This document shows positions 1 to 64,000 of a stretch of 64,000 nt of DNA, piece after piece (position 1 is the first letter of the stretch; every line of letters begins with the position of its first letter). Made by a program: the position numbers and the translations under genes. This DNA is from an uncultured Opitutaceae bacterium (GTDB taxonomy: Bacteria > Verrucomicrobiota > Verrucomicrobiia > Opitutales > Opitutaceae). Under the pieces are notes generated by a model. That model ran no database searches. It was not told where the DNA came from and saw only the letters and a program-made list of their open reading frames with translations. The stretch is from assembly GCA_903862935.1 (NCBI GenBank), contig CAIOZY010000013.1, positions 1-64,000 on the forward strand, in the 5' to 3' direction.

Positions 1-513
1 AACGCGGCGATCGTGGCGGACCGCTTCCACGCGGTCCGGCTCGCCGGAATGCACCTGATGCGCGTCGCCCGGCAGCTATGCCCCCAGCTGGGCTGGAACC
101 GCTCCTGGCTGGGGATCCTGCGCATGAGGGCCGATCGCCTCGATGCCGACCAGAGGCAGCGCCTGGACAGGCTCTTTGCCCAGTACCCGCAACTCAGGCC
201 GATCTACGAGATGAAGGAGAGCCTCTGCAGGCTGCTCTGCCTTAAAACCCTCTCCAAGCAGACCTGCCGGTATCGCATCCCCGAACTCTTGCGGCTCATC
301 CAGACCCTGCGCGACAGCGGCCTGGAGGCCGCTGTCACCCTCGCCAAGTCCCTCTCAGAGTGGACCGAGGAGATCGTGCGCATGTGGCGCTTCACCCGCA
401 ACAACGGCATCACCGAGGGCTTCCACAGAAAGATGAAATTAATACAGCGAAGAGCCTACGGCTTCCGCTCCTTCCAAAGTTACCGCCTCAGAGTCATCGC
501 TCAGTGCGGATGA
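1..513 (+). CDS. ISL3-family transposase, C-terminal part (cut by window edge)
   Basis: This is the C-terminal 170 residues of an ISL3-type DDE transposase, which moves its insertion sequence by cut and paste. The frame is open to the first base of the window, so the true start lies outside. The visible part opens with the family motif around the second catalytic Asp (AIVADRFHAVR) and ends with the segment around the catalytic Glu (ITEGFHRKMKLIQRRAYGFR) followed by the usual tail YRLRVIAQCG. No frameshift or stop is seen, so this half looks intact. Codons such as aga, tta and ata make its base use visibly less GC-biased than that of the neighbouring genes, which fits recent arrival. It sits about 100 bases from a tRNA-Ser gene. 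Confidence 0.9.
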   Translation, partial: NAAIVADRFHAVRLAGMHLMRVARQLCPQLGWNRSWLGILRMRADRLDADQRQRLDRLFAQYPQLRPIYEMKESLCRLLCLKTLSKQTCRYRIPELLRLIQTLRDSGLEAAVTLAKSLSEWTEEIVRMWRFTRNNGITEGFHRKMKLIQRRAYGFRSFQSYRLRVIAQCG

Positions 514-550
514 TCCCCACCATCAACCTCCAACCCATCAATCCAGTACC

Positions 551-577
551 CCCCAGAAAAAACTTTGGCGTTGAGCC
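551..577. repeat. Candidate right terminal inverted repeat of the ISL3 element
   Basis: Thirty-seven bases after the transposase stop lies a segment that on the minus strand reads GGCTC, then AACGCC, AAAG, a T-run and CTGGGG. ISL3 elements commonly end in an inverted repeat beginning GGCTC or GGTTC with an A/T-rich interior. The matching left end is outside the window, so the repeat cannot be confirmed here. If correct, the 8-base target duplication would be the bases just right of it. Confidence 0.35.
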
Positions 578-615
578 GAACTAGACCCCTTACCGCTAGA
601 CCCTGTATGCGAAGC

Positions 616-709
616 TGGCGGAGAGAGAGGGATTCGAACCCTCGGATGGGATTTAATCCCCATCAACGGTTTAGCAAACCGCCCCTTTCGGCCACTCAGG
701 CATCTCTCC
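616..709 (-). tRNA. tRNA-Ser (anticodon GCU)
   Basis: Read on the minus strand this is a complete 94-base class II tRNA. The 7-base acceptor stem GGAGAGA/TCTCTCC is perfectly paired, a discriminator G follows, and the CCA end is encoded. The anticodon stem-loop reads CGGTTTGCTAAACCG, giving anticodon GCU for AGC/AGU serine codons. A long variable arm (GATGGGGATTAAATCCCATC region) is typical of tRNA-Ser, and the T-arm has GGTTCGAATCC. It lies beside an ISL3 insertion sequence. Confidence 0.97.
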
Positions 710-1046
710 TTTCAGCTTCAAGGCCCCAGTCCGTTGAGGACCGCCTCCCATGACCCGCCCGGCAGTGCCTGCGCACACCCTTGCGAGACTGATGTGAAAC
801 GATTCCTTACGGGCTAGGACCCGTCAACGAATGCGGTGCCCGCGCGTCCTGTCAAACCCTAACGCGGCCGGCTGCAGGGGACGGAAGAGACGGGGGAACG
901 AGGCAAGCGGCGCAAAGCCGCGTAGGCGGTTTGACCGGAACCTCGGGCCTCGATCGGAGCGGAGCGCACATCCCCTAAGCTTGTTGGGCCAACCAGGGAG
1001 AGGCCCTTAGCGTGCTCCCAGCCCAACGGCGCGGGCCGCGGGGGCC
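710..1046. other. Gene-free interval with a nested GC-rich inverted repeat
   Basis: No convincing coding sequence is present between the tRNA-Ser gene and the next gene. On the minus strand a TTGACA at 850-855 is a possible -35 box for the tRNA, but no good -10 box follows it. At 983-1027 there is a nested hairpin: GTTGGGC pairs with GCCCAAC seven bases wide, and inside it GGGAG pairs with CTCCC. No T-run follows on either strand, so it is not a clear terminator. It could be part of a structured RNA, but no known RNA family was recognised. Confidence 0.4.
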
Positions 1047-1727
1047 TCAGCTGCTGTCGTCGACCGCTCGCCCCAGCTCCCGGCGGCACTCGGCGATCAC
1101 GCGCAGCCAGACCTCCCTCAGGTCGAAGAGCCGGATCTTGGCTTCGGCCGCGTAGTCGCGCACGGCCGGCTGGGCCGCGGCGGCCTCGCCGCTCAGGAGG
1201 TTGAGCGAGTCATTGAGGGCCCCGAGCGAGCGCTTCAGGAGGCTGATCGCCATCGCATAGTCTCCGAAGTCGAGGGCGTGGATGGCCTGCATGGCGTAGT
1301 CCTCGCTTCTGTGGACTGCCGCCAGGTAAGAGACCGCAAGGGATGGGGTCAGTTTCCCGGGCTGGCTCGCGAGGATCTCCCAAGGGCGCTTGATGCTCAG
1401 GACGATCGCCTTGGTGGCGACGAAGACGGGGTTCTTGTGGAGGGTGTAGACCTCCTCCTGAGAGGCGAACTCCGCCGTCTCGGCCTCGTCCTCCTCGGTC
1501 TCGGCCTCCGGCTCCTCGTCTTCGGCAGCCGGTTCCCAGCCCATCTGGGCGGCCACCAGGTCGATCCGGTCGTCGCGGCTCCGAAAGGCCTCGTAAAAAC
1601 CCAGGTAGCGGTGGATTGCCTCGTCCTGCGCCCTCAGGTAGCGCTCCCAGTCGAACTCATTCCACGCCAACTCACCGCGGTCCTCCCATTCGTTATCGGG
1701 GGAGGCGTTGAAATCGGTGTCGTCCAT
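1047..1727 (-). CDS. Conserved-looking hypothetical protein, 226 aa
   Basis: I do not recognise this protein. The start is placed at the ATG that yields MDDTDFNASPDNEW. The frame stays open farther upstream, but that part runs antisense to the acylphosphatase gene and reads like a shadow. The first 85 residues are strongly acidic and aromatic, ending in a low-complexity Glu/Asp stretch (about 70-88). The C-terminal half is predicted helical, with no signal peptide or membrane segment. A cytosolic, possibly protein-binding role is a guess. It is divergent from acylphosphatase, with 63 bases between the starts. Confidence 0.7.
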   Translation of the reverse strand: MDDTDFNASPDNEWEDRGELAWNEFDWERYLRAQDEAIHRYLGFYEAFRSRDDRIDLVAAQMGWEPAAEDEEPEAETEEDEAETAEFASQEEVYTLHKNPVFVATKAIVLSIKRPWEILASQPGKLTPSLAVSYLAAVHRSEDYAMQAIHALDFGDYAMAISLLKRSLGALNDSLNLLSGEAAAAQPAVRDYAAEAKIRLFDLREVWLRVIAECRRELGRAVDDSS

Positions 1728-1790
1728 TGGGTGCGCCGGAAAATGAGCCTTGAGCGCTCCGGAAGGCAAATCCATTTTAAGAGTCTGAAC

Positions 1791-2066
1791 ATGCCCGATG
1801 TGCACCATCAGACGGTCTTCTTTCAGGGCCACGTGCAGGGTGTCGGCTTCCGCTACTGCGCCATGGAGGCGGCCCGGGGCTACGACGTGACCGGATTCGT
1901 GCAGAACCTGCCCGACGGGAGGGTGCTGCTGGAGGTGGAGGGCGAGCCCGCGGAGGTCCTGGCGTTCGTCAACTCCGTGGAGGAGCGGATGCGCCACTTC
2001 ATCCGGAAAACCGACAGGCTGGAGCGCAGCCGCCCGGCGCAGTTTAGCGAGTTCACGATCCGATGA
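1791..2066 (+). CDS. acyP: Acylphosphatase
   Basis: A 91-residue acylphosphatase, hydrolysing carboxyl-phosphate mixed anhydrides such as acetyl phosphate. The family signature is intact: HVQGVGFR at 14-21 supplies the catalytic Arg21, and GFVQNLPDG at 35-43 supplies the catalytic Asn39. Length is normal for the family (about 90 residues). A longer in-frame extension exists upstream but has no family resemblance, so the ATG at 1791 is used. The stop overlaps the menA start by four bases, so the two are probably translationally coupled. Confidence 0.93.
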   Translation: MPDVHHQTVFFQGHVQGVGFRYCAMEAARGYDVTGFVQNLPDGRVLLEVEGEPAEVLAFVNSVEERMRHFIRKTDRLERSRPAQFSEFTIR

Positions 2067-2959
2067 AGGCCGACGCACACCCCGGGTGGCGGGCCTGGAT
2101 AGCGGCGGCCCGCCCGCGCACCCTTCCTGCCGCCGTGGCGCCCGTCGTCGTGGGTTCGGCGCTGGCCGGGCGCGATGGCCGGTTCGACGCCGGGGCGGCC
2201 GGGCTGTGCCTTGCCTTCGCCCTGCTGGTCCAGGTGGGGGCGAACTTCGCCAACGACTACTTCGACTTCGTCAAGGGGGCGGACACGGCGGCGAGGGTCG
2301 GGCCCCGCCGGGCCGTGGCCGAGGGATGGGTGACGCCGGGGGGAATGCGGCTTGCGATGGGGTTTGTGTTCGCCGCGGCCTTCGGGGTCGGCCTCGGGCT
2401 TCTTGAGAAGGGCGGGCCGTGGCTCCTGGTGGTGGGGGCCTCCTGCATCGTCTCGGGGATTGCCTACACGGGCGGCCCCTTTCCGCTCGGATACCGCGGG
2501 CTGGGGGATCTGTTCGTGTTCCTGTTTTTCGGGGTCGTGGCGGTCTGCGCCACCTATTTCGTGCAGGCCGGACGGGTGACAGGAGAGGCCTTTGCCGTCT
2601 CGGTCCCGCTGGGCCTGTTGTGCGCCAATATCTTGTTGGTAAACAATTATCGGGACTACGAGACGGATGCGGTTGCCGGAAAGAAGACCCTGATCGTGCG
2701 GTTCGGACGCGGGTTCGGACGGGCCCAGCACGCTCTTTCACTTGTTGGCGCCCTAGCCGTGCCCCTTGTCCTGTGGGGGGCTATGGGGCGCAGCCCCTGG
2801 TGCCTGCTGCCGCTCGTCCTGACCCCGGTTGCGGTGGCGCACGCCCGGCGCCTTCGCACCGACGTGTCCGGAGCCGAGTTCAATCGGCTCCTCGGGGACA
2901 CGGCGAAACTGCTGCTGTATTACGCGGTCCTTCTTGCGGCCGGACTGCTCGCCGGCTGA
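2063..2959 (+). CDS. menA: 1,4-dihydroxy-2-naphthoate polyprenyltransferase (MenA)
   Basis: An integral membrane UbiA-superfamily prenyltransferase that attaches the polyprenyl tail to 1,4-dihydroxy-2-naphthoate, making demethylmenaquinone. Both Asp-rich prenyl-diphosphate/Mg sites are present: NDYFDFVKGAD at 64-74 and NNYRDYETD at 194-202. The MenA-typical YTGGPFPLGYRGLGD follows the middle helices. Eight or nine hydrophobic segments fit the 298-residue length. It starts within the acylphosphatase stop (ATGA). The other menaquinone genes found here (menF, menD, menB) lie 19 kb downstream. The quinol it makes should be the substrate of the ACIII encoded at 48-59 kb. Confidence 0.95.
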   Translation: MKADAHPGWRAWIAAARPRTLPAAVAPVVVGSALAGRDGRFDAGAAGLCLAFALLVQVGANFANDYFDFVKGADTAARVGPRRAVAEGWVTPGGMRLAMGFVFAAAFGVGLGLLEKGGPWLLVVGASCIVSGIAYTGGPFPLGYRGLGDLFVFLFFGVVAVCATYFVQAGRVTGEAFAVSVPLGLLCANILLVNNYRDYETDAVAGKKTLIVRFGRGFGRAQHALSLVGALAVPLVLWGAMGRSPWCLLPLVLTPVAVAHARRLRTDVSGAEFNRLLGDTAKLLLYYAVLLAAGLLAG

Positions 2960-2970
2960 GTGGCCCCGGA

Positions 2971-3297
2971 CTAGATCAGGGTGGCGAGCTTCGCCTTGAG
3001 GGCCGCCTTCGGCATCATCCCGACGACCTGGTCGACCTGCTTTCCGCCCTTGAAGATGAGCATCGTCGGGATGGCTCGGATGCCGTACTCGGCGGCGATC
3101 TCCGCGTTGTCGTCGATGTTGATCTTGGCGACCGAGAGCTTGCCGTCGAGTTCGGTGGCCAGTTCCTCGAGGATCGGGGCGATCGCCTTGCACGGGCCGC
3201 ACCAGGGGGCCCAGAAATCCACGAGCAACGGGGTCGCCGAGGAGGCGACGGCCGTCTTGAAGGTCGCTGCGGTGAGGTGCGTGACTTTGTCGGACAT
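2971..3297 (-). CDS. trxA: Thioredoxin
   Basis: A 108-residue single-domain cytosolic thioredoxin, a general disulfide reductant. The active site WCGPC places the redox cysteines at 33 and 36, preceded by VDFWAP. The cis-proline loop reads RAIPT and the late strand MLIFKGGK, as in classical TrxA. No signal peptide is present. It is convergent with menA, with only 11 bases between the stops. Confidence 0.96.
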   Translation of the reverse strand: MSDKVTHLTAATFKTAVASSATPLLVDFWAPWCGPCKAIAPILEELATELDGKLSVAKINIDDNAEIAAEYGIRAIPTMLIFKGGKQVDQVVGMMPKAALKAKLATLI

Positions 3298-3359
3298 GGT
3301 GATGAGGGTAGTTAGGGAAGGTGGATCGGCTGCGAAGGCAAGAAGGCAGGTCTTAAGCC

Positions 3360-3614
3360 TCAGCGAGGCGCGGACTTGTGGACGATCTCCGCCAGCTCCT
3401 TGGGCTCGACCTGCTCGAGCTCCTTGCCGCGCTGCCGGAGCTCCTCGAAGGTCTTCACCACGGTCTCCGTCATCCGCTCATGGGTCTCCTCGGAGCCGCC
3501 GACGATGGCGAACTTCTCCCCGGTGGTGATCCGCTTGTGCCCGTCGTCGTTGTCCAGGCCAAGGCCCAGGATCCCCCGCACGCGTGGCTTCGGTCTGGGC
3601 TTTCGTTTCTTCAC
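3360..3614 (-). CDS. Small basic hypothetical protein downstream of scpA
   Basis: An 84-residue protein of unknown function. The GTG start overlaps the scpA stop by four bases (GTGA), which supports it being a real, coupled gene. The N-terminus is very basic and Pro/Arg-rich (KKRKPRPKPRVRG), then a Gly/Asp-rich turn (LGLDNDDGHKR), then an amphipathic helix rich in Glu and Lys to the end. No membrane segment is present. The basic tail could bind nucleic acid or the chromosome, but that rests only on composition and the scpA neighbour. Confidence 0.7.
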   Translation of the reverse strand: MKKRKPRPKPRVRGILGLGLDNDDGHKRITTGEKFAIVGGSEETHERMTETVVKTFEELRQRGKELEQVEPKELAEIVHKSAPR

Positions 3615-4390
3615 GCGGGCAAGGTGGCCGGGCTTGTCGCCGTTTCAAGCGAGTTCTCTGGAACGGCCTCACAGACGATGTCGGAGAAGGCCTCGTTCTG
3701 CCGGATCCGCAGCCGGCTGAGCCGCGTGAGCTCCAGGACCGCGAGGAAGGTTGCCACCAGTCGCCGCAGGGTCACCTGCCCGGGGAACAGCGCCGAGAAG
3801 ACGAAGGACGGCTCGGTCTTCAGGCGTTCGAGCAGCCACTCCATCTGGTCGGCCACCGTGACCACCTCGTCGTGGATCTCCCCGACGACCAACTTCTCGG
3901 CGAGCCGCCGCAGGATCAGGTTGAAGGTGCTCCACAGCTCGATCCGGCCCACGGGCTTGAGGGGCCGGGCCCCGGCTTCCGCGAGCCGGCTCGACACGTG
4001 GCGGTCCATGAGGTTCTGGCGCTCCAGGGACAGCTCGGAGAGTTTCGCCGCGGCCTCCTTGAACTTCTTGTACTGAAGCAGCTGGTAGACCAATTCCCAG
4101 CGCGGGTCGATGTCGTCGTCCTCGGCGTTGGGGTCGACCGCGTGTTGCCCGCGGGGCAGGAGCATGCGGCTTTTGATCTCCATCAGGGTGGCCGCCATGA
4201 CGAAAAACTCGCCGGCCAGGTCCAAGTCGAGCTCCCGCATCGCGTGCAGGGCCGCGATATACTGGTGGGTGACCGACTCGATCGGGATGTCGTAGATGTC
4301 GAGCTCGTTCTTGCGGATCAGAAACAACAGCAAGTCGAGCGGGCCTTCGAAGACCTGCAGTTTGATTCGATGATCGGGATCCGGAGCCAC
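3611..4390 (-). CDS. scpA: Segregation and condensation protein A (ScpA kleisin)
   Basis: ScpA is the kleisin subunit that, with ScpB and Smc, forms the bacterial condensin that organises and segregates chromosomes. The N-terminal signature is clear (KLQVFEGPLDLLLFLIRKNE), followed by IYDIPI and LAGEFFVMAATLMEIKSRML. The C-terminal winged helix is present (LRRLVATFLAVLELTRLSRLRIRQ). There is no ATG near the conserved start: the GTG used here gives 259 residues, and a TTG four codons upstream is an alternative. Longer extensions run antisense-like into the methyltransferase gene and are rejected. Its partner scpB is about 37 kb away. Confidence 0.93.
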   Translation of the reverse strand: MAPDPDHRIKLQVFEGPLDLLLFLIRKNELDIYDIPIESVTHQYIAALHAMRELDLDLAGEFFVMAATLMEIKSRMLLPRGQHAVDPNAEDDDIDPRWELVYQLLQYKKFKEAAAKLSELSLERQNLMDRHVSSRLAEAGARPLKPVGRIELWSTFNLILRRLAEKLVVGEIHDEVVTVADQMEWLLERLKTEPSFVFSALFPGQVTLRRLVATFLAVLELTRLSRLRIRQNEAFSDIVCEAVPENSLETATSPATLPA

Positions 4391-4446
4391 GGTGGAGTTC
4401 AAGACTTGGAAAAGCGGGCCGCGCGGCAACGCAAAAAAACCGTCGG

Positions 4447-5664
4447 CTAGTCCGGCCGCAGCGCGCCGGCCGGGGCGCAACGGCGCAGGCGCGCCGCAAA
4501 GAAGCAGTCCCCGTCGTGCCCCTCGGGCCAGAAGATCAGCCCGGCCCCGCGGGGCGCCCCCGTGAAGGTCCGTTCCCACGGCTCCGGCGCGAAGGAACGG
4601 TCTGCCTCGAGGAAGCGTCCAAGGACACCCTCGTTCTCGGTGCTGCACAGAGAGCAGGTCGCGTACACGAGGAGCCCGCCGGGCCGCACGAGCGGGGCGA
4701 ACCGGCCGAGGAGTTCGAGCTGGAGCCGCGCCGAGGCCGCAATACTCTCCGGGGTCGTCACCCACTTGAGGTGGGGCTGGCGGCGCCAGGTTCCGGAGCC
4801 GGTGCAGGGGGCGTCCAAGAGGACTCCGTCGTAGGGCCCGGCGGGCCGGGGATCGCGGGCGATCCGCGAGGACAGGCCGGCCCGCAGCGCCCGGCGGTCA
4901 AGCTCGTCCAGGGCCTCCTCGCGCACGTCGTGGGCAAATACCCGTCCGTCCGGGCCCAGGAGTTTCGCAAGCTGCAGGGACTTGCCGCCGGCCCCGGCGC
5001 AGGCGTCGAGCCAACGAGAACCCGGGCTGGGTCCGGCCGACTCAAGGACAAGCTGGGAGCCCAGATCCTGGATCTCCACCTGGCCCGACCTGTAGGCGCG
5101 GGTCGCGGTCACGTCGGGTTCGCCAGGCAGGGCGATCGCCCCGGGCAGGAGCGGGCTTATTTTCCACGGCCAGCCCAGGGAATCAAACTCGGCGAGGACC
5201 GGGGCGGGGTCGTCCGCCTGGAGGCGCAGCCAAAGGGGGGCCCGGGAGTTAAGGACTGCGCTGCGGGCCGGCTCGAGCGCCTCGGGGCACTCGAGGGCGA
5301 GCCACTCGGGCATCGGGGGGCGGGACTGGGCGCCGGAAAGACCGGTGTCGTCCCCGGGGAAAGCCTCCTTAAAAAGCCGGGTTTGTGCGCTGTCCGGTGC
5401 GAGCCGGGCCACCAGGGCGCATAGCCGGTCGGGTTCCCCGAGAAGCGGCTCAACCCGGGGCAGGTGGCGCACCGCCGTGTAGATCAGCTCGCGGTACAGC
5501 CGGCGGTCCCGGGAGCCGAAGCGCCGGTCGCGCCGGATCAAGTCCTCAATCCGCCGGGGCAGGGCGGCGTCCCGCCGCCAGTGGCCGCTCAGCTGGGCGA
5601 GCAACCCGGACAGGACCCGTCCCTGGCTCCGGCAGATCTCGAGCCGCCGTTGGTCCGCGTTCAT
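4447..5664 (-). CDS. RsmB/NOP-family RNA (cytosine-5) methyltransferase
   Basis: A SAM-dependent enzyme that methylates cytosine C5, most likely in 16S rRNA. The Rossmann SAM site reads LDACAGAGGKS (219-229). Motif IV DAPCTGSG supplies Cys287, and motif VI YATCSL supplies the nucleophile Cys337. The N-terminal 100 residues form an Arg-rich helical region resembling the RNA-binding N-domain of the Fmu/RsmB group, but it is shorter than in E. coli RsmB (405 versus about 429 aa overall), so the exact target base is uncertain. It lies between lptD and scpA on the same strand. Confidence 0.88.
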   Translation of the reverse strand: MNADQRRLEICRSQGRVLSGLLAQLSGHWRRDAALPRRIEDLIRRDRRFGSRDRRLYRELIYTAVRHLPRVEPLLGEPDRLCALVARLAPDSAQTRLFKEAFPGDDTGLSGAQSRPPMPEWLALECPEALEPARSAVLNSRAPLWLRLQADDPAPVLAEFDSLGWPWKISPLLPGAIALPGEPDVTATRAYRSGQVEIQDLGSQLVLESAGPSPGSRWLDACAGAGGKSLQLAKLLGPDGRVFAHDVREEALDELDRRALRAGLSSRIARDPRPAGPYDGVLLDAPCTGSGTWRRQPHLKWVTTPESIAASARLQLELLGRFAPLVRPGGLLVYATCSLCSTENEGVLGRFLEADRSFAPEPWERTFTGAPRGAGLIFWPEGHDGDCFFAARLRRCAPAGALRPD

Positions 5665-5668
5665 TCCG

Positions 5669-7780
5669 TCAAAAACGGATCGCCTCGATATTGACCTGGA
5701 AGCCGAAGTGTCCCTCGGGGTTGGGGCCGTTGCTGGCGGTCACCAGGTACTGGACCCGCCAGGTGTTCGCCAGGTTCTGCTCGATGCCGATCACCTGCTG
5801 GTTGAACCGGTGCTGGCGGGCGCCGTACTCGAGCAGGAACAGCCCCGAGAACTGCTCGTTGATGCGCACCTGGACATTGAGCAGGTAGTCGTCGTTCTCG
5901 TGGCGCAGGAAGTTGGAGGCGACCTGCACGGACCAGGCCTGCCCGTCGCGCAGGATGAGCCCCGAGGTGAACTGCCGCAGGGAGAAGGTCCGGGCGTAGT
6001 AGATCTGGTCGCTGTAGATCTCGATCCAGCGGGCCGGCGTGAGAGTGAAGCGCGCGTGGAAGTCGGAGAAGTCGGGGTCCCCGGGGCTGCGCCTGAAGTT
6101 CAGGTCGTCGGCGATGTCCAGGCTCGCCAGGTCCCTCGAGCCGTACCCGGACTCCCGGGTCTGGAGGATGTTGCCCAGGCCGAGCCGCAGGGTGTTCGTG
6201 GCGTGGAGCCGGTCGACGGAGCGCAGGTCGGCCAGCTCGAGGGGCTGCAGGTACGTCGAGAAGCTCGGGCGGTCGATCGGCGGGATGTAGTTGGATCCCT
6301 TGTCCGCCTCCGGGATGTAGCGGTAGGTCAGGGTGGGGGTCACCAGGTGCCGCAGGCCGTCGATCTCCCAGACGGGGTTGCGGTAGTTGAAGGTGCCGCT
6401 GGACCTGAGGACCGAGTCGAACCCGAGCTCGCCCAGGGCTCGGACGTAGCCGCCCGGGGCTGCCGCGCCCCGCGTGTCGGAGTAGTCGGTGATCCTGCCC
6501 CCGGCGACCGGGGTGAAGGTGAACCAGTCGACGGGAGCGAAGGGCCGGGAAAGCCCGTAGAAGGCGTCCAGGCGGTTCTCGGCGAGCGTGGGTCCGCCGG
6601 TCTGGGAGCGCTCCAGCAGGGAGGCCGCCGAGGCCTCGAAGCGCTCGTTGAAGCCGGCCCCAACCGCGGTCGGCATCAGGTCGAACCTCAGCTCGGGGAG
6701 CCGCTCCTGAACGGGCTCGAAAGTCTCCGGCTGGAGCCGGGCGAAGGCTGAGGCGAAGTAGTTGGCGCCGGTGTAGACCGCCTCGATCGTGTTGTCGGGC
6801 TGCTGCATCGGATAGAACTCCTTGGGCCGGAAGTCGCGCAGCACGTTCGAGTCGGTCCACCAGTTAATGTCGGCCGAGAGCGTGAGGTTGTCGGCCAGCT
6901 GCTGGTTGTGGCGCCACTCGGCGAAACCCCGGTCGTGGGAGATGGCGTTGCCCAGAACGTCCTTGATGCGCACGCCGTAGTCGTGGATCAGCCCGGAGCG
7001 CAGAAAGCCGGAGACCTCTCCCGAGCCGTCCGGGGCGCCGTACGTGCCGCTCGGCCCGAGCATGAGGCCGCGCTTAGTGTAGAAACTGAGGTCGCCGCCG
7101 AGCCGGGCTGTGTCGAAGACCGGCACGTGGAAGCCCACGTCGAGGATCCCGCCCAGGGACGAGCGGTAGCCGCCCTCAAAGTGGAAGTACTCGGCCGTGA
7201 GCGCCTGGGTGAGGTCCTGCTGGAGCCCCTTGATGGGAATCACCTCGACGCCGGTAATTCCGATCAGGGAACCGACCATCTTCACGTACCTGCCCGGCGA
7301 GTAGATGATCGTGTCGGCCTTGGCCGAGGGCTTCCAGCGCCCGGGGTCGGTGTAGGTCATGGTCGCCTGGTGGAGCACGATCTCCTTTGCGGTGCCCTCT
7401 GCGGTGGCGCCCTGCATGTAGATCGGGTAGCGGCCGAGCCTGACGTTGCGGGCGCGGAAAAACCCGTCCTTGTGCTGGTATTTGACCCAGTCGGCAAGGA
7501 GCCGGCCGACGCCCCGGGTCAGGACCACGTGTCCGGTCGCCGTCAGAACGTCGGCCTTGCGGTCGTAGTCGAACTGGTCGGCGGTGATTAGGGTGTCGCC
7601 CTCCCTCCATCGGCACGAGCCGCGGACCCGGGTGAGGCCGGTGTCGAAGCTGGTCTCCAGCAGGTCGCCAGTGAGGACGGGCGGCGCAGGGGGCTCTTTG
7701 GCCGCGGCCGGGCCCGGCGCCGCCTGCGCTACGGCGGACGCCGCGGCCAAGGCCAGGACGAGAGCAAGACGTCGGGTCAC
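5669..7780 (-). CDS. lptD: LPS-assembly outer membrane protein LptD
   Basis: LptD is the outer-membrane barrel that inserts lipopolysaccharide into the outer leaflet. The GTG chosen gives 703 residues beginning with a signal peptide (TRRLALVLALAAASAVAQA). An N-terminal OstA-like beta-jellyroll segment follows (ITADQFDYDRKADVLTATGH), then a long C-terminal barrel region rich in alternating strands, ending in Phe as outer-membrane proteins do. Only one cysteine is visible in the mature chain, so it lacks the disulfide pairs that activate E. coli LptD. It is divergent from glgB, and its stop is 4 bases from the methyltransferase start. Confidence 0.88.
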   Translation of the reverse strand: MTRRLALVLALAAASAVAQAAPGPAAAKEPPAPPVLTGDLLETSFDTGLTRVRGSCRWREGDTLITADQFDYDRKADVLTATGHVVLTRGVGRLLADWVKYQHKDGFFRARNVRLGRYPIYMQGATAEGTAKEIVLHQATMTYTDPGRWKPSAKADTIIYSPGRYVKMVGSLIGITGVEVIPIKGLQQDLTQALTAEYFHFEGGYRSSLGGILDVGFHVPVFDTARLGGDLSFYTKRGLMLGPSGTYGAPDGSGEVSGFLRSGLIHDYGVRIKDVLGNAISHDRGFAEWRHNQQLADNLTLSADINWWTDSNVLRDFRPKEFYPMQQPDNTIEAVYTGANYFASAFARLQPETFEPVQERLPELRFDLMPTAVGAGFNERFEASAASLLERSQTGGPTLAENRLDAFYGLSRPFAPVDWFTFTPVAGGRITDYSDTRGAAAPGGYVRALGELGFDSVLRSSGTFNYRNPVWEIDGLRHLVTPTLTYRYIPEADKGSNYIPPIDRPSFSTYLQPLELADLRSVDRLHATNTLRLGLGNILQTRESGYGSRDLASLDIADDLNFRRSPGDPDFSDFHARFTLTPARWIEIYSDQIYYARTFSLRQFTSGLILRDGQAWSVQVASNFLRHENDDYLLNVQVRINEQFSGLFLLEYGARQHRFNQQVIGIEQNLANTWRVQYLVTASNGPNPEGHFGFQVNIEAIRF

Positions 7781-7908
7781 GATTCGCAGCAAAGCAGTCT
7801 GCGACGGGCAGGCAAGCCCGCTGATCGGAACCCCTGGGGGCCGTTGCCGGGGCGCCCCGGCAATCCCCGGCACCAATAGTCTAGACGAAACGTGCCCCGT
7901 GGATCAGG

Positions 7909-10146
7909 GTGTCCTTCCAACCGTCTTCCATGATCGTTTCCCGGGCCGACCTCGACTCCCTTCTGATGGCGAAGCATGCCGCACCCCATTCGGTGCTCGG
8001 CATGCACCGGTGCACCCGAGGCAGGAGGAAAGGCGTCGTGGTCCGGGCCCTTCTGAGCGGGGCGATCTCGTGCGAGGTGGTGGAGCCGGACAGCCCGGCG
8101 GCGGCCCCGGTCCCGATGAAGCGGCTCGCCCCCGAGGGCTTCTTCGAGGTTTTCATCCCCGGGCGGCCGGACCCCTTCAAGTACCAGCTGCGGGCCTCCT
8201 ATCCCGGGGGGCAGTCCAGGCAGTTCTTCGACGGCTACTGCTTCCTGCCGACCCTGGGCGAGCAGGACCTGTACCTGTTCAACGAGGGAAACGAGCACCG
8301 CGTCTTCGACAAGCTGGGGGCGCACCCCAGGGACCTGGGCGGGGTCTCCGGAGTCTCGTTTGCGGTCTGGGCCCCGGCAGCCGCCCGGGTCTCGGTCGTT
8401 GGCATTTTCAACCACTGGGACGGCCGCTACAACCCGATGCGGCCCCTGGGGGCCTCCGGAGTCTGGGAGCTGTTCATCCCGAGCATGGCGGAGGGGGAGC
8501 TGTACAAGTTCGAGATCCGCGACCAGAAGGGCGGGATCCGCCTGAAGACCGACCCGTACGGCACCTCCTTCGAGGCGCCGCCCGGCAACGCGGCAATCGT
8601 GTGCGACCCGCGCCGGTTCTCGTGGGGGGACGGGGAGTGGCTCGACAAGCGCAGGGCCGCGGCGGGAAGCCTCGACAGGCCGATGTCGGTTTACGAGGTG
8701 CACCTGGGCTCCTGGAAGCGCAAGCCCGAGGACGCCGACCGCCCGCTGAGCTACCGGGAGCTCGCCCCGCAGCTGGCCGACTACGTGTGCGAAATGGGCT
8801 TCACCCATATCGAGGTGATGCCGATCGCCGAGCACCCCTTCGAGGGCTCGTGGGGCTACCAGGTGACCGGCTTCTACGCGCCGACCCATCGCTACGGCCG
8901 GCCCGAGGACTTCGCCTGGTTCGTCGACTACCTGCACCAGAGGGGAATCGGGGTCATCCTGGACTGGGTTCCGGCCCACTTCCCCAGGGACAGCTTCGCC
9001 CTGGCCGAGTTCGACGGGACGCACCTGTACGAGCATGCGGACCCCCGGCAGGGGGCCCACCTGGACTGGGGCACCCTGATCTTCAATTACGGGCGGAACG
9101 AGGTCCGGTGCTTCCTGGTCGCCAACGCCCTGGCCTGGTGCGAGCGCTACCACATCGACGGGCTGCGCGTGGACGCGGTCGCCTCGATGCTCTACCTGGA
9201 CTATTCGCGGCCCCAGGGGGGATGGATCCCCAACCGCTACGGGGGCCGTGAGAACCTGGAGGCGATCGAGTTCATCAAGCAGGTCAATGACCTGGTGCAC
9301 CAGTACCATCCGGGGGTGGTGATGATCGCCGAGGAGAGCACCTCGTTTTCCAAGGTCAGCCGCCCGACCTCCGAGGGGGGGCTCGGGTTCGACTACAAGT
9401 GGAACATGGGCTGGATGAACGACACGCTGAGGTACTTCAGCAAGGAGCCGGTCCACCGCAAGTGGCACCAAAACGACCTGACCTTCGGCATGCTCTACCA
9501 GTACGCCGAGAACTTCATCGAGGTGTTCTCCCATGACGAGGTGGTGCACGGAAAGGCCTCGCTCCTGTTCAAGATGGGGGCCTGGCACATCTCCGAGAAG
9601 GCGGCCAATCTGCGCTCCCTGTACGCCCATCTTTGGGCCTACCCTGGGAAGAAGCTGCTTTTCATGGGCAGCGAGTTCGCCCAGTCCCACGAGTGGCGGC
9701 ACGACGCGAGCCTGGACTGGCACCTGTGCCAGTACCCGGACCACGAGGGGGTGCGGCTGCTGGTGCGCGACCTGAACCGGCTGTACACGGCCGAGCCGGT
9801 CCTGTCCTCGAACGACTTCAACCCGCACGGGTTCCGCTGGATCAACTGCCAGGACGCCGGTTCGAACGTGATCAGCTACCTGAGGTGCGACTCCCTTGAG
9901 CGGGTGCTTTTCGCCATAGTGGCGCACTTCGGGGGAGCCGTGCGGACGGACTACCGGGTAGGGGTCCCGTACCCCGGGTTCTGGCGGGAGGTCATCAACA
10001 CAAATAGCGAGTACTACGGGGGAAGCGGACTGGGCAATGACGGGGGCAGGGCCTCGGAGGCGGTCCCGGCGGACGGCTTCGCCCAGTCGGTGGTCCTCAC
10101 CCTGCCGCCCCTTTCGACCGTCATTTTGCGCTGGGACCGGGCCTGA
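7909..10146 (+). CDS. glgB: 1,4-alpha-glucan branching enzyme (GlgB)
   Basis: A GH13 enzyme that makes alpha-1,6 branches in glycogen. Order of domains: N1 carbohydrate-binding module (about 15-110), CBM48 (about 130-230), (beta/alpha)8 catalytic barrel (about 260-620) and a C-terminal beta domain. Catalytic residues are in place: nucleophile Asp422 in DGLRVDAV, acid/base Glu475 in IAEEST, and Asp543 in FSHDEVV. The length of 745 aa is normal for a two-module GlgB. The start could be the GTG used here or the ATG seven codons later (MIVSRADL). No other glg genes are in the window. Confidence 0.95.
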   Translation: MSFQPSSMIVSRADLDSLLMAKHAAPHSVLGMHRCTRGRRKGVVVRALLSGAISCEVVEPDSPAAAPVPMKRLAPEGFFEVFIPGRPDPFKYQLRASYPGGQSRQFFDGYCFLPTLGEQDLYLFNEGNEHRVFDKLGAHPRDLGGVSGVSFAVWAPAAARVSVVGIFNHWDGRYNPMRPLGASGVWELFIPSMAEGELYKFEIRDQKGGIRLKTDPYGTSFEAPPGNAAIVCDPRRFSWGDGEWLDKRRAAAGSLDRPMSVYEVHLGSWKRKPEDADRPLSYRELAPQLADYVCEMGFTHIEVMPIAEHPFEGSWGYQVTGFYAPTHRYGRPEDFAWFVDYLHQRGIGVILDWVPAHFPRDSFALAEFDGTHLYEHADPRQGAHLDWGTLIFNYGRNEVRCFLVANALAWCERYHIDGLRVDAVASMLYLDYSRPQGGWIPNRYGGRENLEAIEFIKQVNDLVHQYHPGVVMIAEESTSFSKVSRPTSEGGLGFDYKWNMGWMNDTLRYFSKEPVHRKWHQNDLTFGMLYQYAENFIEVFSHDEVVHGKASLLFKMGAWHISEKAANLRSLYAHLWAYPGKKLLFMGSEFAQSHEWRHDASLDWHLCQYPDHEGVRLLVRDLNRLYTAEPVLSSNDFNPHGFRWINCQDAGSNVISYLRCDSLERVLFAIVAHFGGAVRTDYRVGVPYPGFWREVINTNSEYYGGSGLGNDGGRASEAVPADGFAQSVVLTLPPLSTVILRWDRA

Positions 10147-10158
10147 CGGAATCTCTCG

Positions 10159-10188
10159 TTGACGGGCGCACCGCGGGGCCTCCATCAT
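10159..10188 (+). promoter_or_regulatory. Candidate sigma70-type promoter for the outer membrane protein gene
   Basis: TTGACG (5 of 6 matches to the -35 consensus) is followed after 18 bases by CATCAT (4 of 6 matches to the -10 consensus), starting 13 bases after the glgB stop and about 50 bases before the next ATG. It would uncouple the barrel-protein gene from glgB. This rests on a motif match only. Confidence 0.35.
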
Positions 10189-10239
10189 CTTTTCAGGCAA
10201 CTTTTTTTGAATTCAGCCGTCACACACCGGATCCACCGC

Positions 10240-11490
10240 ATGAAACTCCTCCGCCTTGGCCTCATCCTGCTCTGCGCCGTCGTGTGGGCCCGCGCCGCCG
10301 ACGACGAGGATGAAAAGAAGGGGGGGCAGCCGCCCACCGAGATCCCGGATTTCAGCAATCTCGACGAGTACATCTACCAGCCGAAGAGCACGTTGAACTT
10401 CGGCGTGCGCTACATCAGCGGGGTGAAGACTAAGTTTTGGGGCACGGGCCAGATCAACTCCCCGGAGGCCCTTCCCGACCCGACCACGGCCAACATCGAC
10501 CGCACCTACCACGACGGCCGGGTCTCCCCCGACGCCCGCGCGGCGACGACCGACAACGGGGACGGCACGAGCGGGACCTCCCCGATCCCCTCGGACGGCA
10601 AGACCAACTACTGGACCTACGACAGCCCGAGCCAGCTGACCACCAGCGGCTTCATGCAGTTTCACCTGTATTCCGGCCAAAGCCTCGACACCTCGGTGCG
10701 CAGCCAGACGGGCCGAGGGAGCCTCGGGCTGGAGATGTCGGTAGTGCGGGACATGGGCACCTTTGGAAAACACCTGTCGTGGAAGCTCTTCGGCGGGATG
10801 AGCATGAACGACATCCAGTCGGCGACCATGGGGAACGTGAGGGCCAGCATCACGACCGTCACCGACACCTACGACCTGTTCGGGCAGACTCCCCCTGCGG
10901 CTCCGTACAGCTCCACCTCGACCGGGACGACCACCACGCAAACCGGCACCGACGTCAACGGAAACGCGGTCTCGCAGACGGTCGACACGACGACCCTGCT
11001 GGGCAATGCGCCGCTGAACCGCACGACGACGACCGCGGTCGACACGACGACCCTGATCGAGCACTGGAAGCTCCATGGCTCGTACCTGACTTTCCGCGGC
11101 GGCCCGATGCTCGTCTACGATGTGAGCGACCGGCTCCACCTGAGCGTGAGCGCCGGCGTGGCGCTGCTGTACGCGGGCTCCTTCTATGAGGTGAACGAGG
11201 TCCTGAACGTTCCCACCGGGGGCCAGATCATCGACACCCTGTCGAACACCTCCAACCACCTTCTGCCGGGCTACTACGCCGATGCGACCGTGCAGTACGA
11301 CCTGACGGAGCGCACCGGCTTCTACATGGGGGCGTTCATGCAGAACGCGGGCAGCTACACCCAGACGGCAAGCGCGAGCGGCAACTCGGCCTACGGCGAC
11401 CTTTCGGGCCAGGGCAACGGCTCCTTCAAGACGAACGTCGACTTCAGTAACCAGCAGGGCCTTCGAACCGGCGTGACGTTCCGGTTCTAG
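10240..11490 (+). CDS. Outer membrane beta-barrel protein, hypothetical
   Basis: A secreted protein of 416 residues. The ATG used gives a clean signal peptide (KLLRLGLILLCAVVWARA) followed by an acidic mature start DDEDEKK. The remainder alternates short hydrophobic/aromatic strands with polar, Gly/Ser/Thr/Asn-rich loops and ends in FRF, all typical of an outer-membrane barrel. I recognise no named family. The central loop (about 215-280) is extremely Thr-rich and contains a repeated VDTTTL encoded by a direct DNA repeat. A porin or surface-structural role is possible but not shown. Confidence 0.72.
   Translation: MKLLRLGLILLCAVVWARAADDEDEKKGGQPPTEIPDFSNLDEYIYQPKSTLNFGVRYISGVKTKFWGTGQINSPEALPDPTTANIDRTYHDGRVSPDARAATTDNGDGTSGTSPIPSDGKTNYWTYDSPSQLTTSGFMQFHLYSGQSLDTSVRSQTGRGSLGLEMSVVRDMGTFGKHLSWKLFGGMSMNDIQSATMGNVRASITTVTDTYDLFGQTPPAAPYSSTSTGTTTTQTGTDVNGNAVSQTVDTTTLLGNAPLNRTTTTAVDTTTLIEHWKLHGSYLTFRGGPMLVYDVSDRLHLSVSAGVALLYAGSFYEVNEVLNVPTGGQIIDTLSNTSNHLLPGYYADATVQYDLTERTGFYMGAFMQNAGSYTQTASASGNSAYGDLSGQGNGSFKTNVDFSNQQGLRTGVTFRF
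10980..11055 (+). repeat. In-frame 19-base direct repeat inside the barrel-protein gene
   Basis: GGTCGACACGACGACCCTG occurs at 10980-10998 and again at 11037-11055. The period is 57 bases, exactly 19 codons, so both copies encode VDTTTL. The DNA around is rich in ACG/ACC threonine codons. This suggests a short tandem duplication that expanded a surface loop. Confidence 0.75.
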
Positions 11491-11497
11491 GCAGGCG

Positions 11498-11517
11498 CCC
11501 CGGGAGCACCCCCCGGG
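11498..11517. terminator. Weak candidate bidirectional terminator hairpin
   Basis: Two CCCGGG blocks (11499-11504 and 11512-11517) can pair as a 6-base GC stem in the 28-base gap between two converging genes. No T-run follows on either strand, so the call rests on location and pairing only. Confidence 0.22.
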
Positions 11518-11518
11518 C

Positions 11519-13267
11519 TCAGGCCAGGTCGGCGAGAACCGACTCGACGCTGCGCAGCCGATGCGGCGGGAAGAACGAGTTGATGCGGCTGATCACCTGC
11601 TGGATGATTCCGTCGGGGCAGGAGGCCCCGCCCGTGATCAGCACCTGGCGGCCCTCCGCGGGGGGATCGCCGGCCCACAGCGGCCTGGATTCGGTCATCC
11701 CCTCGTGGGAGGCGTGCGCGGCCGAGGGAAAAATGTAGTGCTGCACCTCGGAGCGCGAGGTCAGGTTCGCCTCGCTCTGGATGAAGAACGCGCGTGTGCC
11801 CAGGCGCTCCTCGCACAGGCGGAACAATTGGTAGGTGTTGGAGGAGTTCGTGCCTCCGATGACGAAGGCCGCGTCCAGGGGTTCGCTCAGGGAGCGGGCG
11901 AGCGCGTCCTGGTTGACCTGCGTGGCGTAGCAGAGGGTGTCGTTGCGGCCGCTGCCGCCGACCCGGGCTGGGCTTCCGGGCTGGTCTGGCCCGAACCGCT
12001 CGGCGTAGAGCCCGCGCAGGTAGGAGATGATCCCGCGGGTCTCGTTCATCAGGAGCGTCGTCTGGTTGACCACGGCCACCCGCTCCAGGTGCCGTTCGAC
12101 GTCGAAGCCCGGCGTGTGCTTGCCGGCGAAGACCTCGTAGAAGCTCGCGCGGACCTCGGGGTCGCGGCTGGCGATGATGCGCCCCAAAAGCTGGGTCTCC
12201 GCGAGGTTTCGCACGATCACGGCCTGGGCGTAGCGGCAGGTGTTCGAGAAGGTGGCCTTCGTCTCCTCGTGCTCGTGCTTGCCGTGGATGACGACGGTGT
12301 AGCCATCGCGCCCGTAGGAGCGGGCCGCCTTCCAAACCTTCTCCACGAGCATGCAGGTCGCGTCGTAGGGGTAGACGGCGATGCCCTTGCGGACCAGGCG
12401 GCGCTTGTCTTCGTCGGTGGCGCCGAAAGCCGGAATGATCACGATGTCGGCGGGGGTGAGCGAGTCCCACAGGAGGGGCTCGGGGGTGGGGGAGCCAGAA
12501 CAGGCGACGCTTCCGTCGACCGCATACGGCACGCCTTTGTCGGTCTGGAGGTAGCGCAGCCCCCGGCGGAGCAGGTCCTCGTTGACGAAGGGATTGTGGA
12601 TCAGTTCGGAGAGCATGAAGACCCGGCGGCCCGGGTTCTCGGCCAAGGTCTCGTAGGCCCGCTCGATCGCGTTTTTGACCCCCAGGCAGAACCCGAAGTG
12701 GGACGGGACGACGTAGCGCACCGCCCCGAAATTGAGGATCACGGGCGCCGAGGCGGAGCGCTCGTGGTGGCGCGCCATGGCCTTGATGACCGCGAAAAGC
12801 TGGGACTGGTACAGGGCGCCCGAGGCGGCGTCCTGGGCGTAGATGCCCGTGTTGCGTTCGCCCTCCGGGCGAAACTTGTAGATAAAGTCGTTCTCCCCGA
12901 GGTGCAGGTAGGGGATCCGGATCAGGTGCGGCCCCAGGCCCGACAGGACCGAGGCGAGGGCGGGCTCAAGCGGGCCGCCCGCCTCCAGAGAATCGAGCGA
13001 GCGGAAGGCGAGCCCGGGGTCTGCGCTCGGAGCGTTGACCTGGGCGAGAAGGACCCGGCAGGGTTCGCCCCCGATCTGAGAGAGGTAGCCCTCTTGGGGG
13101 GCCGTGTGGCGGGAAAATGCGCTATCGAGGGCCGCGCAGGCGGCCGCCTCGTCGGGCCCGCCGAAGGCGAGCACCGGGCCGGAGCTGCCCAGCCGCACGG
13201 CCAGCTCGTTTCCCGGGTTGAACGCCAGGATGCAGCAGGGCGCAGGGATTCGGGCTGCCGGGGGCAT
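11519..13267 (-). CDS. ispH: 4-hydroxy-3-methylbut-2-enyl diphosphate reductase, plant/cyanobacterial type with N-terminal extension
   Basis: IspH is the [4Fe-4S] enzyme that makes IPP and DMAPP in the last step of the MEP isoprenoid pathway. The cluster cysteines are Cys194 (FGFCLGVKNA), Cys305 (YDATCMLVEKVW) and Cys550 (GGASCPDG). HEET with Glu335, IHNP, NQTT, CYATQ and GTNSSNT are all present. The Cys2-Cys3 distance (245 residues against about 100 in E. coli IspH) and the GKHEHEETKAT and VAVVNQTTLLMNET segments match the longer plant/cyanobacterial subfamily. About 185 residues precede the first cysteine. They look protein-like, but I recognise no domain in them. An internal start near Met164 is possible. 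Confidence 0.93.
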   Translation of the reverse strand: MPPAARIPAPCCILAFNPGNELAVRLGSSGPVLAFGGPDEAAACAALDSAFSRHTAPQEGYLSQIGGEPCRVLLAQVNAPSADPGLAFRSLDSLEAGGPLEPALASVLSGLGPHLIRIPYLHLGENDFIYKFRPEGERNTGIYAQDAASGALYQSQLFAVIKAMARHHERSASAPVILNFGAVRYVVPSHFGFCLGVKNAIERAYETLAENPGRRVFMLSELIHNPFVNEDLLRRGLRYLQTDKGVPYAVDGSVACSGSPTPEPLLWDSLTPADIVIIPAFGATDEDKRRLVRKGIAVYPYDATCMLVEKVWKAARSYGRDGYTVVIHGKHEHEETKATFSNTCRYAQAVIVRNLAETQLLGRIIASRDPEVRASFYEVFAGKHTPGFDVERHLERVAVVNQTTLLMNETRGIISYLRGLYAERFGPDQPGSPARVGGSGRNDTLCYATQVNQDALARSLSEPLDAAFVIGGTNSSNTYQLFRLCEERLGTRAFFIQSEANLTSRSEVQHYIFPSAAHASHEGMTESRPLWAGDPPAEGRQVLITGGASCPDGIIQQVISRINSFFPPHRLRSVESVLADLA

Positions 13268-13311
13268 AGGACACCAAGGTGCGGTCCGGCGCCGGGCGCC
13301 GCAAGCGCTCT

Positions 13312-13566
13312 CTAGCCCCCCTCGCCGGCGACTTCCTCGTCCCAGATGTTGTCGCCGCCCGACCCCTCGAAGAAACCCTCTTTCTCCAGGATTGCGATCA
13401 CTCCGCTGACGACCTTTGCCCGGTCGGCGGGGGAGAGTTTGGGGTGCTGCGAGCTGAGCACTTCCTCGACCACCGCCTTCGCCTGGGCCCTATTGGCCGC
13501 GTCGGCGAGCAGGTCGTCGGCGTCGTCGGCTATCTTGTCGATGATCTCTATCAGGGGTGCTGCCAT
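13312..13566 (-). CDS. Small acidic hypothetical protein
   Basis: An 84-residue protein not recognised. It is almost entirely helical in character, with an Asp/Ala-rich first half (IADDADDLLADAANRAQ) and a segment LSPADRAKVVSGVIAILEKEGFF that resembles a small helix bundle, ending in an acidic Gly-rich tail. No signal peptide or membrane segment is present. It lies between alaS and ispH on the same strand, with a 110-base gap after alaS and a 44-base gap before ispH. Confidence 0.62.
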   Translation of the reverse strand: MAAPLIEIIDKIADDADDLLADAANRAQAKAVVEEVLSSQHPKLSPADRAKVVSGVIAILEKEGFFEGSGGDNIWDEEVAGEGG

Positions 13567-13676
13567 GGCCGCGTTCAGGCTTGGGCTTATCGTGCCCTTA
13601 CCTGTAGCGAAAACCCCCGCGAACGCAATCCCGACCGGCCAAAAAAAGGCGGCCCGAAAGGGACGGAAACGGAAGC

Positions 13677-16376
13677 TTAAGACCCCTCCAGGACAGCCTT
13701 CAGGCGGGCCACGTCCCGGCCCCCGCCCATGGCAAAGTCGGGCTTTCCGCCCCCCTTGCCGCCGAGCTTGGCGCTGAGCTCGTTGACGAGCCGCCCGGCC
13801 TGGTGGCCGGCCCGGATCGCCTGCGGGGAGCAGAAGGCCACGACGGTCGCCTTCTCGCCGAAGGCGCAGCCGAGGACGACCACGCCCTCGCCGAGTTTGG
13901 ACAGGACCTGGGAGCCGAGCGAGCGGAGCGTCTCGGGGCTTTCCGAAACGATGACCGCCGACACGAACTTCAGGCCGTCCTTGGGGACCCCGGCGGCGGC
14001 GAGCTGGTCGGCCAGCCCGGAGGCGGCGCGCTGCTCGAATACCTTGAGCTTCTTCTCAAGCTCGCGCTGGTGGGCGAGGATGGCCTCGAGTTTCTGCGCT
14101 ACGTCGTGGGGCCCGGCGCTCAGCCGGGCGCTCACGGCCGCAAGGGCGGCCTCCCTGTGTGCGACGAAGTCGTAGGCGGCCTGGCCTGCGACGGCCTCGA
14201 TGCGGCGCGTCCCCGCGGCGATCGCCATCTCAGCGACGATCTTCACAAGGCCGATCTCTCCAGTCGTCCCGACGTGGGTGCCGCCGCACAGTTCCCGGCT
14301 GTAGCCGCCGATGTCGACAACCCGCACGACCTTGCCGTACTTGTCCCCGAAGAAGGCCAGCGTGCCCTCGGGCTTCTTGTCGAAGTCGGTCTCGTAGGCC
14401 TCGACCCGGGCGTTGTCGATGATGCGCCCGTTGACCAGCTGCTCGATCTCGTGCAGCTGGGCCGGGGTTACGGCCTCGAAGTGGGAGAAGTCGAACCGGA
14501 GGCGCTCCGGGGTCTTCGAGGTGCCGGCCTGCCTGACGTGGGTTCCGAGGGTCTTGCGAAGGGCCCAGTGGAGCAGGTGGGTCGCCGAGTGGTGGCGGCT
14601 GATCGCCCGCCGCCGGACCGCGTCGACCGACAGCTCCGCCTCCGCGCCGGCCTCGGGGGCTGCGCCCTCCAGGGCCGCCTGCAACCGGTGCAGGTGGCGC
14701 CCGGCCTTGTCCTTGACGCAGTCGGCGATTCCGAAAAGGCGGCCGCCGATGAGGGCCCCGCCTGCGTCGCCGGCCTGGCCGCCCATCTCGGCGTAGAAGG
14801 GGGTCTTGTCGAACACCAGGAAGGTGTCGGCCCCGGACCGGACAAGCTCCAGCAGCCGGGCCTTGGCGTGGGTCTGGGTGTAGCCGAGAAATTCCGTGGG
14901 CTTGAGGTCTGAGGTGTCGCCCTCGGTCGCCGCGACCAGGATCTCGCGCCGCTGGGCGGCCCGCCCGCGGTCTCGCTGCTCGTTCATCAGCAGTTCGAAG
15001 GCCGCCGTGTCGACGGAGAGCCCGCGCTCGGAGGCCAGCAGCTGGGTCATGTCGAGCGGAAACCCGTAGGTGTCGTACAGCTCAAAGGCTACCGAGCCCG
15101 GCACCGACGAGGCCCCGGCCGAAAGGCTTGCGTTAAACAGGGCGATTCCGCGCTCCAGGGTTCGCCCGAAACTCTCCTCCTCGCTGCGGACCACCCGGCG
15201 GATGGTCCCCTGCTGTTGCCCGAGTTCGGGGAAGACCCCGCCCAGGGAGGCGACGACGGGCCCCACAAGGCGCTCGAAAGAGCCGATCTGCAGCCCGAGC
15301 TTGCGGCCGTAGAGGATCCCCCGGCGGAGAATCCGGCGGATGACGTAGTTGCGGCCCTCGTTGCCGGGGAGGATCCCGTCGGCGATCGCGCAGGACACGC
15401 ACCGGGCGTGGTCGGCGAGGACGCGGAAGGCGACGTCTGTTGCCTCCTGCTCCCCCAGGCCGCCGCGGCCCGCGGGCACGGTCCCCGCGTAGCTTTTTCC
15501 CGACATCGAGGCTATCTCGCGGAAGAGCGGCTCGAAGATGTCGGCCGCGTAGTTGGAGGGCTCCCGGCCGAAGTCCTTGAACCCGCCGGTTGTCGCGTAG
15601 ATGCCGGCCACCCGCTCGAAGCCCATCCCGGTGTCCACGTGCCGGGCCGCCAGGGGCGAGAAAGTCCCGTCCGCGTTGGCGTTGAACTGGATGAAGACGT
15701 GGTTCCAGATCTCGATGCAGCGGGAGCTTCCCGCGTTGACCAGCTCGCGGCCGGCCCCCTCCTCGTCGCTGGCGAGGAGGTTGAAGTGGATCTCAGAACA
15801 GGGGCCGCACGGGCCCGTGTCGCCCATCATCCAGAAGTTGTCCTTCCGGTTGCCGAAGACGATGTGGACGGCCGGGTCCAGGCCGGCCTTCTTGAAGATC
15901 CCGGTCCAGATCTCATGGGCCTCCCGGTCGAACTCCGAGGGGTCCCCGGGCCCGGGCCGGTAGACCGTGGCGAAGAGCCGCTTGGCGGGGATCCCCCAAA
16001 CCCGGGTGATCAGGTCCCAGCCCCACTCGAGCGACTCCTTCTTGAAGTAGTCTCCGAAGGACCAGTTGCCGAGCATCTCGAACATCGTGTGGTGGTAGGT
16101 GTCGAAGCCGACGTCCTCCAGGTCGTTGTGCTTTCCCCCGGCGCGGATGCACTTCTGGGTGTCGGCGGCCCGGGTGTCCTTGGCGGAACGGGCCCCCGCC
16201 CAGCCGGACACGTCGGCCTGCCGGTCCCCGAGGAAGATCGGCACGAACTGGTTCATGCCCGCGTTGGTGAAGAGCAACCCGGGCGAGTCGGGCAGGAGCG
16301 AGGAGGACGGCACGATCGTGTGCCCCCGCTCGGCGAAGAAGTCCAGGAACGACTGGCGGATTTCGGTCGAGGTCAT
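13677..16376 (-). CDS. alaS: Alanyl-tRNA synthetase
   Basis: A full-length 899-residue AlaRS that charges tRNA-Ala and edits mischarged Ser/Gly. The class II catalytic domain occupies about 1-250 (SFLDFFAERGHTIVPSSSL, TNAGMNQF, DTGMGFER). The editing domain carries the zinc motif HHSATH and the partner CGGTHVG. The DHHA1 C-terminal domain ends with KPDFAMGGG. The start 2 bases after the leuB stop implies co-transcription with leuB. Confidence 0.97.
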   Translation of the reverse strand: MTSTEIRQSFLDFFAERGHTIVPSSSLLPDSPGLLFTNAGMNQFVPIFLGDRQADVSGWAGARSAKDTRAADTQKCIRAGGKHNDLEDVGFDTYHHTMFEMLGNWSFGDYFKKESLEWGWDLITRVWGIPAKRLFATVYRPGPGDPSEFDREAHEIWTGIFKKAGLDPAVHIVFGNRKDNFWMMGDTGPCGPCSEIHFNLLASDEEGAGRELVNAGSSRCIEIWNHVFIQFNANADGTFSPLAARHVDTGMGFERVAGIYATTGGFKDFGREPSNYAADIFEPLFREIASMSGKSYAGTVPAGRGGLGEQEATDVAFRVLADHARCVSCAIADGILPGNEGRNYVIRRILRRGILYGRKLGLQIGSFERLVGPVVASLGGVFPELGQQQGTIRRVVRSEEESFGRTLERGIALFNASLSAGASSVPGSVAFELYDTYGFPLDMTQLLASERGLSVDTAAFELLMNEQRDRGRAAQRREILVAATEGDTSDLKPTEFLGYTQTHAKARLLELVRSGADTFLVFDKTPFYAEMGGQAGDAGGALIGGRLFGIADCVKDKAGRHLHRLQAALEGAAPEAGAEAELSVDAVRRRAISRHHSATHLLHWALRKTLGTHVRQAGTSKTPERLRFDFSHFEAVTPAQLHEIEQLVNGRIIDNARVEAYETDFDKKPEGTLAFFGDKYGKVVRVVDIGGYSRELCGGTHVGTTGEIGLVKIVAEMAIAAGTRRIEAVAGQAAYDFVAHREAALAAVSARLSAGPHDVAQKLEAILAHQRELEKKLKVFEQRAASGLADQLAAAGVPKDGLKFVSAVIVSESPETLRSLGSQVLSKLGEGVVVLGCAFGEKATVVAFCSPQAIRAGHQAGRLVNELSAKLGGKGGGKPDFAMGGGRDVARLKAVLEGS

Positions 16377-16378
16377 GG

Positions 16379-17479
16379 TCAGAGCTGCGCGATTACGGCG
16401 TCGGCCATGGCGGCCGTGCCGACGGAGGGGCCGCCGAAGGCGATGTCAGCGGTCCGGGCGCCCGCGGAGACCGCGCGGCGGACGGCGCCCTCAAGACGGG
16501 AGGCGGGGGCCTCCAGGCCGAAGCTGTACCGCAGCATCAGGGCCGCCGATAGGATCTGGGCGCAGGGGTTGGCGATCCCCTTGCCGGCGATGTCCGGGGC
16601 CGTGCCGCCGGCGGGCTCGAACAGGCCGAAGGGAAGCCCGAGCGAGTTGCGGCCCGCCCCGAGGGAGGCCGAGGAGAGCATCCCCAGGGAGCCACACACG
16701 CAGGCCATCTCGTCGGAGAGGATGTCGCCGAACATGTTTTCGGTGACGATGACGTCGAACTGGTTGGGATTTCGCACCAGCTGCATGGCCGCGTTGTCGA
16801 CGTACATGTGGCTGAGCTCGATGTCGGGGGCCTTGCGGGCGACGTACTCGGTGGCGGTCTTGCGCCACAATACCGAGGTCTCCAGGACATTGGCCTTGTC
16901 CACCGAGCAGAGCCGTCGGCGCCGGGAGCGGGCCGAGGCGATGGCGGTTTCCAGGATCCTCTCGATCTCGCTTCTGCGGTAGACCATCGTGTCCACGGCC
17001 CTCAGGTCGCCGTCGGGAAGGCTCGTCGTCTCCTTCGGCAGGCCGAAGTAAAGGCCGCCCGTGAGCTCCCGGATGCAGACGATGTCGATCCCGTCGGGGA
17101 TCCGCTCGTTCTTGAGGGGGGAGGCGCCGGCCAGCTCGCGGTAGAGGATCCCCGGGCGGATGTTCGCAAAAAGTGTGAAGTGCTTGCGCAGGGGAAGGAG
17201 AGCCGCCCGCTCGGGCTGCTCCTTGGGCGGGAGCTTCTCCCACTTGGGCCCGCCGACCGAGCCGAAGAGGATCGCGTCGGCCTTCTGGCAGACTGCCAGG
17301 GTGGACTCCGGCAGCGCCTTGCCGTGGCGGTCGATAGCGGCCCCGCCGACGTCGGCGGGCACGGGGGCCAGGCTCAGCCCCTCGAGGCGGGCGAGCCGGT
17401 CCAGGACCCGAAGGGCCTGGTCCATGACCTCGGGGCCGATGTAGTCACCGGCCAGGACGGCAAAGTTTAGCGTTGGCAT
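16379..17479 (-). CDS. leuB: 3-isopropylmalate dehydrogenase
   Basis: The NAD-dependent oxidative decarboxylase of leucine biosynthesis, 366 residues from the ATG used (MPTLNFAVLAGDYIGPEV). Typical motifs are FGSVGGPKW, IRPG, IRELTGGLYFG, CSVDKANVLE, HMYVDNAAMQL, and the metal-site/NAD region TENMFGDILSDE with GTAPDIAGKGIANP. These favour LeuB over isocitrate or tartrate dehydrogenase. No other leu genes are nearby. It is divergent from the metallo-beta-lactamase gene with about 50 bases between starts. Confidence 0.95.
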   Translation of the reverse strand: MPTLNFAVLAGDYIGPEVMDQALRVLDRLARLEGLSLAPVPADVGGAAIDRHGKALPESTLAVCQKADAILFGSVGGPKWEKLPPKEQPERAALLPLRKHFTLFANIRPGILYRELAGASPLKNERIPDGIDIVCIRELTGGLYFGLPKETTSLPDGDLRAVDTMVYRRSEIERILETAIASARSRRRRLCSVDKANVLETSVLWRKTATEYVARKAPDIELSHMYVDNAAMQLVRNPNQFDVIVTENMFGDILSDEMACVCGSLGMLSSASLGAGRNSLGLPFGLFEPAGGTAPDIAGKGIANPCAQILSAALMLRYSFGLEAPASRLEGAVRRAVSAGARTADIAFGGPSVGTAAMADAVIAQL

Positions 17480-17530
17480 GAAAAAACAGGTTGGAGCTTT
17501 CGCACACCCGGTGGCAAGAAGGGAGTGCCC

Positions 17531-18166
17531 ATGGAACTGCATATCCTGCCCGCCGGCCCGATCCAGACCAACGCCTACCTGCTGACCGCCCCTGAGGTGG
17601 GGCAGGCCGTGCTCATCGACGCCCCCGAGGACGTCTGGGCGGAGGTGGAGCCGATCCTCAGGCAGTCGAAGTGCCGGCTGGCGGAGCTGTGGATCACCCA
17701 CGGGCACTGGGACCACACCCAGGGCGCCGCGGAGGTCGTGCGGGAAAGCGGCGCGGCCGTCCGGGCCCATCCAGCCGACCGGGCGCTGATCGAGACCCCG
17801 GAGGTCATGCGGCCATTCACCGACCCGTCGATCCGCCTGGAGGCCGTGCGGGTCGACCACTGGCTCGCCCAGGGGCAGCGCATCGCCGGGGCGGGATCCG
17901 AGGCAGAGGTGCGGCATGTGCCCGGGCACTGCCCGGGAAACGTCCTGTTCTACTTCGAGCGGGAGAAGGCCGCGTTCGTGGGCGACGCCCTCTTCCGGGG
18001 AAACGTGGGGCGGACGGACCTGCCCCAGGGCGACTCAGCCCAGCTCGCCCGGTCGATCCGGGAGCAGATTTACACCCTGCCCGCCGCGACCGCCGTGTAC
18101 CCGGGTCACGGGCCGGAAACGACGGTCGGCGAGGAGCGTGAGGATAATCCTTTTGTAAGGGGCTGA
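17531..18166 (+). CDS. Metallo-beta-lactamase-fold hydrolase (glyoxalase II-like)
   Basis: A 211-residue MBL-fold hydrolase. The dinuclear metal motif THGHWDH is present, followed by a downstream GH (HVPGHCPGN), the Asp in FVGDALF, and the final His in YPGHGPET. GNVGRTDLPQGD is the signature of the small glyoxalase II-like group (GloB/YcbL type), so a thioester hydrolase is likely, but the substrate is unknown. The ATG at 17531 has a good ribosome site (GGGAG, 5-base spacer) and is preferred over the GTG two codons upstream. It starts a forward run through ribD, rdgB and metG. Confidence 0.88.
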   Translation: MELHILPAGPIQTNAYLLTAPEVGQAVLIDAPEDVWAEVEPILRQSKCRLAELWITHGHWDHTQGAAEVVRESGAAVRAHPADRALIETPEVMRPFTDPSIRLEAVRVDHWLAQGQRIAGAGSEAEVRHVPGHCPGNVLFYFEREKAAFVGDALFRGNVGRTDLPQGDSAQLARSIREQIYTLPAATAVYPGHGPETTVGEEREDNPFVRG

Positions 18167-18190
18167 AGAATCGTTCAAGATAGGCGGGCG

Positions 18191-19354
18191 ATGAAGGACG
18201 CGGCAATCCACGAGGGGTTCATGCGGGACGCCCTGCAGCTCGCCCTCAACGGCTGGGGCAGGACCCATCCCAACCCGATGGTGGGCGCGGTTATCGTCGA
18301 GGACGGCCGCGTGGTGGCGAGCGGCTTTCACGAGCGGGACGGCGGACCCCACGCCGAGCGCGTGGCCCTGGCCGCCCTCGGGCGGGCGCCGAAGCGGGGG
18401 GCCAGCCTGTACGTCACCCTGGAGCCGTGCTCGACCGAGGGCAGGACGGGAGCGTGCACGGAGGCGATCATCGCCTCAGGGATCCGAAAGATCGTGGTCG
18501 GAGCGACCGACCCCAACCCGGCGCACTGCGGCCGGGGCTTCGCCCGGCTGAGGGAGGCGGGCATCGAGGTCGTAACCGGCCTTCTCGAGGCCGACTGCGT
18601 CGACCTGAACCTGATCTTCAACCACTGGATCGTCCAAGGGGCGCCCCTTTTGGCGGCCAAGGCGGCCACGACCCTCGACGGGCGGATCGCCTGCAGGACG
18701 GGCGACTCCCAGTGGATCACCGGCGAGGTGGCCCGGGCCGACGTCCACCGCTGGCGCAGGCTCTTTCCCGGGATCGCCGTGGGGGCCGGTACGGTCCTAA
18801 AGGACAACCCCCGGCTCACGGCGCGGCTGCCCGGGGAGCCCGAGTGGTGCCCGCTTCGCTTCGTCTTCGACGGCCGCCTCAGGACCGTCGTCGACCGGGC
18901 CATGCCGCGCGTGTACACCGACGAGTTCCACGAGCGGACGATCGTTGTCACGACCCCGCACGGGGGCCTGGGGTATGTCCGCAAGCTTCACAGCCTCGGG
19001 GTGCAGGTGTGGGTGTGCGACTCGAACTCCCAGCGGGCGTCCTTCGCCGACTTCCGCAACCGCTGTGCGGAGGCCGGGGTGACGGGCGTCTTCTTCGAGG
19101 GGGGATCGCGGCTCCTGAGCGAACTGGCCCAGGAGCGGCAGCTCGACTACTTCTTCAGCTACAGCGCGCCGATCCTGTTGGGAGACGACAAGGCGAAACC
19201 GGTCTTGAGCGGGCTGAGGACCGAGCGGCTCGCGAACGCCCTGCGCCTGGTGGACGTGCGCCACGAGGTCCTCGGAGGCGACCTGCTGGTGCGCGGGCGG
19301 GTCGAGTTCCCCGAGAAGGTGCAAGTCGACGAGGCCACGTTCAGCCTGGACTAG
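18191..19354 (+). CDS. ribD: Bifunctional riboflavin deaminase/reductase RibD
   Basis: RibD carries out the second and third steps of riboflavin synthesis from GTP. The N-terminal cytidine-deaminase-like domain (about 1-150) holds the zinc site HAE (His54, Glu56) with Cys80 and Cys89 in LEPCSTEGRTGAC. The C-terminal NADPH reductase domain (about 155-387) shows KAATTLDGRIA, SQWITG and FFEGGSRLLSE. The length of 387 aa is normal. The other riboflavin genes are not in the window. The rdgB start codon directly follows its stop. Confidence 0.95.
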   Translation: MKDAAIHEGFMRDALQLALNGWGRTHPNPMVGAVIVEDGRVVASGFHERDGGPHAERVALAALGRAPKRGASLYVTLEPCSTEGRTGACTEAIIASGIRKIVVGATDPNPAHCGRGFARLREAGIEVVTGLLEADCVDLNLIFNHWIVQGAPLLAAKAATTLDGRIACRTGDSQWITGEVARADVHRWRRLFPGIAVGAGTVLKDNPRLTARLPGEPEWCPLRFVFDGRLRTVVDRAMPRVYTDEFHERTIVVTTPHGGLGYVRKLHSLGVQVWVCDSNSQRASFADFRNRCAEAGVTGVFFEGGSRLLSELAQERQLDYFFSYSAPILLGDDKAKPVLSGLRTERLANALRLVDVRHEVLGGDLLVRGRVEFPEKVQVDEATFSLD

Positions 19355-19966
19355 ATGAGATTCTTCCTGGCCTCGGGCAACCCCAACAAGGCGCGGGAGT
19401 TTCAGGCGCTTGCCCGCGCTCTTCCGGTCCAGATCGCGCCGGCTTCCGAACTGGGCGGAATGCCGCCGGTCGAGGAGTCGGCCGGCTCCTTCGAGGGAAA
19501 CGCCCGCCTCAAGGCCCGGGCGCTGCTGCCGGTTTTGCCGCAGGGCTGCTGGGCCCTGGCTGACGACAGCGGGCTTTGTGTCGACGCCCTGGGGGGGCTG
19601 CCCGGGGTGGACTCCGCGTACTACGCCGGGCATCCCACGGACGGCGCGGCGAACCTCGCAAAACTGGTGTCGGACATGCGGGGGGTGGAAACTCCGCTGC
19701 GGCGGGCCCACTTCCGGTGCGTCCTCGTGGCCCTTGGCCCGGCCGGACAGGAGCGGGTCTTCGACGGGCGGTGCGACGGCAGGCTCCTCGAGAAACCCCG
19801 GGGTACCTCAGGCTTCGGCTACGACCCGCTCTTTGTCCCGGACGGCTTCGATCTGAGTTTTGCCGAGCTCGGCGACGACGTAAAAAACGGCCTCAGCCAC
19901 CGCTCTCGGGCCTGGGCAAAATTCACGGCGTGGGCACTCTCGACTTTTTCCCCGGCCCGCCCTTGA
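19355..19966 (+). CDS. rdgB: RdgB/HAM1 non-canonical purine NTP pyrophosphatase
   Basis: This enzyme removes ITP, dITP and XTP from the nucleotide pool by hydrolysing them to the monophosphate. The family start LASGNPNKAREF is followed by SFEGNARLKA, ADDSGLCVDALGG, GFGYDPLF and the late NGLSHRSRAW. These are the substrate- and Mg-binding segments of the HAM1 family, and 203 residues is the usual length. There is no gap after ribD (TAG then ATG), so it is translationally coupled. Confidence 0.95.
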   Translation: MRFFLASGNPNKAREFQALARALPVQIAPASELGGMPPVEESAGSFEGNARLKARALLPVLPQGCWALADDSGLCVDALGGLPGVDSAYYAGHPTDGAANLAKLVSDMRGVETPLRRAHFRCVLVALGPAGQERVFDGRCDGRLLEKPRGTSGFGYDPLFVPDGFDLSFAELGDDVKNGLSHRSRAWAKFTAWALSTFSPARP

Positions 19967-19979
19967 GTGGAGGGCTCCC

Positions 19980-21503
19980 ATGAGCTCGTTTTACATCACC
20001 ACGGCGATCGACTACGTCAACGGATCGCCGCATCTGGGGCACGCCTACGAGAAGGTGCTCACCGACGTGATCGCCCGGTTCAGGCGACTCATGGGCGACC
20101 AGGTCTTCTTCCTGACCGGCACCGACGAGCACGGGCAGAAGGTCCAGCAGAGCGCACGCAAGAAGGGCATCCCGCCGCAGCAGTTCGCCGACGAGGTGAC
20201 CGCGGAGTTCAAGGCGATGCTGCCCAGGCTGGCGATCACCAACGACGATTTCATCCGCACGACCGAGGAGCGCCACAAGAAGGTCGTCCGCGCGATCCTC
20301 CAGCAGCTCTTCGACCGAGGGGAGATCTACCTGGGCGAGTACAAGGGCTTCTACAGCACCCGCCAGGAGCAGTTCCTCCAGGAGAAGGACCGCAATCCGG
20401 ACGGGACCTGGCCGGAGATCTTCGGCGAGGTGACCGCGATCGTGGAGCACAACTATTTCTTCAGGCTGAGCGCCTACCAGGCGTGGCTTGTCGACTTCCT
20501 GAAGGCCAACGAGTCGTTCATCTTCCCCAAGTACCGGCAAAAGCAGGTTCTCGAGTTTTTGAAGGAGCCGATCTCCGACCTGTGCATCTCCCGGCCCCGG
20601 GAGCGCCTGGAGTGGGGGATCCCGCTGCCCTTCGACGAGAAGTACGTGACGTACGTGTGGTTCGACGCCCTGCTCAACTACTACTCGGCCGTGGCGGACA
20701 AGCCGGGGCTGTGGCCGGCCTCCTGGCACGTGATCGGCAAGGACATCCTGGTCCCGCCCCACGCCGTGTACTGGCCGATCATCCTGCGCGCCGCGGGGCT
20801 GCCGCTGCCCGGGGGGATCGTCGCCCACGGCTGGTGGACGAGCAGCGGGGCGAAGATGTCCAAGAGCACCGGCAACGTGCTCAACCCCCTTGAGCTGGCC
20901 GACGAGTTCGGGGTCGACTCCTTCCGCTACTTCCTGATGCGCGAGATGAACGTCGGCCAGGACAGCGACTTCTCCCGGGAGCAGTTCCTGGTGCGCTACA
21001 ACGGGGACCTGGCCAACGACCTGGGAAACCTGGTCAACCGCACGCTCAACATGGCCAACCGTTTCGGGGGAGGGGTCCTTCCCGCGGCCGAGGTGTCGGA
21101 GGAGCCGGAGGCCGAGCTGAAGGCCCTCTGGGAACGCACCCACGCCGAGTTCATCCCCCTGTGCGAGGGGTTCCAGTTCCATTCGGCGCTCGAGCGGCTG
21201 TTCGCCTTCGTCAAGGCGATCAACGCCTACATTGAGAAACGCGCCCCCTGGAAACTGGGCAAGTCCGCCGAGGCGGCCGACCAGGCGCGGCTGCGCACCG
21301 CGCTGGCGACGATGGCCGAGGCCCTAAGGCTCGCCTCGACCGCGCTCCAGCCGGTCATGCCGGGCACCTGCGAGAAGATCCACGGCGTTTTGGGACTGAC
21401 CCCCCGGGGGTCGTGGAGGGAGCAGCTGGCCTGGGGCCGGGGCCTGGACGGCTCTCGTGTGGCCGCCTCGCTGGTCCTCTTCCCGAGGCCCCCAAAACTC
21501 TAG
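19980..21503 (+). CDS. metG: Methionyl-tRNA synthetase, short form
   Basis: A class I synthetase charging tRNA-Met. The HIGH-like motif reads SPHLGHAYEK and the KMSKS loop SGAKMSKSTGN. The connective peptide contains no CxxC knuckle, placing it in the zinc-free MetRS group. At 507 residues it stops after the anticodon-binding helical domain and lacks the C-terminal tRNA-binding (dimerisation) domain found in many bacteria. It follows rdgB by 13 bases. Confidence 0.95.
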   Translation: MSSFYITTAIDYVNGSPHLGHAYEKVLTDVIARFRRLMGDQVFFLTGTDEHGQKVQQSARKKGIPPQQFADEVTAEFKAMLPRLAITNDDFIRTTEERHKKVVRAILQQLFDRGEIYLGEYKGFYSTRQEQFLQEKDRNPDGTWPEIFGEVTAIVEHNYFFRLSAYQAWLVDFLKANESFIFPKYRQKQVLEFLKEPISDLCISRPRERLEWGIPLPFDEKYVTYVWFDALLNYYSAVADKPGLWPASWHVIGKDILVPPHAVYWPIILRAAGLPLPGGIVAHGWWTSSGAKMSKSTGNVLNPLELADEFGVDSFRYFLMREMNVGQDSDFSREQFLVRYNGDLANDLGNLVNRTLNMANRFGGGVLPAAEVSEEPEAELKALWERTHAEFIPLCEGFQFHSALERLFAFVKAINAYIEKRAPWKLGKSAEAADQARLRTALATMAEALRLASTALQPVMPGTCEKIHGVLGLTPRGSWREQLAWGRGLDGSRVAASLVLFPRPPKL

Positions 21504-21546
21504 GACGGCCGGCGCCGCTAAATACGCCGCGCCTTTTTCGAAGGCC

Positions 21547-22962
21547 ATGACGATTCTGCCCCTCGACCCGGAAGCCAACCGCACGCCCGAGGCGCTGCGG
21601 GACTTCCTGCTTCAGTGCCGGTCCCGGGCCGCCGCCCAGTCCCGCCCGCAGTTGGTCAGTATCTCGCTCGCGGTCGAGGCCCTCGATCCGCTCGCCGTCC
21701 TCGAGTCGATCTTCGAGTCGAGCGAGAGGCATTTCTACTTCGAGCGGCCTGCCGACGGGATCGCGGTCGCGGGGGCCGAGGCCGTGCTCGGGTTCAAGGC
21801 GGAGGGGCCGGGGCGCTTTGCCGCCTGCCAGGACTTCATCGAGCGGACCCTCGCCGACACGATCGCGGTGGGGGACCTCACCCGGCCCTTTTCGGGGCCG
21901 CACTTCTTCACGGCCTTCAGCTTCCAGAACGAGACGGAGTCGGGGGAGCCGTTCCCGGCGGCGAGCCTGTTCGTGCCGCGCTGGCAGGTCGCACTGCGCG
22001 ACGGCAGGACGGAGGCCGTGGCGAACCTCGTCGTCTCCGCGGACACCCCGGTCGAGGCCGCCTTCGAGAAACTCTGGAGGGCCCATGCGAAGTTCAGCGC
22101 CTTCTCCTACGTCCCGCCCGCCCCGGAGCGGATGAGCCCAGTGTCGGCGACCGAGGTGGGCCCGGAAAACTCCTACCGGGAGGCTGTCGGCCGGGCCCTG
22201 GCCCGGATCAGAACGGGCAGCTTCGAGAAGATCGTCCTCGCCCGCGCGAAGGACCTGAAGGCCACAGAGGCCTTTCACCCTCTGCGGGTCCTCAACGGGC
22301 TGCGCCAGCGTTTCCCGGACTGCTACTCGTTCTCGGTCGCAAACGGGCTCGGGCAGAGCTTCATCGGGGCGAGCCCCGAGCGGCTGCTGCGGGTGCGGGA
22401 CGGCAGGATCCTCACGGAGGCTTTGGCCGGATCGATCCGGCGCGGGGCCACAGCAAGCGAGGACGCAGCGATCGCCGCAGCCTTCCAGCGCGACGACAAG
22501 GAGATCCGGGAGCAGCGGCTGGTGCTCGACGGGATCGTGCGGCTCCTGGAGGGCCTGGGGCTATCCCCTGAGTATCCGGCGCGGCCGGGCCTGAAGCGCC
22601 TGACCAATGTCCAGCACCTGCACACCCCCGTGGAGGCCGTCCTGCCTCCCAAGGTGAGGCTACTGGACGTCCTTGCGAAACTTCACCCGACCCCGGCCGT
22701 GGGGGGCTCCCCGCGCGAGGCCGCAATCCCGGCGATCCGGGCCCTTGAGGCGTGCCCGAGGGGGCTGTACGCCGGAAGCCTGGGCTGGATCGACGCCCGG
22801 GGAAGCGGCGAATTCTTTGTCGGGCTGCGCTCGGCCCTGATCGACGGGGACCGGGCCCGGCTTTACGCCGGGGCCGGGATCGTCGAGGGGTCCTCCCCGG
22901 ACAAGGAATGGGCCGAAACCGAGCTCAAGTTCCGGGCGATCCAGGAAGCGCTGTTGAGTTGA
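21547..22962 (+). CDS. menF: Isochorismate synthase (MenF)
   Basis: Converts chorismate to isochorismate, the entry step to menaquinone. This is a 471-residue chorismate-binding enzyme. The C-terminal catalytic half shows SFEKIVLARA, FIGASPERLL, ALAGSIRRG, NVQHLHTPVEA, LHPTPAVGG, and GAGIVEGSSPDKEWAETE (the Mg-binding end). The N-terminal half is the variable domain. The ATG used follows GAAGG; farther upstream codons are antisense-like. The adjacent menD and menB identify it as MenF, not a siderophore (EntC/DhbC) enzyme. Confidence 0.93.
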   Translation: MTILPLDPEANRTPEALRDFLLQCRSRAAAQSRPQLVSISLAVEALDPLAVLESIFESSERHFYFERPADGIAVAGAEAVLGFKAEGPGRFAACQDFIERTLADTIAVGDLTRPFSGPHFFTAFSFQNETESGEPFPAASLFVPRWQVALRDGRTEAVANLVVSADTPVEAAFEKLWRAHAKFSAFSYVPPAPERMSPVSATEVGPENSYREAVGRALARIRTGSFEKIVLARAKDLKATEAFHPLRVLNGLRQRFPDCYSFSVANGLGQSFIGASPERLLRVRDGRILTEALAGSIRRGATASEDAAIAAAFQRDDKEIREQRLVLDGIVRLLEGLGLSPEYPARPGLKRLTNVQHLHTPVEAVLPPKVRLLDVLAKLHPTPAVGGSPREAAIPAIRALEACPRGLYAGSLGWIDARGSGEFFVGLRSALIDGDRARLYAGAGIVEGSSPDKEWAETELKFRAIQEALLS

Positions 22963-22990
22963 AGGCCCGATCCGCACCAAGATAATTCCC

Positions 22991-24730
22991 ATGCCCGCCG
23001 CAACCCTGGATTTCCGAAACGTCAATTCCCTGTGGTGCAGCGTTTTTGCCGAGGCGCTGGCCCGGCAGGGTGTGAGGCAGGCGGTGATTTCTCCAGGATC
23101 GCGCTCGACGCCGCTCACCTTCGCCCTGGCCGCCAACCCGCGGATCGAGGCGATCGCGGTCCTGGACGAGCGCTCGGCCGGCTTCTTTGCTTTGGGGCTG
23201 GCGCGCCAGCGCCTGCAGCCGGTCGTCCTGGTGTGCACCAGCGGCACGGCGGCCGCCAATTACCTGCCGGCGGTCATCGAGGCCCACGAGAGCGGGGTGC
23301 CCCTCCTGGTCGTGACCGCGGACCGGCCGGCGGAGATGCGCTCCTGCGCCTCAGGGCAGACGATCGACCAGCAAAAGCTCTACGGGAGCTACGTGAACCA
23401 CTACCACGAGCTGGCCCTTCCCGAGGCGAGCGAGCCGCTGCTGGCCTACCTGCGCCAGTCGGTCGCCCACGCGTGCGTGCGCACGACCCAACCGTTTGCC
23501 GGCCCGGTCCACCTGAATGCGCCGTTCAGGGACCCGCTCCCGCCGATCCCCGACGGGACAGCGGCCGGGCTGTCGGGGCGGCTAGACCCGGAGTCGTTCT
23601 TCTCCCACCTGGCCCCGCCGAGCGCGGTCGAGAGCCTGACGCGCCTTCCGGATCTGAAGCCGGACGCCCACGGGATCATTGTGGCCGGGCCCGTCCAGCC
23701 GCGCGACTGCGGCTCGTACGCCGCCTCGGTCGGCGAAATCGCCCGCAAACTCGGGTGGCCGGTCCTGGCCGACGGGCTTTCGCCGGCGAGGAACCGCTCG
23801 GGAGCGGTCGGGCCGTCGATGGTCACCACCTATGACGCGATCCTAAGGGATCCGGACAGCGCCGAGCGCCTTAAGCCCGAGCAGGTCCTCTGCCTGGGGG
23901 CCTGGCCGACGAGCAAGGTCCTGCGCGGGTGGCTCGAAAAGTCGGGTGCGCCGACCTGGCTGGTCACCGGCCGGCCGGATAACCGCGACGGGCTGCACGG
24001 CCGGACCTCTCAGGTTCCCCTTTCCCTGAGGGCGCTTGCGGCCGGAGTTCCGGTGGCGGGCGGCCCGAGCGGCTACGCCCGGATGTGGGCCGACTCGGAG
24101 ACGCGGGCCCGGGAGGTGATCGACCGCAGGCTTGCGGCCGAGGAGGGGTTCTTCGAGCCGAAGGCCGCCTGGCTCCTGTCGCGGTACCTGCCGGAGGAGA
24201 CGCCGCTTTTTGTCGCGAGCAGCATGCCGGTCCGCGACGTCGAGTACTTCTGGCCGGCGAACGACCGCCGGGTCCGGCCCCACTTCAACCGGGGCGCGAA
24301 CGGGATCGACGGCACGCTGTCGACCGCGCTCGGGATCGCGCACGGCAACCGGCCGGCCGTCCTGCTGACCGGGGACCTGGCGCTCCTGCACGACTCAAAC
24401 GGGTTTCTCCTGAGGCCCAAGCTGAGCGGCAGCCTCACGATCGTCCTGATCAACAACCGAGGAGGGGGCATCTTCGAGCACCTTCCGGTTGCCAAGTTCG
24501 ACGACGTGTTCGAGCCCTACTTCGCCACCCCACAGCAGGTCGACTTCGCCCACCTGGCCGCCGCCCACGGCGCCGACCACATGAGGATCCGCAACTGGTC
24601 GCAGTTTTCCGACCTGGTGGGGTCGCTTCCGACCTCGGGAGTTCGCGTGATCGAGGTCGAGACCGACCGCAAGCGCGACGCGGCGATGCGCCGGGAGCTG
24701 TCGGCCGCGGCGGCCCAGGCCGCCCGCTAG
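22991..24730 (+). CDS. menD: SEPHCHC synthase (MenD)
   Basis: A ThDP-dependent enzyme joining 2-oxoglutarate to isochorismate, giving 2-succinyl-5-enolpyruvyl-6-hydroxy-3-cyclohexene-1-carboxylate. The 579 residues show the three ThDP-fold domains: the N-terminal PYR domain with [15 protein letters not shown], the cofactor-activating Glu in [12 protein letters not shown] and [14 protein letters not shown]; a central domain; and a C-terminal PP domain with [26 protein letters not shown] and the [12 protein letters not shown] loop. It follows menF by 28 bases. Confidence 0.96.
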
Positions 24731-24791
24731 GGTCCGCGCCGGGGTCGGCTCCGCTCGACAACCGGGCGGCCGGGCCCTACCGTTTTTGCCC

Positions 24792-25625
24792 ATGAACCCT
24801 GCATGGAAGACGGCCAAGACCTACAGCGACATCCTCTACGAGAAGGCCGGCGGGATCGCGCGGGTGACGATCAACCGCCCCCACAAGCGCAACGCCTTCA
24901 GGCCCGAGACGGTGTCCCAGATGATCGACGCCTTCACCGACGCCCGCGATGACCTGAAAGTCGGCGTCGTGCTGCTGACCGGGGCCGGGCCCCACACGGA
25001 CGGCAAGTACGCCTTCTGCGCCGGCGGCGACCAGTCGGTGCGGGGCAAGGCGGGCTACGTCGGGGGCGACGGGGTTCCCCGGCTGAATGTGCTCGAGCTG
25101 CAGAAACTCGTCCGCTCGATGCCGAAGGTCGTGATCGCCCTGGTGGCCGGCTACGCGATCGGGGGAGGGCACGTGCTGCATGTGGTGTGCGACCTGACGA
25201 TCGCCGCTGACAACGCGATCTTCGGCCAGGTCGGCCCCCGCATGGGCAGCTTTGACGGCGGCTTCGGCTCGAGCTACCTGGCGCGGGTTGTCGGCCAGAA
25301 GAAGGCCCGCGAGATCTGGTTTTTGTGCCGCCAGTACGGCGCCCAAGAGGCGCTCGACATGGGCCTGGTCAACGCGGTCGTCCCGGTCGGGCAGCTGGAG
25401 GCCGAGGGCGTGCGCTGGGCCCGGGAGATCCTCGGCAACAGCCCGCTGGCGATCCGGTGCCTAAAGAGCGCCTTTAACGCCGACGTCGACGGGCAGGCGG
25501 GCCTGCAGGAACTGGCCGGCAATGCGACGCTCCTGTACTACATGAGCGACGAGGCCAGGGAGTTCCACCAGGCGCAGCGCGAGAAGCGCACACCGGACGC
25601 CGGAAAGTTCCCCTGGCTGCCCTGA
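24792..25625 (+). CDS. menB: 1,4-dihydroxy-2-naphthoyl-CoA synthase (MenB)
   Basis: A crotonase-fold enzyme that cyclises o-succinylbenzoyl-CoA to the naphthoyl ring. The diagnostic MenB motifs are present: [34 protein letters not shown] (oxyanion-hole glycines) and [20 protein letters not shown] with the catalytic Asp. The C-terminus [11 protein letters not shown] is also typical. The ATG used gives 277 residues; a TTG two codons upstream is less likely. menC, menE and menH are not seen in the window. Confidence 0.96.
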
Positions 25626-25649
25626 GCGGCAGCCAGGCGGAAGGAACGC

Positions 25650-26597
25650 TTACTTCAGGGAGGCCCGAAGGGCGGTGAGCTGGTTCGCCGACCCGAGCTT
25701 CTCGTTTTTGTGCGCGATGAACTTCGCGTACTCGTCCATGAAGATCTTGCCCGGGGGGCGGAAGTCGAACTCGGTCGGCTTGTCGCGGAAGAACTCGCGG
25801 TGGACCCGGGTCCACACCAGGCGGCCGTCGGTGTCGATGTTGATCTTGGTGACGCCGAGCTTGGCGGCCGGCAGGTACTCGTTCTCGTCCACACCCACGG
25901 CGCCGCCGAGCTTGCCGCCGGCCTCGTTGATGCGGCGGACCTCCTCCTGCGGGACGCTGGAGCTTCCGTGCATGACCAGCGGGTAGCCGGGCAGCAGGCG
26001 CTTGATGCCCTCGATCACCTCGAAATGCAGCGACTGGCGGCCCTTGAACTTGTAGGCGCCGTGGCTGGTGCCGATGGCGGCGGCCAGACAGTCGCAGCCG
26101 GTCTGCTTGACGAACTGCGCGGCCTCGTCGGGCTTGGTCAGGCACGCGTTGCCCTCGTCGACCTTGATGTCCTCCTCGACCCCGCCGAGCATTCCGAGCT
26201 CGGCCTCGACGGAGATTCCCTTGGCGTGGGCGGCGGCGACCACGCGCTTGGTGATGGCCACGTTCTTCTCAAAGGACTCGTGCGAGGCGTCGATCATCAC
26301 CGAGCTATAGAAGCCCGAGTTGATGCAGTCGTAGCAGGTGTCCTCGTCCCCGTGGTCCAGGTGCACGGCGTAAATCGCCTCGGGGAAGATCCCCTCGGCC
26401 GCCCGGATGATCGCCTCGAGCATCCGCTTGTCGGTGTACTTGCGCGCGCCCTTCGAGATCTGGATGATGAAGGGCGCCTGAGACTGAATGCAGCCCCTGA
26501 AGAGGCCCATCGTCTGCTCGGCGTTATTGATGTTGTACGCTCCGACCGCATAGCGGCCGTAGGCGTGTTTGAAGAGCTGGGCAGTGGTGACGATCAT
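25650..26597 (-). CDS. fba: Class II fructose-bisphosphate aldolase
   Basis: A zinc-dependent aldolase of glycolysis and gluconeogenesis, 315 residues. HLDHGD near residue 80 supplies the catalytic Asp and a zinc His, AELGMLGG the metal-loop Glu, and AIGTSHGAYKF and VMHGSSSVP the other zinc histidines. VTKINIDTDGRLVW binds the substrate phosphate. The short form fits the class IIB/tagatose-aldolase-like branch more than the 350-residue E. coli FbaA type. It is convergent with menB. Confidence 0.94.
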   Translation of the reverse strand: MIVTTAQLFKHAYGRYAVGAYNINNAEQTMGLFRGCIQSQAPFIIQISKGARKYTDKRMLEAIIRAAEGIFPEAIYAVHLDHGDEDTCYDCINSGFYSSVMIDASHESFEKNVAITKRVVAAAHAKGISVEAELGMLGGVEEDIKVDEGNACLTKPDEAAQFVKQTGCDCLAAAIGTSHGAYKFKGRQSLHFEVIEGIKRLLPGYPLVMHGSSSVPQEEVRRINEAGGKLGGAVGVDENEYLPAAKLGVTKINIDTDGRLVWTRVHREFFRDKPTEFDFRPPGKIFMDEYAKFIAHKNEKLGSANQLTALRASLK

Positions 26598-26682
26598 GGT
26601 GGGACCTAACCACTAGGGAGCTAAACGCCAGCGACCGCAAATACACAATGATGCGGATTCGAAAAAAACGAACGCGAAATAC

Positions 26683-26699
26683 CCCGCATTAGCTGCGGG
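26683..26699 (-). terminator. Weak hairpin downstream of the Q-rich protein gene
   Basis: On the minus strand CCCGCA and TGCGGG pair over a 5-base loop, about 40 bases after the stop of the Q-rich protein gene and about 85 bases before the fba start. A T7 run follows but about 20 bases farther on, so an ordinary intrinsic terminator is doubtful. Confidence 0.25.
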
Positions 26700-26740
26700 T
26701 CAACATCCTCAATGAAAGGGCGATGCGAAAACCTGAAGCC

Positions 26741-27742
26741 TCAGCCCCCCGGGCCCTTGGCGGCCGCCGCGGTTCCGCTGCTCTGAGTCTGTCGGGTGGC
26801 CCGCATCATCTGCATCAGCTGGGCCTGGGCCTGCTGGGCCTGCTGCACCTGCTGGAGGGCCTGGAGCTGGGGCTGGGAGAGGATCCCCTGGGCGTCGGTC
26901 AGGGCCTGGGTTGTGATCGGAGCGGGGGCGTTTTGGTTAAACAGGCTGCGTAGGTTGGCGCCCGTGCTCGCTGCGCCGCTGCCCGCACGTTGGGGCTGGT
27001 CCTGGGCGAGGATCTGCACGAGCTGGTTAGCCTGGGCGTCGGTGAGCGGGGTCGCCGTGTAGCTGAGGGACTGCTCGACCTGATTGACGGTGTTGCGCTG
27101 CGGCATCGTCTGCTCGTACTGCTGGTAGGCGGCGTAGCCGGTGTCGCCCAGGGCGGCCTGGATCTGCTGGTCCACGGCGGCCTGGGCTGCGGCGACGGCC
27201 TGGCCGAAGGCCTGCCGATCGGTCCTCGGGTCCAGGCCCTGGTCGCGGGCCACCTGGACGGCGTCCATCAGCGCCTGCTGCTTTTGGACCAGGAGGTTCT
27301 TGAACTGGTCGAGCTGCTCGGGGGTCAGGGCGGCGCCGGCGGCTCCGCTTGAAAGAGCCTTGAACAACGCCGCGTAGGAGCCGTCGAGCCGCGCCTTGGC
27401 CTGGATCGAGGCCAGGCGCTGGAACTCGGGGTTTCCCATCATCGCCTCGATGCGCCCGCCGAAGCCCCGCCTTCCCTGGGGGCCCGGGGGGCCGCCGTCG
27501 GGGCCTGCCCTGGGATCGGAGCCGTCGCGGGCGGCGGGCCCGGATGCGGCGGCAAGCTGGTCCTGAAGGGCCCAGAGCTTCTTCTGAAGGGCGGCCAGGC
27601 GCTCCTTGAGCTGGGCGGATTCGTCGGCTGCGGCCAGAGCCCGCAGGCGGATGAGCTCCTGGTGCTGCCTCCAGGCGAGCGCGGAGACGGTGGCCAGCAC
27701 GAGCGCCAGCAGGATGACAAGGTAGGTTCGGAAGGACTTCAC
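26741..27742 (-). CDS. Membrane-anchored, glutamine-rich hypothetical protein
   Basis: A 333-residue protein, not recognised. An N-terminal hydrophobic helix (6-23, FRTYLVILLALVLATVSALAW) acts as a signal anchor. A Leu/Glu-rich coiled-coil segment (28-66) and a Gly/Pro/Asp-rich linker (67-100) follow. The rest is helical and Gln/Ala-rich, with spaced motifs LTPEQLDQF and LTDAQANQL that recall the LTxxQ repeats of Spy/CpxP periplasmic chaperones. The C-terminus is a Gln-rich low-complexity helix. It likely faces the periplasm. It starts 75 bases after the topB stop, with a strong hairpin in the gap. Confidence 0.75.
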   Translation of the reverse strand: MKSFRTYLVILLALVLATVSALAWRQHQELIRLRALAAADESAQLKERLAALQKKLWALQDQLAAASGPAARDGSDPRAGPDGGPPGPQGRRGFGGRIEAMMGNPEFQRLASIQAKARLDGSYAALFKALSSGAAGAALTPEQLDQFKNLLVQKQQALMDAVQVARDQGLDPRTDRQAFGQAVAAAQAAVDQQIQAALGDTGYAAYQQYEQTMPQRNTVNQVEQSLSYTATPLTDAQANQLVQILAQDQPQRAGSGAASTGANLRSLFNQNAPAPITTQALTDAQGILSQPQLQALQQVQQAQQAQAQLMQMMRATRQTQSSGTAAAAKGPGG

Positions 27743-27775
27743 GTGGGGGGTCTCGGGGCTAGACGCACGGCCGCC

Positions 27776-27794
27776 CGGGAAGTTTCTCCCCGGC
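27776..27794 (-). other. Strong intergenic hairpin between topB and the Q-rich protein gene
   Basis: On the minus strand CCGGGGAG-AAA-CTTCCCGG forms an 8-base stem (one G-U pair) with a 3-base loop, 23 bases after the topB stop and 34 bases before the next start. No T-run follows. It may act as an RNA-processing, stabilising or attenuating hairpin. Confidence 0.35.
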
Positions 27795-27817
27795 CGGACT
27801 TTCGGGGCGAATGCGCC

Positions 27818-30385
27818 TCAGGTCGCGGCCGGCGGGGGGGTCGCCGGGGGCGCGCTCTTTCGGCCAAAACCGCGGCGCCGCGCGGGCGCGTTCGGGTCTT
27901 TCGGGGGCCGCGGGGCGAATTCGAAGCCGGTCGAGCCGTCTGGCTTGAGCACAAGGAAGGCGCTGAACGGGCGGCGGGTCCGCTGGCTCCAGAACTTGTC
28001 CAGCAGGTCGGTCTTCCCGGTCTCGAGCATCTTCTGGAACTGCTCGCGGGGGATGTCCCGGGCGAGGATCCGCCGGGAGCAGCGGGCGAGGATCTTCTCC
28101 TCGGTGCCTTCGACCATCCGCACGACGTAGCTTTGCGGGGTCTCGTAGATCGAGGCGCCGGCCCCGAACTTTTCGGGGGCGGGTCCCACCGGCTGCAGGC
28201 CCGTGAAGTCGATCTTGACCGCCCCGTTGGCGTCGCGCTGTCCGTCGAAGACAAACTCGATCTTCTTCTCCTCGGGATTGTAGCGAAGGACCGCGCTGTA
28301 GGGTTTCCCGGTCTTGGCGGAGCGGAAGCCGTCCAGGGGGCCGATCTGGCCCTTGGCCAGCAGGTCGCGCACCTCCTCCTCCTGCATCTTGCGGCCGCCG
28401 ATCACCTTGTAGACCATCAGGTCCCCGTCCTGGGACTTGTAGCCCCGGAGGGTCTCCCTGAGGGGCTTGCCGTCGGTCGGCGAAAGGATGTCGGTCACCC
28501 GCGCGGCGGAATCGTCCTCGGTGAAGCCCTTGACCCGCTCGATAATCCCCCGGGTCTGGTCGGCGACCTCCTTCATGAAGGCCGGACGGGTGAACCTGCC
28601 GTGCTCGATCTGGTGGAGCTTGAACTCCCACTCGCCGGTCATGGCCGGGCTGGTGAGGGCCTCGGCCTTCACCGCGGCCAGAAACTGTAGGATCTGCTCG
28701 GCCTTGGCGGTCGGGATCAGTTCCCGCTGCGCCCGCTCCATGTAGCGCTGGTTGATCAGCCCGTCGATCGTGTCGGCCCGCGTCGCGGGGGTTCCCAGGC
28801 CGCGCTCCTTCATCGCCTCGGCCAGCTCCTCGTCCTCGACCAGCTTTCCGGCGCCCTCCATGGCGGACAGCAGCGTCGCCTCCGTGTATCGCGGCGGCGG
28901 CCGTGTGGTCTCGCTGTGCAGGATCGCCTCGAGGGTCGTAGCGGAGGCGATCCCGTTCGAGCCCTTGTCGGCGGCGACCAGGGCGGGCAGCGCCCGGGAG
29001 TCGGGCGAACCGTCCTCGACCGCGGCCTTGCCGTAGACCGACAGCCAGCCGGGGAAGGTGAGGACCTTGCCCTCCGTGCGGAAGACGTGCCCGGAGACGG
29101 TGCTCAGGCGGGTCGTGATGTCGAACTCGGCCGAGGGGAAGAACGCCGCGACAAAGCGCCGGGCGATCATGTCGAAGATCTTCGCCTCCATGTCCTCGAG
29201 GTGCTTGGCCTCGACGGGATTGGGAATGATCGCGAAGTGGTCGGAGATCTGCTCGTTGTTGAAGATCCTCTTGTTCGGGCGCACCCAGCCGCCCTCGAGC
29301 ACGGTTCGCGCATGGGCAGCCAGGTCCCCGCCGAGGGTCTCGAGGGTCTGCCGCACGGTCGGGATGTAGTCCTCCGGCAGGGCCCGGGAGTCGGTGCGGG
29401 GGTAGGTGATCAGCTTGTGGCGCTCGTAGAGGGCCTGGGCGATCTGCAGGGTCCGCCGCGCCGACAGTCCGAAGCGGTTGTTCGCCTCACGTTGGAGGGA
29501 GGTCAGGTCGTAGAGGCGGGGGGAGGCCTGGGTGCTTGCCTTTTTCTCCTCGGTCACGGCCGCGGCGGGCTGGCCCGAGCAGGCGGAAACGACCGCCTCG
29601 GCGAGGGCCTTGTCCCAGATCCGGTCCACCCGGTCGTGCTCGTCGCCCTCGGCCCTCTTGAAGGCCGGGCGCTGGTAGATCCCCTCGTACTGGCCCTGGG
29701 TCACCCCGAAGTTCGCGGTGACCTGCCAGTAGGCGCGGGGCTTGAAGTTGCGAATCTCCAGCTCCCGCGCGTACACGATCGCCAGGGTGGGGGTCTGCAC
29801 CCGGCCCACGGAGGCGACGTTGCCGGCCCTCGAGCCGAACATGCGTTTGGTCAGGGCCCGGGTTCCGTTGATCCCGATCAGCCAGTCGCTCTCGCTGCGG
29901 CACCGCGCCGCGTCCGCCAGGCCCGCCATCTGGGAGCCCTCGCGCAGGTGCAGGAACGCCTCGCGGATGCCCCCGGATGTCATGGTCTGCATCCAGGCCC
30001 GCTTGACCGGCAGCTTGCACTTGGTCGCCTGGACCAGGTAGGCGAAGATCAGCTCCCCCTCGCGCCCCGCGTCGCAGGCGTTGATGACCAGCTCGATGTC
30101 CTTTCGGGCGAGGAGCTTCTTGACGTGGTCGAAGCGCTCCTTCGAGTCGGCGATCGGCTTCACCTCGAACTTCTCCGGAATGATCGGGAGGGTCTCCAGG
30201 CGCCAGAACCCGTACTTCTTCTTGTCGATGTCCTCGGGCATCTGCAGCTCCACCAGGTGCCCGACGGCCGAGGAGATGACGTACTCGTCGTTCTCGAAAT
30301 GGTCGCCCTTCTTGGGCACTTTGCCGAGCGCGCGCGCAAGATCGGCGGCCACGGACGGCTTCTCGGCAATGATCAGGGACTTCAT
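27818..30385 (-). CDS. topB: DNA topoisomerase III (type IA)
   Basis: A type IA topoisomerase that relaxes or decatenates DNA by passing strands through a single-strand break. The Toprim domain has IIAEKPS (Glu8) and DAGREGE (105-111). The active-site Tyr328 lies in LITYPRTDSRAL. VASVGRVQTPTLAIV is the TopB-typical gate segment. Core domains end near 620. The C-terminal 230 residues carry degenerate repeats (PFSAFLVL and similar) of the Toprim C-terminal-repeat type without zinc-finger cysteines. The final tail is basic and Pro-rich. The length of 855 aa is within range for plasmid/chromosomal TopB homologues. Confidence 0.93.
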   Translation of the reverse strand: MKSLIIAEKPSVAADLARALGKVPKKGDHFENDEYVISSAVGHLVELQMPEDIDKKKYGFWRLETLPIIPEKFEVKPIADSKERFDHVKKLLARKDIELVINACDAGREGELIFAYLVQATKCKLPVKRAWMQTMTSGGIREAFLHLREGSQMAGLADAARCRSESDWLIGINGTRALTKRMFGSRAGNVASVGRVQTPTLAIVYARELEIRNFKPRAYWQVTANFGVTQGQYEGIYQRPAFKRAEGDEHDRVDRIWDKALAEAVVSACSGQPAAAVTEEKKASTQASPRLYDLTSLQREANNRFGLSARRTLQIAQALYERHKLITYPRTDSRALPEDYIPTVRQTLETLGGDLAAHARTVLEGGWVRPNKRIFNNEQISDHFAIIPNPVEAKHLEDMEAKIFDMIARRFVAAFFPSAEFDITTRLSTVSGHVFRTEGKVLTFPGWLSVYGKAAVEDGSPDSRALPALVAADKGSNGIASATTLEAILHSETTRPPPRYTEATLLSAMEGAGKLVEDEELAEAMKERGLGTPATRADTIDGLINQRYMERAQRELIPTAKAEQILQFLAAVKAEALTSPAMTGEWEFKLHQIEHGRFTRPAFMKEVADQTRGIIERVKGFTEDDSAARVTDILSPTDGKPLRETLRGYKSQDGDLMVYKVIGGRKMQEEEVRDLLAKGQIGPLDGFRSAKTGKPYSAVLRYNPEEKKIEFVFDGQRDANGAVKIDFTGLQPVGPAPEKFGAGASIYETPQSYVVRMVEGTEEKILARCSRRILARDIPREQFQKMLETGKTDLLDKFWSQRTRRPFSAFLVLKPDGSTGFEFAPRPPKDPNAPARRRGFGRKSAPPATPPPAAT

Positions 30386-30435
30386 CGGGAACGGGAGCGG
30401 TTAGGGCCCGCCGCGGCTTAGCGCAAGCACTACTT

Positions 30436-31533
30436 TTACTTACCCGGCGCGGAAAGCTTTGGGGTCTTCGCGAGTGCCGCGTCGAGACTGCGCAGCAGTT
30501 CGGCGATCGTTTGGTCGGTCTCGTCACCCATGTTTGAGATGCGGAAAGTCTTCCCCTTGAGCTTGCCGTAGCCCCCGTCGATCACCAGGTGGTGCTCGGC
30601 CTTGAGGGTCTTGTTGAAGGCCGGCAGGTCGATGTTGAGGGTGTTCGCAAAGCAATTGAGGCTGACCGAGCCGAAGCCCTCCCGGGGGAACAGCGCGAAG
30701 CCGTGCCCCAGGCCCCAGTCGCGCACGGCCTTGTTGAGCCGCGCGTGGCGGGCGTACCGGGCGGCCGTCCCCTCGGCCCGGATGTCCTCCAGTTTCGAGC
30801 GCAGGGCGTAGAACAGGGGGATCACGGGGGTGCTCGGGGTCATGCTCGCCTCGTGGTTTTTCTGGAACTCGAGGAAGTCAAAGTAGTAGCCGCGACCCTC
30901 GACCTGGGCCGCCCGCTCGAGGGCCCGCTTCGACACCGAGAGCAGGGACAGGCCCGGGGGCAGCGCGAGCGCCTTCTGGGAGCCGGTGATCATGACGTCG
31001 ATGCCGAGCTGATCCTTGGGAATCGGCATCGCGCTGAAGGAGCTGACCGTGTCCACGATCGAGATGACCTCGGGAAACTCGCGGATGACCGCCATGACGG
31101 CCGCCAGGTCGCTCATGCACCCGCAGGAGGTCTCGTTGTGGATCACCGTGACGGCGTCGTAGGAGCCGGTTGACAGCTCCTTGCGCAGCGCCTCCGGGTC
31201 GACCGGCTGCCCCCATTCGAAGCGCAGGCCCTGGGCCGGCCGGCCGCACCGGGTCGCCACGTCGAGCCACTTGTCGGAGAAGGCCCCGTTCATGCAGTTC
31301 AGGACCTTGCGGCGGACGACGTTTCGCACCGCCCCCTCCATCGAGCCCCAGGCGCTCGAGGTCGACAGATAGACCGGGTCGCGGGTGCCGAACAGCGCCT
31401 GCAACTCGGGCTGGATCGCTTGGTACAGCGCCACAAAATCGGTGCTGCGGTGGCCGATCATCGGTTGCGCCATGGCGCGCAGGGTCTTCTCCGAGACGGC
31501 AATGGGACCGGGAATGAACAGTTTATAGCTCAT
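30436..31533 (-). CDS. Class V aminotransferase (alanine-glyoxylate/serine-pyruvate family)
   Basis: A PLP-dependent fold-type I aminotransferase, 365 residues from the ATG used ([21 protein letters not shown]). The PLP Lys is Lys187 in [12 protein letters not shown]. Asp161 in [12 protein letters not shown] and the stretch HNETSCG match the alanine-glyoxylate/serine-pyruvate subgroup. The substrate is uncertain: serine, alanine or phosphoserine with glyoxylate or oxoglutarate are all possible. It is divergent from lpxK. Upstream codons in the same frame run antisense to lpxK and are not used. Confidence 0.9.
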
Positions 31534-31617
31534 GACAAGAGTTGGAAAACAGTTTACGAGGGAGCGCGCGTCAATCTTCATATCAGACTCCCCCGCGCCG
31601 CATTCACCCCCTCCCCC

Positions 31618-32823
31618 TTGTCCTGGCTTAAGAAAAAGTTCCAAGCCTTTGAGCTGTACACGGTCGACGTCGTGCTCGGACGCAGGGCTGACACCGGGGC
31701 CGCGGTGTACGGGGCCTTTCTGCACACGCTGTCGTGGGGCTTCAACGGGATCGTCCAGCTCCGGCTCTGGCTGTACCGCCACAGGATCCTCCACGACCAG
31801 CCGCTTGGCTGCCTGGTCGTCGTCGTCGGCAACCTCACGGTCGGCGGCACCGGCAAGACGCCGGTGGTGGAGAAGTTCGCCCGGGCCCTCAGGGACCGCG
31901 GCCGCAAGGTCGCCATCCTCAGCCGCGGCTACAAGAGCAAGGCGCCTCCCCTGTGGAAGAAGTGGTGGTACGCGCTGTCCCACACCGACGAGCCGCCGCC
32001 GCGGATCGTCAGCGACGGGCAAAACGTGCTGCTCGACAGCGAGCAGGCCGGGGACGAGCCCTACATGCTCGCCCGGAACCTTCCCGGGGTCGTCGTCTTG
32101 GTGGACAAAAACCGGGTCAAGGCGGGCGCCTACGCGATCAAGCGCTTCGGCTGTGACACGCTCGTGCTGGACGACGGCTTCCAGTACCTGCCGCTCAAGG
32201 GCAGGCTCAACCTGCTGCTGGTCGACAAGACCAACCCCTTCGGAAACGGGCGGCTCCTGCCGCGGGGGATCTTGCGCGAGCCGGTGAAGCACATCCGGCG
32301 GGCCAGCTATGTGTTCCTGACCAAGTCCGACGGCCAGCGCGACGCGGAGTTGGAGGCGCTGATCTCCAGACAGAACCCCCAGGCCGACATTATCGAGTGC
32401 GCGCACCGGCCAAAGTACCTGCAGCGCTGCGGGGCCGAGCGGGAGGGCCAGGGCAGGGAGCCGCTGAGCTGGCTGAAGGGGCGGCGGGTCGCCGCCTTCA
32501 GCGGGATCGCCACCCCGGAGAGTTTCGAGAAGTTCCTGCGGGACCTGGGGGCGCTGGTCATGGGGCGCGAGCGCTTCCTCGACCACTACCGCTACAGCGC
32601 CGCCGACGTGGCGGAACTTCTGGCCTGGGCGGAGCGCGAGGGCGCCGAGTGCCTGGTGACGACCGAGAAGGACGCCGTGAGGCTGCCGCCCCTGAAGGAC
32701 GCCCGGATCCCGGTGTACTACCTGAGGCTGGAGATCGAGATCATCCGGGGCGCCGCCGACTTCGACGAGGCCGTCGGCCGGATCTGCTTCCCCCAGGACG
32801 GCCGGCTGGGCGAGGGACTCTGA
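31618..32823 (+). CDS. lpxK: Tetraacyldisaccharide 4'-kinase (LpxK)
   Basis: LpxK phosphorylates the lipid A precursor at the 4' position at the inner membrane. The Walker A loop reads [11 protein letters not shown] and the following segment [20 protein letters not shown] is the lipid/metal-binding signature, and [11 protein letters not shown] lies near the end. A hydrophobic N-terminal helix follows the start. No ATG fits: the TTG used gives 401 residues beginning [10 protein letters not shown], with no clear ribosome-binding site, so the start is uncertain by a few codons. It is divergent from the aminotransferase. Confidence 0.9.
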
Positions 32824-32888
32824 CGGGGCGGGCCGGGCGCCCGAATCTGCAAGGTTGAAAACGGGCGCGATTTGGGAAGGATGGGCCC

Positions 32889-34013
32889 ATGATTATCGAC
32901 ACCCGCTACAACCGGTTGGCCGATGTGCTCGTCGGTTTCTCCACGGAGCTTAAGAAGGGCGAGCGAGTCCTCATCGACGCCTTCGACGTGCCGGACGCGA
33001 TCGTGATCGCGCTAATCCGCGCCGCCCGGGCGCGCGGCGCCTTGCCCTACGTGCAGATCAACCGCGCGCGGGTGAGCCGCGAGCTGTCGCTGGGCGCCGA
33101 GGAGGCGCAGTATTCGACCCTGGCGGGCTTCGAACTCGACCGGATGAAGGCGATGGACGCCTACATCGCGCTGCGCGGCTCGGAGAACATCTTCGAGGCC
33201 TCGGACGTTCCCGCCTCCAAGGTCCAGCTCGTGAGCCGGCTGATGAAGCCGGTCCTCGACCACCGGGTCGGCAAGACCAAGTGGGTGGTGCTGCGCTGGC
33301 CGACGAGCGCCATGGCCCAGCAGGCCGCCCTCAGCACGGAGGCCTTCGAGGACTTCTTCTTCCGGGTGTGCACCCTGGACTACGGCCGGATGGCCCCGGG
33401 GATGAAGGCCCTGGCAGGGCTCATGGCGCGCACGGACCGCGTGCACATCAAGGGGCCGGGCACCGACCTGACCTTCTCGATCAAGGGGATCGGGGCCAAG
33501 GAGTGCGGCGGGCTGCGCAACATCCCCGACGGCGAGGTCTTCTCCTGCCCGGTGAAGGATTCGGTCGAGGGGGTGCTCCAGTACAATGCCCCGACTGTCT
33601 ACCTGGGATCGTCCTTCGACAACATCCGGCTGGTCTTCAAGCGGGGCCGCGTGGTCGAGGCCACCTCGAGCAACACGAAGCGCCTGAACCAGATTCTGGA
33701 CAGCGACGCGGGGGCGCGCTACGTCGGCGAGTTCGCGCTCGGGTTCAACCCCCACATCCTCGAGCCGATGCGGGACATCCTCTTTGACGAGAAGATCGCC
33801 GGCTCGTTCCACTTCACGCCCGGCCAGGCCTACGGGGACTGCGGCAATGGGAACCGCTCCCAGATCCACTGGGACATGGTGTGCATCCAGCGCCCGGAGT
33901 ACGGCGGCGGCGAGATCTGGTTCGACGGGAAGCTTATCCGCAAGAACGGCCTGTTTGTCCCGGCCTCCCTGCGCAAGCTCAACCCCGAGTACCTGCTGGG
34001 CAAGGGCCGCTAG
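32889..34013 (+). CDS. M29-family metallo-aminopeptidase
   Basis: A cytosolic dimetal aminopeptidase of the AmpS/aminopeptidase T group, 374 residues. The metal ligands can be read in order: Glu in [10 protein letters not shown], Glu in [10 protein letters not shown], His in [16 protein letters not shown], and His/Asp in SQIHWDMV. The ATG used has GGAAGG about 10 bases upstream. The M29 family releases N-terminal residues with broad specificity. It precedes an adenosine deaminase-like gene with a 44-base gap, with no functional link obvious. Confidence 0.92.
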
Positions 34014-34057
34014 GAGCCGAGCCGGGACGAGCAACCGGGCTTAGAGCCCGCATCGCC

Positions 34058-35056
34058 ATGCCGACCGACAACGCGACCGCCGCCTTCGTGCAGTCCCTGC
34101 CGAAGACCGAGACCCACCTGCACGTCGAGGGGGCCCTGCCGTACGAGCTGCTGACGGCCTGGCAGCCGGCGCGCTACCCCCTGGACCCCCCGTTTCGCCG
34201 GAGGGGCTACCGCTACACCACGTTCCCGCAGTTTGAGAAGATCCTCCTCGACCACGCCCTGCCGTGGTTCACCACGGCGGAGCGCTACCACGAGGCGGCC
34301 GCCGTGATGTTTAGGCAGCACCTCGCGCAGAACGTGCGCTACGTCGAGACGAGTTTCCACCTGCCCGTCTGCCAGTTCATCGGGGTGCCCGGCCCGGAGA
34401 TCGTCGCTGCGATCCGGTCGGCCGCGCCGCCGGGCCTCGAGGTGCGGGTCTTCACGGGCATGCCGCGCGACGCCTATGCGGGGCCGCTCAAGGCCGTGAT
34501 CGACGACCTGGAGAACTGGGAGGGTCTGGCTGGGGTCGACCTGCACGGCTTCGAGGCGATGCCGACCGAGCCGTGGACGGCGCCTGTGTGGCGGCGGCTG
34601 CGAGCCGCCGGGAAGATCACCAAGTGCCATGCCGGGGAGTTCGGGGGGGCGGAGCGGGTGCGGGAGGCGATCGAGACCCTCGGGGTCACCCGGATCCAGC
34701 ACGGGGTCCGCGCGCTGGAGGACCCGCCTACCGTGGAGCTGGCCCGGGAGCGGGGCGTGACCTTCGACATCTGCCCGATCAGCAACGTCGGGCTCGGGGT
34801 CGTCTCCTCGATCCGCGAGCACCCGATCCGGCGCCTTCGCGACGCCGGGATCCGCTGCACGGTCTCGACTGACGATCCGCTGTGCTTCGGCAACCGCCTG
34901 AGTGACGAGTACGCCGCTCTTGCGCAGGAGGCCGGGTTTTCCTGGGCGGAGCTTGCGGCACTGGCCCGTTCCGGCTGGGAGGTGGCGGATGTGCCCAGGG
35001 AGGCGCGGGAAGCGATGATCTCCGAGATAACCCGGCTGTCGGCCGGGGCGGCCTGA
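34058..35056 (+). CDS. Adenosine/adenine deaminase-family protein
   Basis: A zinc TIM-barrel deaminase of purine salvage, 332 residues. Zinc ligands: HLH (His20, His22) in [12 protein letters not shown], the His and catalytic Glu in KCHAGEFGG, and the Asp in [20 protein letters not shown] and CPISNVGLG are typical of the family. It could deaminate adenosine, adenine or a modified nucleoside; the sequence alone does not decide. The ATG at 34058 is chosen because the conserved core starts about 12 residues later. Confidence 0.87.
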
Positions 35057-35064
35057 CCCCGGCT

Positions 35065-36069
35065 ATGTCGGAGCCGGAGCCTATGATCCACACCGTTGCG
35101 GCCGGGGCCCGCCGCGCGCGGGCCGACAAGGTCCTCGCCGCTGCGTTCCCGCAGTTCAGCCGCTCGGCGATCCAGCGGGCCTTCGCCGCAGGGCTGGTGA
35201 GCCAGGACGGGCAGCCGATCTCCCAGACGGCGCTGATCGGCGCCGGCGCGCAGGTCCATTTCCGCCTGCCCGCGGCTGCCCCCTCGGAGCTCGAGCCCCG
35301 GGCGATCCCGCTGGAGATCCTCTTCGAGGACGAGCACCTGCTCGCGCTCAACAAGCCGGCCGGGCTCGTGGTCCACCCCGGCGCGGGAACCCGGGGCGAC
35401 ACCCTGGTCCACGCCCTGCTCGCCCATTGTGCCGGCCAGTTGAGCGGGGTGGGCGGGGTGGAGCGCCCGGGCATCGTCCACCGGCTCGACCGGGAGACCT
35501 CCGGGGTGATCCTCGTCGCCAAGACCGATCCGGCCCACCGGGGCCTGACCGAGCAGTTTGCCGCCCGGACGGTGCAGAAGGAGTACCTGGCGCTTGTTTC
35601 CGGGGTTCCGCCTGCCGCCGAGGGCAGCATCAGGGAGCCGATCGGCCGCAACCCCAGGGCACGCCACAAGATGGCGGTCGTGGCGACGGGCCGCGGGGGC
35701 CGCGTGGCCCACACGGACTGGGCGGTGGTCGAGCGCTTCGGAGAAGTGGGGGCGCTGCTGCGCTGTGCGATCCACACCGGCAGGACCCACCAGATCCGCG
35801 TCCACCTCAAGTCGGTCGGGCTCGGGCTGATGGGCGACACGGTCTACGGATACCGGCCCGACCCGCGGATGCCGGCCGAACCGCCGCGGGTGATGCTGCA
35901 CGCCGAACGGATCGTAGTGCGGCACCCGGTGACCGGCCGGACGCTCGACCTGAAGGCTCCGATTCCGGCGGACTTTAACGCACTGGTGGCGGCCCTCAGG
36001 CGGGCCGCGAAGATCGCTCAGGCCGGGAGGCCCGCGGCCTCGGCCGCCAGACCCCAGCGCAGATTGTAG
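35065..36069 (+). CDS. RluA/RluD-family RNA pseudouridine synthase
   Basis: Isomerises uridine to pseudouridine, most likely in 23S rRNA. An N-terminal S4-like RNA-binding domain (about 15-75) precedes the catalytic domain. The catalytic Asp142 is in the motif HRLDRETSG, followed by FAARTVQKEYLALV and the later HTGRTHQIRVHL. It resembles RluD most, but the target sites cannot be told from sequence. The last 17 codons overlap the 3' end of the ppx/gppA gene on the other strand, and the tail is basic and Ala-rich. Confidence 0.92.
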   Translation: MSEPEPMIHTVAAGARRARADKVLAAAFPQFSRSAIQRAFAAGLVSQDGQPISQTALIGAGAQVHFRLPAAAPSELEPRAIPLEILFEDEHLLALNKPAGLVVHPGAGTRGDTLVHALLAHCAGQLSGVGGVERPGIVHRLDRETSGVILVAKTDPAHRGLTEQFAARTVQKEYLALVSGVPPAAEGSIREPIGRNPRARHKMAVVATGRGGRVAHTDWAVVERFGEVGALLRCAIHTGRTHQIRVHLKSVGLGLMGDTVYGYRPDPRMPAEPPRVMLHAERIVVRHPVTGRTLDLKAPIPADFNALVAALRRAAKIAQAGRPAASAARPQRRL

Positions 36070-36950
36070 AGGGAGTGCTGGAAGGCGTCGAACCCGCCGA
36101 TCTCGGCCACGGCGATCAGGGTCGCCAGGGCCGCCGGGAAGACGTCGGCCCGCTCGGGCGGCAGCCCGGGAACCCGCCGGCGCTCGCCAAGGGGCATCGC
36201 CCCGATCCGGGCGAGCGTTTCCCGCAGATGGGCCACGGTGATCCGGGGGTCGGTCTGCTCAAGGGGCTGGTCGGCGCGGGCCGCGAGGACACTGCGCACC
36301 GAGGTCAGGGTCCCGCCGGTTCCGACGGCGGCCTCCGATGCAGACAGCGAAAGGCCGGCGCCGGCAACCGCGGTGCGCACGTGCGCGGCGATCGCCGCGG
36401 CGGCGCCGGGCTCGAAGGGCAGCGCCGGGTCGGCGACGTAGCGCTCGGTCAGGCGCACGCACCCCAGCGGCAGGCTCACGGCTGCCGCGATCGCCCGCTC
36501 CCGGAAAACCAGGCACTCGAGGCTTCCGCCCCCCAGGTCGAAGACGCAGAAGTTGCCCAGGCCGGCCAGCAGCGGGTCGCACAGGAGCCCGCGGCCAATC
36601 AGGTTCGCCTCCTCCTGGCCGGAGAGGATCCGCACCGTCAGGCCGGTGGCCGCCCGGACCGCTTCGCAGAAGTCGGCCCCGTTGGCGGCGTCCCGAACGG
36701 CGCTTGTGGCGACGACGACCGTGCTGCTTGGCGAGAAGGCCGAGGCATCCTCGAACAGCTCGCGGACGGCGGCGACGCCGCGCGCCATGGGCTCGGGGCG
36801 AAGCCGGGGCGACTCCCCGCCGATTCCGGCGCTGATCCTGGCCTCGATGGTGCGGAGCTTCCGGGCGACCAGGCGGCCGCCGGGTCCGGGCGCGGCAACC
36901 AGGACCTTGATTGAGTTGCTGCCGATGTCGATGACGGCGACGCAGTCCAT
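36018..36950 (-). CDS. Ppx/GppA exopolyphosphatase-family protein
   Basis: An ASKHA-fold phosphatase acting on polyphosphate and/or pppGpp. The 310 residues contain only the N-terminal core (PHOSPHATE 1 IDIGSNSIKVLV, TSAVRDAANG, ILSGQEEANLIGRG, and PHOSPHATE 2 VFDLGGGSLEC). The C-terminal HD-like domain of E. coli Ppx is absent, as in many short family members. The ATG at 36950 is used. Its 3' end overlaps the rluD-type gene for 52 bases in convergent orientation. It follows rsmI by 22 bases. Confidence 0.9.
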   Translation of the reverse strand: MDCVAVIDIGSNSIKVLVAAPGPGGRLVARKLRTIEARISAGIGGESPRLRPEPMARGVAAVRELFEDASAFSPSSTVVVATSAVRDAANGADFCEAVRAATGLTVRILSGQEEANLIGRGLLCDPLLAGLGNFCVFDLGGGSLECLVFRERAIAAAVSLPLGCVRLTERYVADPALPFEPGAAAAIAAHVRTAVAGAGLSLSASEAAVGTGGTLTSVRSVLAARADQPLEQTDPRITVAHLRETLARIGAMPLGERRRVPGLPPERADVFPAALATLIAVAEIGGFDAFQHSLYNLRWGLAAEAAGLPA

Positions 36951-36972
36951 GGGAGCTTGGGAGAGGGGACTC

Positions 36973-37680
36973 CTACAGGACGAAATCGGCAGGGGCAATC
37001 AGCAACACAAACTCCCCCTTTAGGCTTGTCTGGGCCAGGCGCTGCGCGGCCTGCTCGGCGGGGCCCACGATGAAGGTTTCGTGGAGCTTCGTGATCTCCT
37101 TGGCGACGCAGATGACGCGCGAGGCGCCCAGGACCGAGGCGACCTCGTCCACGGCCTTGGAGATCCGGTGCCCGCTCTCGTAGAGAGCGATCGTGTAGCG
37201 GAAGTCGCGGTGGGCCTCAAAAAAAGAGGTCCTTGCGGAGGACTTCGGAGGCAGGAAGCCGGCGTAGAGGAACCCGTTGGTGGGCAGGCCGCTCGCGCTC
37301 AGGGCGGCGACGACCGCGCTGGGGCCGGGGACGGGGACAACCGGCAGCCCGCGCCGGCGGCACGCCCTCACCAGCCGGAATCCCGGGTCGCTCAGAGTCG
37401 GGGTGCCGGCGTCGCTCACGAGGGCCACCGAGCGGCCGGAGGCGACCTGGTCGGCCAGGCTCTCCGCCGCCTCGGACTCGTTGTGCTCGTGGTAGGCCGC
37501 GAGCGGCCGGCTCAGGCCGAGCCGGTGCAGGAGCAGGCCGGTGGTTCGGGTGTCCTCGCAGGCCACCAGGTCAACCGCGCCGAGGATCGCGCGGGCCCGC
37601 TCCGACAGATCGGTCAGGTTGCCGATCGGGGTCGCAACGACGTAGAGGTGTCCAGGCTGCGGGATGAGCGAGGAGCTCAA
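36973..37680 (-). CDS. rsmI: 16S rRNA ribose 2'-O-methyltransferase RsmI
   Basis: Methylates the 2'-OH of C1402 in 16S rRNA. This is a 235-residue tetrapyrrole-methylase-fold enzyme with the signature YVVATPIGNLTDLS, CEDTRTTG, SDAGTPTLSDPG and PGPSAVVAALSASGLP. The SAM-pocket glycine-rich turns are intact. The start is a TTG overlapping the stop of the upstream small lipoprotein by four bases (TTGA); no ATG fits ahead of the conserved core. Confidence 0.95.
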   Translation of the reverse strand: MSSSLIPQPGHLYVVATPIGNLTDLSERARAILGAVDLVACEDTRTTGLLLHRLGLSRPLAAYHEHNESEAAESLADQVASGRSVALVSDAGTPTLSDPGFRLVRACRRRGLPVVPVPGPSAVVAALSASGLPTNGFLYAGFLPPKSSARTSFFEAHRDFRYTIALYESGHRISKAVDEVASVLGASRVICVAKEITKLHETFIVGPAEQAAQRLAQTSLKGEFVLLIAPADFVL

Positions 37681-37847
37681 TGCGTGGAGTTATTCATCCC
37701 CTCCATGCCGGGGATCTGTCCCTCCCAGTTGGCCGGCCGGGTCCAGGGGATCGAGGTGTCCCTGGGGGACTCCATCGTGCAGCCTCCGCAAAGGGCGCCG
37801 AGGGCAAGCAGGAGGAAAGCGAGGGCGGGTTTCAGGAGCGAGCACAT
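37677..37847 (-). CDS. Small putative lipoprotein, 56 aa
   Basis: A tiny secreted protein. An N-terminal hydrophobic segment (4-19) ends in ALCGGC, so Cys23 (or Cys20) may be lipidated. Cys at the -3 position makes the lipobox atypical. The mature part is about 33 residues, polar, with ESPRDTSIPW, RPANWEGQIPG and a His/Thr end. Similar short lipoproteins occur ahead of rsmI-like genes in some bacteria, but I do not recognise a named family. The stop overlaps the rsmI start. Confidence 0.6.
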   Translation of the reverse strand: MCSLLKPALAFLLLALGALCGGCTMESPRDTSIPWTRPANWEGQIPGMEGMNNSTH

Positions 37848-37911
37848 GGGGAGGTCTGTGGGTCGACTAATAGGCGTCGGGCGGAGGGAGGCAAGCTGGA
37901 CCTGTCCGGGT

Positions 37912-39477
37912 TCAGGCGGCGTAGGTCGACTCGTGCCAGGGGTTCTTCGGATTCTTGCGGACCGAGCCGTTTGCGGCCAGGTGCTCGAGGACCTTGAAGA
38001 CCAGCTCCGGGTCGGCTCCAAGGCGGGCTGCGATCTGCTCGGCCGTGAGGAAGGAGCCCGGGGGGGCCCCCAGCGCCTCGGCCAGGCGCAGCCGCAGCGC
38101 GATCACCGCCGAGGCGGCCTTTTTGCCGGCTTCCACGCCGGGCTGGTGGTAGGCGTTGATCCCGATCAGCGAGGCGTAAAGGCCCACCACCCGCTCGTAG
38201 AGGGCGATCAGCATCCCCACGGTCCGGGCGGAGACGTCCGGCACGGTCAGGGTCACCGACCAGCGGTCCTTGTCGCCCAAGGCCGCGCGGGTTCCCAGGA
38301 AGAACCCCTGCAGGTAGTCGCCGGAACTGACCCCGGGCTCAACCTGGAGCGAGGGGCCCGCCCGGTCGCGGAGGACCTCGATGAAGGTCACGAAGAAATT
38401 GTTCACCCCGTCCCGCAGCTGCTGCACGTAGGCGTGCTGGTCGGTCGAGCCCTTGTTTCCGTAGACGGACAGCCCCTGGTTGACCGTGCGGCCCTTCAGG
38501 TCGTGCTCCTTGCCGAGAGACTCCATCACGAGCTGCTGCAAGTAGCGGGAGAATAGGAGCAGCCGGTCCTTGTACGGCAAAACAACCATGTCGCGGGAGC
38601 CGCGGCCGTCGGTGGCGAAGTGCCACATGAGGGCGAGGAGGGCCGCGGGGTTCTCGGCCGTCACGGCGCGCCGCGTCGCCAGATCCATGGCGGCGGCCCC
38701 GGCGAGCAAACCGGCGATGTCGCAGCCCTGGAGCGCTGCGGGGAGCAGGCCCACGGCCGACAGCTCCGAGGTGCGCCCGCCGACCCAGTCCCACATGGGG
38801 AACCGGGCGAGCCAGCCGTCCCGGGTTGCGATCTTGTCCAAGGCGGAGCCCGATCCGGTCACGGCCACAAAATGCTTCGGGTAGGACAAACCCGCAGCCG
38901 TGAAGGCCGCGGCGGCCTCGAGCTGCCCGTTGCGGGTCTCGACCGTCCCGCCCGACTTCGAGATGACGATCGCCAGGGTCTCGTGAAGCCTGCCTGCAAG
39001 GGAGGCAAGGACCGTGTCGAACCCATCCGGGTCGGTGTTGTCGAAAAAGCTGATGCCCATCCGGTCCCTGCCCGGGTTGCCCAGGGCGTGCGAGACAAAC
39101 TGGGGACCCAGGGCCGAGCCGCCGATTCCGATCACGAGGACCTGCCGGAACGGCCCCGACGGCCCGTGGATCTCGCCGCGGTGGACCTTGCTGGCGAACG
39201 CCCTGACCGCGGCCAACGCCCCGATGATTTCAGAGCGGATCTCCGGGGTGGGGGCCAGGTCGGGGGAGCGAAGCCAGTAGTGGCCGACCATGCGCTTTTC
39301 GTCCGGGTTGGCGATCGACCCCTTCTCCAGGGAGGCCATCGCGGCGAAGGCCGCCTGCATCGGGGCCTCCATCGAGTCCAGGTACCCGTCCGGAAACGGG
39401 ATCCGGCTTATGTCGAGCCCGATGCCGAGCTCCGGGTTCTGGTGGTAGTAGCGCTTGAACCGGGTCCAGGACGACAT
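37912..39477 (-). CDS. pgi: Glucose-6-phosphate isomerase
   Basis: Interconverts glucose-6-phosphate and fructose-6-phosphate. The 521 residues contain the two SIS-like domains: [40 protein letters not shown] with the active-site His/Lys region, and [17 protein letters not shown]. Beyond the usual end a C-terminal stretch of about 50 residues ([29 protein letters not shown]) looks like a small winged-helix appendage, as in some cyanobacterial-type enzymes. It precedes the lipoprotein-rsmI genes. Confidence 0.95.
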
Positions 39478-39501
39478 GGGGGAAAAAAAGCTCCTTTCTG
39501 C

Positions 39502-41202
39502 TTACAGGTACTTGTCGGTGACCGCGCCCTCCGAGGCGCTCGAGACCAGCTTGGCGTACTTCGCCAGGGTCCCCCGGGTCTCCTTCGGGGGCTTGGCCTT
39601 CCAGGCCCGGCGCCGCGCCTGGATTTCCCGGGCGGGCAGGCCCAGGGTGATAACGTTGGCGACGGCGTCGATGGTGATCGGGTCGCCGTTTTTAAGCAGC
39701 GCGATCGGCCCCCCCTCGGCCGCCTCGGGGGTGATGTGCCCGACGACGAAGCCGTGGCTGCCGCCGGAGAAGCGCCCGTCGGTGATCAGGGCGACGTCGC
39801 GGCCGAGCCCGCGCCCCATGATGGCGCTCGTCGGGCTGAGCATCTCGCGCATGCCGGGGCCGCCCCGCGGGCCCTCGTTGCGGATCACGATCACGTGCCC
39901 GGCCTTGGCCCGCCCGGCCAGGATCGCCTTCAGGGCGGCCTCCTCGGACTCGAAGACCAGGGCCTTCCCCGAGAAGGTCAGGCCCTCCTTGCCGGAGATC
40001 TTGGCGACGGCGCCCTTCGGGGCGAGGTTGCCGTAGAGGATGCGCAGGTGGCTGTCGGGCTTGATCGGGTTGGACATCGGCCGCACGACGTCCTGGTCGA
40101 GCGGGTAGGAGCCTACGCCGCTCAGGTTCTCGGCGACGGTCTTGCCGGTCACCGTCAGGCACTCGCCGTGCAGGAGCCCCGCGTCGAGCAGGGTCTTCAT
40201 GAGCGGCAGCAGGCCCCCGATCCGGGACAGGTGCGCCATGCCGTAGCGGCCGGAAGGCTTCAGGTCGGCCAGGACCGGCACGCGGCGCCCGACCCGGGTG
40301 AAGTCATCCAGGGAGAGCTTGACCCCGGCCGTGTGGGCGATCGCGAGCAGATGCAAGACGGCGTTGGTGGAGCCGCCCAGCGCGATCACCACCGTGATCG
40401 CGTTCTCGAAGGCCTTCCGGGTGATGATGTCCCTCGGCTTGATGCCGGCTTTCAGCAAGGCGAGCGCGGCCTGCCCGGCCCTGCGGCAGTCCTGCTGCTT
40501 TTCGGCGCTGATGGCGATCTGGGAGGAGCTGTTGGGCAGGGACATGCCGAGGGCCTCGATCGCCGAGGCCATGGTGTTGGCGGTGTACATCCCCCCGCAG
40601 GAGCCGGGCCCCGGAATCGAGCAGTCCTCGACTGTCTTCAGCCCGGCGTCGTCAAGCTTGCCCGCGGCGTGCTGGCCGACGGCCTCGAAGACCGAGATGA
40701 TGTCGCACTCGGCCTTCGTTCCGGGATGGATCCCCGGCAGGATGGTGCCCCCGTACACGAAGACGCCCGGCCGGTTGAGGCGCGCCAGCGCAATGACGCA
40801 GCCGGGCATGTTCTTGTCGCAGCCGCCGATCGCGACGACGGCGTCGAAGCCCTCGCACGCGGCGACGGTCTCGATCGAGTCGGCGATCACCTCGCGGGAC
40901 ACCAGCGAGTAGCGCATCCCCGGGGTCCCCATGCTGATCCCGTCGGCCACCGTGATCGTCCCGAAGATGATCGCCTTGCCTCCGGCCCCGTCGGCGCCCG
41001 CGGCCGCCTCCCGGGCCAGGGCGTCGATGTGCATGTTGCAGGGGGTGACCATGCTCCAGGTCGAGGCGATACCCACGACAGGCTTGGAAAAGTCCTCGTC
41101 CTTGAAGCCGACGGCCCTGAGCATCGAGCGGTTGGGCGCCCGGTCTGCCCCGTCCAAGAGGACGGCGGAATGCTTGCGGAAATTGGGAGGAGTGGTGCTC
41201 AT
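39502..41202 (-). CDS. ilvD: Dihydroxy-acid dehydratase
   Basis: An Fe-S enzyme of isoleucine and valine biosynthesis (566 aa). Signatures CDKNMPGC and GPGSCGGMYTANTM contain cluster cysteines, with TPCNMH earlier. The substrate/Mg segment EGPRGGPGMREMLSPTSAI and TDGRFSGGSHG are also present. The ATG used gives the usual family start SAVLLDGADRAPNRSMLRAVG. No other ilv genes are nearby. It is divergent from scpB with about 120 bases between. Confidence 0.96.
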   Translation of the reverse strand: MSTTPPNFRKHSAVLLDGADRAPNRSMLRAVGFKDEDFSKPVVGIASTWSMVTPCNMHIDALAREAAAGADGAGGKAIIFGTITVADGISMGTPGMRYSLVSREVIADSIETVAACEGFDAVVAIGGCDKNMPGCVIALARLNRPGVFVYGGTILPGIHPGTKAECDIISVFEAVGQHAAGKLDDAGLKTVEDCSIPGPGSCGGMYTANTMASAIEALGMSLPNSSSQIAISAEKQQDCRRAGQAALALLKAGIKPRDIITRKAFENAITVVIALGGSTNAVLHLLAIAHTAGVKLSLDDFTRVGRRVPVLADLKPSGRYGMAHLSRIGGLLPLMKTLLDAGLLHGECLTVTGKTVAENLSGVGSYPLDQDVVRPMSNPIKPDSHLRILYGNLAPKGAVAKISGKEGLTFSGKALVFESEEAALKAILAGRAKAGHVIVIRNEGPRGGPGMREMLSPTSAIMGRGLGRDVALITDGRFSGGSHGFVVGHITPEAAEGGPIALLKNGDPITIDAVANVITLGLPAREIQARRRAWKAKPPKETRGTLAKYAKLVSSASEGAVTDKYL

Positions 41203-41320
41203 GGTAAAACCCGGCGATCTGATTGGATTCCCCAACAGCGGGCAAGCGCGATCGCCGGCGCGCGCTGCACTTCGAGATTGCCTCGGTCCGGCCCGGCCGC
41301 ATTCACTGGGCGGTCTTTCC

Positions 41321-42127
41321 ATGGCGTTCAATCTCAAACGGGTGCTGAAGCCCCTGCTGCTGTCCTCAAGCCAGCCGCTTTCCGTCAAGGACATCCAGGA
41401 TGCCTTCGCGCGCTTCCACGAGCCGGCGGCTTCCCGGCAGCCCGCGCCGGCCGGCCCCGCCGCGGCTGCGGCGCAGCCCGCCCCCGCCGCCCCCGAGGCC
41501 GCGGTTCCGACGCAGGAGGAGGCCCTCGAGCCGGCCGTCGAGTCGCCGCTCGACGATCCGGAGCTTTACCAGGACGTGCCCACGTTGGTCACCGCCGCGC
41601 AGATCCGTGAGTCGATGCAGGAGATCTCCCTGGAGCTTGCAGCGGCCGACGACGGACTGGTCCTCATCGACGGGGCCGAGGGCTACCGGCTGGCGACCCA
41701 CCCGCGCTTCGGGCGCTGGGTGCGCATCCTCAGGCAGGAGCCGCCGCCCCTGAAGCTGAGCCAGTCCGCGCTGGAGACCTTGGCCGTCGTCGCCTACCGG
41801 CAGCCGGTGACCCGCCAGGAGATCGAGACCATCCGCGGCGTGGCCGCCGAGGCCGGGCTCGCGAAGCTGCTGGAGCGGGAGCTGATCGAGATCACGGGCC
41901 GGGCCGACCTGCCGGGCAGGCCCCTGCAGTACGGCACGACCGACAAGTTCCTCGGATTTGTCGGGGTGCGCTCCCTGGACGAACTGCCGGCCTCCGACGT
42001 GCTCACCTCGCGCCAAATCGACGCCTGGCTGCAGAACGCGGCCAACCCCCACAAGCCCGGCGACGCCGAGATGGGGCTCTCCGAGGAGGAGCTGCCCCTG
42101 GGCGGCGAGAAGCCGGCCGCGGGCTGA
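41321..42127 (+). CDS. scpB: Segregation and condensation protein B (ScpB) with internal Pro/Ala-rich insert
   Basis: The tandem winged-helix partner of ScpA and Smc in bacterial condensin, 268 residues. The first winged helix begins LKPLLLSSSQPLSVKDIQDAF. The conserved GYRLATHPRFGRWVR and SALETLAVVAYRQPVTRQEIETIRGV follow. Between the first helices and the TAAQIRESMQEI segment an insertion of about 50 residues (37-88), very rich in Ala and Pro, is not part of normal ScpB. scpA is elsewhere (3.6-4.4 kb), though the two are usually adjacent. It is followed 8 bases later by pheA. Confidence 0.93.
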   Translation: MAFNLKRVLKPLLLSSSQPLSVKDIQDAFARFHEPAASRQPAPAGPAAAAAQPAPAAPEAAVPTQEEALEPAVESPLDDPELYQDVPTLVTAAQIRESMQEISLELAAADDGLVLIDGAEGYRLATHPRFGRWVRILRQEPPPLKLSQSALETLAVVAYRQPVTRQEIETIRGVAAEAGLAKLLERELIEITGRADLPGRPLQYGTTDKFLGFVGVRSLDELPASDVLTSRQIDAWLQNAANPHKPGDAEMGLSEEELPLGGEKPAAG

Positions 42128-42135
42128 GGCACGCC

Positions 42136-43215
42136 ATGGAACTCGGACCCCTCAGGGAGAAGATCGACGCGCTTGACCGGCAGGTCGTCGAACTGATTAA
42201 CCAGCGCCTGGAGCTGGCTGCGCAGATCGGCAGGATCAAGCGGACCGCCGGCGGAGAGGTCTATGTCCCGGAGCGGGAGGACGCGGTCCTGCGCAAGATC
42301 TGCGCCCAGAACAAGGGCCCGATCCGCAACGAGGCCCTCCGGGCGATCTACCGGGAGGTGATGTCGGCGGCGATCGCCCTCGAGAAGCCGCTGCTAATTG
42401 CCTTCCTCGGGCCCGAGGCGACGAACACCCACGCGGCGGCGATGAAGAAGTTCGGGGCCAGCGTGGACTACCACCCGATGGCGACGATCGCCGACATCTT
42501 CACGGCCGTCGAGAAGGGCGAGGCGGACCTGGCGGTGATCCCGATCGAGAACTCGACCGAGGGGAGCGTCCGGGAGACTTTGGACAGCTTTGTCGAGAGC
42601 GACCTGAAGATCGTCGGCCAGATCTACCTGGAGATCACGCACGCCCTGATCACCCGGGCCGCCCTCGAGAAGGTCGAGCGCGTCTACTCCAAGGACCAGG
42701 CGCTCGCCCAGTGCCGGCACTGGCTCCAGAGGCACCTTCCCCACGCCCAGCTGGTGGACGCTCCGAGCACCTCGCGGGCCGTGCAGCTTGCCAAGGAGGA
42801 GCCGGCCGCCGCTGCGATCGCAAGCGAGCTGGCGGCCGAGTATTACGACATGCCGGTCGCCGTCCGAAACATCCAGGACAAGACCGACAACACGACCAGG
42901 TTCTTCATCCTGGGCCGCAAGCCCGCCGGCCCCGTCGGGGCGGGCAACGACGTGACGAGTTTCCTCGTCTCGCTCGGGGATGAGGCCGCCGCCCACTCGG
43001 GGGCCCTGCTGAAGATGCTGATGCCGCTGGCCGAGCGGGGGATCAACCTGTCCAAGATCGAGTCCCGGCCGAGCAAGAAGAGGCCGTGGGACTATTATTT
43101 CTTCCTCGATGTGACGGGCCACTACGAGGACCCCGCGATGAAGGCGGCCCTGACCGAGCTGAAGCGCTTTTGCCCGATGGTGAAGTGGCTCGGCAGCTAC
43201 CCGGCCGCCACCTGA
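42136..43215 (+). CDS. pheA: Bifunctional chorismate mutase/prephenate dehydratase
   Basis: The P-protein of phenylalanine synthesis (359 aa). The N-terminal chorismate mutase (about 1-85) has LREKIDALDRQVVELINQR. The prephenate dehydratase domain (about 88-270) has IAFLGPEATNTHAAA, IPIENSTEGSV and DNTTRFFILG (catalytic TRF). The C-terminal ACT domain (about 275-355) has LSKIESRPSKKRPWDYYFFLDV, the Phe-binding regulatory motif, so feedback inhibition by phenylalanine is expected. It lies 8 bases after scpB. Confidence 0.96.
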   Translation: MELGPLREKIDALDRQVVELINQRLELAAQIGRIKRTAGGEVYVPEREDAVLRKICAQNKGPIRNEALRAIYREVMSAAIALEKPLLIAFLGPEATNTHAAAMKKFGASVDYHPMATIADIFTAVEKGEADLAVIPIENSTEGSVRETLDSFVESDLKIVGQIYLEITHALITRAALEKVERVYSKDQALAQCRHWLQRHLPHAQLVDAPSTSRAVQLAKEEPAAAAIASELAAEYYDMPVAVRNIQDKTDNTTRFFILGRKPAGPVGAGNDVTSFLVSLGDEAAAHSGALLKMLMPLAERGINLSKIESRPSKKRPWDYYFFLDVTGHYEDPAMKAALTELKRFCPMVKWLGSYPAAT

Positions 43216-43229
43216 GGGAGGGGGCGGTT

Positions 43230-43273
43230 CCGGAAACCCGGAAATCGGCGGCGTTGGCCGGGGCTTCCCCCGG
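43230..43273 (+). terminator. Two GC hairpins downstream of pheA, candidate terminator
   Basis: CCGG-AAAC-CCGG (43230-43241) and CCGGGG-CTTC-CCCCGG (43258-43273) are two compact hairpins within 60 bases of the pheA stop. No T-run follows, so rho-independent ending is not assured. Confidence 0.28.
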
Positions 43274-43306
43274 GAGTGCACTTGGCGCTCCCAACCCCCG
43301 CCCCCT

Positions 43307-43576
43307 ATGCCCGCCTTCCTTCGCCCCTCTTCCCTGGTGCCCGTCCCCGACCTGGGGCAGGCCCTCCACGAGCTGGACAACGCCTTCGCCCCGATCCTGC
43401 TCTCCGTCGAACTCCTGCGCAGGCGCTCGCCCGACCCCGACATCCAGCGCCAGCTCGACCTGATGGCGGGCCACGCCTGGAGGGGAGTCGAGATTGCCCG
43501 CAGGATCCTCGCCGGCTCCCTCGGCCGGGGCGCGGCCGGGCGCCGCAGAAGGCGCGCAGGGAAGGCCGGCGGCTGA
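43307..43576 (+). CDS. Stand-alone histidine-kinase DHp-like small protein
   Basis: An 89-residue protein whose residues about 14-68 resemble the dimerisation/phosphotransfer (DHp) helices of a histidine kinase. ALHELDNAFAPILLSVELLRRR (19-40) aligns with the H-box form AHDLNNxLAPILMxVELLR, with His21 as the candidate phosphoacceptor. The second helix LMAGHAWRGVEIARRIL also fits. No ATPase domain follows: the protein ends in a basic Arg/Gly tail. It could be a phosphotransfer or dimerisation partner, or a remnant of a kinase. It lies between pheA and the TolC-type exporter operon. Confidence 0.6.
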   Translation: MPAFLRPSSLVPVPDLGQALHELDNAFAPILLSVELLRRRSPDPDIQRQLDLMAGHAWRGVEIARRILAGSLGRGAAGRRRRRAGKAGG

Positions 43577-43680
43577 GTCCGCTGCAGGCTGGCGCGGCGG
43601 GAGATTTCGCCGCAAAATTTCAGGGTTGCCATGGCCTTCAAAATGCCGCGGTCTGAGCGTTTCAGTACTCACTCTCACCG

Positions 43681-45108
43681 ATGCTGTTGCGCCTCTGTTT
43701 GCCCTGGAGTCTGGGGCGGTGCCTGGGGGCTCTCGCCCTGGCGCTGACCCTGCCGACCGCAGTCCTCGGGCAAGCGCCCTCCGTGGCGGGGACGCTCCCT
43801 GAAGACTACCTGCCGGGACTCCGTGCCCTGATCGACTCGGGGCTGAAGCAGTCCCCCGAGATGATCGTTCGGGAGCTGAACATCGCGGTTGCCGACGCCC
43901 AGCGCATCGAGAACGGACTGTCGCCGCTCTTGCCCCGGCTCTCGGGGAACCTCTACTACGGGGCCTACCAGACCTCGGTGGCGAACAACTCCGGGGCCAA
44001 CAGCCGCAATAACGGCCTGTTCGGCGGGGCCACCCTCAGCCAGAACATCTTCCAGTGGGGCGCCCTCACCAACCAGCTCGAGGTCCAGAAGGTCGCCCAG
44101 CAGATGGCCCAGAAAAACTACGCGGAGGGCTACCGCGGCTTCGTGAGCACCCTGCGCCGCCAGTACCTGGCGCTCATCGTCGCGAAGATCACCGCCCGAA
44201 ACACCCGTTTCTCGCTGGAGGTCTCGCGCAAGGCGCTCGCCGTCGCCAACGAGAAGCTCAAGTCCGGCTCGATCGCCCCGACTGAAATGCTCGGCCCGCG
44301 CCTGGACGTGGAGCGGCTGGAGCTGGCGACTGACCGGAGCACCCAGGCCTACGAGGCGGCGCGGCGCGCGCTGGCCCACCAGGCCGGGCTCAAGGACATC
44401 GCCGACGAGGCCGTTCCCCTGGAGATCCCCGCCCCGACCTATCCGGCCGATGCGGCCTCGGCCCTGGCCGACGAGTTCATCAAGGACGGCGCCCGCGGCA
44501 CGTACCTGGAGCAGCTCGGCGAACTCAACGTGCGGCAGTGGGACCTGCGCTACCGGATCGCCAAGGTGCGCCTGCTCCCCCAGATCTCCGCCGACGCCTC
44601 GATCAGCCAGCAAAACCAGACCAACGCAAGCCCCGCCTCGGGGAGCAGCCCGGCCTCCGTCTCCCAGACCTCGCTGACGACGGAGAGCTACAGCGTGAAC
44701 GCCCAGTGGAACGTGTTCGACGGCCTGGCGACGCGCGGGGCGAAACTCGAGGCCCTCAGCAACCGCAGGATCGCCGAGAAGCAGCTGGAAAAGCAGGTCG
44801 ACGAGCTGATCGGCCTGGCCCAGAGCCTGCGGCACAGCTCGGAGTTCGCCTGGAGGGCCCTCCACATCTCCGACACCGAGTGGTCCTCGACCGAGGGGGC
44901 CCTGAAGTACGCCAAGACCGAGCTCGGCCTGGGCAACCTATCCCAGGACGCCGTCGACGGCGCCCAGAACAGCCTCAATGCCAACGACGCCGCCCGGGCC
45001 GCCGCCCGCGCGGACTTCCTGTCCACCTGGAGCGACTATGTCTCCCTGGTGGGCGCCGATCCGGCGATGAACAACCTGCCCAACCGCTATGCCCGCCCCA
45101 GCCCCTAG
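43681..45108 (+). CDS. TolC-family outer membrane efflux protein
   Basis: A 475-residue outer-membrane channel of the TolC family. The signal peptide covers about 1-30 (LGALALALTLPTAVLGQA). The mature protein has two repeats of long coiled-coil helices with short barrel strands, for example GLFGGATLSQNIFQWG and ESYSVNAQWNVFDGLATRG, which are TolC/OEP strand signatures. It heads an operon with a periplasmic adaptor, an FtsX-type permease and an ATPase, so the whole is probably a tripartite ABC exporter. Its end overlaps the adaptor gene by 20 bases. Confidence 0.9.
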   Translation: MLLRLCLPWSLGRCLGALALALTLPTAVLGQAPSVAGTLPEDYLPGLRALIDSGLKQSPEMIVRELNIAVADAQRIENGLSPLLPRLSGNLYYGAYQTSVANNSGANSRNNGLFGGATLSQNIFQWGALTNQLEVQKVAQQMAQKNYAEGYRGFVSTLRRQYLALIVAKITARNTRFSLEVSRKALAVANEKLKSGSIAPTEMLGPRLDVERLELATDRSTQAYEAARRALAHQAGLKDIADEAVPLEIPAPTYPADAASALADEFIKDGARGTYLEQLGELNVRQWDLRYRIAKVRLLPQISADASISQQNQTNASPASGSSPASVSQTSLTTESYSVNAQWNVFDGLATRGAKLEALSNRRIAEKQLEKQVDELIGLAQSLRHSSEFAWRALHISDTEWSSTEGALKYAKTELGLGNLSQDAVDGAQNSLNANDAARAAARADFLSTWSDYVSLVGADPAMNNLPNRYARPSP

Positions 45109-46258
45109 ATCCCGCCTCGCCCTGAAAGTGATCATCGCCGCGGCCGTCCTGGCCGCGGCCGCGGCGGTCGGGCTGCGCTCGCTGCGCCCCGTCGCCGTCA
45201 TTGAGCCGGTGGTGGCGGGCCGCGCGGTCCAGGCGGAGCCGGGCAACGTGACTGTGGTGGCGGAATACTCCCAGGAGCTGCGGGCAGACGTGGCCGGACG
45301 CCTGGTCCGCCAGGACTTCAACCTCGACCCGGGCCAGGCCGTCAAGGACGGCGACGTGCTCGCCCAGATCGACCCGACCGACCTGAAGCTTGCGATGCAG
45401 AAGGACCAGATCGACTTTGACGCGGCCAAGGCCCGCTTCCGGACGGACCGCTCGGGCGAACTGCTGCTCGAGTCGCTGCAGGCCGACATCGAGACCACCC
45501 GCCGGCTGAACAAGCTCGGGACCTACCCCGACGCCGAGCTGGCGAAGCGGGAGCGCGAGTTGAAGATCCAGCAGCAGCGCGGCGAGCTTGAGAAGATCGA
45601 GCACGCACAGACCCTGGCCACTTTCGAGAACACGCTCGCCGGGGAGCGGCACCGGCTGGCGCAGATGACGCTGCGTGCCCCCTTCGACGCCGTCGTGTCG
45701 GCCGTCTACAAGCACCCCGGGGACATGGTCGGCACGGGCGAATCGATCGCCACGCTGATCACCACCAAGAGGGTCGTCGAGGGCAAGATCAGCGAGGAGG
45801 ACTTCGCCCACGTCCGGGTGGGGCAGAAGGCGACCGTCACCTTCCTGCCGTACGGGCCGTGGGACTTCGACGCGGTGGTGTCCAAGATCCTGCCGACGGC
45901 CGACCCCGAGACCCAGCGCCACCTGGTGCTCCTGGACGTGAAGACCGACGCCGAGCATCCGCTCGTTCCGGGCATCAACGGGGAGATGAGCATCGTCGTC
46001 GGCGAGCGCGAGGCCAAGGCGATCGTCCCGAGGCGGGCCCTGTTCAGCCTGGACGGGGACAACGTGTACGTCGTCCGCGACGACCGGGTGGAGATGCGCA
46101 AGGTGAGGACCGGCTACGTCTGGGCCCGCGGCGCCGAGATCCTCGAGGGGCTCTCGGCCGGAGAGAAGGTCCTCGTGGAGGAGCTCGAGAGCTTCCATTC
46201 CGGCGACTCGGTCCGGGTGAAAGAGGTCCCCTCCGACGCCTTCAGCCCCAGCCACTAG
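45089..46258 (+). CDS. Periplasmic adaptor (HlyD/MacA-type membrane fusion protein)
   Basis: Links the inner-membrane permease to the TolC-like channel. An N-terminal membrane anchor (about 8-30, Ala/Val-rich) is followed by a biotinyl-lipoyl-like half (LRADVAGRLVRQDFNLDPGQAVKDGDVLAQID), a coiled-coil hairpin (about 105-190, ELAKRERELKIQQQRGELEK), the second lipoyl half (LRAPFDAVVSAVYKHPGDMVGTG) and beta-barrel and membrane-proximal domains. 389 aa is usual for MacA-like proteins. Confidence 0.9.
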   Translation: MPAPAPRSRLALKVIIAAAVLAAAAAVGLRSLRPVAVIEPVVAGRAVQAEPGNVTVVAEYSQELRADVAGRLVRQDFNLDPGQAVKDGDVLAQIDPTDLKLAMQKDQIDFDAAKARFRTDRSGELLLESLQADIETTRRLNKLGTYPDAELAKRERELKIQQQRGELEKIEHAQTLATFENTLAGERHRLAQMTLRAPFDAVVSAVYKHPGDMVGTGESIATLITTKRVVEGKISEEDFAHVRVGQKATVTFLPYGPWDFDAVVSKILPTADPETQRHLVLLDVKTDAEHPLVPGINGEMSIVVGEREAKAIVPRRALFSLDGDNVYVVRDDRVEMRKVRTGYVWARGAEILEGLSAGEKVLVEELESFHSGDSVRVKEVPSDAFSPSH

Positions 46259-46283
46259 AGAGAGCGCGCGCGACCCAGGCCCG

Positions 46284-47528
46284 ATGTCCCCGAATATCCG
46301 GATCGCCCTGCGGTTTCTGACCGCGAAGAAGCGCTCCATGCTGATGAGCCTGGCGTGCATCGTTTTGGGCGTCGGGCTGTTCATCGTCACCCAGGCGACG
46401 ACCAGCGGGTTTGAGGCGTACTTCATCCGCACGATCCTCGGGACCGACGGGGCCGTGCGCATCCAGGACAAGCTGCAGGCCACCATGCAAAGTATCGAGG
46501 CCGGCGGCTACGGATCGCCCTTCCAGATCCAAATCAAGAACGGACGCAAGTACATCGAGGGGATCGATTATCCGGTGGAGCTGGAGAAGACCCTGCGGAC
46601 CTTCCGCAACGTGGCCGGCGTCTCCGAGATCATCCACGGCCAGGCCACCGTCCGCAGCTCCTTCAAGGACGACACCGTCCAGGTCTACGGCATCTACCTG
46701 GAGGACCACCTCAAGGTCTCCGACCTGAAAAACCAGATCGCCTCCGGTTCGCTCATGACGTTCCGGACCGCGCCCGACGGGGCGCTCCTGGGGCGCGACA
46801 TGGCGACCCGCCTGCAGCTGGGGATCGGCGATTCGTTCCAACTCGAGGCGAACCACCAGGTGCGCCGCTTCCGCGTGAGCGCGATCTACGAGACGGGCGT
46901 CGCCGACATCGACAAGGTGCGGCTGTACCTGAACATGGACCAGGCCCGCTCGCTATTGAAGCGCACGACCGGGGCCTCCTACCTGCAGGTCAGCCTCTAC
47001 GACCGGGACCGGGCCGACCGGGACGCCCCCTGGATGGAGGAGGTCCTCAAGCACAGCGTCGCCTCGTGGCAGGAGAGGGAGCGGACCTGGCTGCAGGTCT
47101 TCAAGGCGCTCCGGATCTCCACGGGGATCACCGTGTCGGTCTTCACGCTCATCGCCGGACTGGCGATGTTCAACACCCTGGCGATGGTGGTCATGGAGAA
47201 GACCAAGGACATCGCGATCCTGCGCTCCATGGGCTACACCCGCAGGGACATCTCGAGGATCTTCCTGTGGCAGGCGGCAATCGTCCTGGCGCTGGGCACG
47301 GCCGGCGGGTGCCTGCTCGGGCTCGGGGTCACGTACGGGGTGTCGCTGATGCCGCTGCAAATTCGCGGGATCTTCGCCACGAACCACTTCATTGTGAACT
47401 ACTCGCTCTGGCACTATGTGGAGGCGGTCGCCACAGCCGTCGTCATGGTCATGGTGGCCAGCCTCATCCCCTCCCGCCGGGCGGCCCGGCTCGAGCCCGG
47501 CGACATCATCCGGGGGACCGCCCAGTGA
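46284..47528 (+). CDS. FtsX/MacB-like ABC transporter permease
   Basis: A 414-residue inner-membrane permease with one N-terminal helix (about 20-38), a large periplasmic domain (about 40-270) and three C-terminal helices with the FtsX signature FNTLAMVVMEKTKDIAILRSMGYTRRDISRIFLWQ. The end IPSRRAARLEPGDIIRG is typical of MacB/LolC-E. Its ATPase is a separate gene next to it. The type IV-A topology suggests a mechanotransmission exporter, not a channel-like transporter. Confidence 0.9.
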   Translation: MSPNIRIALRFLTAKKRSMLMSLACIVLGVGLFIVTQATTSGFEAYFIRTILGTDGAVRIQDKLQATMQSIEAGGYGSPFQIQIKNGRKYIEGIDYPVELEKTLRTFRNVAGVSEIIHGQATVRSSFKDDTVQVYGIYLEDHLKVSDLKNQIASGSLMTFRTAPDGALLGRDMATRLQLGIGDSFQLEANHQVRRFRVSAIYETGVADIDKVRLYLNMDQARSLLKRTTGASYLQVSLYDRDRADRDAPWMEEVLKHSVASWQERERTWLQVFKALRISTGITVSVFTLIAGLAMFNTLAMVVMEKTKDIAILRSMGYTRRDISRIFLWQAAIVLALGTAGGCLLGLGVTYGVSLMPLQIRGIFATNHFIVNYSLWHYVEAVATAVVMVMVASLIPSRRAARLEPGDIIRGTAQ

Positions 47529-47537
47529 GCCTTGCCC

Positions 47538-48224
<687 letters not shown>

Positions 48225-48235
48225 AGATCTAATAA

Positions 48236-48257
48236 CCCAAGCACTTCGGGCGTTTTT
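48236..48257 (+). terminator. Candidate intrinsic terminator of the exporter operon
   Basis: Twelve bases after the ATPase stop, CCCAA-GCAC-TTcGGG forms a short stem with one bulged C, followed by CG and five T residues. It separates the exporter operon from the ACIII operon that starts about 120 bases on. The stem is weak. Confidence 0.35.
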
Positions 48258-48375
48258 ATCTAATACCATGGGGCCGGCCGGGCAGCGGCGCACGGCTCCG
48301 CAGAAAATTTGGTTTACATCGTAAAGGCCGCCTTCTTGCCTCTTGCCCTGACTATCCCTTCGCGCAACAGGACCC

Positions 48376-49029
48376 ATGTCGCACCTCTTTCCGAAGTCCG
48401 CTAACAAGCTTCCACTGCAGATCATCATCTATCTGTGCGTGATCGGGGTGGTCGCGACCGCCGGGATCACCTACTACATGACCCCGAAGTACACGCGGGT
48501 CGGATACGCCCCCGTGCAGCCGGTCCCCTATAGCCACGCGCTCCATGCGGGCCAGCTCGGGCTGGATTGCCGGTACTGCCACAGCAACATTGAGGCCTCC
48601 GGCCTGGCGAACCTGCCCACGGCGCAGACGTGCATGAACTGCCACAACCAGATCAAGACCGCGAGCCCGCTGCTGGCCGTGGTCCGCCGCAGCTACGCCA
48701 CGGGGCAGCCGGTCCCCTGGGTGCAGGTCCACCGCCTGCCCGACTTTGTGTACTTCAACCATTCGATCCACGTCGCCCGAGGGGTGGGGTGCGTCGAGTG
48801 CCACGGGCATATCAACCAGATGGAGACGGTCACCCACGACCAGCCGCTGACGATGGCCTTCTGCCTGGACTGCCACCGCGATCCGGCGCCCCGCCTGCGG
48901 CCCCGGGCGGAGGTCACCAACCTCGACTGGCGGGCGCCGAGCGCGGCCGCCCAGGACGCCATGGGACGCAAGTTCGTGCACGACTGGAATGTGAATCCTC
49001 CGCAAAGCTGCTCCGGCTGCCACCGATGA
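48376..49029 (+). CDS. actA: ACIII subunit ActA, pentahaem cytochrome c
   Basis: ActA is the multihaem cytochrome of alternative complex III, the menaquinol:cytochrome c/oxidase oxidoreductase that replaces complex bc1. A single N-terminal membrane helix (15-33) anchors the protein with the haem domain in the periplasm. Five CxxCH motifs bind haem c, at 65-69, 86-90, 139-143, 163-167 and 212-216. Extra histidines (for example H54, H57, H129, H132) are available as second axial ligands. It heads the operon; its stop overlaps the actB start (ATGA). Confidence 0.96.
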   Translation: MSHLFPKSANKLPLQIIIYLCVIGVVATAGITYYMTPKYTRVGYAPVQPVPYSHALHAGQLGLDCRYCHSNIEASGLANLPTAQTCMNCHNQIKTASPLLAVVRRSYATGQPVPWVQVHRLPDFVYFNHSIHVARGVGCVECHGHINQMETVTHDQPLTMAFCLDCHRDPAPRLRPRAEVTNLDWRAPSAAAQDAMGRKFVHDWNVNPPQSCSGCHR

Positions 49030-52000
49030 AACGCAAAGCTGCCCATCCCCATCCGTCCGAACGCGAGGCGAACGGCCCGAAGTACTGGCGCAGCCTCGAC
49101 GAGCTCGCCGGCTCCCCGGGCTTCCGAGCGCACCTGAAACGCGAATTTCCGGACGGGGCCTCGACCCTCGAGGGGGTGGATCGCAGGCAGTTCCTGAAGA
49201 TCATGGCGGCCTCCTTCGCCCTGGGCGGGGTGGGGATGGCCGGATGCCGGCGCCCGGAGTCGAACATCGTGCCTTTTGGGAAGTCCGTGGAGGGCTACAT
49301 CCAGGGCCTGCCCCTTTACTACGCGACGGCGATGCCGGTCCGCCGCTGGGCGCTCCCGCTGCTTGCCGAAACCCACGAGGGCCGGCCGACGAAGCTTGAG
49401 GGCAACCCCAAGTACGCCCCGCTCGGCGGTGCGAGTTCCCTGATGGCCCAGGCCTCCCTGCTGGACCTGTACGACCCGGACCGCGCGAGCGCGCACACCC
49501 GGGCGGGCGAGACTATCGACGCCGCGGAGGTATCCTCAATCCTGGCGGGGGTGGCCAAGGACTATGCCGGGTCCGGCGGCGCCGGGCTCGCCTTCCTTGC
49601 CGAGTCGTCCTCGTCGCCGACCCGGGCGCGGCTGGCGGAGCGCCTTCGCTCAAAGTTTCCCAAAGCGGTCTGGGCCGAGTACGAGCCGGTGTCCGACGAG
49701 CCCCCGGTTGAGGCGGCGCGGGCCGTTTTCGGCAGGGACGTCCGCCCGGTCTACCGTTTCGCAAAGGCCAAGCGCATCGTCTCCTTGGACGCCGACTTCC
49801 TGCACGCCGAGGCGGGCAGCCTCCTGTACGCCAGGGACTTCGCCAAGGGCAGGCGGGTGTCGAGCAAGGAGGACGCGATGAACCGCCTCTACGTGGCGGA
49901 AAGCGACTTCACCCTCACCGGGTCGATGGCCGACCACCGCCTCCGGCTGGCCTCAAGCCACATGCTCGCCCTCGCGGCCGCCCTGGCGGCCAAGGTGACC
50001 GGCGACGACTCCTACGGCTCGCTCGCAGCCGGCCTGGACGTCGATCCGCGCTGGGTTAACGAGTGCGCGGCCGACCTGGCCAGCAGCAAGGGAGAGTGCC
50101 TGGTCGTGGCCGGCTCGCACCTTCCCGCGGTCGTCCACGGGATCGTGTACGCGATCAACGCGGCCCTGGGCAACATCGGCAGCACGGTCGAGTTTGTGGA
50201 CTGCGCGGCTGCGCCCGCGGCCTCGATCACCGAGCTCGCCTCGGCGATTCGCGCGGGCTCGGTCAAGACCCTCTTTGTCCTGGGCGGGAACCCGGTCTAC
50301 AACGCTCCGGCCGACCTGGACTGGCGCTCGCTTCAGGGCTCGGTCAAGGACGTCGTCCGCTTCGGCTACTACCCCGACGAAACGTCGGCCGCAGCCGGAA
50401 CCCACATTGCCGCCGCCCACTACCTGGAGTCCTGGGGCGATGCCCGGGCCGTGGACGGGACGGTCCTTCCGATACAGCCCATGATCCTGCCGCTGTTCGG
50501 CGGGCTGACCGAGATCGAGGTCCTGGCGCGGCTGTCCGGCGAGGCCAAAGCAGACCCGCACGCTCTGGTCCAGGAGACACTCTCCTCGCTTGCGGGCGGC
50601 GACCCCGCCCGCTCTTTCGAGAAATTCCTCCACGACGGGCTGCTGGCCGACTCGGCCCTGCCCGCGATTCCGGTCGAGTTCGACGGGGCGGGCCTTGCGA
50701 AACTCGCCGCCGGAGCACCGAAACCGGCCGCCGTATCGGAGTCCTCGCTCGAGGTCAGGTTCGTCCCCGACTACAAGCTCGACGACGGCCGCTTCGCCAA
50801 CAACGGGTGGCTGCAGGAGTGCCCGAACCCGATCACGAAGATCTCCTGGGACAACGCGATCCTCGTGAGCCCGCGGCTGGGGAAGAAGCTTGGCATCCAG
50901 TCCAAGGGCTCGCTCCTCCAGGTCGCCCGCGACGAGACGGCCAACTTCACCAAGGGGATCGAGGGGGCGCCGGTCGCCGAAATCACGGTGGGGGGGCGCA
51001 CGATCCGCGGCCCCTTGCACATCCAGCCGGGGCTGTCCAACTGGACGATCATCCTTCCGCTCGGCTACGGCCGCCCGGCCGCGGGCCGCGTGGGCCACGG
51101 GGCCGGCTTTGACGCGTACCCGCTGCGCACTGCGGAATCGCCCCACGTCGCCACCGGGGGCTCCCTCAGGCTGACCGGCGAGCGGCTGATCCTCGCCAAC
51201 ACCCAGGAGCACTGGTCGATGGAGGGCAGGGACTTGGTCCGCGAGGCGAACCTTTCGGAGTTCCACGAGGCCCCGGGCTTCGTCAAGGAGGTGGGGATGG
51301 AGGCCGAGGGCCCGTCCGTCCTCGGCGAGGAGGGCGAGAAGATGCCGCTCGCCGGGCAGGTGTCCGAGATCCCGCGAGGCAACTCGCTTTACAAGACGCC
51401 CAAGTTCGACGGCGTGCACCAGTGGGGCATGAGCATCGACCTGAACACCTGCATCGGGTGCAACGCCTGCGTTGTCGCCTGCCAGGCCGAAAACAACATC
51501 CCGATCGTAGGCAAGGACCAGGCCGTGCGCGGCCGCGAGATGCACTGGATCCGGCTCGACCGGTACTACTCGGACGGAAAGGCCGAAGGGGCGGCCTTCG
51601 GCGGCGAGGGCAACAAGGAGATCCCGGAGGATCCGCAGGTCTCGCTCCAGCCGGTCGCCTGCATGCAGTGCGAGCTGGCGCCCTGCGAGATGGTCTGCCC
51701 GGTGAACGCCACGGTTCACGATGAGGAGGGGCTCAACGTCATGGCCTACAACCGGTGCATCGGCACCCGGTACTGCGCCAACAACTGCCCCTACAAGGTC
51801 AGGCGCTTCAACTACTTCGACTGGAACGAGCGCAAGATCGGCAGTTTCTACATGGGCCCGCTCGGGCCGCAGGGGATGCCAGAATTGGTGAAGATGGCGA
51901 AGAACCCCGAGGTGAGCGTCCGCATGCGCGGCGTCATGGAAAAGTGCACCTACTGCGTCCAGCGGATCGAGAACGGAAAGATCCAGTGGAAGGTCAAGGC

Positions 52001-52319
52001 GGCCAAGGACGGCCGCCCCGGCGATGTGTCGGTCCCCGACGGGACGATCCGCACGGCCTGCCAGCAGGTCTGCCCGGTGGAGGCGATCGTCTTCGGAAAC
52101 CTCCTCGATCCCCGCAGCGCGGTGGCGCAGGCCAAGGACCGACCCCAGGACTACGCGCTTCTGGGCTACCTGAACATCCGGCCTCGCACCACCTACCTGG
52201 CGAAGCTGCGCAACCCGAATCCGCGCATGCCCGACTACCACGCGCTCCCGCTCAGCCGCATCGAACATGACCGCAAGAACCGCGCCGCGGAGGCCAAGGA
52301 ATCCGGAGGGACCCGCTGA
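49026..52319 (+). CDS. actB: ACIII subunit ActB, fused Mo-oxidoreductase-like and Fe-S protein
   Basis: ActB is the large periplasmic subunit, a fusion of a molybdopterin-oxidoreductase-like half (about 80-780) that lacks the cofactor in this family, and a four-cluster ferredoxin half (about 800-1060). Fe-S motifs are visible: [44 protein letters not shown] and CTYCVQRI with CQQVCPVEA. The N-terminus has a twin-arginine-type motif (DRRQFLKIM, 52-60) followed by MAGC (71-74), so Tat export with a lipid anchor is possible. The 1097 residues begin at the ATG overlapping the actA stop. Confidence 0.95.
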
Positions 52320-53740
52320 TGGCCCACGCCGCTGACCCACACGTTGCCGCCCCGGCGATCCTCCAGGAGGTTCAGCCGGCCGACCTTCCGCGGCCGAAAC
52401 TGGTCGACCACGACCGCAGCTTCACCTGGATCACCGACAAGATCTGCGGGATCATCGAGGGAAAGACCCCGGTGTGGTGGTGGTGGTGCTTCGGGGTGGC
52501 CTGCTTCATCGCGTGCTTCACCGTCGCCGGTATCACCTACGTGGTCGCGACCGGAGTGGGCGTCTGGGGCCACCGCACGCCCGTCAACTGGAGCTGGCCG
52601 ATCGTCAACTTTGTCTTCTGGATCGGCATCGGCCACGCCGGGACCCTGATCTCGGCGATCTTGTGCCTGCTGCGCCAGAAGTGGCGCACCTCGATCAACC
52701 GCTCGGCCGAGGCGATGACGATCTTCGCGGTGGTCTGCGCGGGCATCTTCCCGGTGTTCCACGTCGGGCGGGTGTGGTACGCGTGGTTTTTGTTCCCGCT
52801 GCCCAACTACAACATCGTCTGGCCCCAGTTCCGCTCCCCGCTGGAGTGGGACGTCTTCGCGGTGTCCACCTACGGGACGGTATCGGTCCTGTTCTGGTAC
52901 GTCGGCATGATCCCGGACCTGGCGACCCTGCGCGACCGCTTCGCCGCCGCCGGCAACCGCCTGCGCGCCCGGCTCTACGGGTTCTTCGCGATGGGCTGGC
53001 GGGGCTCGAGCCGCGCCTGGAGCAACTACGAGATGGCCTACCTGATTCTGGCCGGGATCGCCACCCCGCTCGTCCTGTCGGTCCACACGATCGTCTCCTT
53101 CGACTTCGCCGTCTCGCTAGTCCCCGGCTGGCACACGACCATCTTCCCCCCGTACTTCGTCGCCGGAGCGATCTTCTCCGGGTTCGGGATGGTCCTGACC
53201 CTGATGCTGCCGATGCGCGCGGTCTACCGCCTCGAGGACCTGATCACGCAGTACCACATCGACTGCATGTGCAAGATCACCTTGGCGACGGGCACGATGG
53301 TGGGCTACGCCTACGCGATGGAGTTCTTCATCGCCTGGTACGGAGCGAACCCCTACGAGGGCTTTGCGTTCATCAACCGCGCCTTCGGGCCCTACGCCTG
53401 GTCGTACTGGATCATGATCACCTGCAACGTGATCACGCCCCAGTTCTTCTGGTTCAAGGCGGTGCGCCGGAACACAACATTCGTCTGGGTGCTGTCCCTG
53501 TTCGTCAACGTCGGCATGTGGTTCGAGCGGTTCGTCATCATCTGCACCTCGCTCACGCGCGACTTCCTGCCCTCGAGCTGGGGGTACCTCAGCCCCACGA
53601 TCGTCGACATCTTCACCTTCTTCGGAACCTTCGGCATATTCGCCGTCTTGTTCCTGCTGTTCATCCGGTTCCTGCCGCTGATGGCCATGGCCGAGATCAA
53701 GGCGGTCACGCCGCAGGCCGACCCGCACTCCCACGCCTAA
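52319..53740 (+). CDS. actC: ACIII subunit ActC, NrfD/PsrC-like quinol-binding membrane protein
   Basis: An integral membrane subunit of 473 residues with about ten hydrophobic helices of the NrfD/PsrC type, which in ACIII provides the menaquinol-oxidation site facing ActB. Distinct segments include [68 protein letters not shown] and FEGPM-less but family-like [13 protein letters not shown]. The start overlaps the actB stop by one base (TGATG). Confidence 0.95.
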
Positions 53741-53753
53741 AACGATCCCGAAC

Positions 53754-54287
53754 ATGGCTGCTCAACCCTACGGTCTGATCGCCGGCTTCTCGAATCCCTC
53801 CGAGATCTTCCACGCGGCGGAGAAGGTCCGGGACGCCGGCTACACGCGCTGGGACTGCATCACGCCGTTTCCGGTCCACGGCCTGGACAACGCGATGGGC
53901 GTGAAGCGCTCCATGGTTCCGCGCTTCTCTCTTGTCGGTGGCATCACCGGGTTTTGCACCGGCATGTCCATGATCTGGTACATGAACGGCTACGACTACA
54001 CGCTGACGGTCGGCGGCAAGCCCCTGTTCAGCCCGATGTTCGCCTTCCCGGTCTCCTACGAACTGACGATCCTGTTCACGGCCTTCGCGACGATCATCGG
54101 CATGTTCGTCCTCAACGGTCTGACGAAACTCTACCACCCGATCCTCAAGTACGAGCACATCCGGCGCGCCACCAGCGACACGTTCTACATCGTGATCCAG
54201 GCTGACGACCCGCGCTACAACCCGGCCAACACGCGCACCCTGCTCGAGACGATCGGTGGGCGCGACGTCGCCGAACTGGAAGCCTGA
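53754..54287 (+). CDS. actD: ACIII subunit ActD (DUF3341-type membrane protein)
   Basis: A 177-residue subunit with two transmembrane helices (about 62-82 and 97-120) and cytoplasmic ends. The family core is visible: YGLIAGFSNPSEIFHAAEKVRDAGYTRWDCITPFPVHGLDNAMGVKRS, and later NGLTKLYHPILKYEHIRRATSDTFYIVI. It stabilises the membrane part of ACIII. It follows actC by 13 bases and precedes actE by 2. Confidence 0.94.
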   Translation: MAAQPYGLIAGFSNPSEIFHAAEKVRDAGYTRWDCITPFPVHGLDNAMGVKRSMVPRFSLVGGITGFCTGMSMIWYMNGYDYTLTVGGKPLFSPMFAFPVSYELTILFTAFATIIGMFVLNGLTKLYHPILKYEHIRRATSDTFYIVIQADDPRYNPANTRTLLETIGGRDVAELEA

Positions 54288-54289
54288 GC

Positions 54290-54937
54290 ATGCGCACCGT
54301 CTACCTCGTAACGGCCTTCGTCCTGGTGCTGGGGATCTCCGTGCTGGGGTTCCGCGGCAAGGTGTTCACGCACACCCCGATGGACGTGTTCCCGGACCTG
54401 CTCTTCCCCGGAATGAAGGTGCAGCCCAAGTTCCGGGCCCAGGGCACCAGCAGTTTTTTTGCCGACGGGCGGATCGACCGGATGCCGCCGGCCGGGACGG
54501 TGCCCGCATCGGGCCCGCTCAAAGACGACGACGCCCTCTACCTCGGAAAGGCCGCTGACGGCTCCTGGATCCGGGTCTTCCCGGCATCGGTCACCGTCAA
54601 CCGCAGGCTGCTGGAGCGGGGCCGCGAGCGCTACGGGATCTATTGCGCGCCCTGCCACGGGGGCCTGGGCGACGGCAACGGGGTCACGAAGCGCTACGGC
54701 ATGGGGGCCACCCCCAGCTACCACGACGAGCGCCTGCGCCAGATGAGCGAGGGGCAGATTTTCGACACGATCACCCACGGCAAGGCGCCCGCCTACAACA
54801 TGAACCCGTACGCCGACAAGCTCACCCCGGAGGACCGCTGGGCCGTGGTCGCGTACGTGCGGGCCCTGCAAAAGACCCAGACCGGCACGCTCGACGAGGT
54901 GCCGGCCAAGAACCGCCCGGAGCTAGGCCTAAAATGA
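54290..54937 (+). CDS. actE: ACIII subunit ActE, monohaem cytochrome c
   Basis: A 215-residue membrane-anchored cytochrome c (N-terminal helix 5-20). One haem motif CAPCH at 119-123, with a later Met in AYNMNPYADKLTPEDRW as likely sixth ligand. In ACIII it takes electrons from ActA and passes them to an oxidase or soluble cytochrome. The stop overlaps the actF start by three bases (ATGA). Confidence 0.95.
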   Translation: MRTVYLVTAFVLVLGISVLGFRGKVFTHTPMDVFPDLLFPGMKVQPKFRAQGTSSFFADGRIDRMPPAGTVPASGPLKDDDALYLGKAADGSWIRVFPASVTVNRRLLERGRERYGIYCAPCHGGLGDGNGVTKRYGMGATPSYHDERLRQMSEGQIFDTITHGKAPAYNMNPYADKLTPEDRWAVVAYVRALQKTQTGTLDEVPAKNRPELGLK

Positions 54938-56193
54938 GCACCCCCGCTGTACACGCGCCGGCCGCCGCGGCCTCCGTCCCCACTGTCCCGGCCCTCGCGA
55001 CAAAGTCCCTCGCCGTGGGGCTCGCCGGGATTGCGCTGACTGCCCTCGGCCTGCTGATCTCGGGCAGCCACGCGGTGGCCACCGCATGGCTTGTGGGCCT
55101 GTCGTTTTGGACGGCGATGGCGATCGGGATGCTCCTGCTGGTCCTGATCCACCACGTGTTCGACGCGATGTGGTCGACGGTCCTTCGCCGGCAGCTTGAG
55201 CACGGCCTGGCGGCCTTCCCGTGGCTGGCGCTGTTGTTTTTGCCGCTGCTTTTGGCGACCTGGTTCGGGGCCCGGGACATTGTCTGGCCGTGGCTCAACC
55301 CGGCCCACGTGGTGCTCCCCGAGGGGAAGACCGTCGGGGCGGACCTGATCTACGCGAAGAAGTCAGGTTTCCTCAACCTGAAGGCCCTCACGATTGCCAC
55401 GGTCGCCTTCTTCGCGGTGTGGATCTGGCTTTCGGCGAGGCTGCGCAAGGCCTCGTTCTCCCAGGACGCCGATGGCGACATCAAGTGGACCCGGATGAAC
55501 CGGGTCACCGCGGGTTTTGGCCTGCCGCTGGCGGCTCTCTCCCTGACCTTCGCCGCGATCTACTGGATCAAGAGCCTGGAATACCACTGGTTCTCGACCA
55601 TGTACGGGGTGTGGTACTTCACCAACTGCATGCGGGGCGCCTACGCGCTGGGGGTGGTCATCATGTTCTGGCTTTGGACCCGCGGCGACTACAAGGGAAT
55701 CCTGCACCAGGACCACTGGCACAGCATCGGCAAGATGATGTTGGCCTTCACCGTGTTCTGGGGCTACATCGCCTTCTCGCAGTACTTCCTGATCTGGAAC
55801 GCGAACATGCCTGAGGAGACCTTCTGGTACAACCTGCGCGAATACGGCGACTGGTGGGGGGTGGGGATGGTGCTCGTCTTCGGGCACTTCCTGCTCCCGT
55901 TCCTGCTCCTGCTGTCGTACCGCTACAAGGTGAAGCCGGCGATCCTGCAGCGGATCGCTCTGTGGATCCTGGCGGTGATCTTTATCGACCTGTGCTGGAA
56001 CATCCTGCCGGCGATCAAGGACGCCCACGGCAACCCGCAGCCGTTCCTCTCGCTGAACCTGTTGTGGGCCGCAACCTCCACGGCCGGGGTCGGCGGCGTG
56101 TGCGTCTGGGCGTACCTGCGGAGCTTCTCGACGGCCAAACTGATCCCGATCCGCGACCCGCGCATCGGCGAGTCCCTTGTCCACCATGAGTGA
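54934..56193 (+). CDS. actF: ACIII subunit ActF, NrfD-like membrane protein
   Basis: A second NrfD-type integral membrane subunit (419 aa, about ten helices) paired with ActC in the complex. It carries ACIII-typical SLEYHWFSTMYGVWYFTNC and TVFWGYIAFSQYFLIWNANMPEET, the latter aligned with a conserved helix of ActF. In the family it is thought to add structure or a proton path, not the main quinol site. The stop lies inside the next small gene (8-base overlap). Confidence 0.94.
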   Translation: MSTPAVHAPAAAASVPTVPALATKSLAVGLAGIALTALGLLISGSHAVATAWLVGLSFWTAMAIGMLLLVLIHHVFDAMWSTVLRRQLEHGLAAFPWLALLFLPLLLATWFGARDIVWPWLNPAHVVLPEGKTVGADLIYAKKSGFLNLKALTIATVAFFAVWIWLSARLRKASFSQDADGDIKWTRMNRVTAGFGLPLAALSLTFAAIYWIKSLEYHWFSTMYGVWYFTNCMRGAYALGVVIMFWLWTRGDYKGILHQDHWHSIGKMMLAFTVFWGYIAFSQYFLIWNANMPEETFWYNLREYGDWWGVGMVLVFGHFLLPFLLLLSYRYKVKPAILQRIALWILAVIFIDLCWNILPAIKDAHGNPQPFLSLNLLWAATSTAGVGGVCVWAYLRSFSTAKLIPIRDPRIGESLVHHE

Positions 56194-56521
56194 CCAACCC
56201 GCATCGTCCCCGCGCCCGGTGGGCCCCGCTGCGGTCCTTGCGATCTTCGCGGGATTCGCGCTTTTCTTCGCCCTGGCGTGGGTGGCCTACGTGCCGCACC
56301 GGCCGGCCTCCCCGCAGGACAGCGCAGCCGAGAAGCTGCCGGCCGACCAGGCCTGGAAGGCGACCCCGCAGACCCGGAAGGCCTATCTGCTCGAGCTTAG
56401 GGCCCGGCAGGACCAGCAGCTGAGCAGCTACGGCTGGGTGGACGAGAAGGCCGGCGCCGTCCGCCTTCCGATCGAGCGGGCGATGGACCTCGTGGTTCGC
56501 CAGTACGGCCCGAAACCCTGA
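56186..56521 (+). CDS. Small single-helix protein of the ACIII operon
   Basis: A 111-residue protein not recognised by name. One transmembrane helix (about 15-37, AAVLAIFAGFALFFALAWVAYV) is followed by a short charged periplasmic part ending in YGWVDEKAGAVRLPIERAMDLVV, a motif that looks conserved and resembles short segments seen near haem-copper oxidase and ACIII genes (YGW-D-x-GxxRIPI-RAM). It may be a small accessory subunit of the ACIII/CcoN-like assembly. The start overlaps actF by 8 bases. Confidence 0.75.
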   Translation: MSDQPASSPRPVGPAAVLAIFAGFALFFALAWVAYVPHRPASPQDSAAEKLPADQAWKATPQTRKAYLLELRARQDQQLSSYGWVDEKAGAVRLPIERAMDLVVRQYGPKP

Positions 56522-56546
56522 GCCCCCAACTCTTTTCCCAGCCCAA

Positions 56547-57956
56547 ATGACCACCGCTCCAATCCAAGCCGGCCCGACCTCCGGTGAATGGGACGCCCCG
56601 GCCGGCGCAGGCGCCGCTGGTGCGCCAGGCCGCGGCCCGCTTCTTTTCCTGATCGGATCGGCCCTCGTGTGGCTCGTCGTCAGCGGCGTCTTCGCCCTGA
56701 TCGCCTCGATCCAGCTCCACACGCCGGGTTTCCTGTCCGACTGCCCGATCCTGACCCACGGCCGGGTGCGCGTGCTTCAGGAGACCGCCTTTGTCTACGG
56801 CTGGCTCGGAACCGCCGGCCCCGCGCTTGCGGTCTGGATCCTCGGGCGGCTGTCCGGCTCGCCCCTGCGGGGCACCTCTTGGCTGGGAGTGGGGGCCGCC
56901 TTCTGGAACGCCGGGCTTGCGCTCGGCCTGGTTGGTATCGCCATCGGGGACGGCACCGGCACGGCCCTGTTCGGCCTGCCGGCCTACGTCCACCCGGTGA
57001 TGCTCGCCTCCTACGCGGCGATCGCGATCGCGGGGGTGCTGGCCTGGACCGGCCGGAGGCGGGGCCCGATGTTTGCGGCCCAGTGGTACGCCGCCGCGGC
57101 CCTCTTCCTGTTTCCATGGCTGTTCTCGGCCGCGGACATCATGCTGGTGCTCGCGCCGGTTCGCGGCGTCCTCCAGGCAGTCGTCGCCGGGTGGTTCGCC
57201 CAGGGCCTGTGGACGCTGTGGATGGCGCCCCTTGCGCTGGCGGGCGCCTACTACGTCGTGCCCCGGCTCACCGGAAAGACCCTTCCCAACTACGACGCGG
57301 CCTCGCTCGGCTTCTGGTGCCTGGTGTTTGTGGGCGGCTGGACCGGTGGAAGGCACCTGATCGGCGGCCCGGTGCCCGCCTGGATCTCGACCCTGGCCGT
57401 CGTGACGACGGCGATGCTTGTCTTCCACTATGTCGTGGTGGCCCTGAACCTGAGGCCAGCCCTGGGCGCCGGCTCGGTCCTTCGCTTCATCGCCTTCGGC
57501 GTCGGCTCCTATGTGCTCGGCGGGTTCGTAGACGCGGTGACCGCGGCGCGCAGCGTGGCGGTCTCGACCCAGTTCACGACCTTTGACCAGGCCCAGCAGC
57601 AGCTCGCCCTCTACGGCGGGGTCTCGATGCTGCTTTACGGGACCCTGTACTTTGCGATCCCCCGGATCGCCGGGCGGGCGTGGTCCTCGGCGGACCTGCT
57701 CCGCGGCCATTTCGCGCTCGCGGCAACCGGGATCGCGCTCCTGGTCGTCAGCCTAGGCGCAGCGGGCCTGTCCCAGGGCCGCGACCTGGCGGATCCCTCG
57801 GTCAGTTTCGCCGCGATGGCGACCCACATGCAGGTGTGGCTCCTGGTGGCCACAGGCGCCCAGGCGATCCTGCTGCTGGGCAACCTGCTCCTGGCCGTGA
57901 ATTTCCTGGAGACGGCCGTCCTCAAGCCGGGTTCGGGGGAGGGCGTAGCATCATGA
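56547..57956 (+). CDS. CcoN-like haem-copper oxidase subunit I homologue lacking most metal ligands
   Basis: A 469-residue membrane protein with about 12 helices, homologous to cbb3 oxidase subunit I (CcoN). Hand alignment to the CcoN pattern: THGRVRVLQETAF replaces the low-spin haem ligand His with Gln78; GWFAQGL replaces the CuB His of the WYGHN motif with Gln219; GGRHLIGGPVPAW changes the CuB His-His pair to Arg269-His270; and QAQQQLALYGG replaces the HVHxGALGW haem ligands with Gln350 and Gln352. Five of six ligand histidines are therefore lost. The protein probably cannot bind haem b3 or CuB and is unlikely to reduce oxygen. Its operon place after ActF and before CcoO-like genes suggests a structural or electron-docking role. 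Confidence 0.85.
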   Translation: MTTAPIQAGPTSGEWDAPAGAGAAGAPGRGPLLFLIGSALVWLVVSGVFALIASIQLHTPGFLSDCPILTHGRVRVLQETAFVYGWLGTAGPALAVWILGRLSGSPLRGTSWLGVGAAFWNAGLALGLVGIAIGDGTGTALFGLPAYVHPVMLASYAAIAIAGVLAWTGRRRGPMFAAQWYAAAALFLFPWLFSAADIMLVLAPVRGVLQAVVAGWFAQGLWTLWMAPLALAGAYYVVPRLTGKTLPNYDAASLGFWCLVFVGGWTGGRHLIGGPVPAWISTLAVVTTAMLVFHYVVVALNLRPALGAGSVLRFIAFGVGSYVLGGFVDAVTAARSVAVSTQFTTFDQAQQQLALYGGVSMLLYGTLYFAIPRIAGRAWSSADLLRGHFALAATGIALLVVSLGAAGLSQGRDLADPSVSFAAMATHMQVWLLVATGAQAILLLGNLLLAVNFLETAVLKPGSGEGVAS

Positions 57957-58594
57957 AGAACGGTTTTGTATTCTTCGTCGGCATCTTCGCCGCCCTGGGC
58001 CTGTCCTGGGCCGGGATCGTGCTCGGGTCCAATTCCCAGGTCGGGGGGCTCACCGGCTACTACGACGACAGCGACGGCCAGTCCTACCCGCTGAGACCCT
58101 CCGGCGAGGCCGCCGCCGGGCTTTTGGTCTACCGCGATCTCGGGTGCGCCTCGTGCCACACCCAGCAGGTGCGCCGGCCCGGGTTCGGCTCCGACCAGGC
58201 CCGGGCGTGGGGCGAGCGCCAGAGCGTCGCCCGCGATTACATCTACCAGACGGCCGTTCAGCTCGGCGACTTCAGGTACGGACCGGACCTTGCGAACCTG
58301 GCGACGCGCAAGCCGACCGCCCCGGACCGCGAGAGCCTGATGAGGCTGCTCTACACCGGCCAGGGGGCCATGCCGGCCTATTCCTTCCTCTTTGAGACGC
58401 GGAAGATCTCGGGGCAGGCCTCCGACCTAGCGCTTAAGCTTCCGGCCGGCCTGGAGCCCAGGAAAGGCCGCCAGGTCGTTCCCACGGCCCGGGCCGAGAG
58501 GCTGGTCGCCTACCTGCTGAGCCTGGGGACGGCCTACGACTATCCCGAGGCGCGCCCCGCGCCGCACGCCGCCAAGGAGGGCGCCGACAAATGA
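57953..58594 (+). CDS. CcoO-like membrane-anchored monohaem cytochrome c
   Basis: A 213-residue cytochrome c of the CcoO type. The N-terminal helix (5-24) is followed by a periplasmic domain with haem motif CASCH (65-69), the CcoO-like sequence after it (HTQQVRR) and YGPDLANLATR, with the axial Met140 in GAMPAYSFL. In canonical cbb3, CcoO passes electrons to CcoN; here the partner gene just upstream has lost its haem ligands, so the electron acceptor is unclear. The start overlaps the stop of that gene by four bases. Confidence 0.88.
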   Translation: MKNGFVFFVGIFAALGLSWAGIVLGSNSQVGGLTGYYDDSDGQSYPLRPSGEAAAGLLVYRDLGCASCHTQQVRRPGFGSDQARAWGERQSVARDYIYQTAVQLGDFRYGPDLANLATRKPTAPDRESLMRLLYTGQGAMPAYSFLFETRKISGQASDLALKLPAGLEPRKGRQVVPTARAERLVAYLLSLGTAYDYPEARPAPHAAKEGADK

Positions 58595-59256
58595 GCTCCC
58601 CGTCCCAACCGGATCCCCGCTTTGAGAAGGCCAAGCTCGGCGATGACGAGCTGCTCGTCGCCCACGAGAAGGCGCTCGGCCCGAAGCCCGACGAGCGGGC
58701 GCGCTACCGGCTGGCGCCCCTGATGATGCTCTTTGCGATGGCCGGAGTGATCCTCTTTGCGGCCACCTACCTGAACCGCTACTCGGGCCGGTTTGACCGC
58801 TCGGTCTACGACGAGACGGCCCTGCCCAACGCCGGCGGCGCGGCCGAGGCCAAGGTCGACCCGGCCGTGGCCGGAAAGCGGCTCTTCGGAACCCCCGGGG
58901 CCTGCGTCACCTGCCACCAGGCCACCGGCGAGGGGATACCCGGGGTCTATCCGCCGCTTGCGGGCTCGGAGTGGGCGACCGGCTCGGAGGAGCGCGTCAT
59001 CCGGATCGTGCTCTTCGGGCTCAAGGGCCCGGTCCGCGTCCGGGGCACCGATTTTCCCGGCACGGCCGCGATGCCCGCCTTCGGGGCGAGCGGCTTTGCC
59101 TGGAGCGACGAGAAGATCGCCGCCGTCTTGACGTACGTCCGCCAGGAGTGGGGCAACAAGGCCGCCGCGGTCACCCCGCAGCAGGTGCACAAGATCCGTC
59201 AGTCGGTGGGCGAGCGCAAGGAGTGGACCCAGGACGAGCTGCTGACGGTCAAGTGA
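58591..59256 (+). CDS. Membrane-anchored monohaem cytochrome c
   Basis: A 221-residue cytochrome c with one membrane helix (about 43-60) and a single CVTCH haem motif (105-109). The methionine ligand is probably in GTAAMPAFGASG. It is placed like CcoP, but CcoP normally carries two haems; here only one is present. The N-terminal 40 residues are charged and cytoplasmic (LGDDELLVAHEKALGPKPDERARYR). The start overlaps the CcoO-like stop by four bases, so these last genes form a translation-coupled unit. Confidence 0.9.
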   Translation: MSSPSQPDPRFEKAKLGDDELLVAHEKALGPKPDERARYRLAPLMMLFAMAGVILFAATYLNRYSGRFDRSVYDETALPNAGGAAEAKVDPAVAGKRLFGTPGACVTCHQATGEGIPGVYPPLAGSEWATGSEERVIRIVLFGLKGPVRVRGTDFPGTAAMPAFGASGFAWSDEKIAAVLTYVRQEWGNKAAAVTPQQVHKIRQSVGERKEWTQDELLTVK

Positions 59257-59277
59257 GCCGCCGGCGTTGGGGCCGGT

Positions 59278-60318
59278 CTACTGCCCGAGGCGGCGGTCGG
59301 GGCCCAGGTAGTTGAGCACGTAGTCCGCCACGGCCCCCGAAAGGGGCGTGACCGGCCTCGCGTAGCCGCTTGCCCGCAGTTTTCCGATATCGGCGCGGGT
59401 GAAGTACTGGTATTTCTCCCGCAACTTTTCCGGGAGCGCAACGAACTCGATCCGGGGTTCGCGGCCGAGGGCGGCGAAGATCGGCCGCACGAGCTCCAGC
59501 CAGGTGCTGGCAATCCCCGACCCGAGGTTGAACAGGCCCCCGGCGGCGCGCCCCGCGTCGGCAAAGTGGAGGGTCATCTCGACGGCGTCCTTCACATAGA
59601 GGAAGTCGCGCATCTGCTCGCCGTGCCGGTAGTCCGGGTGCTCGCTCTTGAAGAGCCTCACACTGCCGCCGGCCAGGATCTGCTGGTGGGCCTTGGCCAC
59701 GAGGGAGCGCATGTCGCCCTTGTGGGCCTCGTTCGGGCCGAAAACGTTGAAGTACTTCAGGCCGACCACGCGGTCCAGCCATCCCTGGGACTGGGCGAAC
59801 AGGTCGAAGGCCTGCTTGGATCGCCCGTAGGCGTTCAGGGGTGCGAGGCGGTCCAGGTGGTCGTCCTTGTCGTCCATTCCCGCCGAGCCGTCGCCATAGG
59901 TGGCCGCGGAGGAGGCGTAGACAAAGCGCGCGCCCTGGGCGAGGGCCCAGCGGGCTAGGAGGGTAGAGTAGTCGATGTTCACCTCCTGCAGGTACGCTCC
60001 GTTGTCCTGCGTCGTGGAGGAGCACGCCCCGAGGTGAAAGACAGTCGAGAAGTGCCCGTAGGCCGAGGGGCGCCTGGCGATCGCGTCCCGAAAGACGTCC
60101 GCCTCGATAAACTCCGCGTAGTGCAGGGGCGAGAGGTTGCGGCGCTTGTCGGCGGAGTTCTCCCCGAGGGGGATGAGGCCTTTCCAGCGCTTGTCGGCCT
60201 CGATGAAGTCGACGACCACGATGTCGCGCAGGCCGCGTCCGTTCAAGGCCCACACCAAAGCGCTGCCGATGAAGCCCGCGCCACCGGTGACAAGGATCCG
60301 TCCGGAAAGGGGCGTCAT
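59278..60318 (-). CDS. hldD: ADP-glyceromanno-heptose 6-epimerase
   Basis: Makes ADP-L-glycero-D-manno-heptose for the LPS core. This is a 346-residue short-chain reductase-type epimerase: TGGAGFIGSALV (NADP), FHLGACSSTTQ, YASSAATYGDG, and Tyr/Lys of the catalytic YGRSK. KYFNVFGPNE and HPDYRHGEQMRDFLYVKD are HldD-typical. The start overlaps the proC stop by four bases. It supports, with lpxK and lptD, a heptose-containing LPS. Confidence 0.93.
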   Translation of the reverse strand: MTPLSGRILVTGGAGFIGSALVWALNGRGLRDIVVVDFIEADKRWKGLIPLGENSADKRRNLSPLHYAEFIEADVFRDAIARRPSAYGHFSTVFHLGACSSTTQDNGAYLQEVNIDYSTLLARWALAQGARFVYASSAATYGDGSAGMDDKDDHLDRLAPLNAYGRSKQAFDLFAQSQGWLDRVVGLKYFNVFGPNEAHKGDMRSLVAKAHQQILAGGSVRLFKSEHPDYRHGEQMRDFLYVKDAVEMTLHFADAGRAAGGLFNLGSGIASTWLELVRPIFAALGREPRIEFVALPEKLREKYQYFTRADIGKLRASGYARPVTPLSGAVADYVLNYLGPDRRLGQ

Positions 60319-61133
60319 GACCGCGGAGGCTCCTCCCGCGCAATCTCAGCGGCGCGGGCCTGGGCGGCGAGCACGGCTTCCCTGAGGGCCTGCCTGAAGC
60401 CGCCCGCGGAAAGCCGGCGCAACCCCGCAAGGGTCGTTCCGTTGGGGGAGGTGACCTCGTCGCGCAGCGCTTCCGGGGCCTCGCCGCGGGAGGCCAGGAG
60501 CCGGGCCGAGCCGAGCAGGGTCTCTACGGCGAGCTCCTTGGCCGAGGCGGGATCGAGCCCGGCCGCAACGCCCGCGTCCCGCAGGGCCGCGGCAAACTCG
60601 AAGACATACGCCGGACCGCTGCCGCTGAGGCCCGTCACAGCGTCCATCTGGGACTCGGGGACCTGCAGCGCCTTTCCCAGGGGCGCCAGCAGCGCCGCCA
60701 GGAGCCGGTTGTCGGCCTCCGAGAGGGGCTGCAGCGCGCACCAGGCGGTGATTCCGGCGCCGATCCGGGACGGGGTGTTGGGCATGCACCGAACGAGGTT
60801 CCGGGCCTGCGGGAAGGTCCGGGAGAGGACCCCGAGGGGCTTGCCGGCGAGGACCGAGACCACGAGCAGGCCGCGGGTGAGGGCCGCAAGCCGGGGGTCG
60901 GCCGAGGCGAGGTGCTGCGGCTTGAAGGCGACGACCAGGACGTCCGCCCCGGCGCACAGTTCGTCGGCGGAGCGGGCCTCGTTGATCGAGGCGCGGGCGG
61001 CGAGCCTGGCGCCGCTGCCGCGCGGTCCGCCCAGGCAGGCGATCGAACCCCGCGATGCGGGGTCTTTGGCCAGCAGGCCGTCGACCATGGCGGAGGCCAT
61101 GTTGCCGGCACCGAGAAAGGCGATTTTCGGCAT
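60315..61133 (-). CDS. proC: Pyrroline-5-carboxylate reductase
   Basis: NADPH-dependent last enzyme of proline synthesis (272 aa). The Rossmann motif FLGAGNMASAMVDGLL, the active-site region RCMPNTPSRIGAG and the signature VTGLSGSGPAYVFEFAAALRDAGVAAGL are all present; the last includes the ProC family signature helix. It is coupled to hldD by a four-base overlap. The receiver-kinase gene lies 4 bases upstream on the same strand. Confidence 0.94.
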   Translation of the reverse strand: MPKIAFLGAGNMASAMVDGLLAKDPASRGSIACLGGPRGSGARLAARASINEARSADELCAGADVLVVAFKPQHLASADPRLAALTRGLLVVSVLAGKPLGVLSRTFPQARNLVRCMPNTPSRIGAGITAWCALQPLSEADNRLLAALLAPLGKALQVPESQMDAVTGLSGSGPAYVFEFAAALRDAGVAAGLDPASAKELAVETLLGSARLLASRGEAPEALRDEVTSPNGTTLAGLRRLSAGGFRQALREAVLAAQARAAEIAREEPPRS

Positions 61134-61137
61134 GGCG

Positions 61138-62298
61138 TCAGTCGAGGGGGTAGCGGCCGAGGGCCTCGGCCTCCGCGTCCTGGATCGGCGTGCGCCGCTC
61201 TACGGGGTGGCGCAGGACGCAGCTGGCGCCCCCGCCGGCGCGGTCCACAAGAATCACCTCGCCGCCGAGGTTTCGAAGCGCGTGGCGGGCCACGGTCAGC
61301 CCCATGCCGACGCCGACTGTGTGCTTGGAGCTGATGAACGGCTCGAAGACCTGGTCGCGGACCTCCTGGAGGATGCCGCGCCCCTGGTCGTCGACCCGGA
61401 TCTCCACGAAAAGGGCCCCGGGTTGGGGCTCGATCAGCCGAGTGCGCACCGAGATCGGATGGGGCTGGTCCGGGGCCGCGTCGTAGGACTCCCAGGCGTT
61501 GATGAGCACCTTCGAGAGGGCCTCCTCGAAGCCCTCGGAGTTGGTCTCCAGGGTCTGATCGGGCAGGGCGTCGGCTACGCTCACCGGGGCCTGCAGGGCA
61601 TAGTCGCGGTGGAACCGGTCAATCCCTCCGGCGATCAGATCGGCCAGGCGAGCGCTGCGGACCGCGGGGCGGGCCCTCACCACCAGGGTGCTCAGCTGGC
61701 GGATCATGGCGACGATGCGCTGGAGGGCCGCATCAATCTGCTGGACGCTGGCCCGCACCTGGGCGGGTCTTTCGGAGGACAGTTTCAGAATCTCCAGGTG
61801 GCCCATGGCCACTCCGAGAAGGTTGTTGAGGTTGTGGGCTATCCCCTCGGTCACGGCGCCGACGGTCGCCGCGCGGCGGGCTTCCTCGAGCCTGCGCTGT
61901 AGCATGACCATCTCGCGGTTGATGGTCACGAAGCGCAGCTGGGTCTGGACGCGGGCCAGGGTCTCGTCGAGGTCGATCGGCTTGGTGATGTAGTCGACCG
62001 CTCCTACGGCGAGCCCCTCGAGCTTGCTCTCCTTGGTGGTCCTGGCGGTGATGAAGATGACCGGGATCGCTCGCGTGTCCTCCTGGGCCTGCAGGCGCTT
62101 GCAGATTTCGATGCCATCCATGTCGGGCATCATGACGTCGAGCAGAATCAAGTCGGGCTTCTCACTGGCGACCTTCTCCAGGCCTTCCCTCCCGCTGAGG
62201 GCCGTGGCGACCTGGAGTCCCTCCCGCTCGAGCTTGCGCTTGAGGAGCTGGACATTGATGGGCTGGTCGTCGATGACCAGGATCTTCGGGAGGCGCAT
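61138..62298 (-). CDS. Response regulator-histidine kinase hybrid (REC-DHp-HATPase)
   Basis: A 386-residue cytosolic signalling protein. The N-terminal receiver domain (1-120) has acidic residues in VIDDQ, the phosphoacceptor Asp54 in LLDVMMPDMDG and Lys106 in ITKPID. A coiled segment is followed by a DHp domain with His155 in TEGIAHNLNNLLGVAMGHLEIL, then an ATPase domain (about 245-370) with N-box NAWESY, DQGRG and GVGMGLTVARHAL. The receiver comes first, so it probably responds to a phosphoryl signal from another kinase. The output is unknown. Confidence 0.9.
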   Translation of the reverse strand: MRLPKILVIDDQPINVQLLKRKLEREGLQVATALSGREGLEKVASEKPDLILLDVMMPDMDGIEICKRLQAQEDTRAIPVIFITARTTKESKLEGLAVGAVDYITKPIDLDETLARVQTQLRFVTINREMVMLQRRLEEARRAATVGAVTEGIAHNLNNLLGVAMGHLEILKLSSERPAQVRASVQQIDAALQRIVAMIRQLSTLVVRARPAVRSARLADLIAGGIDRFHRDYALQAPVSVADALPDQTLETNSEGFEEALSKVLINAWESYDAAPDQPHPISVRTRLIEPQPGALFVEIRVDDQGRGILQEVRDQVFEPFISSKHTVGVGMGLTVARHALRNLGGEVILVDRAGGGASCVLRHPVERRTPIQDAEAEALGRYPLD

Positions 62299-62320
62299 GG
62301 ATTTTCTCGGGGGCGGGGGT

Positions 62321-63196
62321 TCAGCCTTCGCGTGCCTGCTTGCGCGCCTTCACGGTGTTTCGCATGAGCATCGCCACCGTCATCGGGCCGACGCCTCCAG
62401 GAACCGGGGTGATCTTCGAGGCCAGGGGGGCCACCGAGGCGAAGTGCACGTCGCCCACCAGGCGGAAGCCGCTTTTCTTACTCGGGTCCGGGACCCGGTT
62501 GATGCCCACGTCGATCACGACCACCCCGGGGGTCACCATCGAGGCCGTGACGAACTCGGGCCGGCCGATCGCCGCTATCAGGATGTCGGCCTGCCGCGTG
62601 TAGCGGGGCAGGTCCGCGGTCGCCGAGTGGCATATGGTCACCGTGGCGTTCGCCCCGGAGCGCTTCTGCAGCGCAAGCAGCGCCGCGGGCCGGCCCACGA
62701 GAAGAGACCGGCCGAGCACAACGACATGGCGGCCGGCAAGGGGCACATGGCTGCGCGCCAAAAGCTCCATCACGCCCGCCGGCGTGCACGAAACAAATCC
62801 GCTCGGGTCGTCCTGGGCGATCTTGCCGAGGTTCATGGGGTGCAGGCCGTCCACATCCTTGGACGGTGCGATCCGCCGGAAGATGGCCCCCTCGTCGAGG
62901 GGTTTCGGCAAAGGCGACTGGACCAGGATGCCGTCGACCGCGGGATCGAGGTTGAGCTGGTCGACGAGCCCCTCGAGCTGGGCCTGGGTTGTCCCCACCG
63001 GAGGCAAGATGACCCGGCCGTCGATCCCGATCAGGGCCGCGGTCTGCTCCTTTTTGCGCACATACGAGACCGAGGCCGGATCCTCGCCCACGCGCACGAG
63101 GGCCAGGCAGGGCCTCCTTCCGGACAGCGCTGCGACCTCGGCCTTCAGTTCCGCGATGATCTCCGCTGCAATGCCGTTGCCGTCGATGAGCTCCAT
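62321..63196 (-). CDS. folD: Bifunctional methylene-THF dehydrogenase/cyclohydrolase
   Basis: FolD interconverts methylene-, methenyl- and formyl-tetrahydrofolate. 291 residues with the substrate segment [19 protein letters not shown] (catalytic Lys), [35 protein letters not shown] (NADP) and [33 protein letters not shown] closes the family pattern. It is 15 bases after the SH3-like gene and 22 before the hybrid kinase. Confidence 0.96.
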
Positions 63197-63211
63197 GGCG
63201 GCCTTGGAGAT

Positions 63212-64000
63212 CTAGCGCAGCTGCAGGTTCTCGACGTTGATCACGATGTCGCGCGTGCCGGGGACCGGATTTACGGCGCCAAAGACCTCGACCGTGTGGC
63301 CGGCGTAGCTGTCGGCCTGCTCCGTGAGGAGGAGCTTGGACAGGTCGAGATAGGCGATCCGGGTGCCGGCGGCGTCCTCGATCTGCCAATCGTAGGGGCG
63401 GCGGGGGGAGAGGAGATGGCGGGTCGAGACGAATTTGCCCTCGAGGTAGCGGAAAGCCGATCCCGGGGCGTCCGCAGCCGGGCCTGCCGCGGGCTTGCCT
63501 GCGTCGGTGACGGGGGCGGAGGAGGAGGCCGCAGCGGCCGCCTCGGGGACCGCCTGGGCCACCGTCTGGGGTGTCTCAGCGGTTTGGCCGGCGGGGGTGA
63601 TTGGGCCGAGGTGGATGAAGCCGACCACGGTGCGGTCGAGACGGACCTGGGTCCATTTTCCGCGCAGCCCCGTTATCGAGATCTTGTCGCCCTTGGCTGC
63701 GGTGGCCAGGACACCCGAGTCGGCGCTCGGCGCCAGATAGATTCCGCTTCCCGGCTTCACGTCCAGGCTCTTGGACAGGTCCGCGTTCTGGACGTAGCCC
63801 TCAAAGGGGCCGGGGACATTCACGGCAAGCCAGCCGGTCGGCGCGACGACCTCCGCGGCCGAGGGCTCTGCACCGGCCTTGATGACGCCGATAGCCGGGG
63901 CTGAAAGCTCGGGCCGGGTCTGGATCGCGGTGGTTTCGGTTAGGGGGGCGGCTTGCCCGGAAACCGCCGCCAGGCACACGACAGCGATAAAGCGGGCGGC
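63212..64000 (-). CDS. Secreted SH3-like domain protein (5' end cut by window edge)
   Basis: The frame is open through the last base of the window, so the true start lies outside. The visible N-terminal part reads as the end of a signal peptide (RFIAVVCLAAVSGQAAP). The mature part has two SH3b-like beta regions: one with TRPELSAPAIGVIKAG and the other SGIYLAPSADSGVLATAAKGDKI, and the repeat-like WLAVNVPGPFEGYV and WTQVRLDRTVVGFI strands. A Pro/Ala-rich linker leads to a C-terminal beta domain (AYLDLSKLLL, HTVEVFGAVNPVPGTRDIVI). It is likely a periplasmic or cell-wall-associated protein; function unknown. Confidence 0.78.
   Translation of the reverse strand, partial: AARFIAVVCLAAVSGQAAPLTETTAIQTRPELSAPAIGVIKAGAEPSAAEVVAPTGWLAVNVPGPFEGYVQNADLSKSLDVKPGSGIYLAPSADSGVLATAAKGDKISITGLRGKWTQVRLDRTVVGFIHLGPITPAGQTAETPQTVAQAVPEAAAAASSSAPVTDAGKPAAGPAADAPGSAFRYLEGKFVSTRHLLSPRRPYDWQIEDAAGTRIAYLDLSKLLLTEQADSYAGHTVEVFGAVNPVPGTRDIVINVENLQLR

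Follow-up and report, generated by a model that had tools for sequence, protein, structure and literature searches.

Direct electron transfer from alternative complex III (ACIII) to the oxidase encoded next to it in the operon has been proposed or tested in Rhodothermus and Flavobacterium (passages of PMC5928083 and PMC8552683); in Flavobacterium, according to the same passages, transfer to the oxidase survives deletion of ActE, so that the exact electron outlet differs between organisms. In verrucomicrobial methanotrophs, genes linked to ACIII have been called a cbb3 oxidase and tied to high oxygen affinity (in a section of PMC6688271), the cbb3 type is listed among the terminal oxidases (in an excerpt of PMC10205796), and strain IT6 is described as having genes of the aa3 and cbb3 types next to those of ACIII (in an excerpt of PMC11102522); a section of PMC8498564 gives the pairing of a C-type oxidase with ACIII as occurring only in these methanotrophs and in Opitutaceae, and Refojo 2010 is cited in the sections of PMC8498564 and PMC6688271. 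For Verruconatronum, an isolate of the Opitutales, three genes right after actABCDEF are listed as a caa3 oxidase (in an excerpt of PMC13274419).

The locus described here lies in the window, the whole 64-kb stretch of DNA that was analyzed, which belongs to a draft genome of 3.35 Mb. To our knowledge, no heme-copper oxidase core is known that has been stripped of its metal ligands and yet kept, and no description of such ligand loss was found in the accessible portions of the open-licence literature.

The ACIII operon and its CcoN-derived subunit

The operon has the order actABCDEF-s-N-O-P and occupies positions 48376-59256 of the forward strand (Table 1), in agreement with the gene order that an earlier reading of the bare DNA (hereafter the sequence-only reading) had given. 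In the window and in most of its relatives, the act genes stand 5′ of N on the same strand, the arrangement by which an ACIII operon was recognized. The open reading frame of N has exactly the extent given in Table 1 and encodes 469 amino acids; ATGA overlaps occur at both the N/O and O/P junctions. The start of actB was inferred to be the methionine of MKRKAAHP. Five CxxCH motifs also occur in the ActA proteins of most relatives; ActB produced no molybdopterin-domain Pfam match at E 0.001, only iron-sulfur domains, the Pfam search gave no match for ActF, and s matched none of the families searched, Pfam included. A scan for promoters and terminators performed no better than on shuffled sequences.

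Directly 5′ of actA and on the same strand (window positions 45089-48224) are genes for an HlyD-type fusion protein, a MacB/FtsX permease, and an ABC ATPase; starting approximately 20 bases past the end of P, genes for an NAD-dependent epimerase and a pyrroline-5-carboxylate reductase-like protein occupy positions 59278-61133 of the reverse strand. At two loci elsewhere, L064 (a second copy in genome G002) and L194, the act cluster gave matches for A, C, E, s, N, O, and P and none for B, D, and F; possibly this is a reduced second ACIII, or a failure of detection.

Table 1. Genes of the ACIII operon in the window, with the evidence for each assignment.
Gene and product	Position	Strand	Evidence
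actA, pentaheme c-type cytochrome	48376..49029	+	Cytochrome_C7 PF14522, 54.3 bits; five CxxCH
actB, iron-sulfur protein	49026..52319	+	4Fe-4S domains; homolog in act clusters of relatives
actC, NrfD-like subunit	52319..53740	+	NrfD PF03916, 93 bits
actD	53754..54287	+	ActD PF11821, 213.4 bits
actE, monoheme cytochrome c	54290..54937	+	PF13442, 50.7 bits; CxxCH
actF	54934..56193	+	Named by position; homologs in the same place in relatives
s, small protein	56177..56521	+	Precedes N in most loci
N, CcoN-derived subunit	56547..57956	+	Most heme/Cu ligands gone: Q78, Q219, G263, R269, H270, Q350, Q352
O, CcoO/FixO-like monoheme cytochrome	57953..58594	+	FixO PF02433, 39.9 bits (cut-off 29.6); CxxCH
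P, monoheme cytochrome c	58591..59256	+	PF00034, 44.3 bits (cut-off 21.3)

By core homology, N belongs to the heme-copper oxidase superfamily: it matches COX1 (PF00115) with 117.4 bits (cut-off 34.8) over residues 34-438, and its best solved relatives are subunit I chains of cbb3 oxidases (9g6b_A, E 5.5e-14). The match to the ccoN family model (TIGR00780) is weak, at 71.7 bits against a family cut-off of 583.15; O, with 39.5 bits, likewise stays below the cut-off of the ccoO equivalog (200.65).

The ligand columns were set from the true CcoN sequences of relatives and are labeled H60, H207, Y251, H257, H258, H345, and H347, which we take to be the CcoN residue numbers; in these seven columns the window's N reads Q, Q, G, R, H, Q, and Q. 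Both histidines of the low-spin heme pair are gone (Q78 and Q352), the high-spin heme histidine is replaced by Q350, and among the CuB histidines and the cross-link tyrosine (Q219, R269, H270, and G263, respectively) one of four is kept; in all, five of the six heme and copper histidines and the tyrosine are replaced, and H270 is left. The phmmer alignment to the solved CcoN chain 9g6b gives the same pairing as both of the MAFFT alignments that include true CcoN sequences, which excludes misalignment as the cause of the missing ligands; no histidine occurs within five residues of Q78, Q219, Q350, or Q352. The sequence-only reading had placed Gln78, Gln219, Arg269-His270, and Gln350/Gln352 at the ligand sites and had spoken of the loss of nearly all ligands; at the level of aligned sequence, this near-total loss is confirmed, with one ligand histidine of six remaining.

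Ligand loss across the class

Relatives of the window's protein were met in 82 of 95 related genomes, and a profile search across the class produced matches in 232 of 286 genomes, both counts including matches to true CcoN. The alignment comprised 126 family members, namely N-like matches fetched from related genomes and 40 class loci hand-picked by family code among the matches listed, with genome draws that were not random within families; a fragment (L110) and three members of another, ligand-complete group (L117-L119) were dropped before counting. The remaining 122 members divide into 39 with a complete site and 83 without, a ratio that describes the sample and not a natural frequency. Among these 83 lost copies, none of the six histidines is kept in 26, one in 47, two in eight, three in one, and five in one; 73 of the 83 therefore retain at most a single histidine. 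All 14 copies from the window's own genus are without a complete site, and so are all 80 named loci (the best 80 of 349 relatives, a set skewed toward the window's own clade), 79 of which have arginine in place of the first histidine of the pair. The same stripped state is found in the single-contig genomes G015, G060, G059, and G064; two named isolates, Cephaloticoccus primus and C. capnophilus (L223, L225), show it as well.

The sequence-only reading had named an alternative in which the homologs retain all six histidines and this copy alone has decayed. Complete homologs in the same operon do exist, but the window's N is not a lone decayed copy, a candidate ruled out by the lost state in the family alignment and in the 80 named loci; the ligand changes recur in the N proteins that stand beside the act genes of relatives. 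Since 39 of 122 members are complete, and 35 of these have act genes upstream, the stripped state is derived, and arose more than once. Among the 39 family codes sampled, lost copies occur in 22, complete copies in 20, and both in three.

Four lost copies keep the low-spin pair, the three members of family f36 (L273-L275) and L283. In L273-L275 (L273:8929-10428) the low-spin bis-histidine is present and the CuB and high-spin ligands are gone, with the motif HNSQRYH or HNAQRYH; in L283 (genome G186), six of the seven residues are intact and a single CuB histidine has changed to arginine. The N protein of L273-L275 is possibly a one-heme intermediate, and that of L283 possibly a first step; judged by their residues, these copies look like stages of loss. 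The group set aside before counting (L117-L119, in G060, G015, and G019) is a further ligand-complete heme-copper group with a GYYMHQGV motif and a two-heme O-like partner; no act genes were found beside its members in the 19-kb loci. An “unknown group” of heme-copper proteins is on record (Muntyan 2015, as cited in a passage of PMC5492636).

In a tree of N built with the ligand neighborhoods removed, the complete and lost states require five changes; in a combined tree of ActB, ActC, and ActF (110 rows, each with two or all three of the proteins, six of the rows under half filled), they require 23 changes, and the number of losses rises to 29 when loss is taken to be irreversible. A single clade of lost copies is rejected by the AU test with p = 2.6e-76 in a 40-row N subset and p = 4.3e-5 in a 35-row act subset, both subsets having been chosen after the trees had been seen. 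On these trees, ligand loss has happened more than once, independently, within this class of the Verrucomicrobiota. The disagreement between five and 23 would arise either through long branches or through exchange of N-O-P between operons: the lost N lineages have long branches, so that the N tree may draw lost copies together, and transfer of N-O-P from one operon to another may render the act tree misleading.

Selection, partner cytochromes, and genomic setting

In hand-picked sequence pairs, dN/dS of lost N is 0.09-0.39 in 16 of 18 (two are saturated), that of complete N is 0.13-0.19 in six of nine (three are saturated), and that of ActC is 0.00-0.17 in the same pairs, where ActC is present (it is absent for some); the frames run from stop to stop and include some upstream DNA, which inflates dN. 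Constraint is weaker on lost N than on complete N or ActC, yet lost N is far from neutral; these values rule out a simple pseudogene, and the open reading frames are intact in the lost copies used. At least two relatives from the class-wide search, among the matches listed, contain one in-frame TGA (G254:C193:2081-3142 and G335:C18:137390-138745); they are possibly pseudogenes or assembly errors.

Conservation extends over both complete and lost N in 26 columns and is confined to complete N in 41; those listed among the 41 include the six ligand histidine columns, not the tyrosine. Columns outside the ligand set that are fixed in complete and drifting in lost N are R75, E140, W215, N220, and T227. 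Within the window's clade of 31 copies, R269 is found in all 31, H294 in 30, E79 and D329 in 29 each, and Q219 in 28, where complete copies have H (R269), P (H294), L (E79), G (D329), and H (Q219); these clade-conserved residues lie at or beside former cofactor positions, and would appear to fill the vacated pocket as a polar network. The sequence-only reading had regarded the repeated change to glutamine as a sign of selection. Its conclusion that N is kept by selection stands, but its argument is weak, because glutamine and arginine are one base away from histidine codons and the replacements differ in other lineages. Of the 420 replaced ligand cells, 251 are one-base neighbors of histidine codons, and arginine at either position of the CuB pair occurs in 50 of the 83 lost copies. 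Glutamine replacements alone were consequently dropped as proof of selection, and clade-specific conservation, dN/dS, the kept operon, and the kept c-heme motifs seem the better evidence.

The partner cytochromes have retained their heme motifs. CxxCH is present in O of all 83 lost and all 38 complete operons, in P of 78/79 lost and 37/37 complete operons, and in ActE of 80/81 lost and 34/35 complete operons; the likely axial methionine occurs in O of 86% and in P of 95% of lost copies, and in all complete copies of both. Thus the earlier description of a ligand-less CcoN look-alike, kept by selection in an ACIII operon with cytochromes whose heme motifs are intact, holds up. Other residues of O and P erode together with the center of N, which suggests that the contact of N with O and P is changing: from complete to lost operons, W128 of O falls from 100% to 37% and H132 from 97% to 43%, and R30, E31, and P35 of P fall from 97-100% to 32-33% (E31 from 100% to 32%). 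An N-terminal glutamate of CcoP is the entry of a proton path in cbb3 oxidases; the loss of E31 in P would fit a proton path that is no longer needed.

Lost copies stand behind act genes on the same strand in 81 of 82 cases (the window's own row, L004, not counted); for the remaining copy, the upstream sequence amounts to no more than 264 bases. The same applies to 35 of 39 complete copies; the other four (L092, L113, L268, and L299) do not, with 7.4-8.9 kb of upstream DNA. The resulting difference (N outside the act context in 4/39 complete vs. 0/81 lost copies) has a Fisher p of 0.010, which ignores shared ancestry and gaps in draft genomes. With “another oxidase” defined by count, as two or more PF00115 matches per genome, and with L092 and L113 left out, N is the sole PF00115 match in none of 82 genomes with lost N and in three of 37 with complete N (p = 0.028, again ignoring shared ancestry and draft gaps); the three sole-oxidase genomes of the 119 counted, G065 (80% complete), G070, and G097, all have complete N, and in G123 the N protein itself is not among the listed PF00115 matches. 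The two states coexist in genome G083, where L081 is a lost N behind act genes and L113 is a complete N-O-P located elsewhere, apart from them.

A search of the window's own genome for a second, ligand-complete heme-copper oxidase, as the sequence-only reading had suggested, found two types: a CcoN in a 782-amino-acid frame, with 615 bits (above the family cut-off) and all seven residues (L059), and an A-type CoxA with 529.5 bits to PF00115. An A-type-like cox1 gene follows within 6 kb downstream on the same strand in 15 loci, all of them from outside the taxonomic order of the window; it is not meaningfully commoner beside lost N (11/65) than beside complete N (4/35). That loss was observed only behind act genes, and with another oxidase present, suggests that the terminal step has been handed over.

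Within this class, pmoA marks the verrucomicrobial methanotrophs. A pmoA-type gene is present in 12 of 12 genomes of family f35 and in none of three others tested. Relatives of N occur in 11 of the 12 f35 genomes (L276-L278, L308-L318), and all 11, one of them a fragment, are ligand-less; the three whose context was read stand behind act genes, with cox1 a further 1.36-1.39 kb on, and canonical CcoN above the cut-off was found in none of the 12. The f35 genomes are linked to the published methanotroph strains by family, not by accession, and the published “cbb3 oxidase” beside methanotroph ACIII is, from the residues of the f35 copies, probably non-catalytic. Homology-based annotation has then probably taken a non-catalytic protein for a high-affinity oxidase, which bears on the low-oxygen life of these methanotrophs.

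Interpretation and comparison with known systems

It is rather probable, in our view, that an ACIII-coupled C-family oxidase has repeatedly been stripped to a cofactor-free scaffold, which holds O and P as an electron outlet of ACIII. The ancestor of N-O-P would have been a C-family (cbb3-like) heme-copper oxidase joined by operon to ACIII, and this ancestry of N explains the operon. The oxygen-reducing center of N would have been dismantled in the lineage of the window, and on several occasions in other parts of the class, by removal of the low-spin heme ligands, the high-spin heme ligand, the CuB ligands, and the cross-link tyrosine; the membrane body would be retained as a probably cofactor-free scaffold that holds O and P, with one c-heme motif each, against ActA/ActE. 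Electrons would pass from quinol to ActA, ActE, the hemes of O/P, and finally to another oxidase, which may be the downstream A-type-like enzyme in some lineages and a separate CcoN-type or A-type enzyme in this genome. Ligand loss, its repetition, selection on the frame, the kept operon with its c-heme motifs, and the other oxidases were computed here; from these we infer the assembly of N-O-P with ACIII, the absence of heme from N, the electron path, and the scaffold or docking role. Points against this reading are the disagreement of the N and act trees on the number of losses, the freer evolution of lost N, the erosion of O and P residues together with its center, and the absence of a meaningful excess of cox1 downstream of lost N.

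Alternatively, the vacated pocket of N may have come to bind something else, whether a quinone, a lipid, or a heme on new residues (e.g., E79/R269/H270/H294/D329), as could be indicated by the recurrent arginine at the CuB pair and by the polar residues, R269 above all, that the window's clade conserves at or near the old cofactor sites. We consider this unlikely: other lost clades carry other residues and a common new site was not seen, H270 and H294 are separated by 24 residues in sequence, and a cavity-filling polar network accounts for the same residues. Less likely again is that N assists in the assembly of O, P, ACIII, or another oxidase and is not itself a lasting subunit; a body conserved without ligands and the ATGA coupling of N to O would be consistent with such a role, but the complete homologs at the same place in the operon resemble oxidase subunits.

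If N were functionless and decaying, and survived as an operon hitchhiker that is translationally coupled to O and P, the long N branches of lost lineages, dN/dS values that in several pairs exceed those of complete N or ActC, and the in-frame TGA of two relatives (among the matches listed) would find a ready explanation; nevertheless, dN/dS is well below 1 in every unsaturated pair, complete and lost copies have 26 conserved columns in common, the G-R-H signature persists in most of the best 80 of 349 loci (R in 79 of 80), and the copies used have open frames, so that decay is quite improbable. Many of the genomes used are drafts assembled from metagenomes, and the missing ligands might be suspected to be an artifact of alignment or assembly; with three concordant alignments, no histidine within five residues of the four glutamine sites, and the stripped state in single-contig genomes and in the Cephaloticoccus isolates, this is extremely improbable.

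A wider claim can be made, for and against which the case seems to us evenly balanced: an ACIII-linked machine that carried electrons from quinol to oxygen would have become an oxygen-inert electron outlet five times at the least, and perhaps over 20 times, the methanotroph “cbb3” would be one such stripped form, the f36 lineage (three genomes) would have halted half-way with its low-spin pair, and N-O-P would be a standing, oxidase-derived module of ACIII. The recurrent loss provides natural replicates: within a single operon setting there are complete forms, forms short of one ligand, half-stripped forms, and stripped ones; these make it possible to test the need of ACIII for an attached cytochrome outlet, and the role of an oxidase body without its chemistry.

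Among described systems, the ACIII and C-type oxidase of methanotrophs and Opitutaceae share the gene neighborhood of the window and constitute a published sighting of the pairing (sections of PMC8498564 and PMC6688271); it was published as a cbb3 oxidase, whereas the 11 N proteins from pmoA-bearing genomes, one a fragment, are all without the ligands. In the ACIII-caa3 and ACIII-aa3 supercomplexes of Rhodothermus marinus and Flavobacterium johnsoniae, oxidase genes also follow the ACIII genes, but there the linked oxidase is catalytic and of the A-type, whereas here it is a C-family subunit whose center has been lost. Compared with CcoN of cbb3 oxidases (TIGR00780; 9g6b, 3mk7, 6xkw), the window's N is homologous over residues 39-456 (9g6b), and O is CcoO/FixO-like; N differs in the absence of five histidines and the cross-link tyrosine, in a score far below the cut-off, and in its place in an act operon. 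CcoP of cbb3 oxidases carries two CxxCH motifs, and P of the window only one. Finally, domain B1 of ActB has a molybdoenzyme fold and no molybdenum cofactor, a feature general to ACIII, and represents a precedent within the same complex for a redox-enzyme fold minus its metal cofactor; yet its fold differs from that of N, and the loss in B1 is general to ACIII, whereas the loss in N is repeated and still polymorphic.
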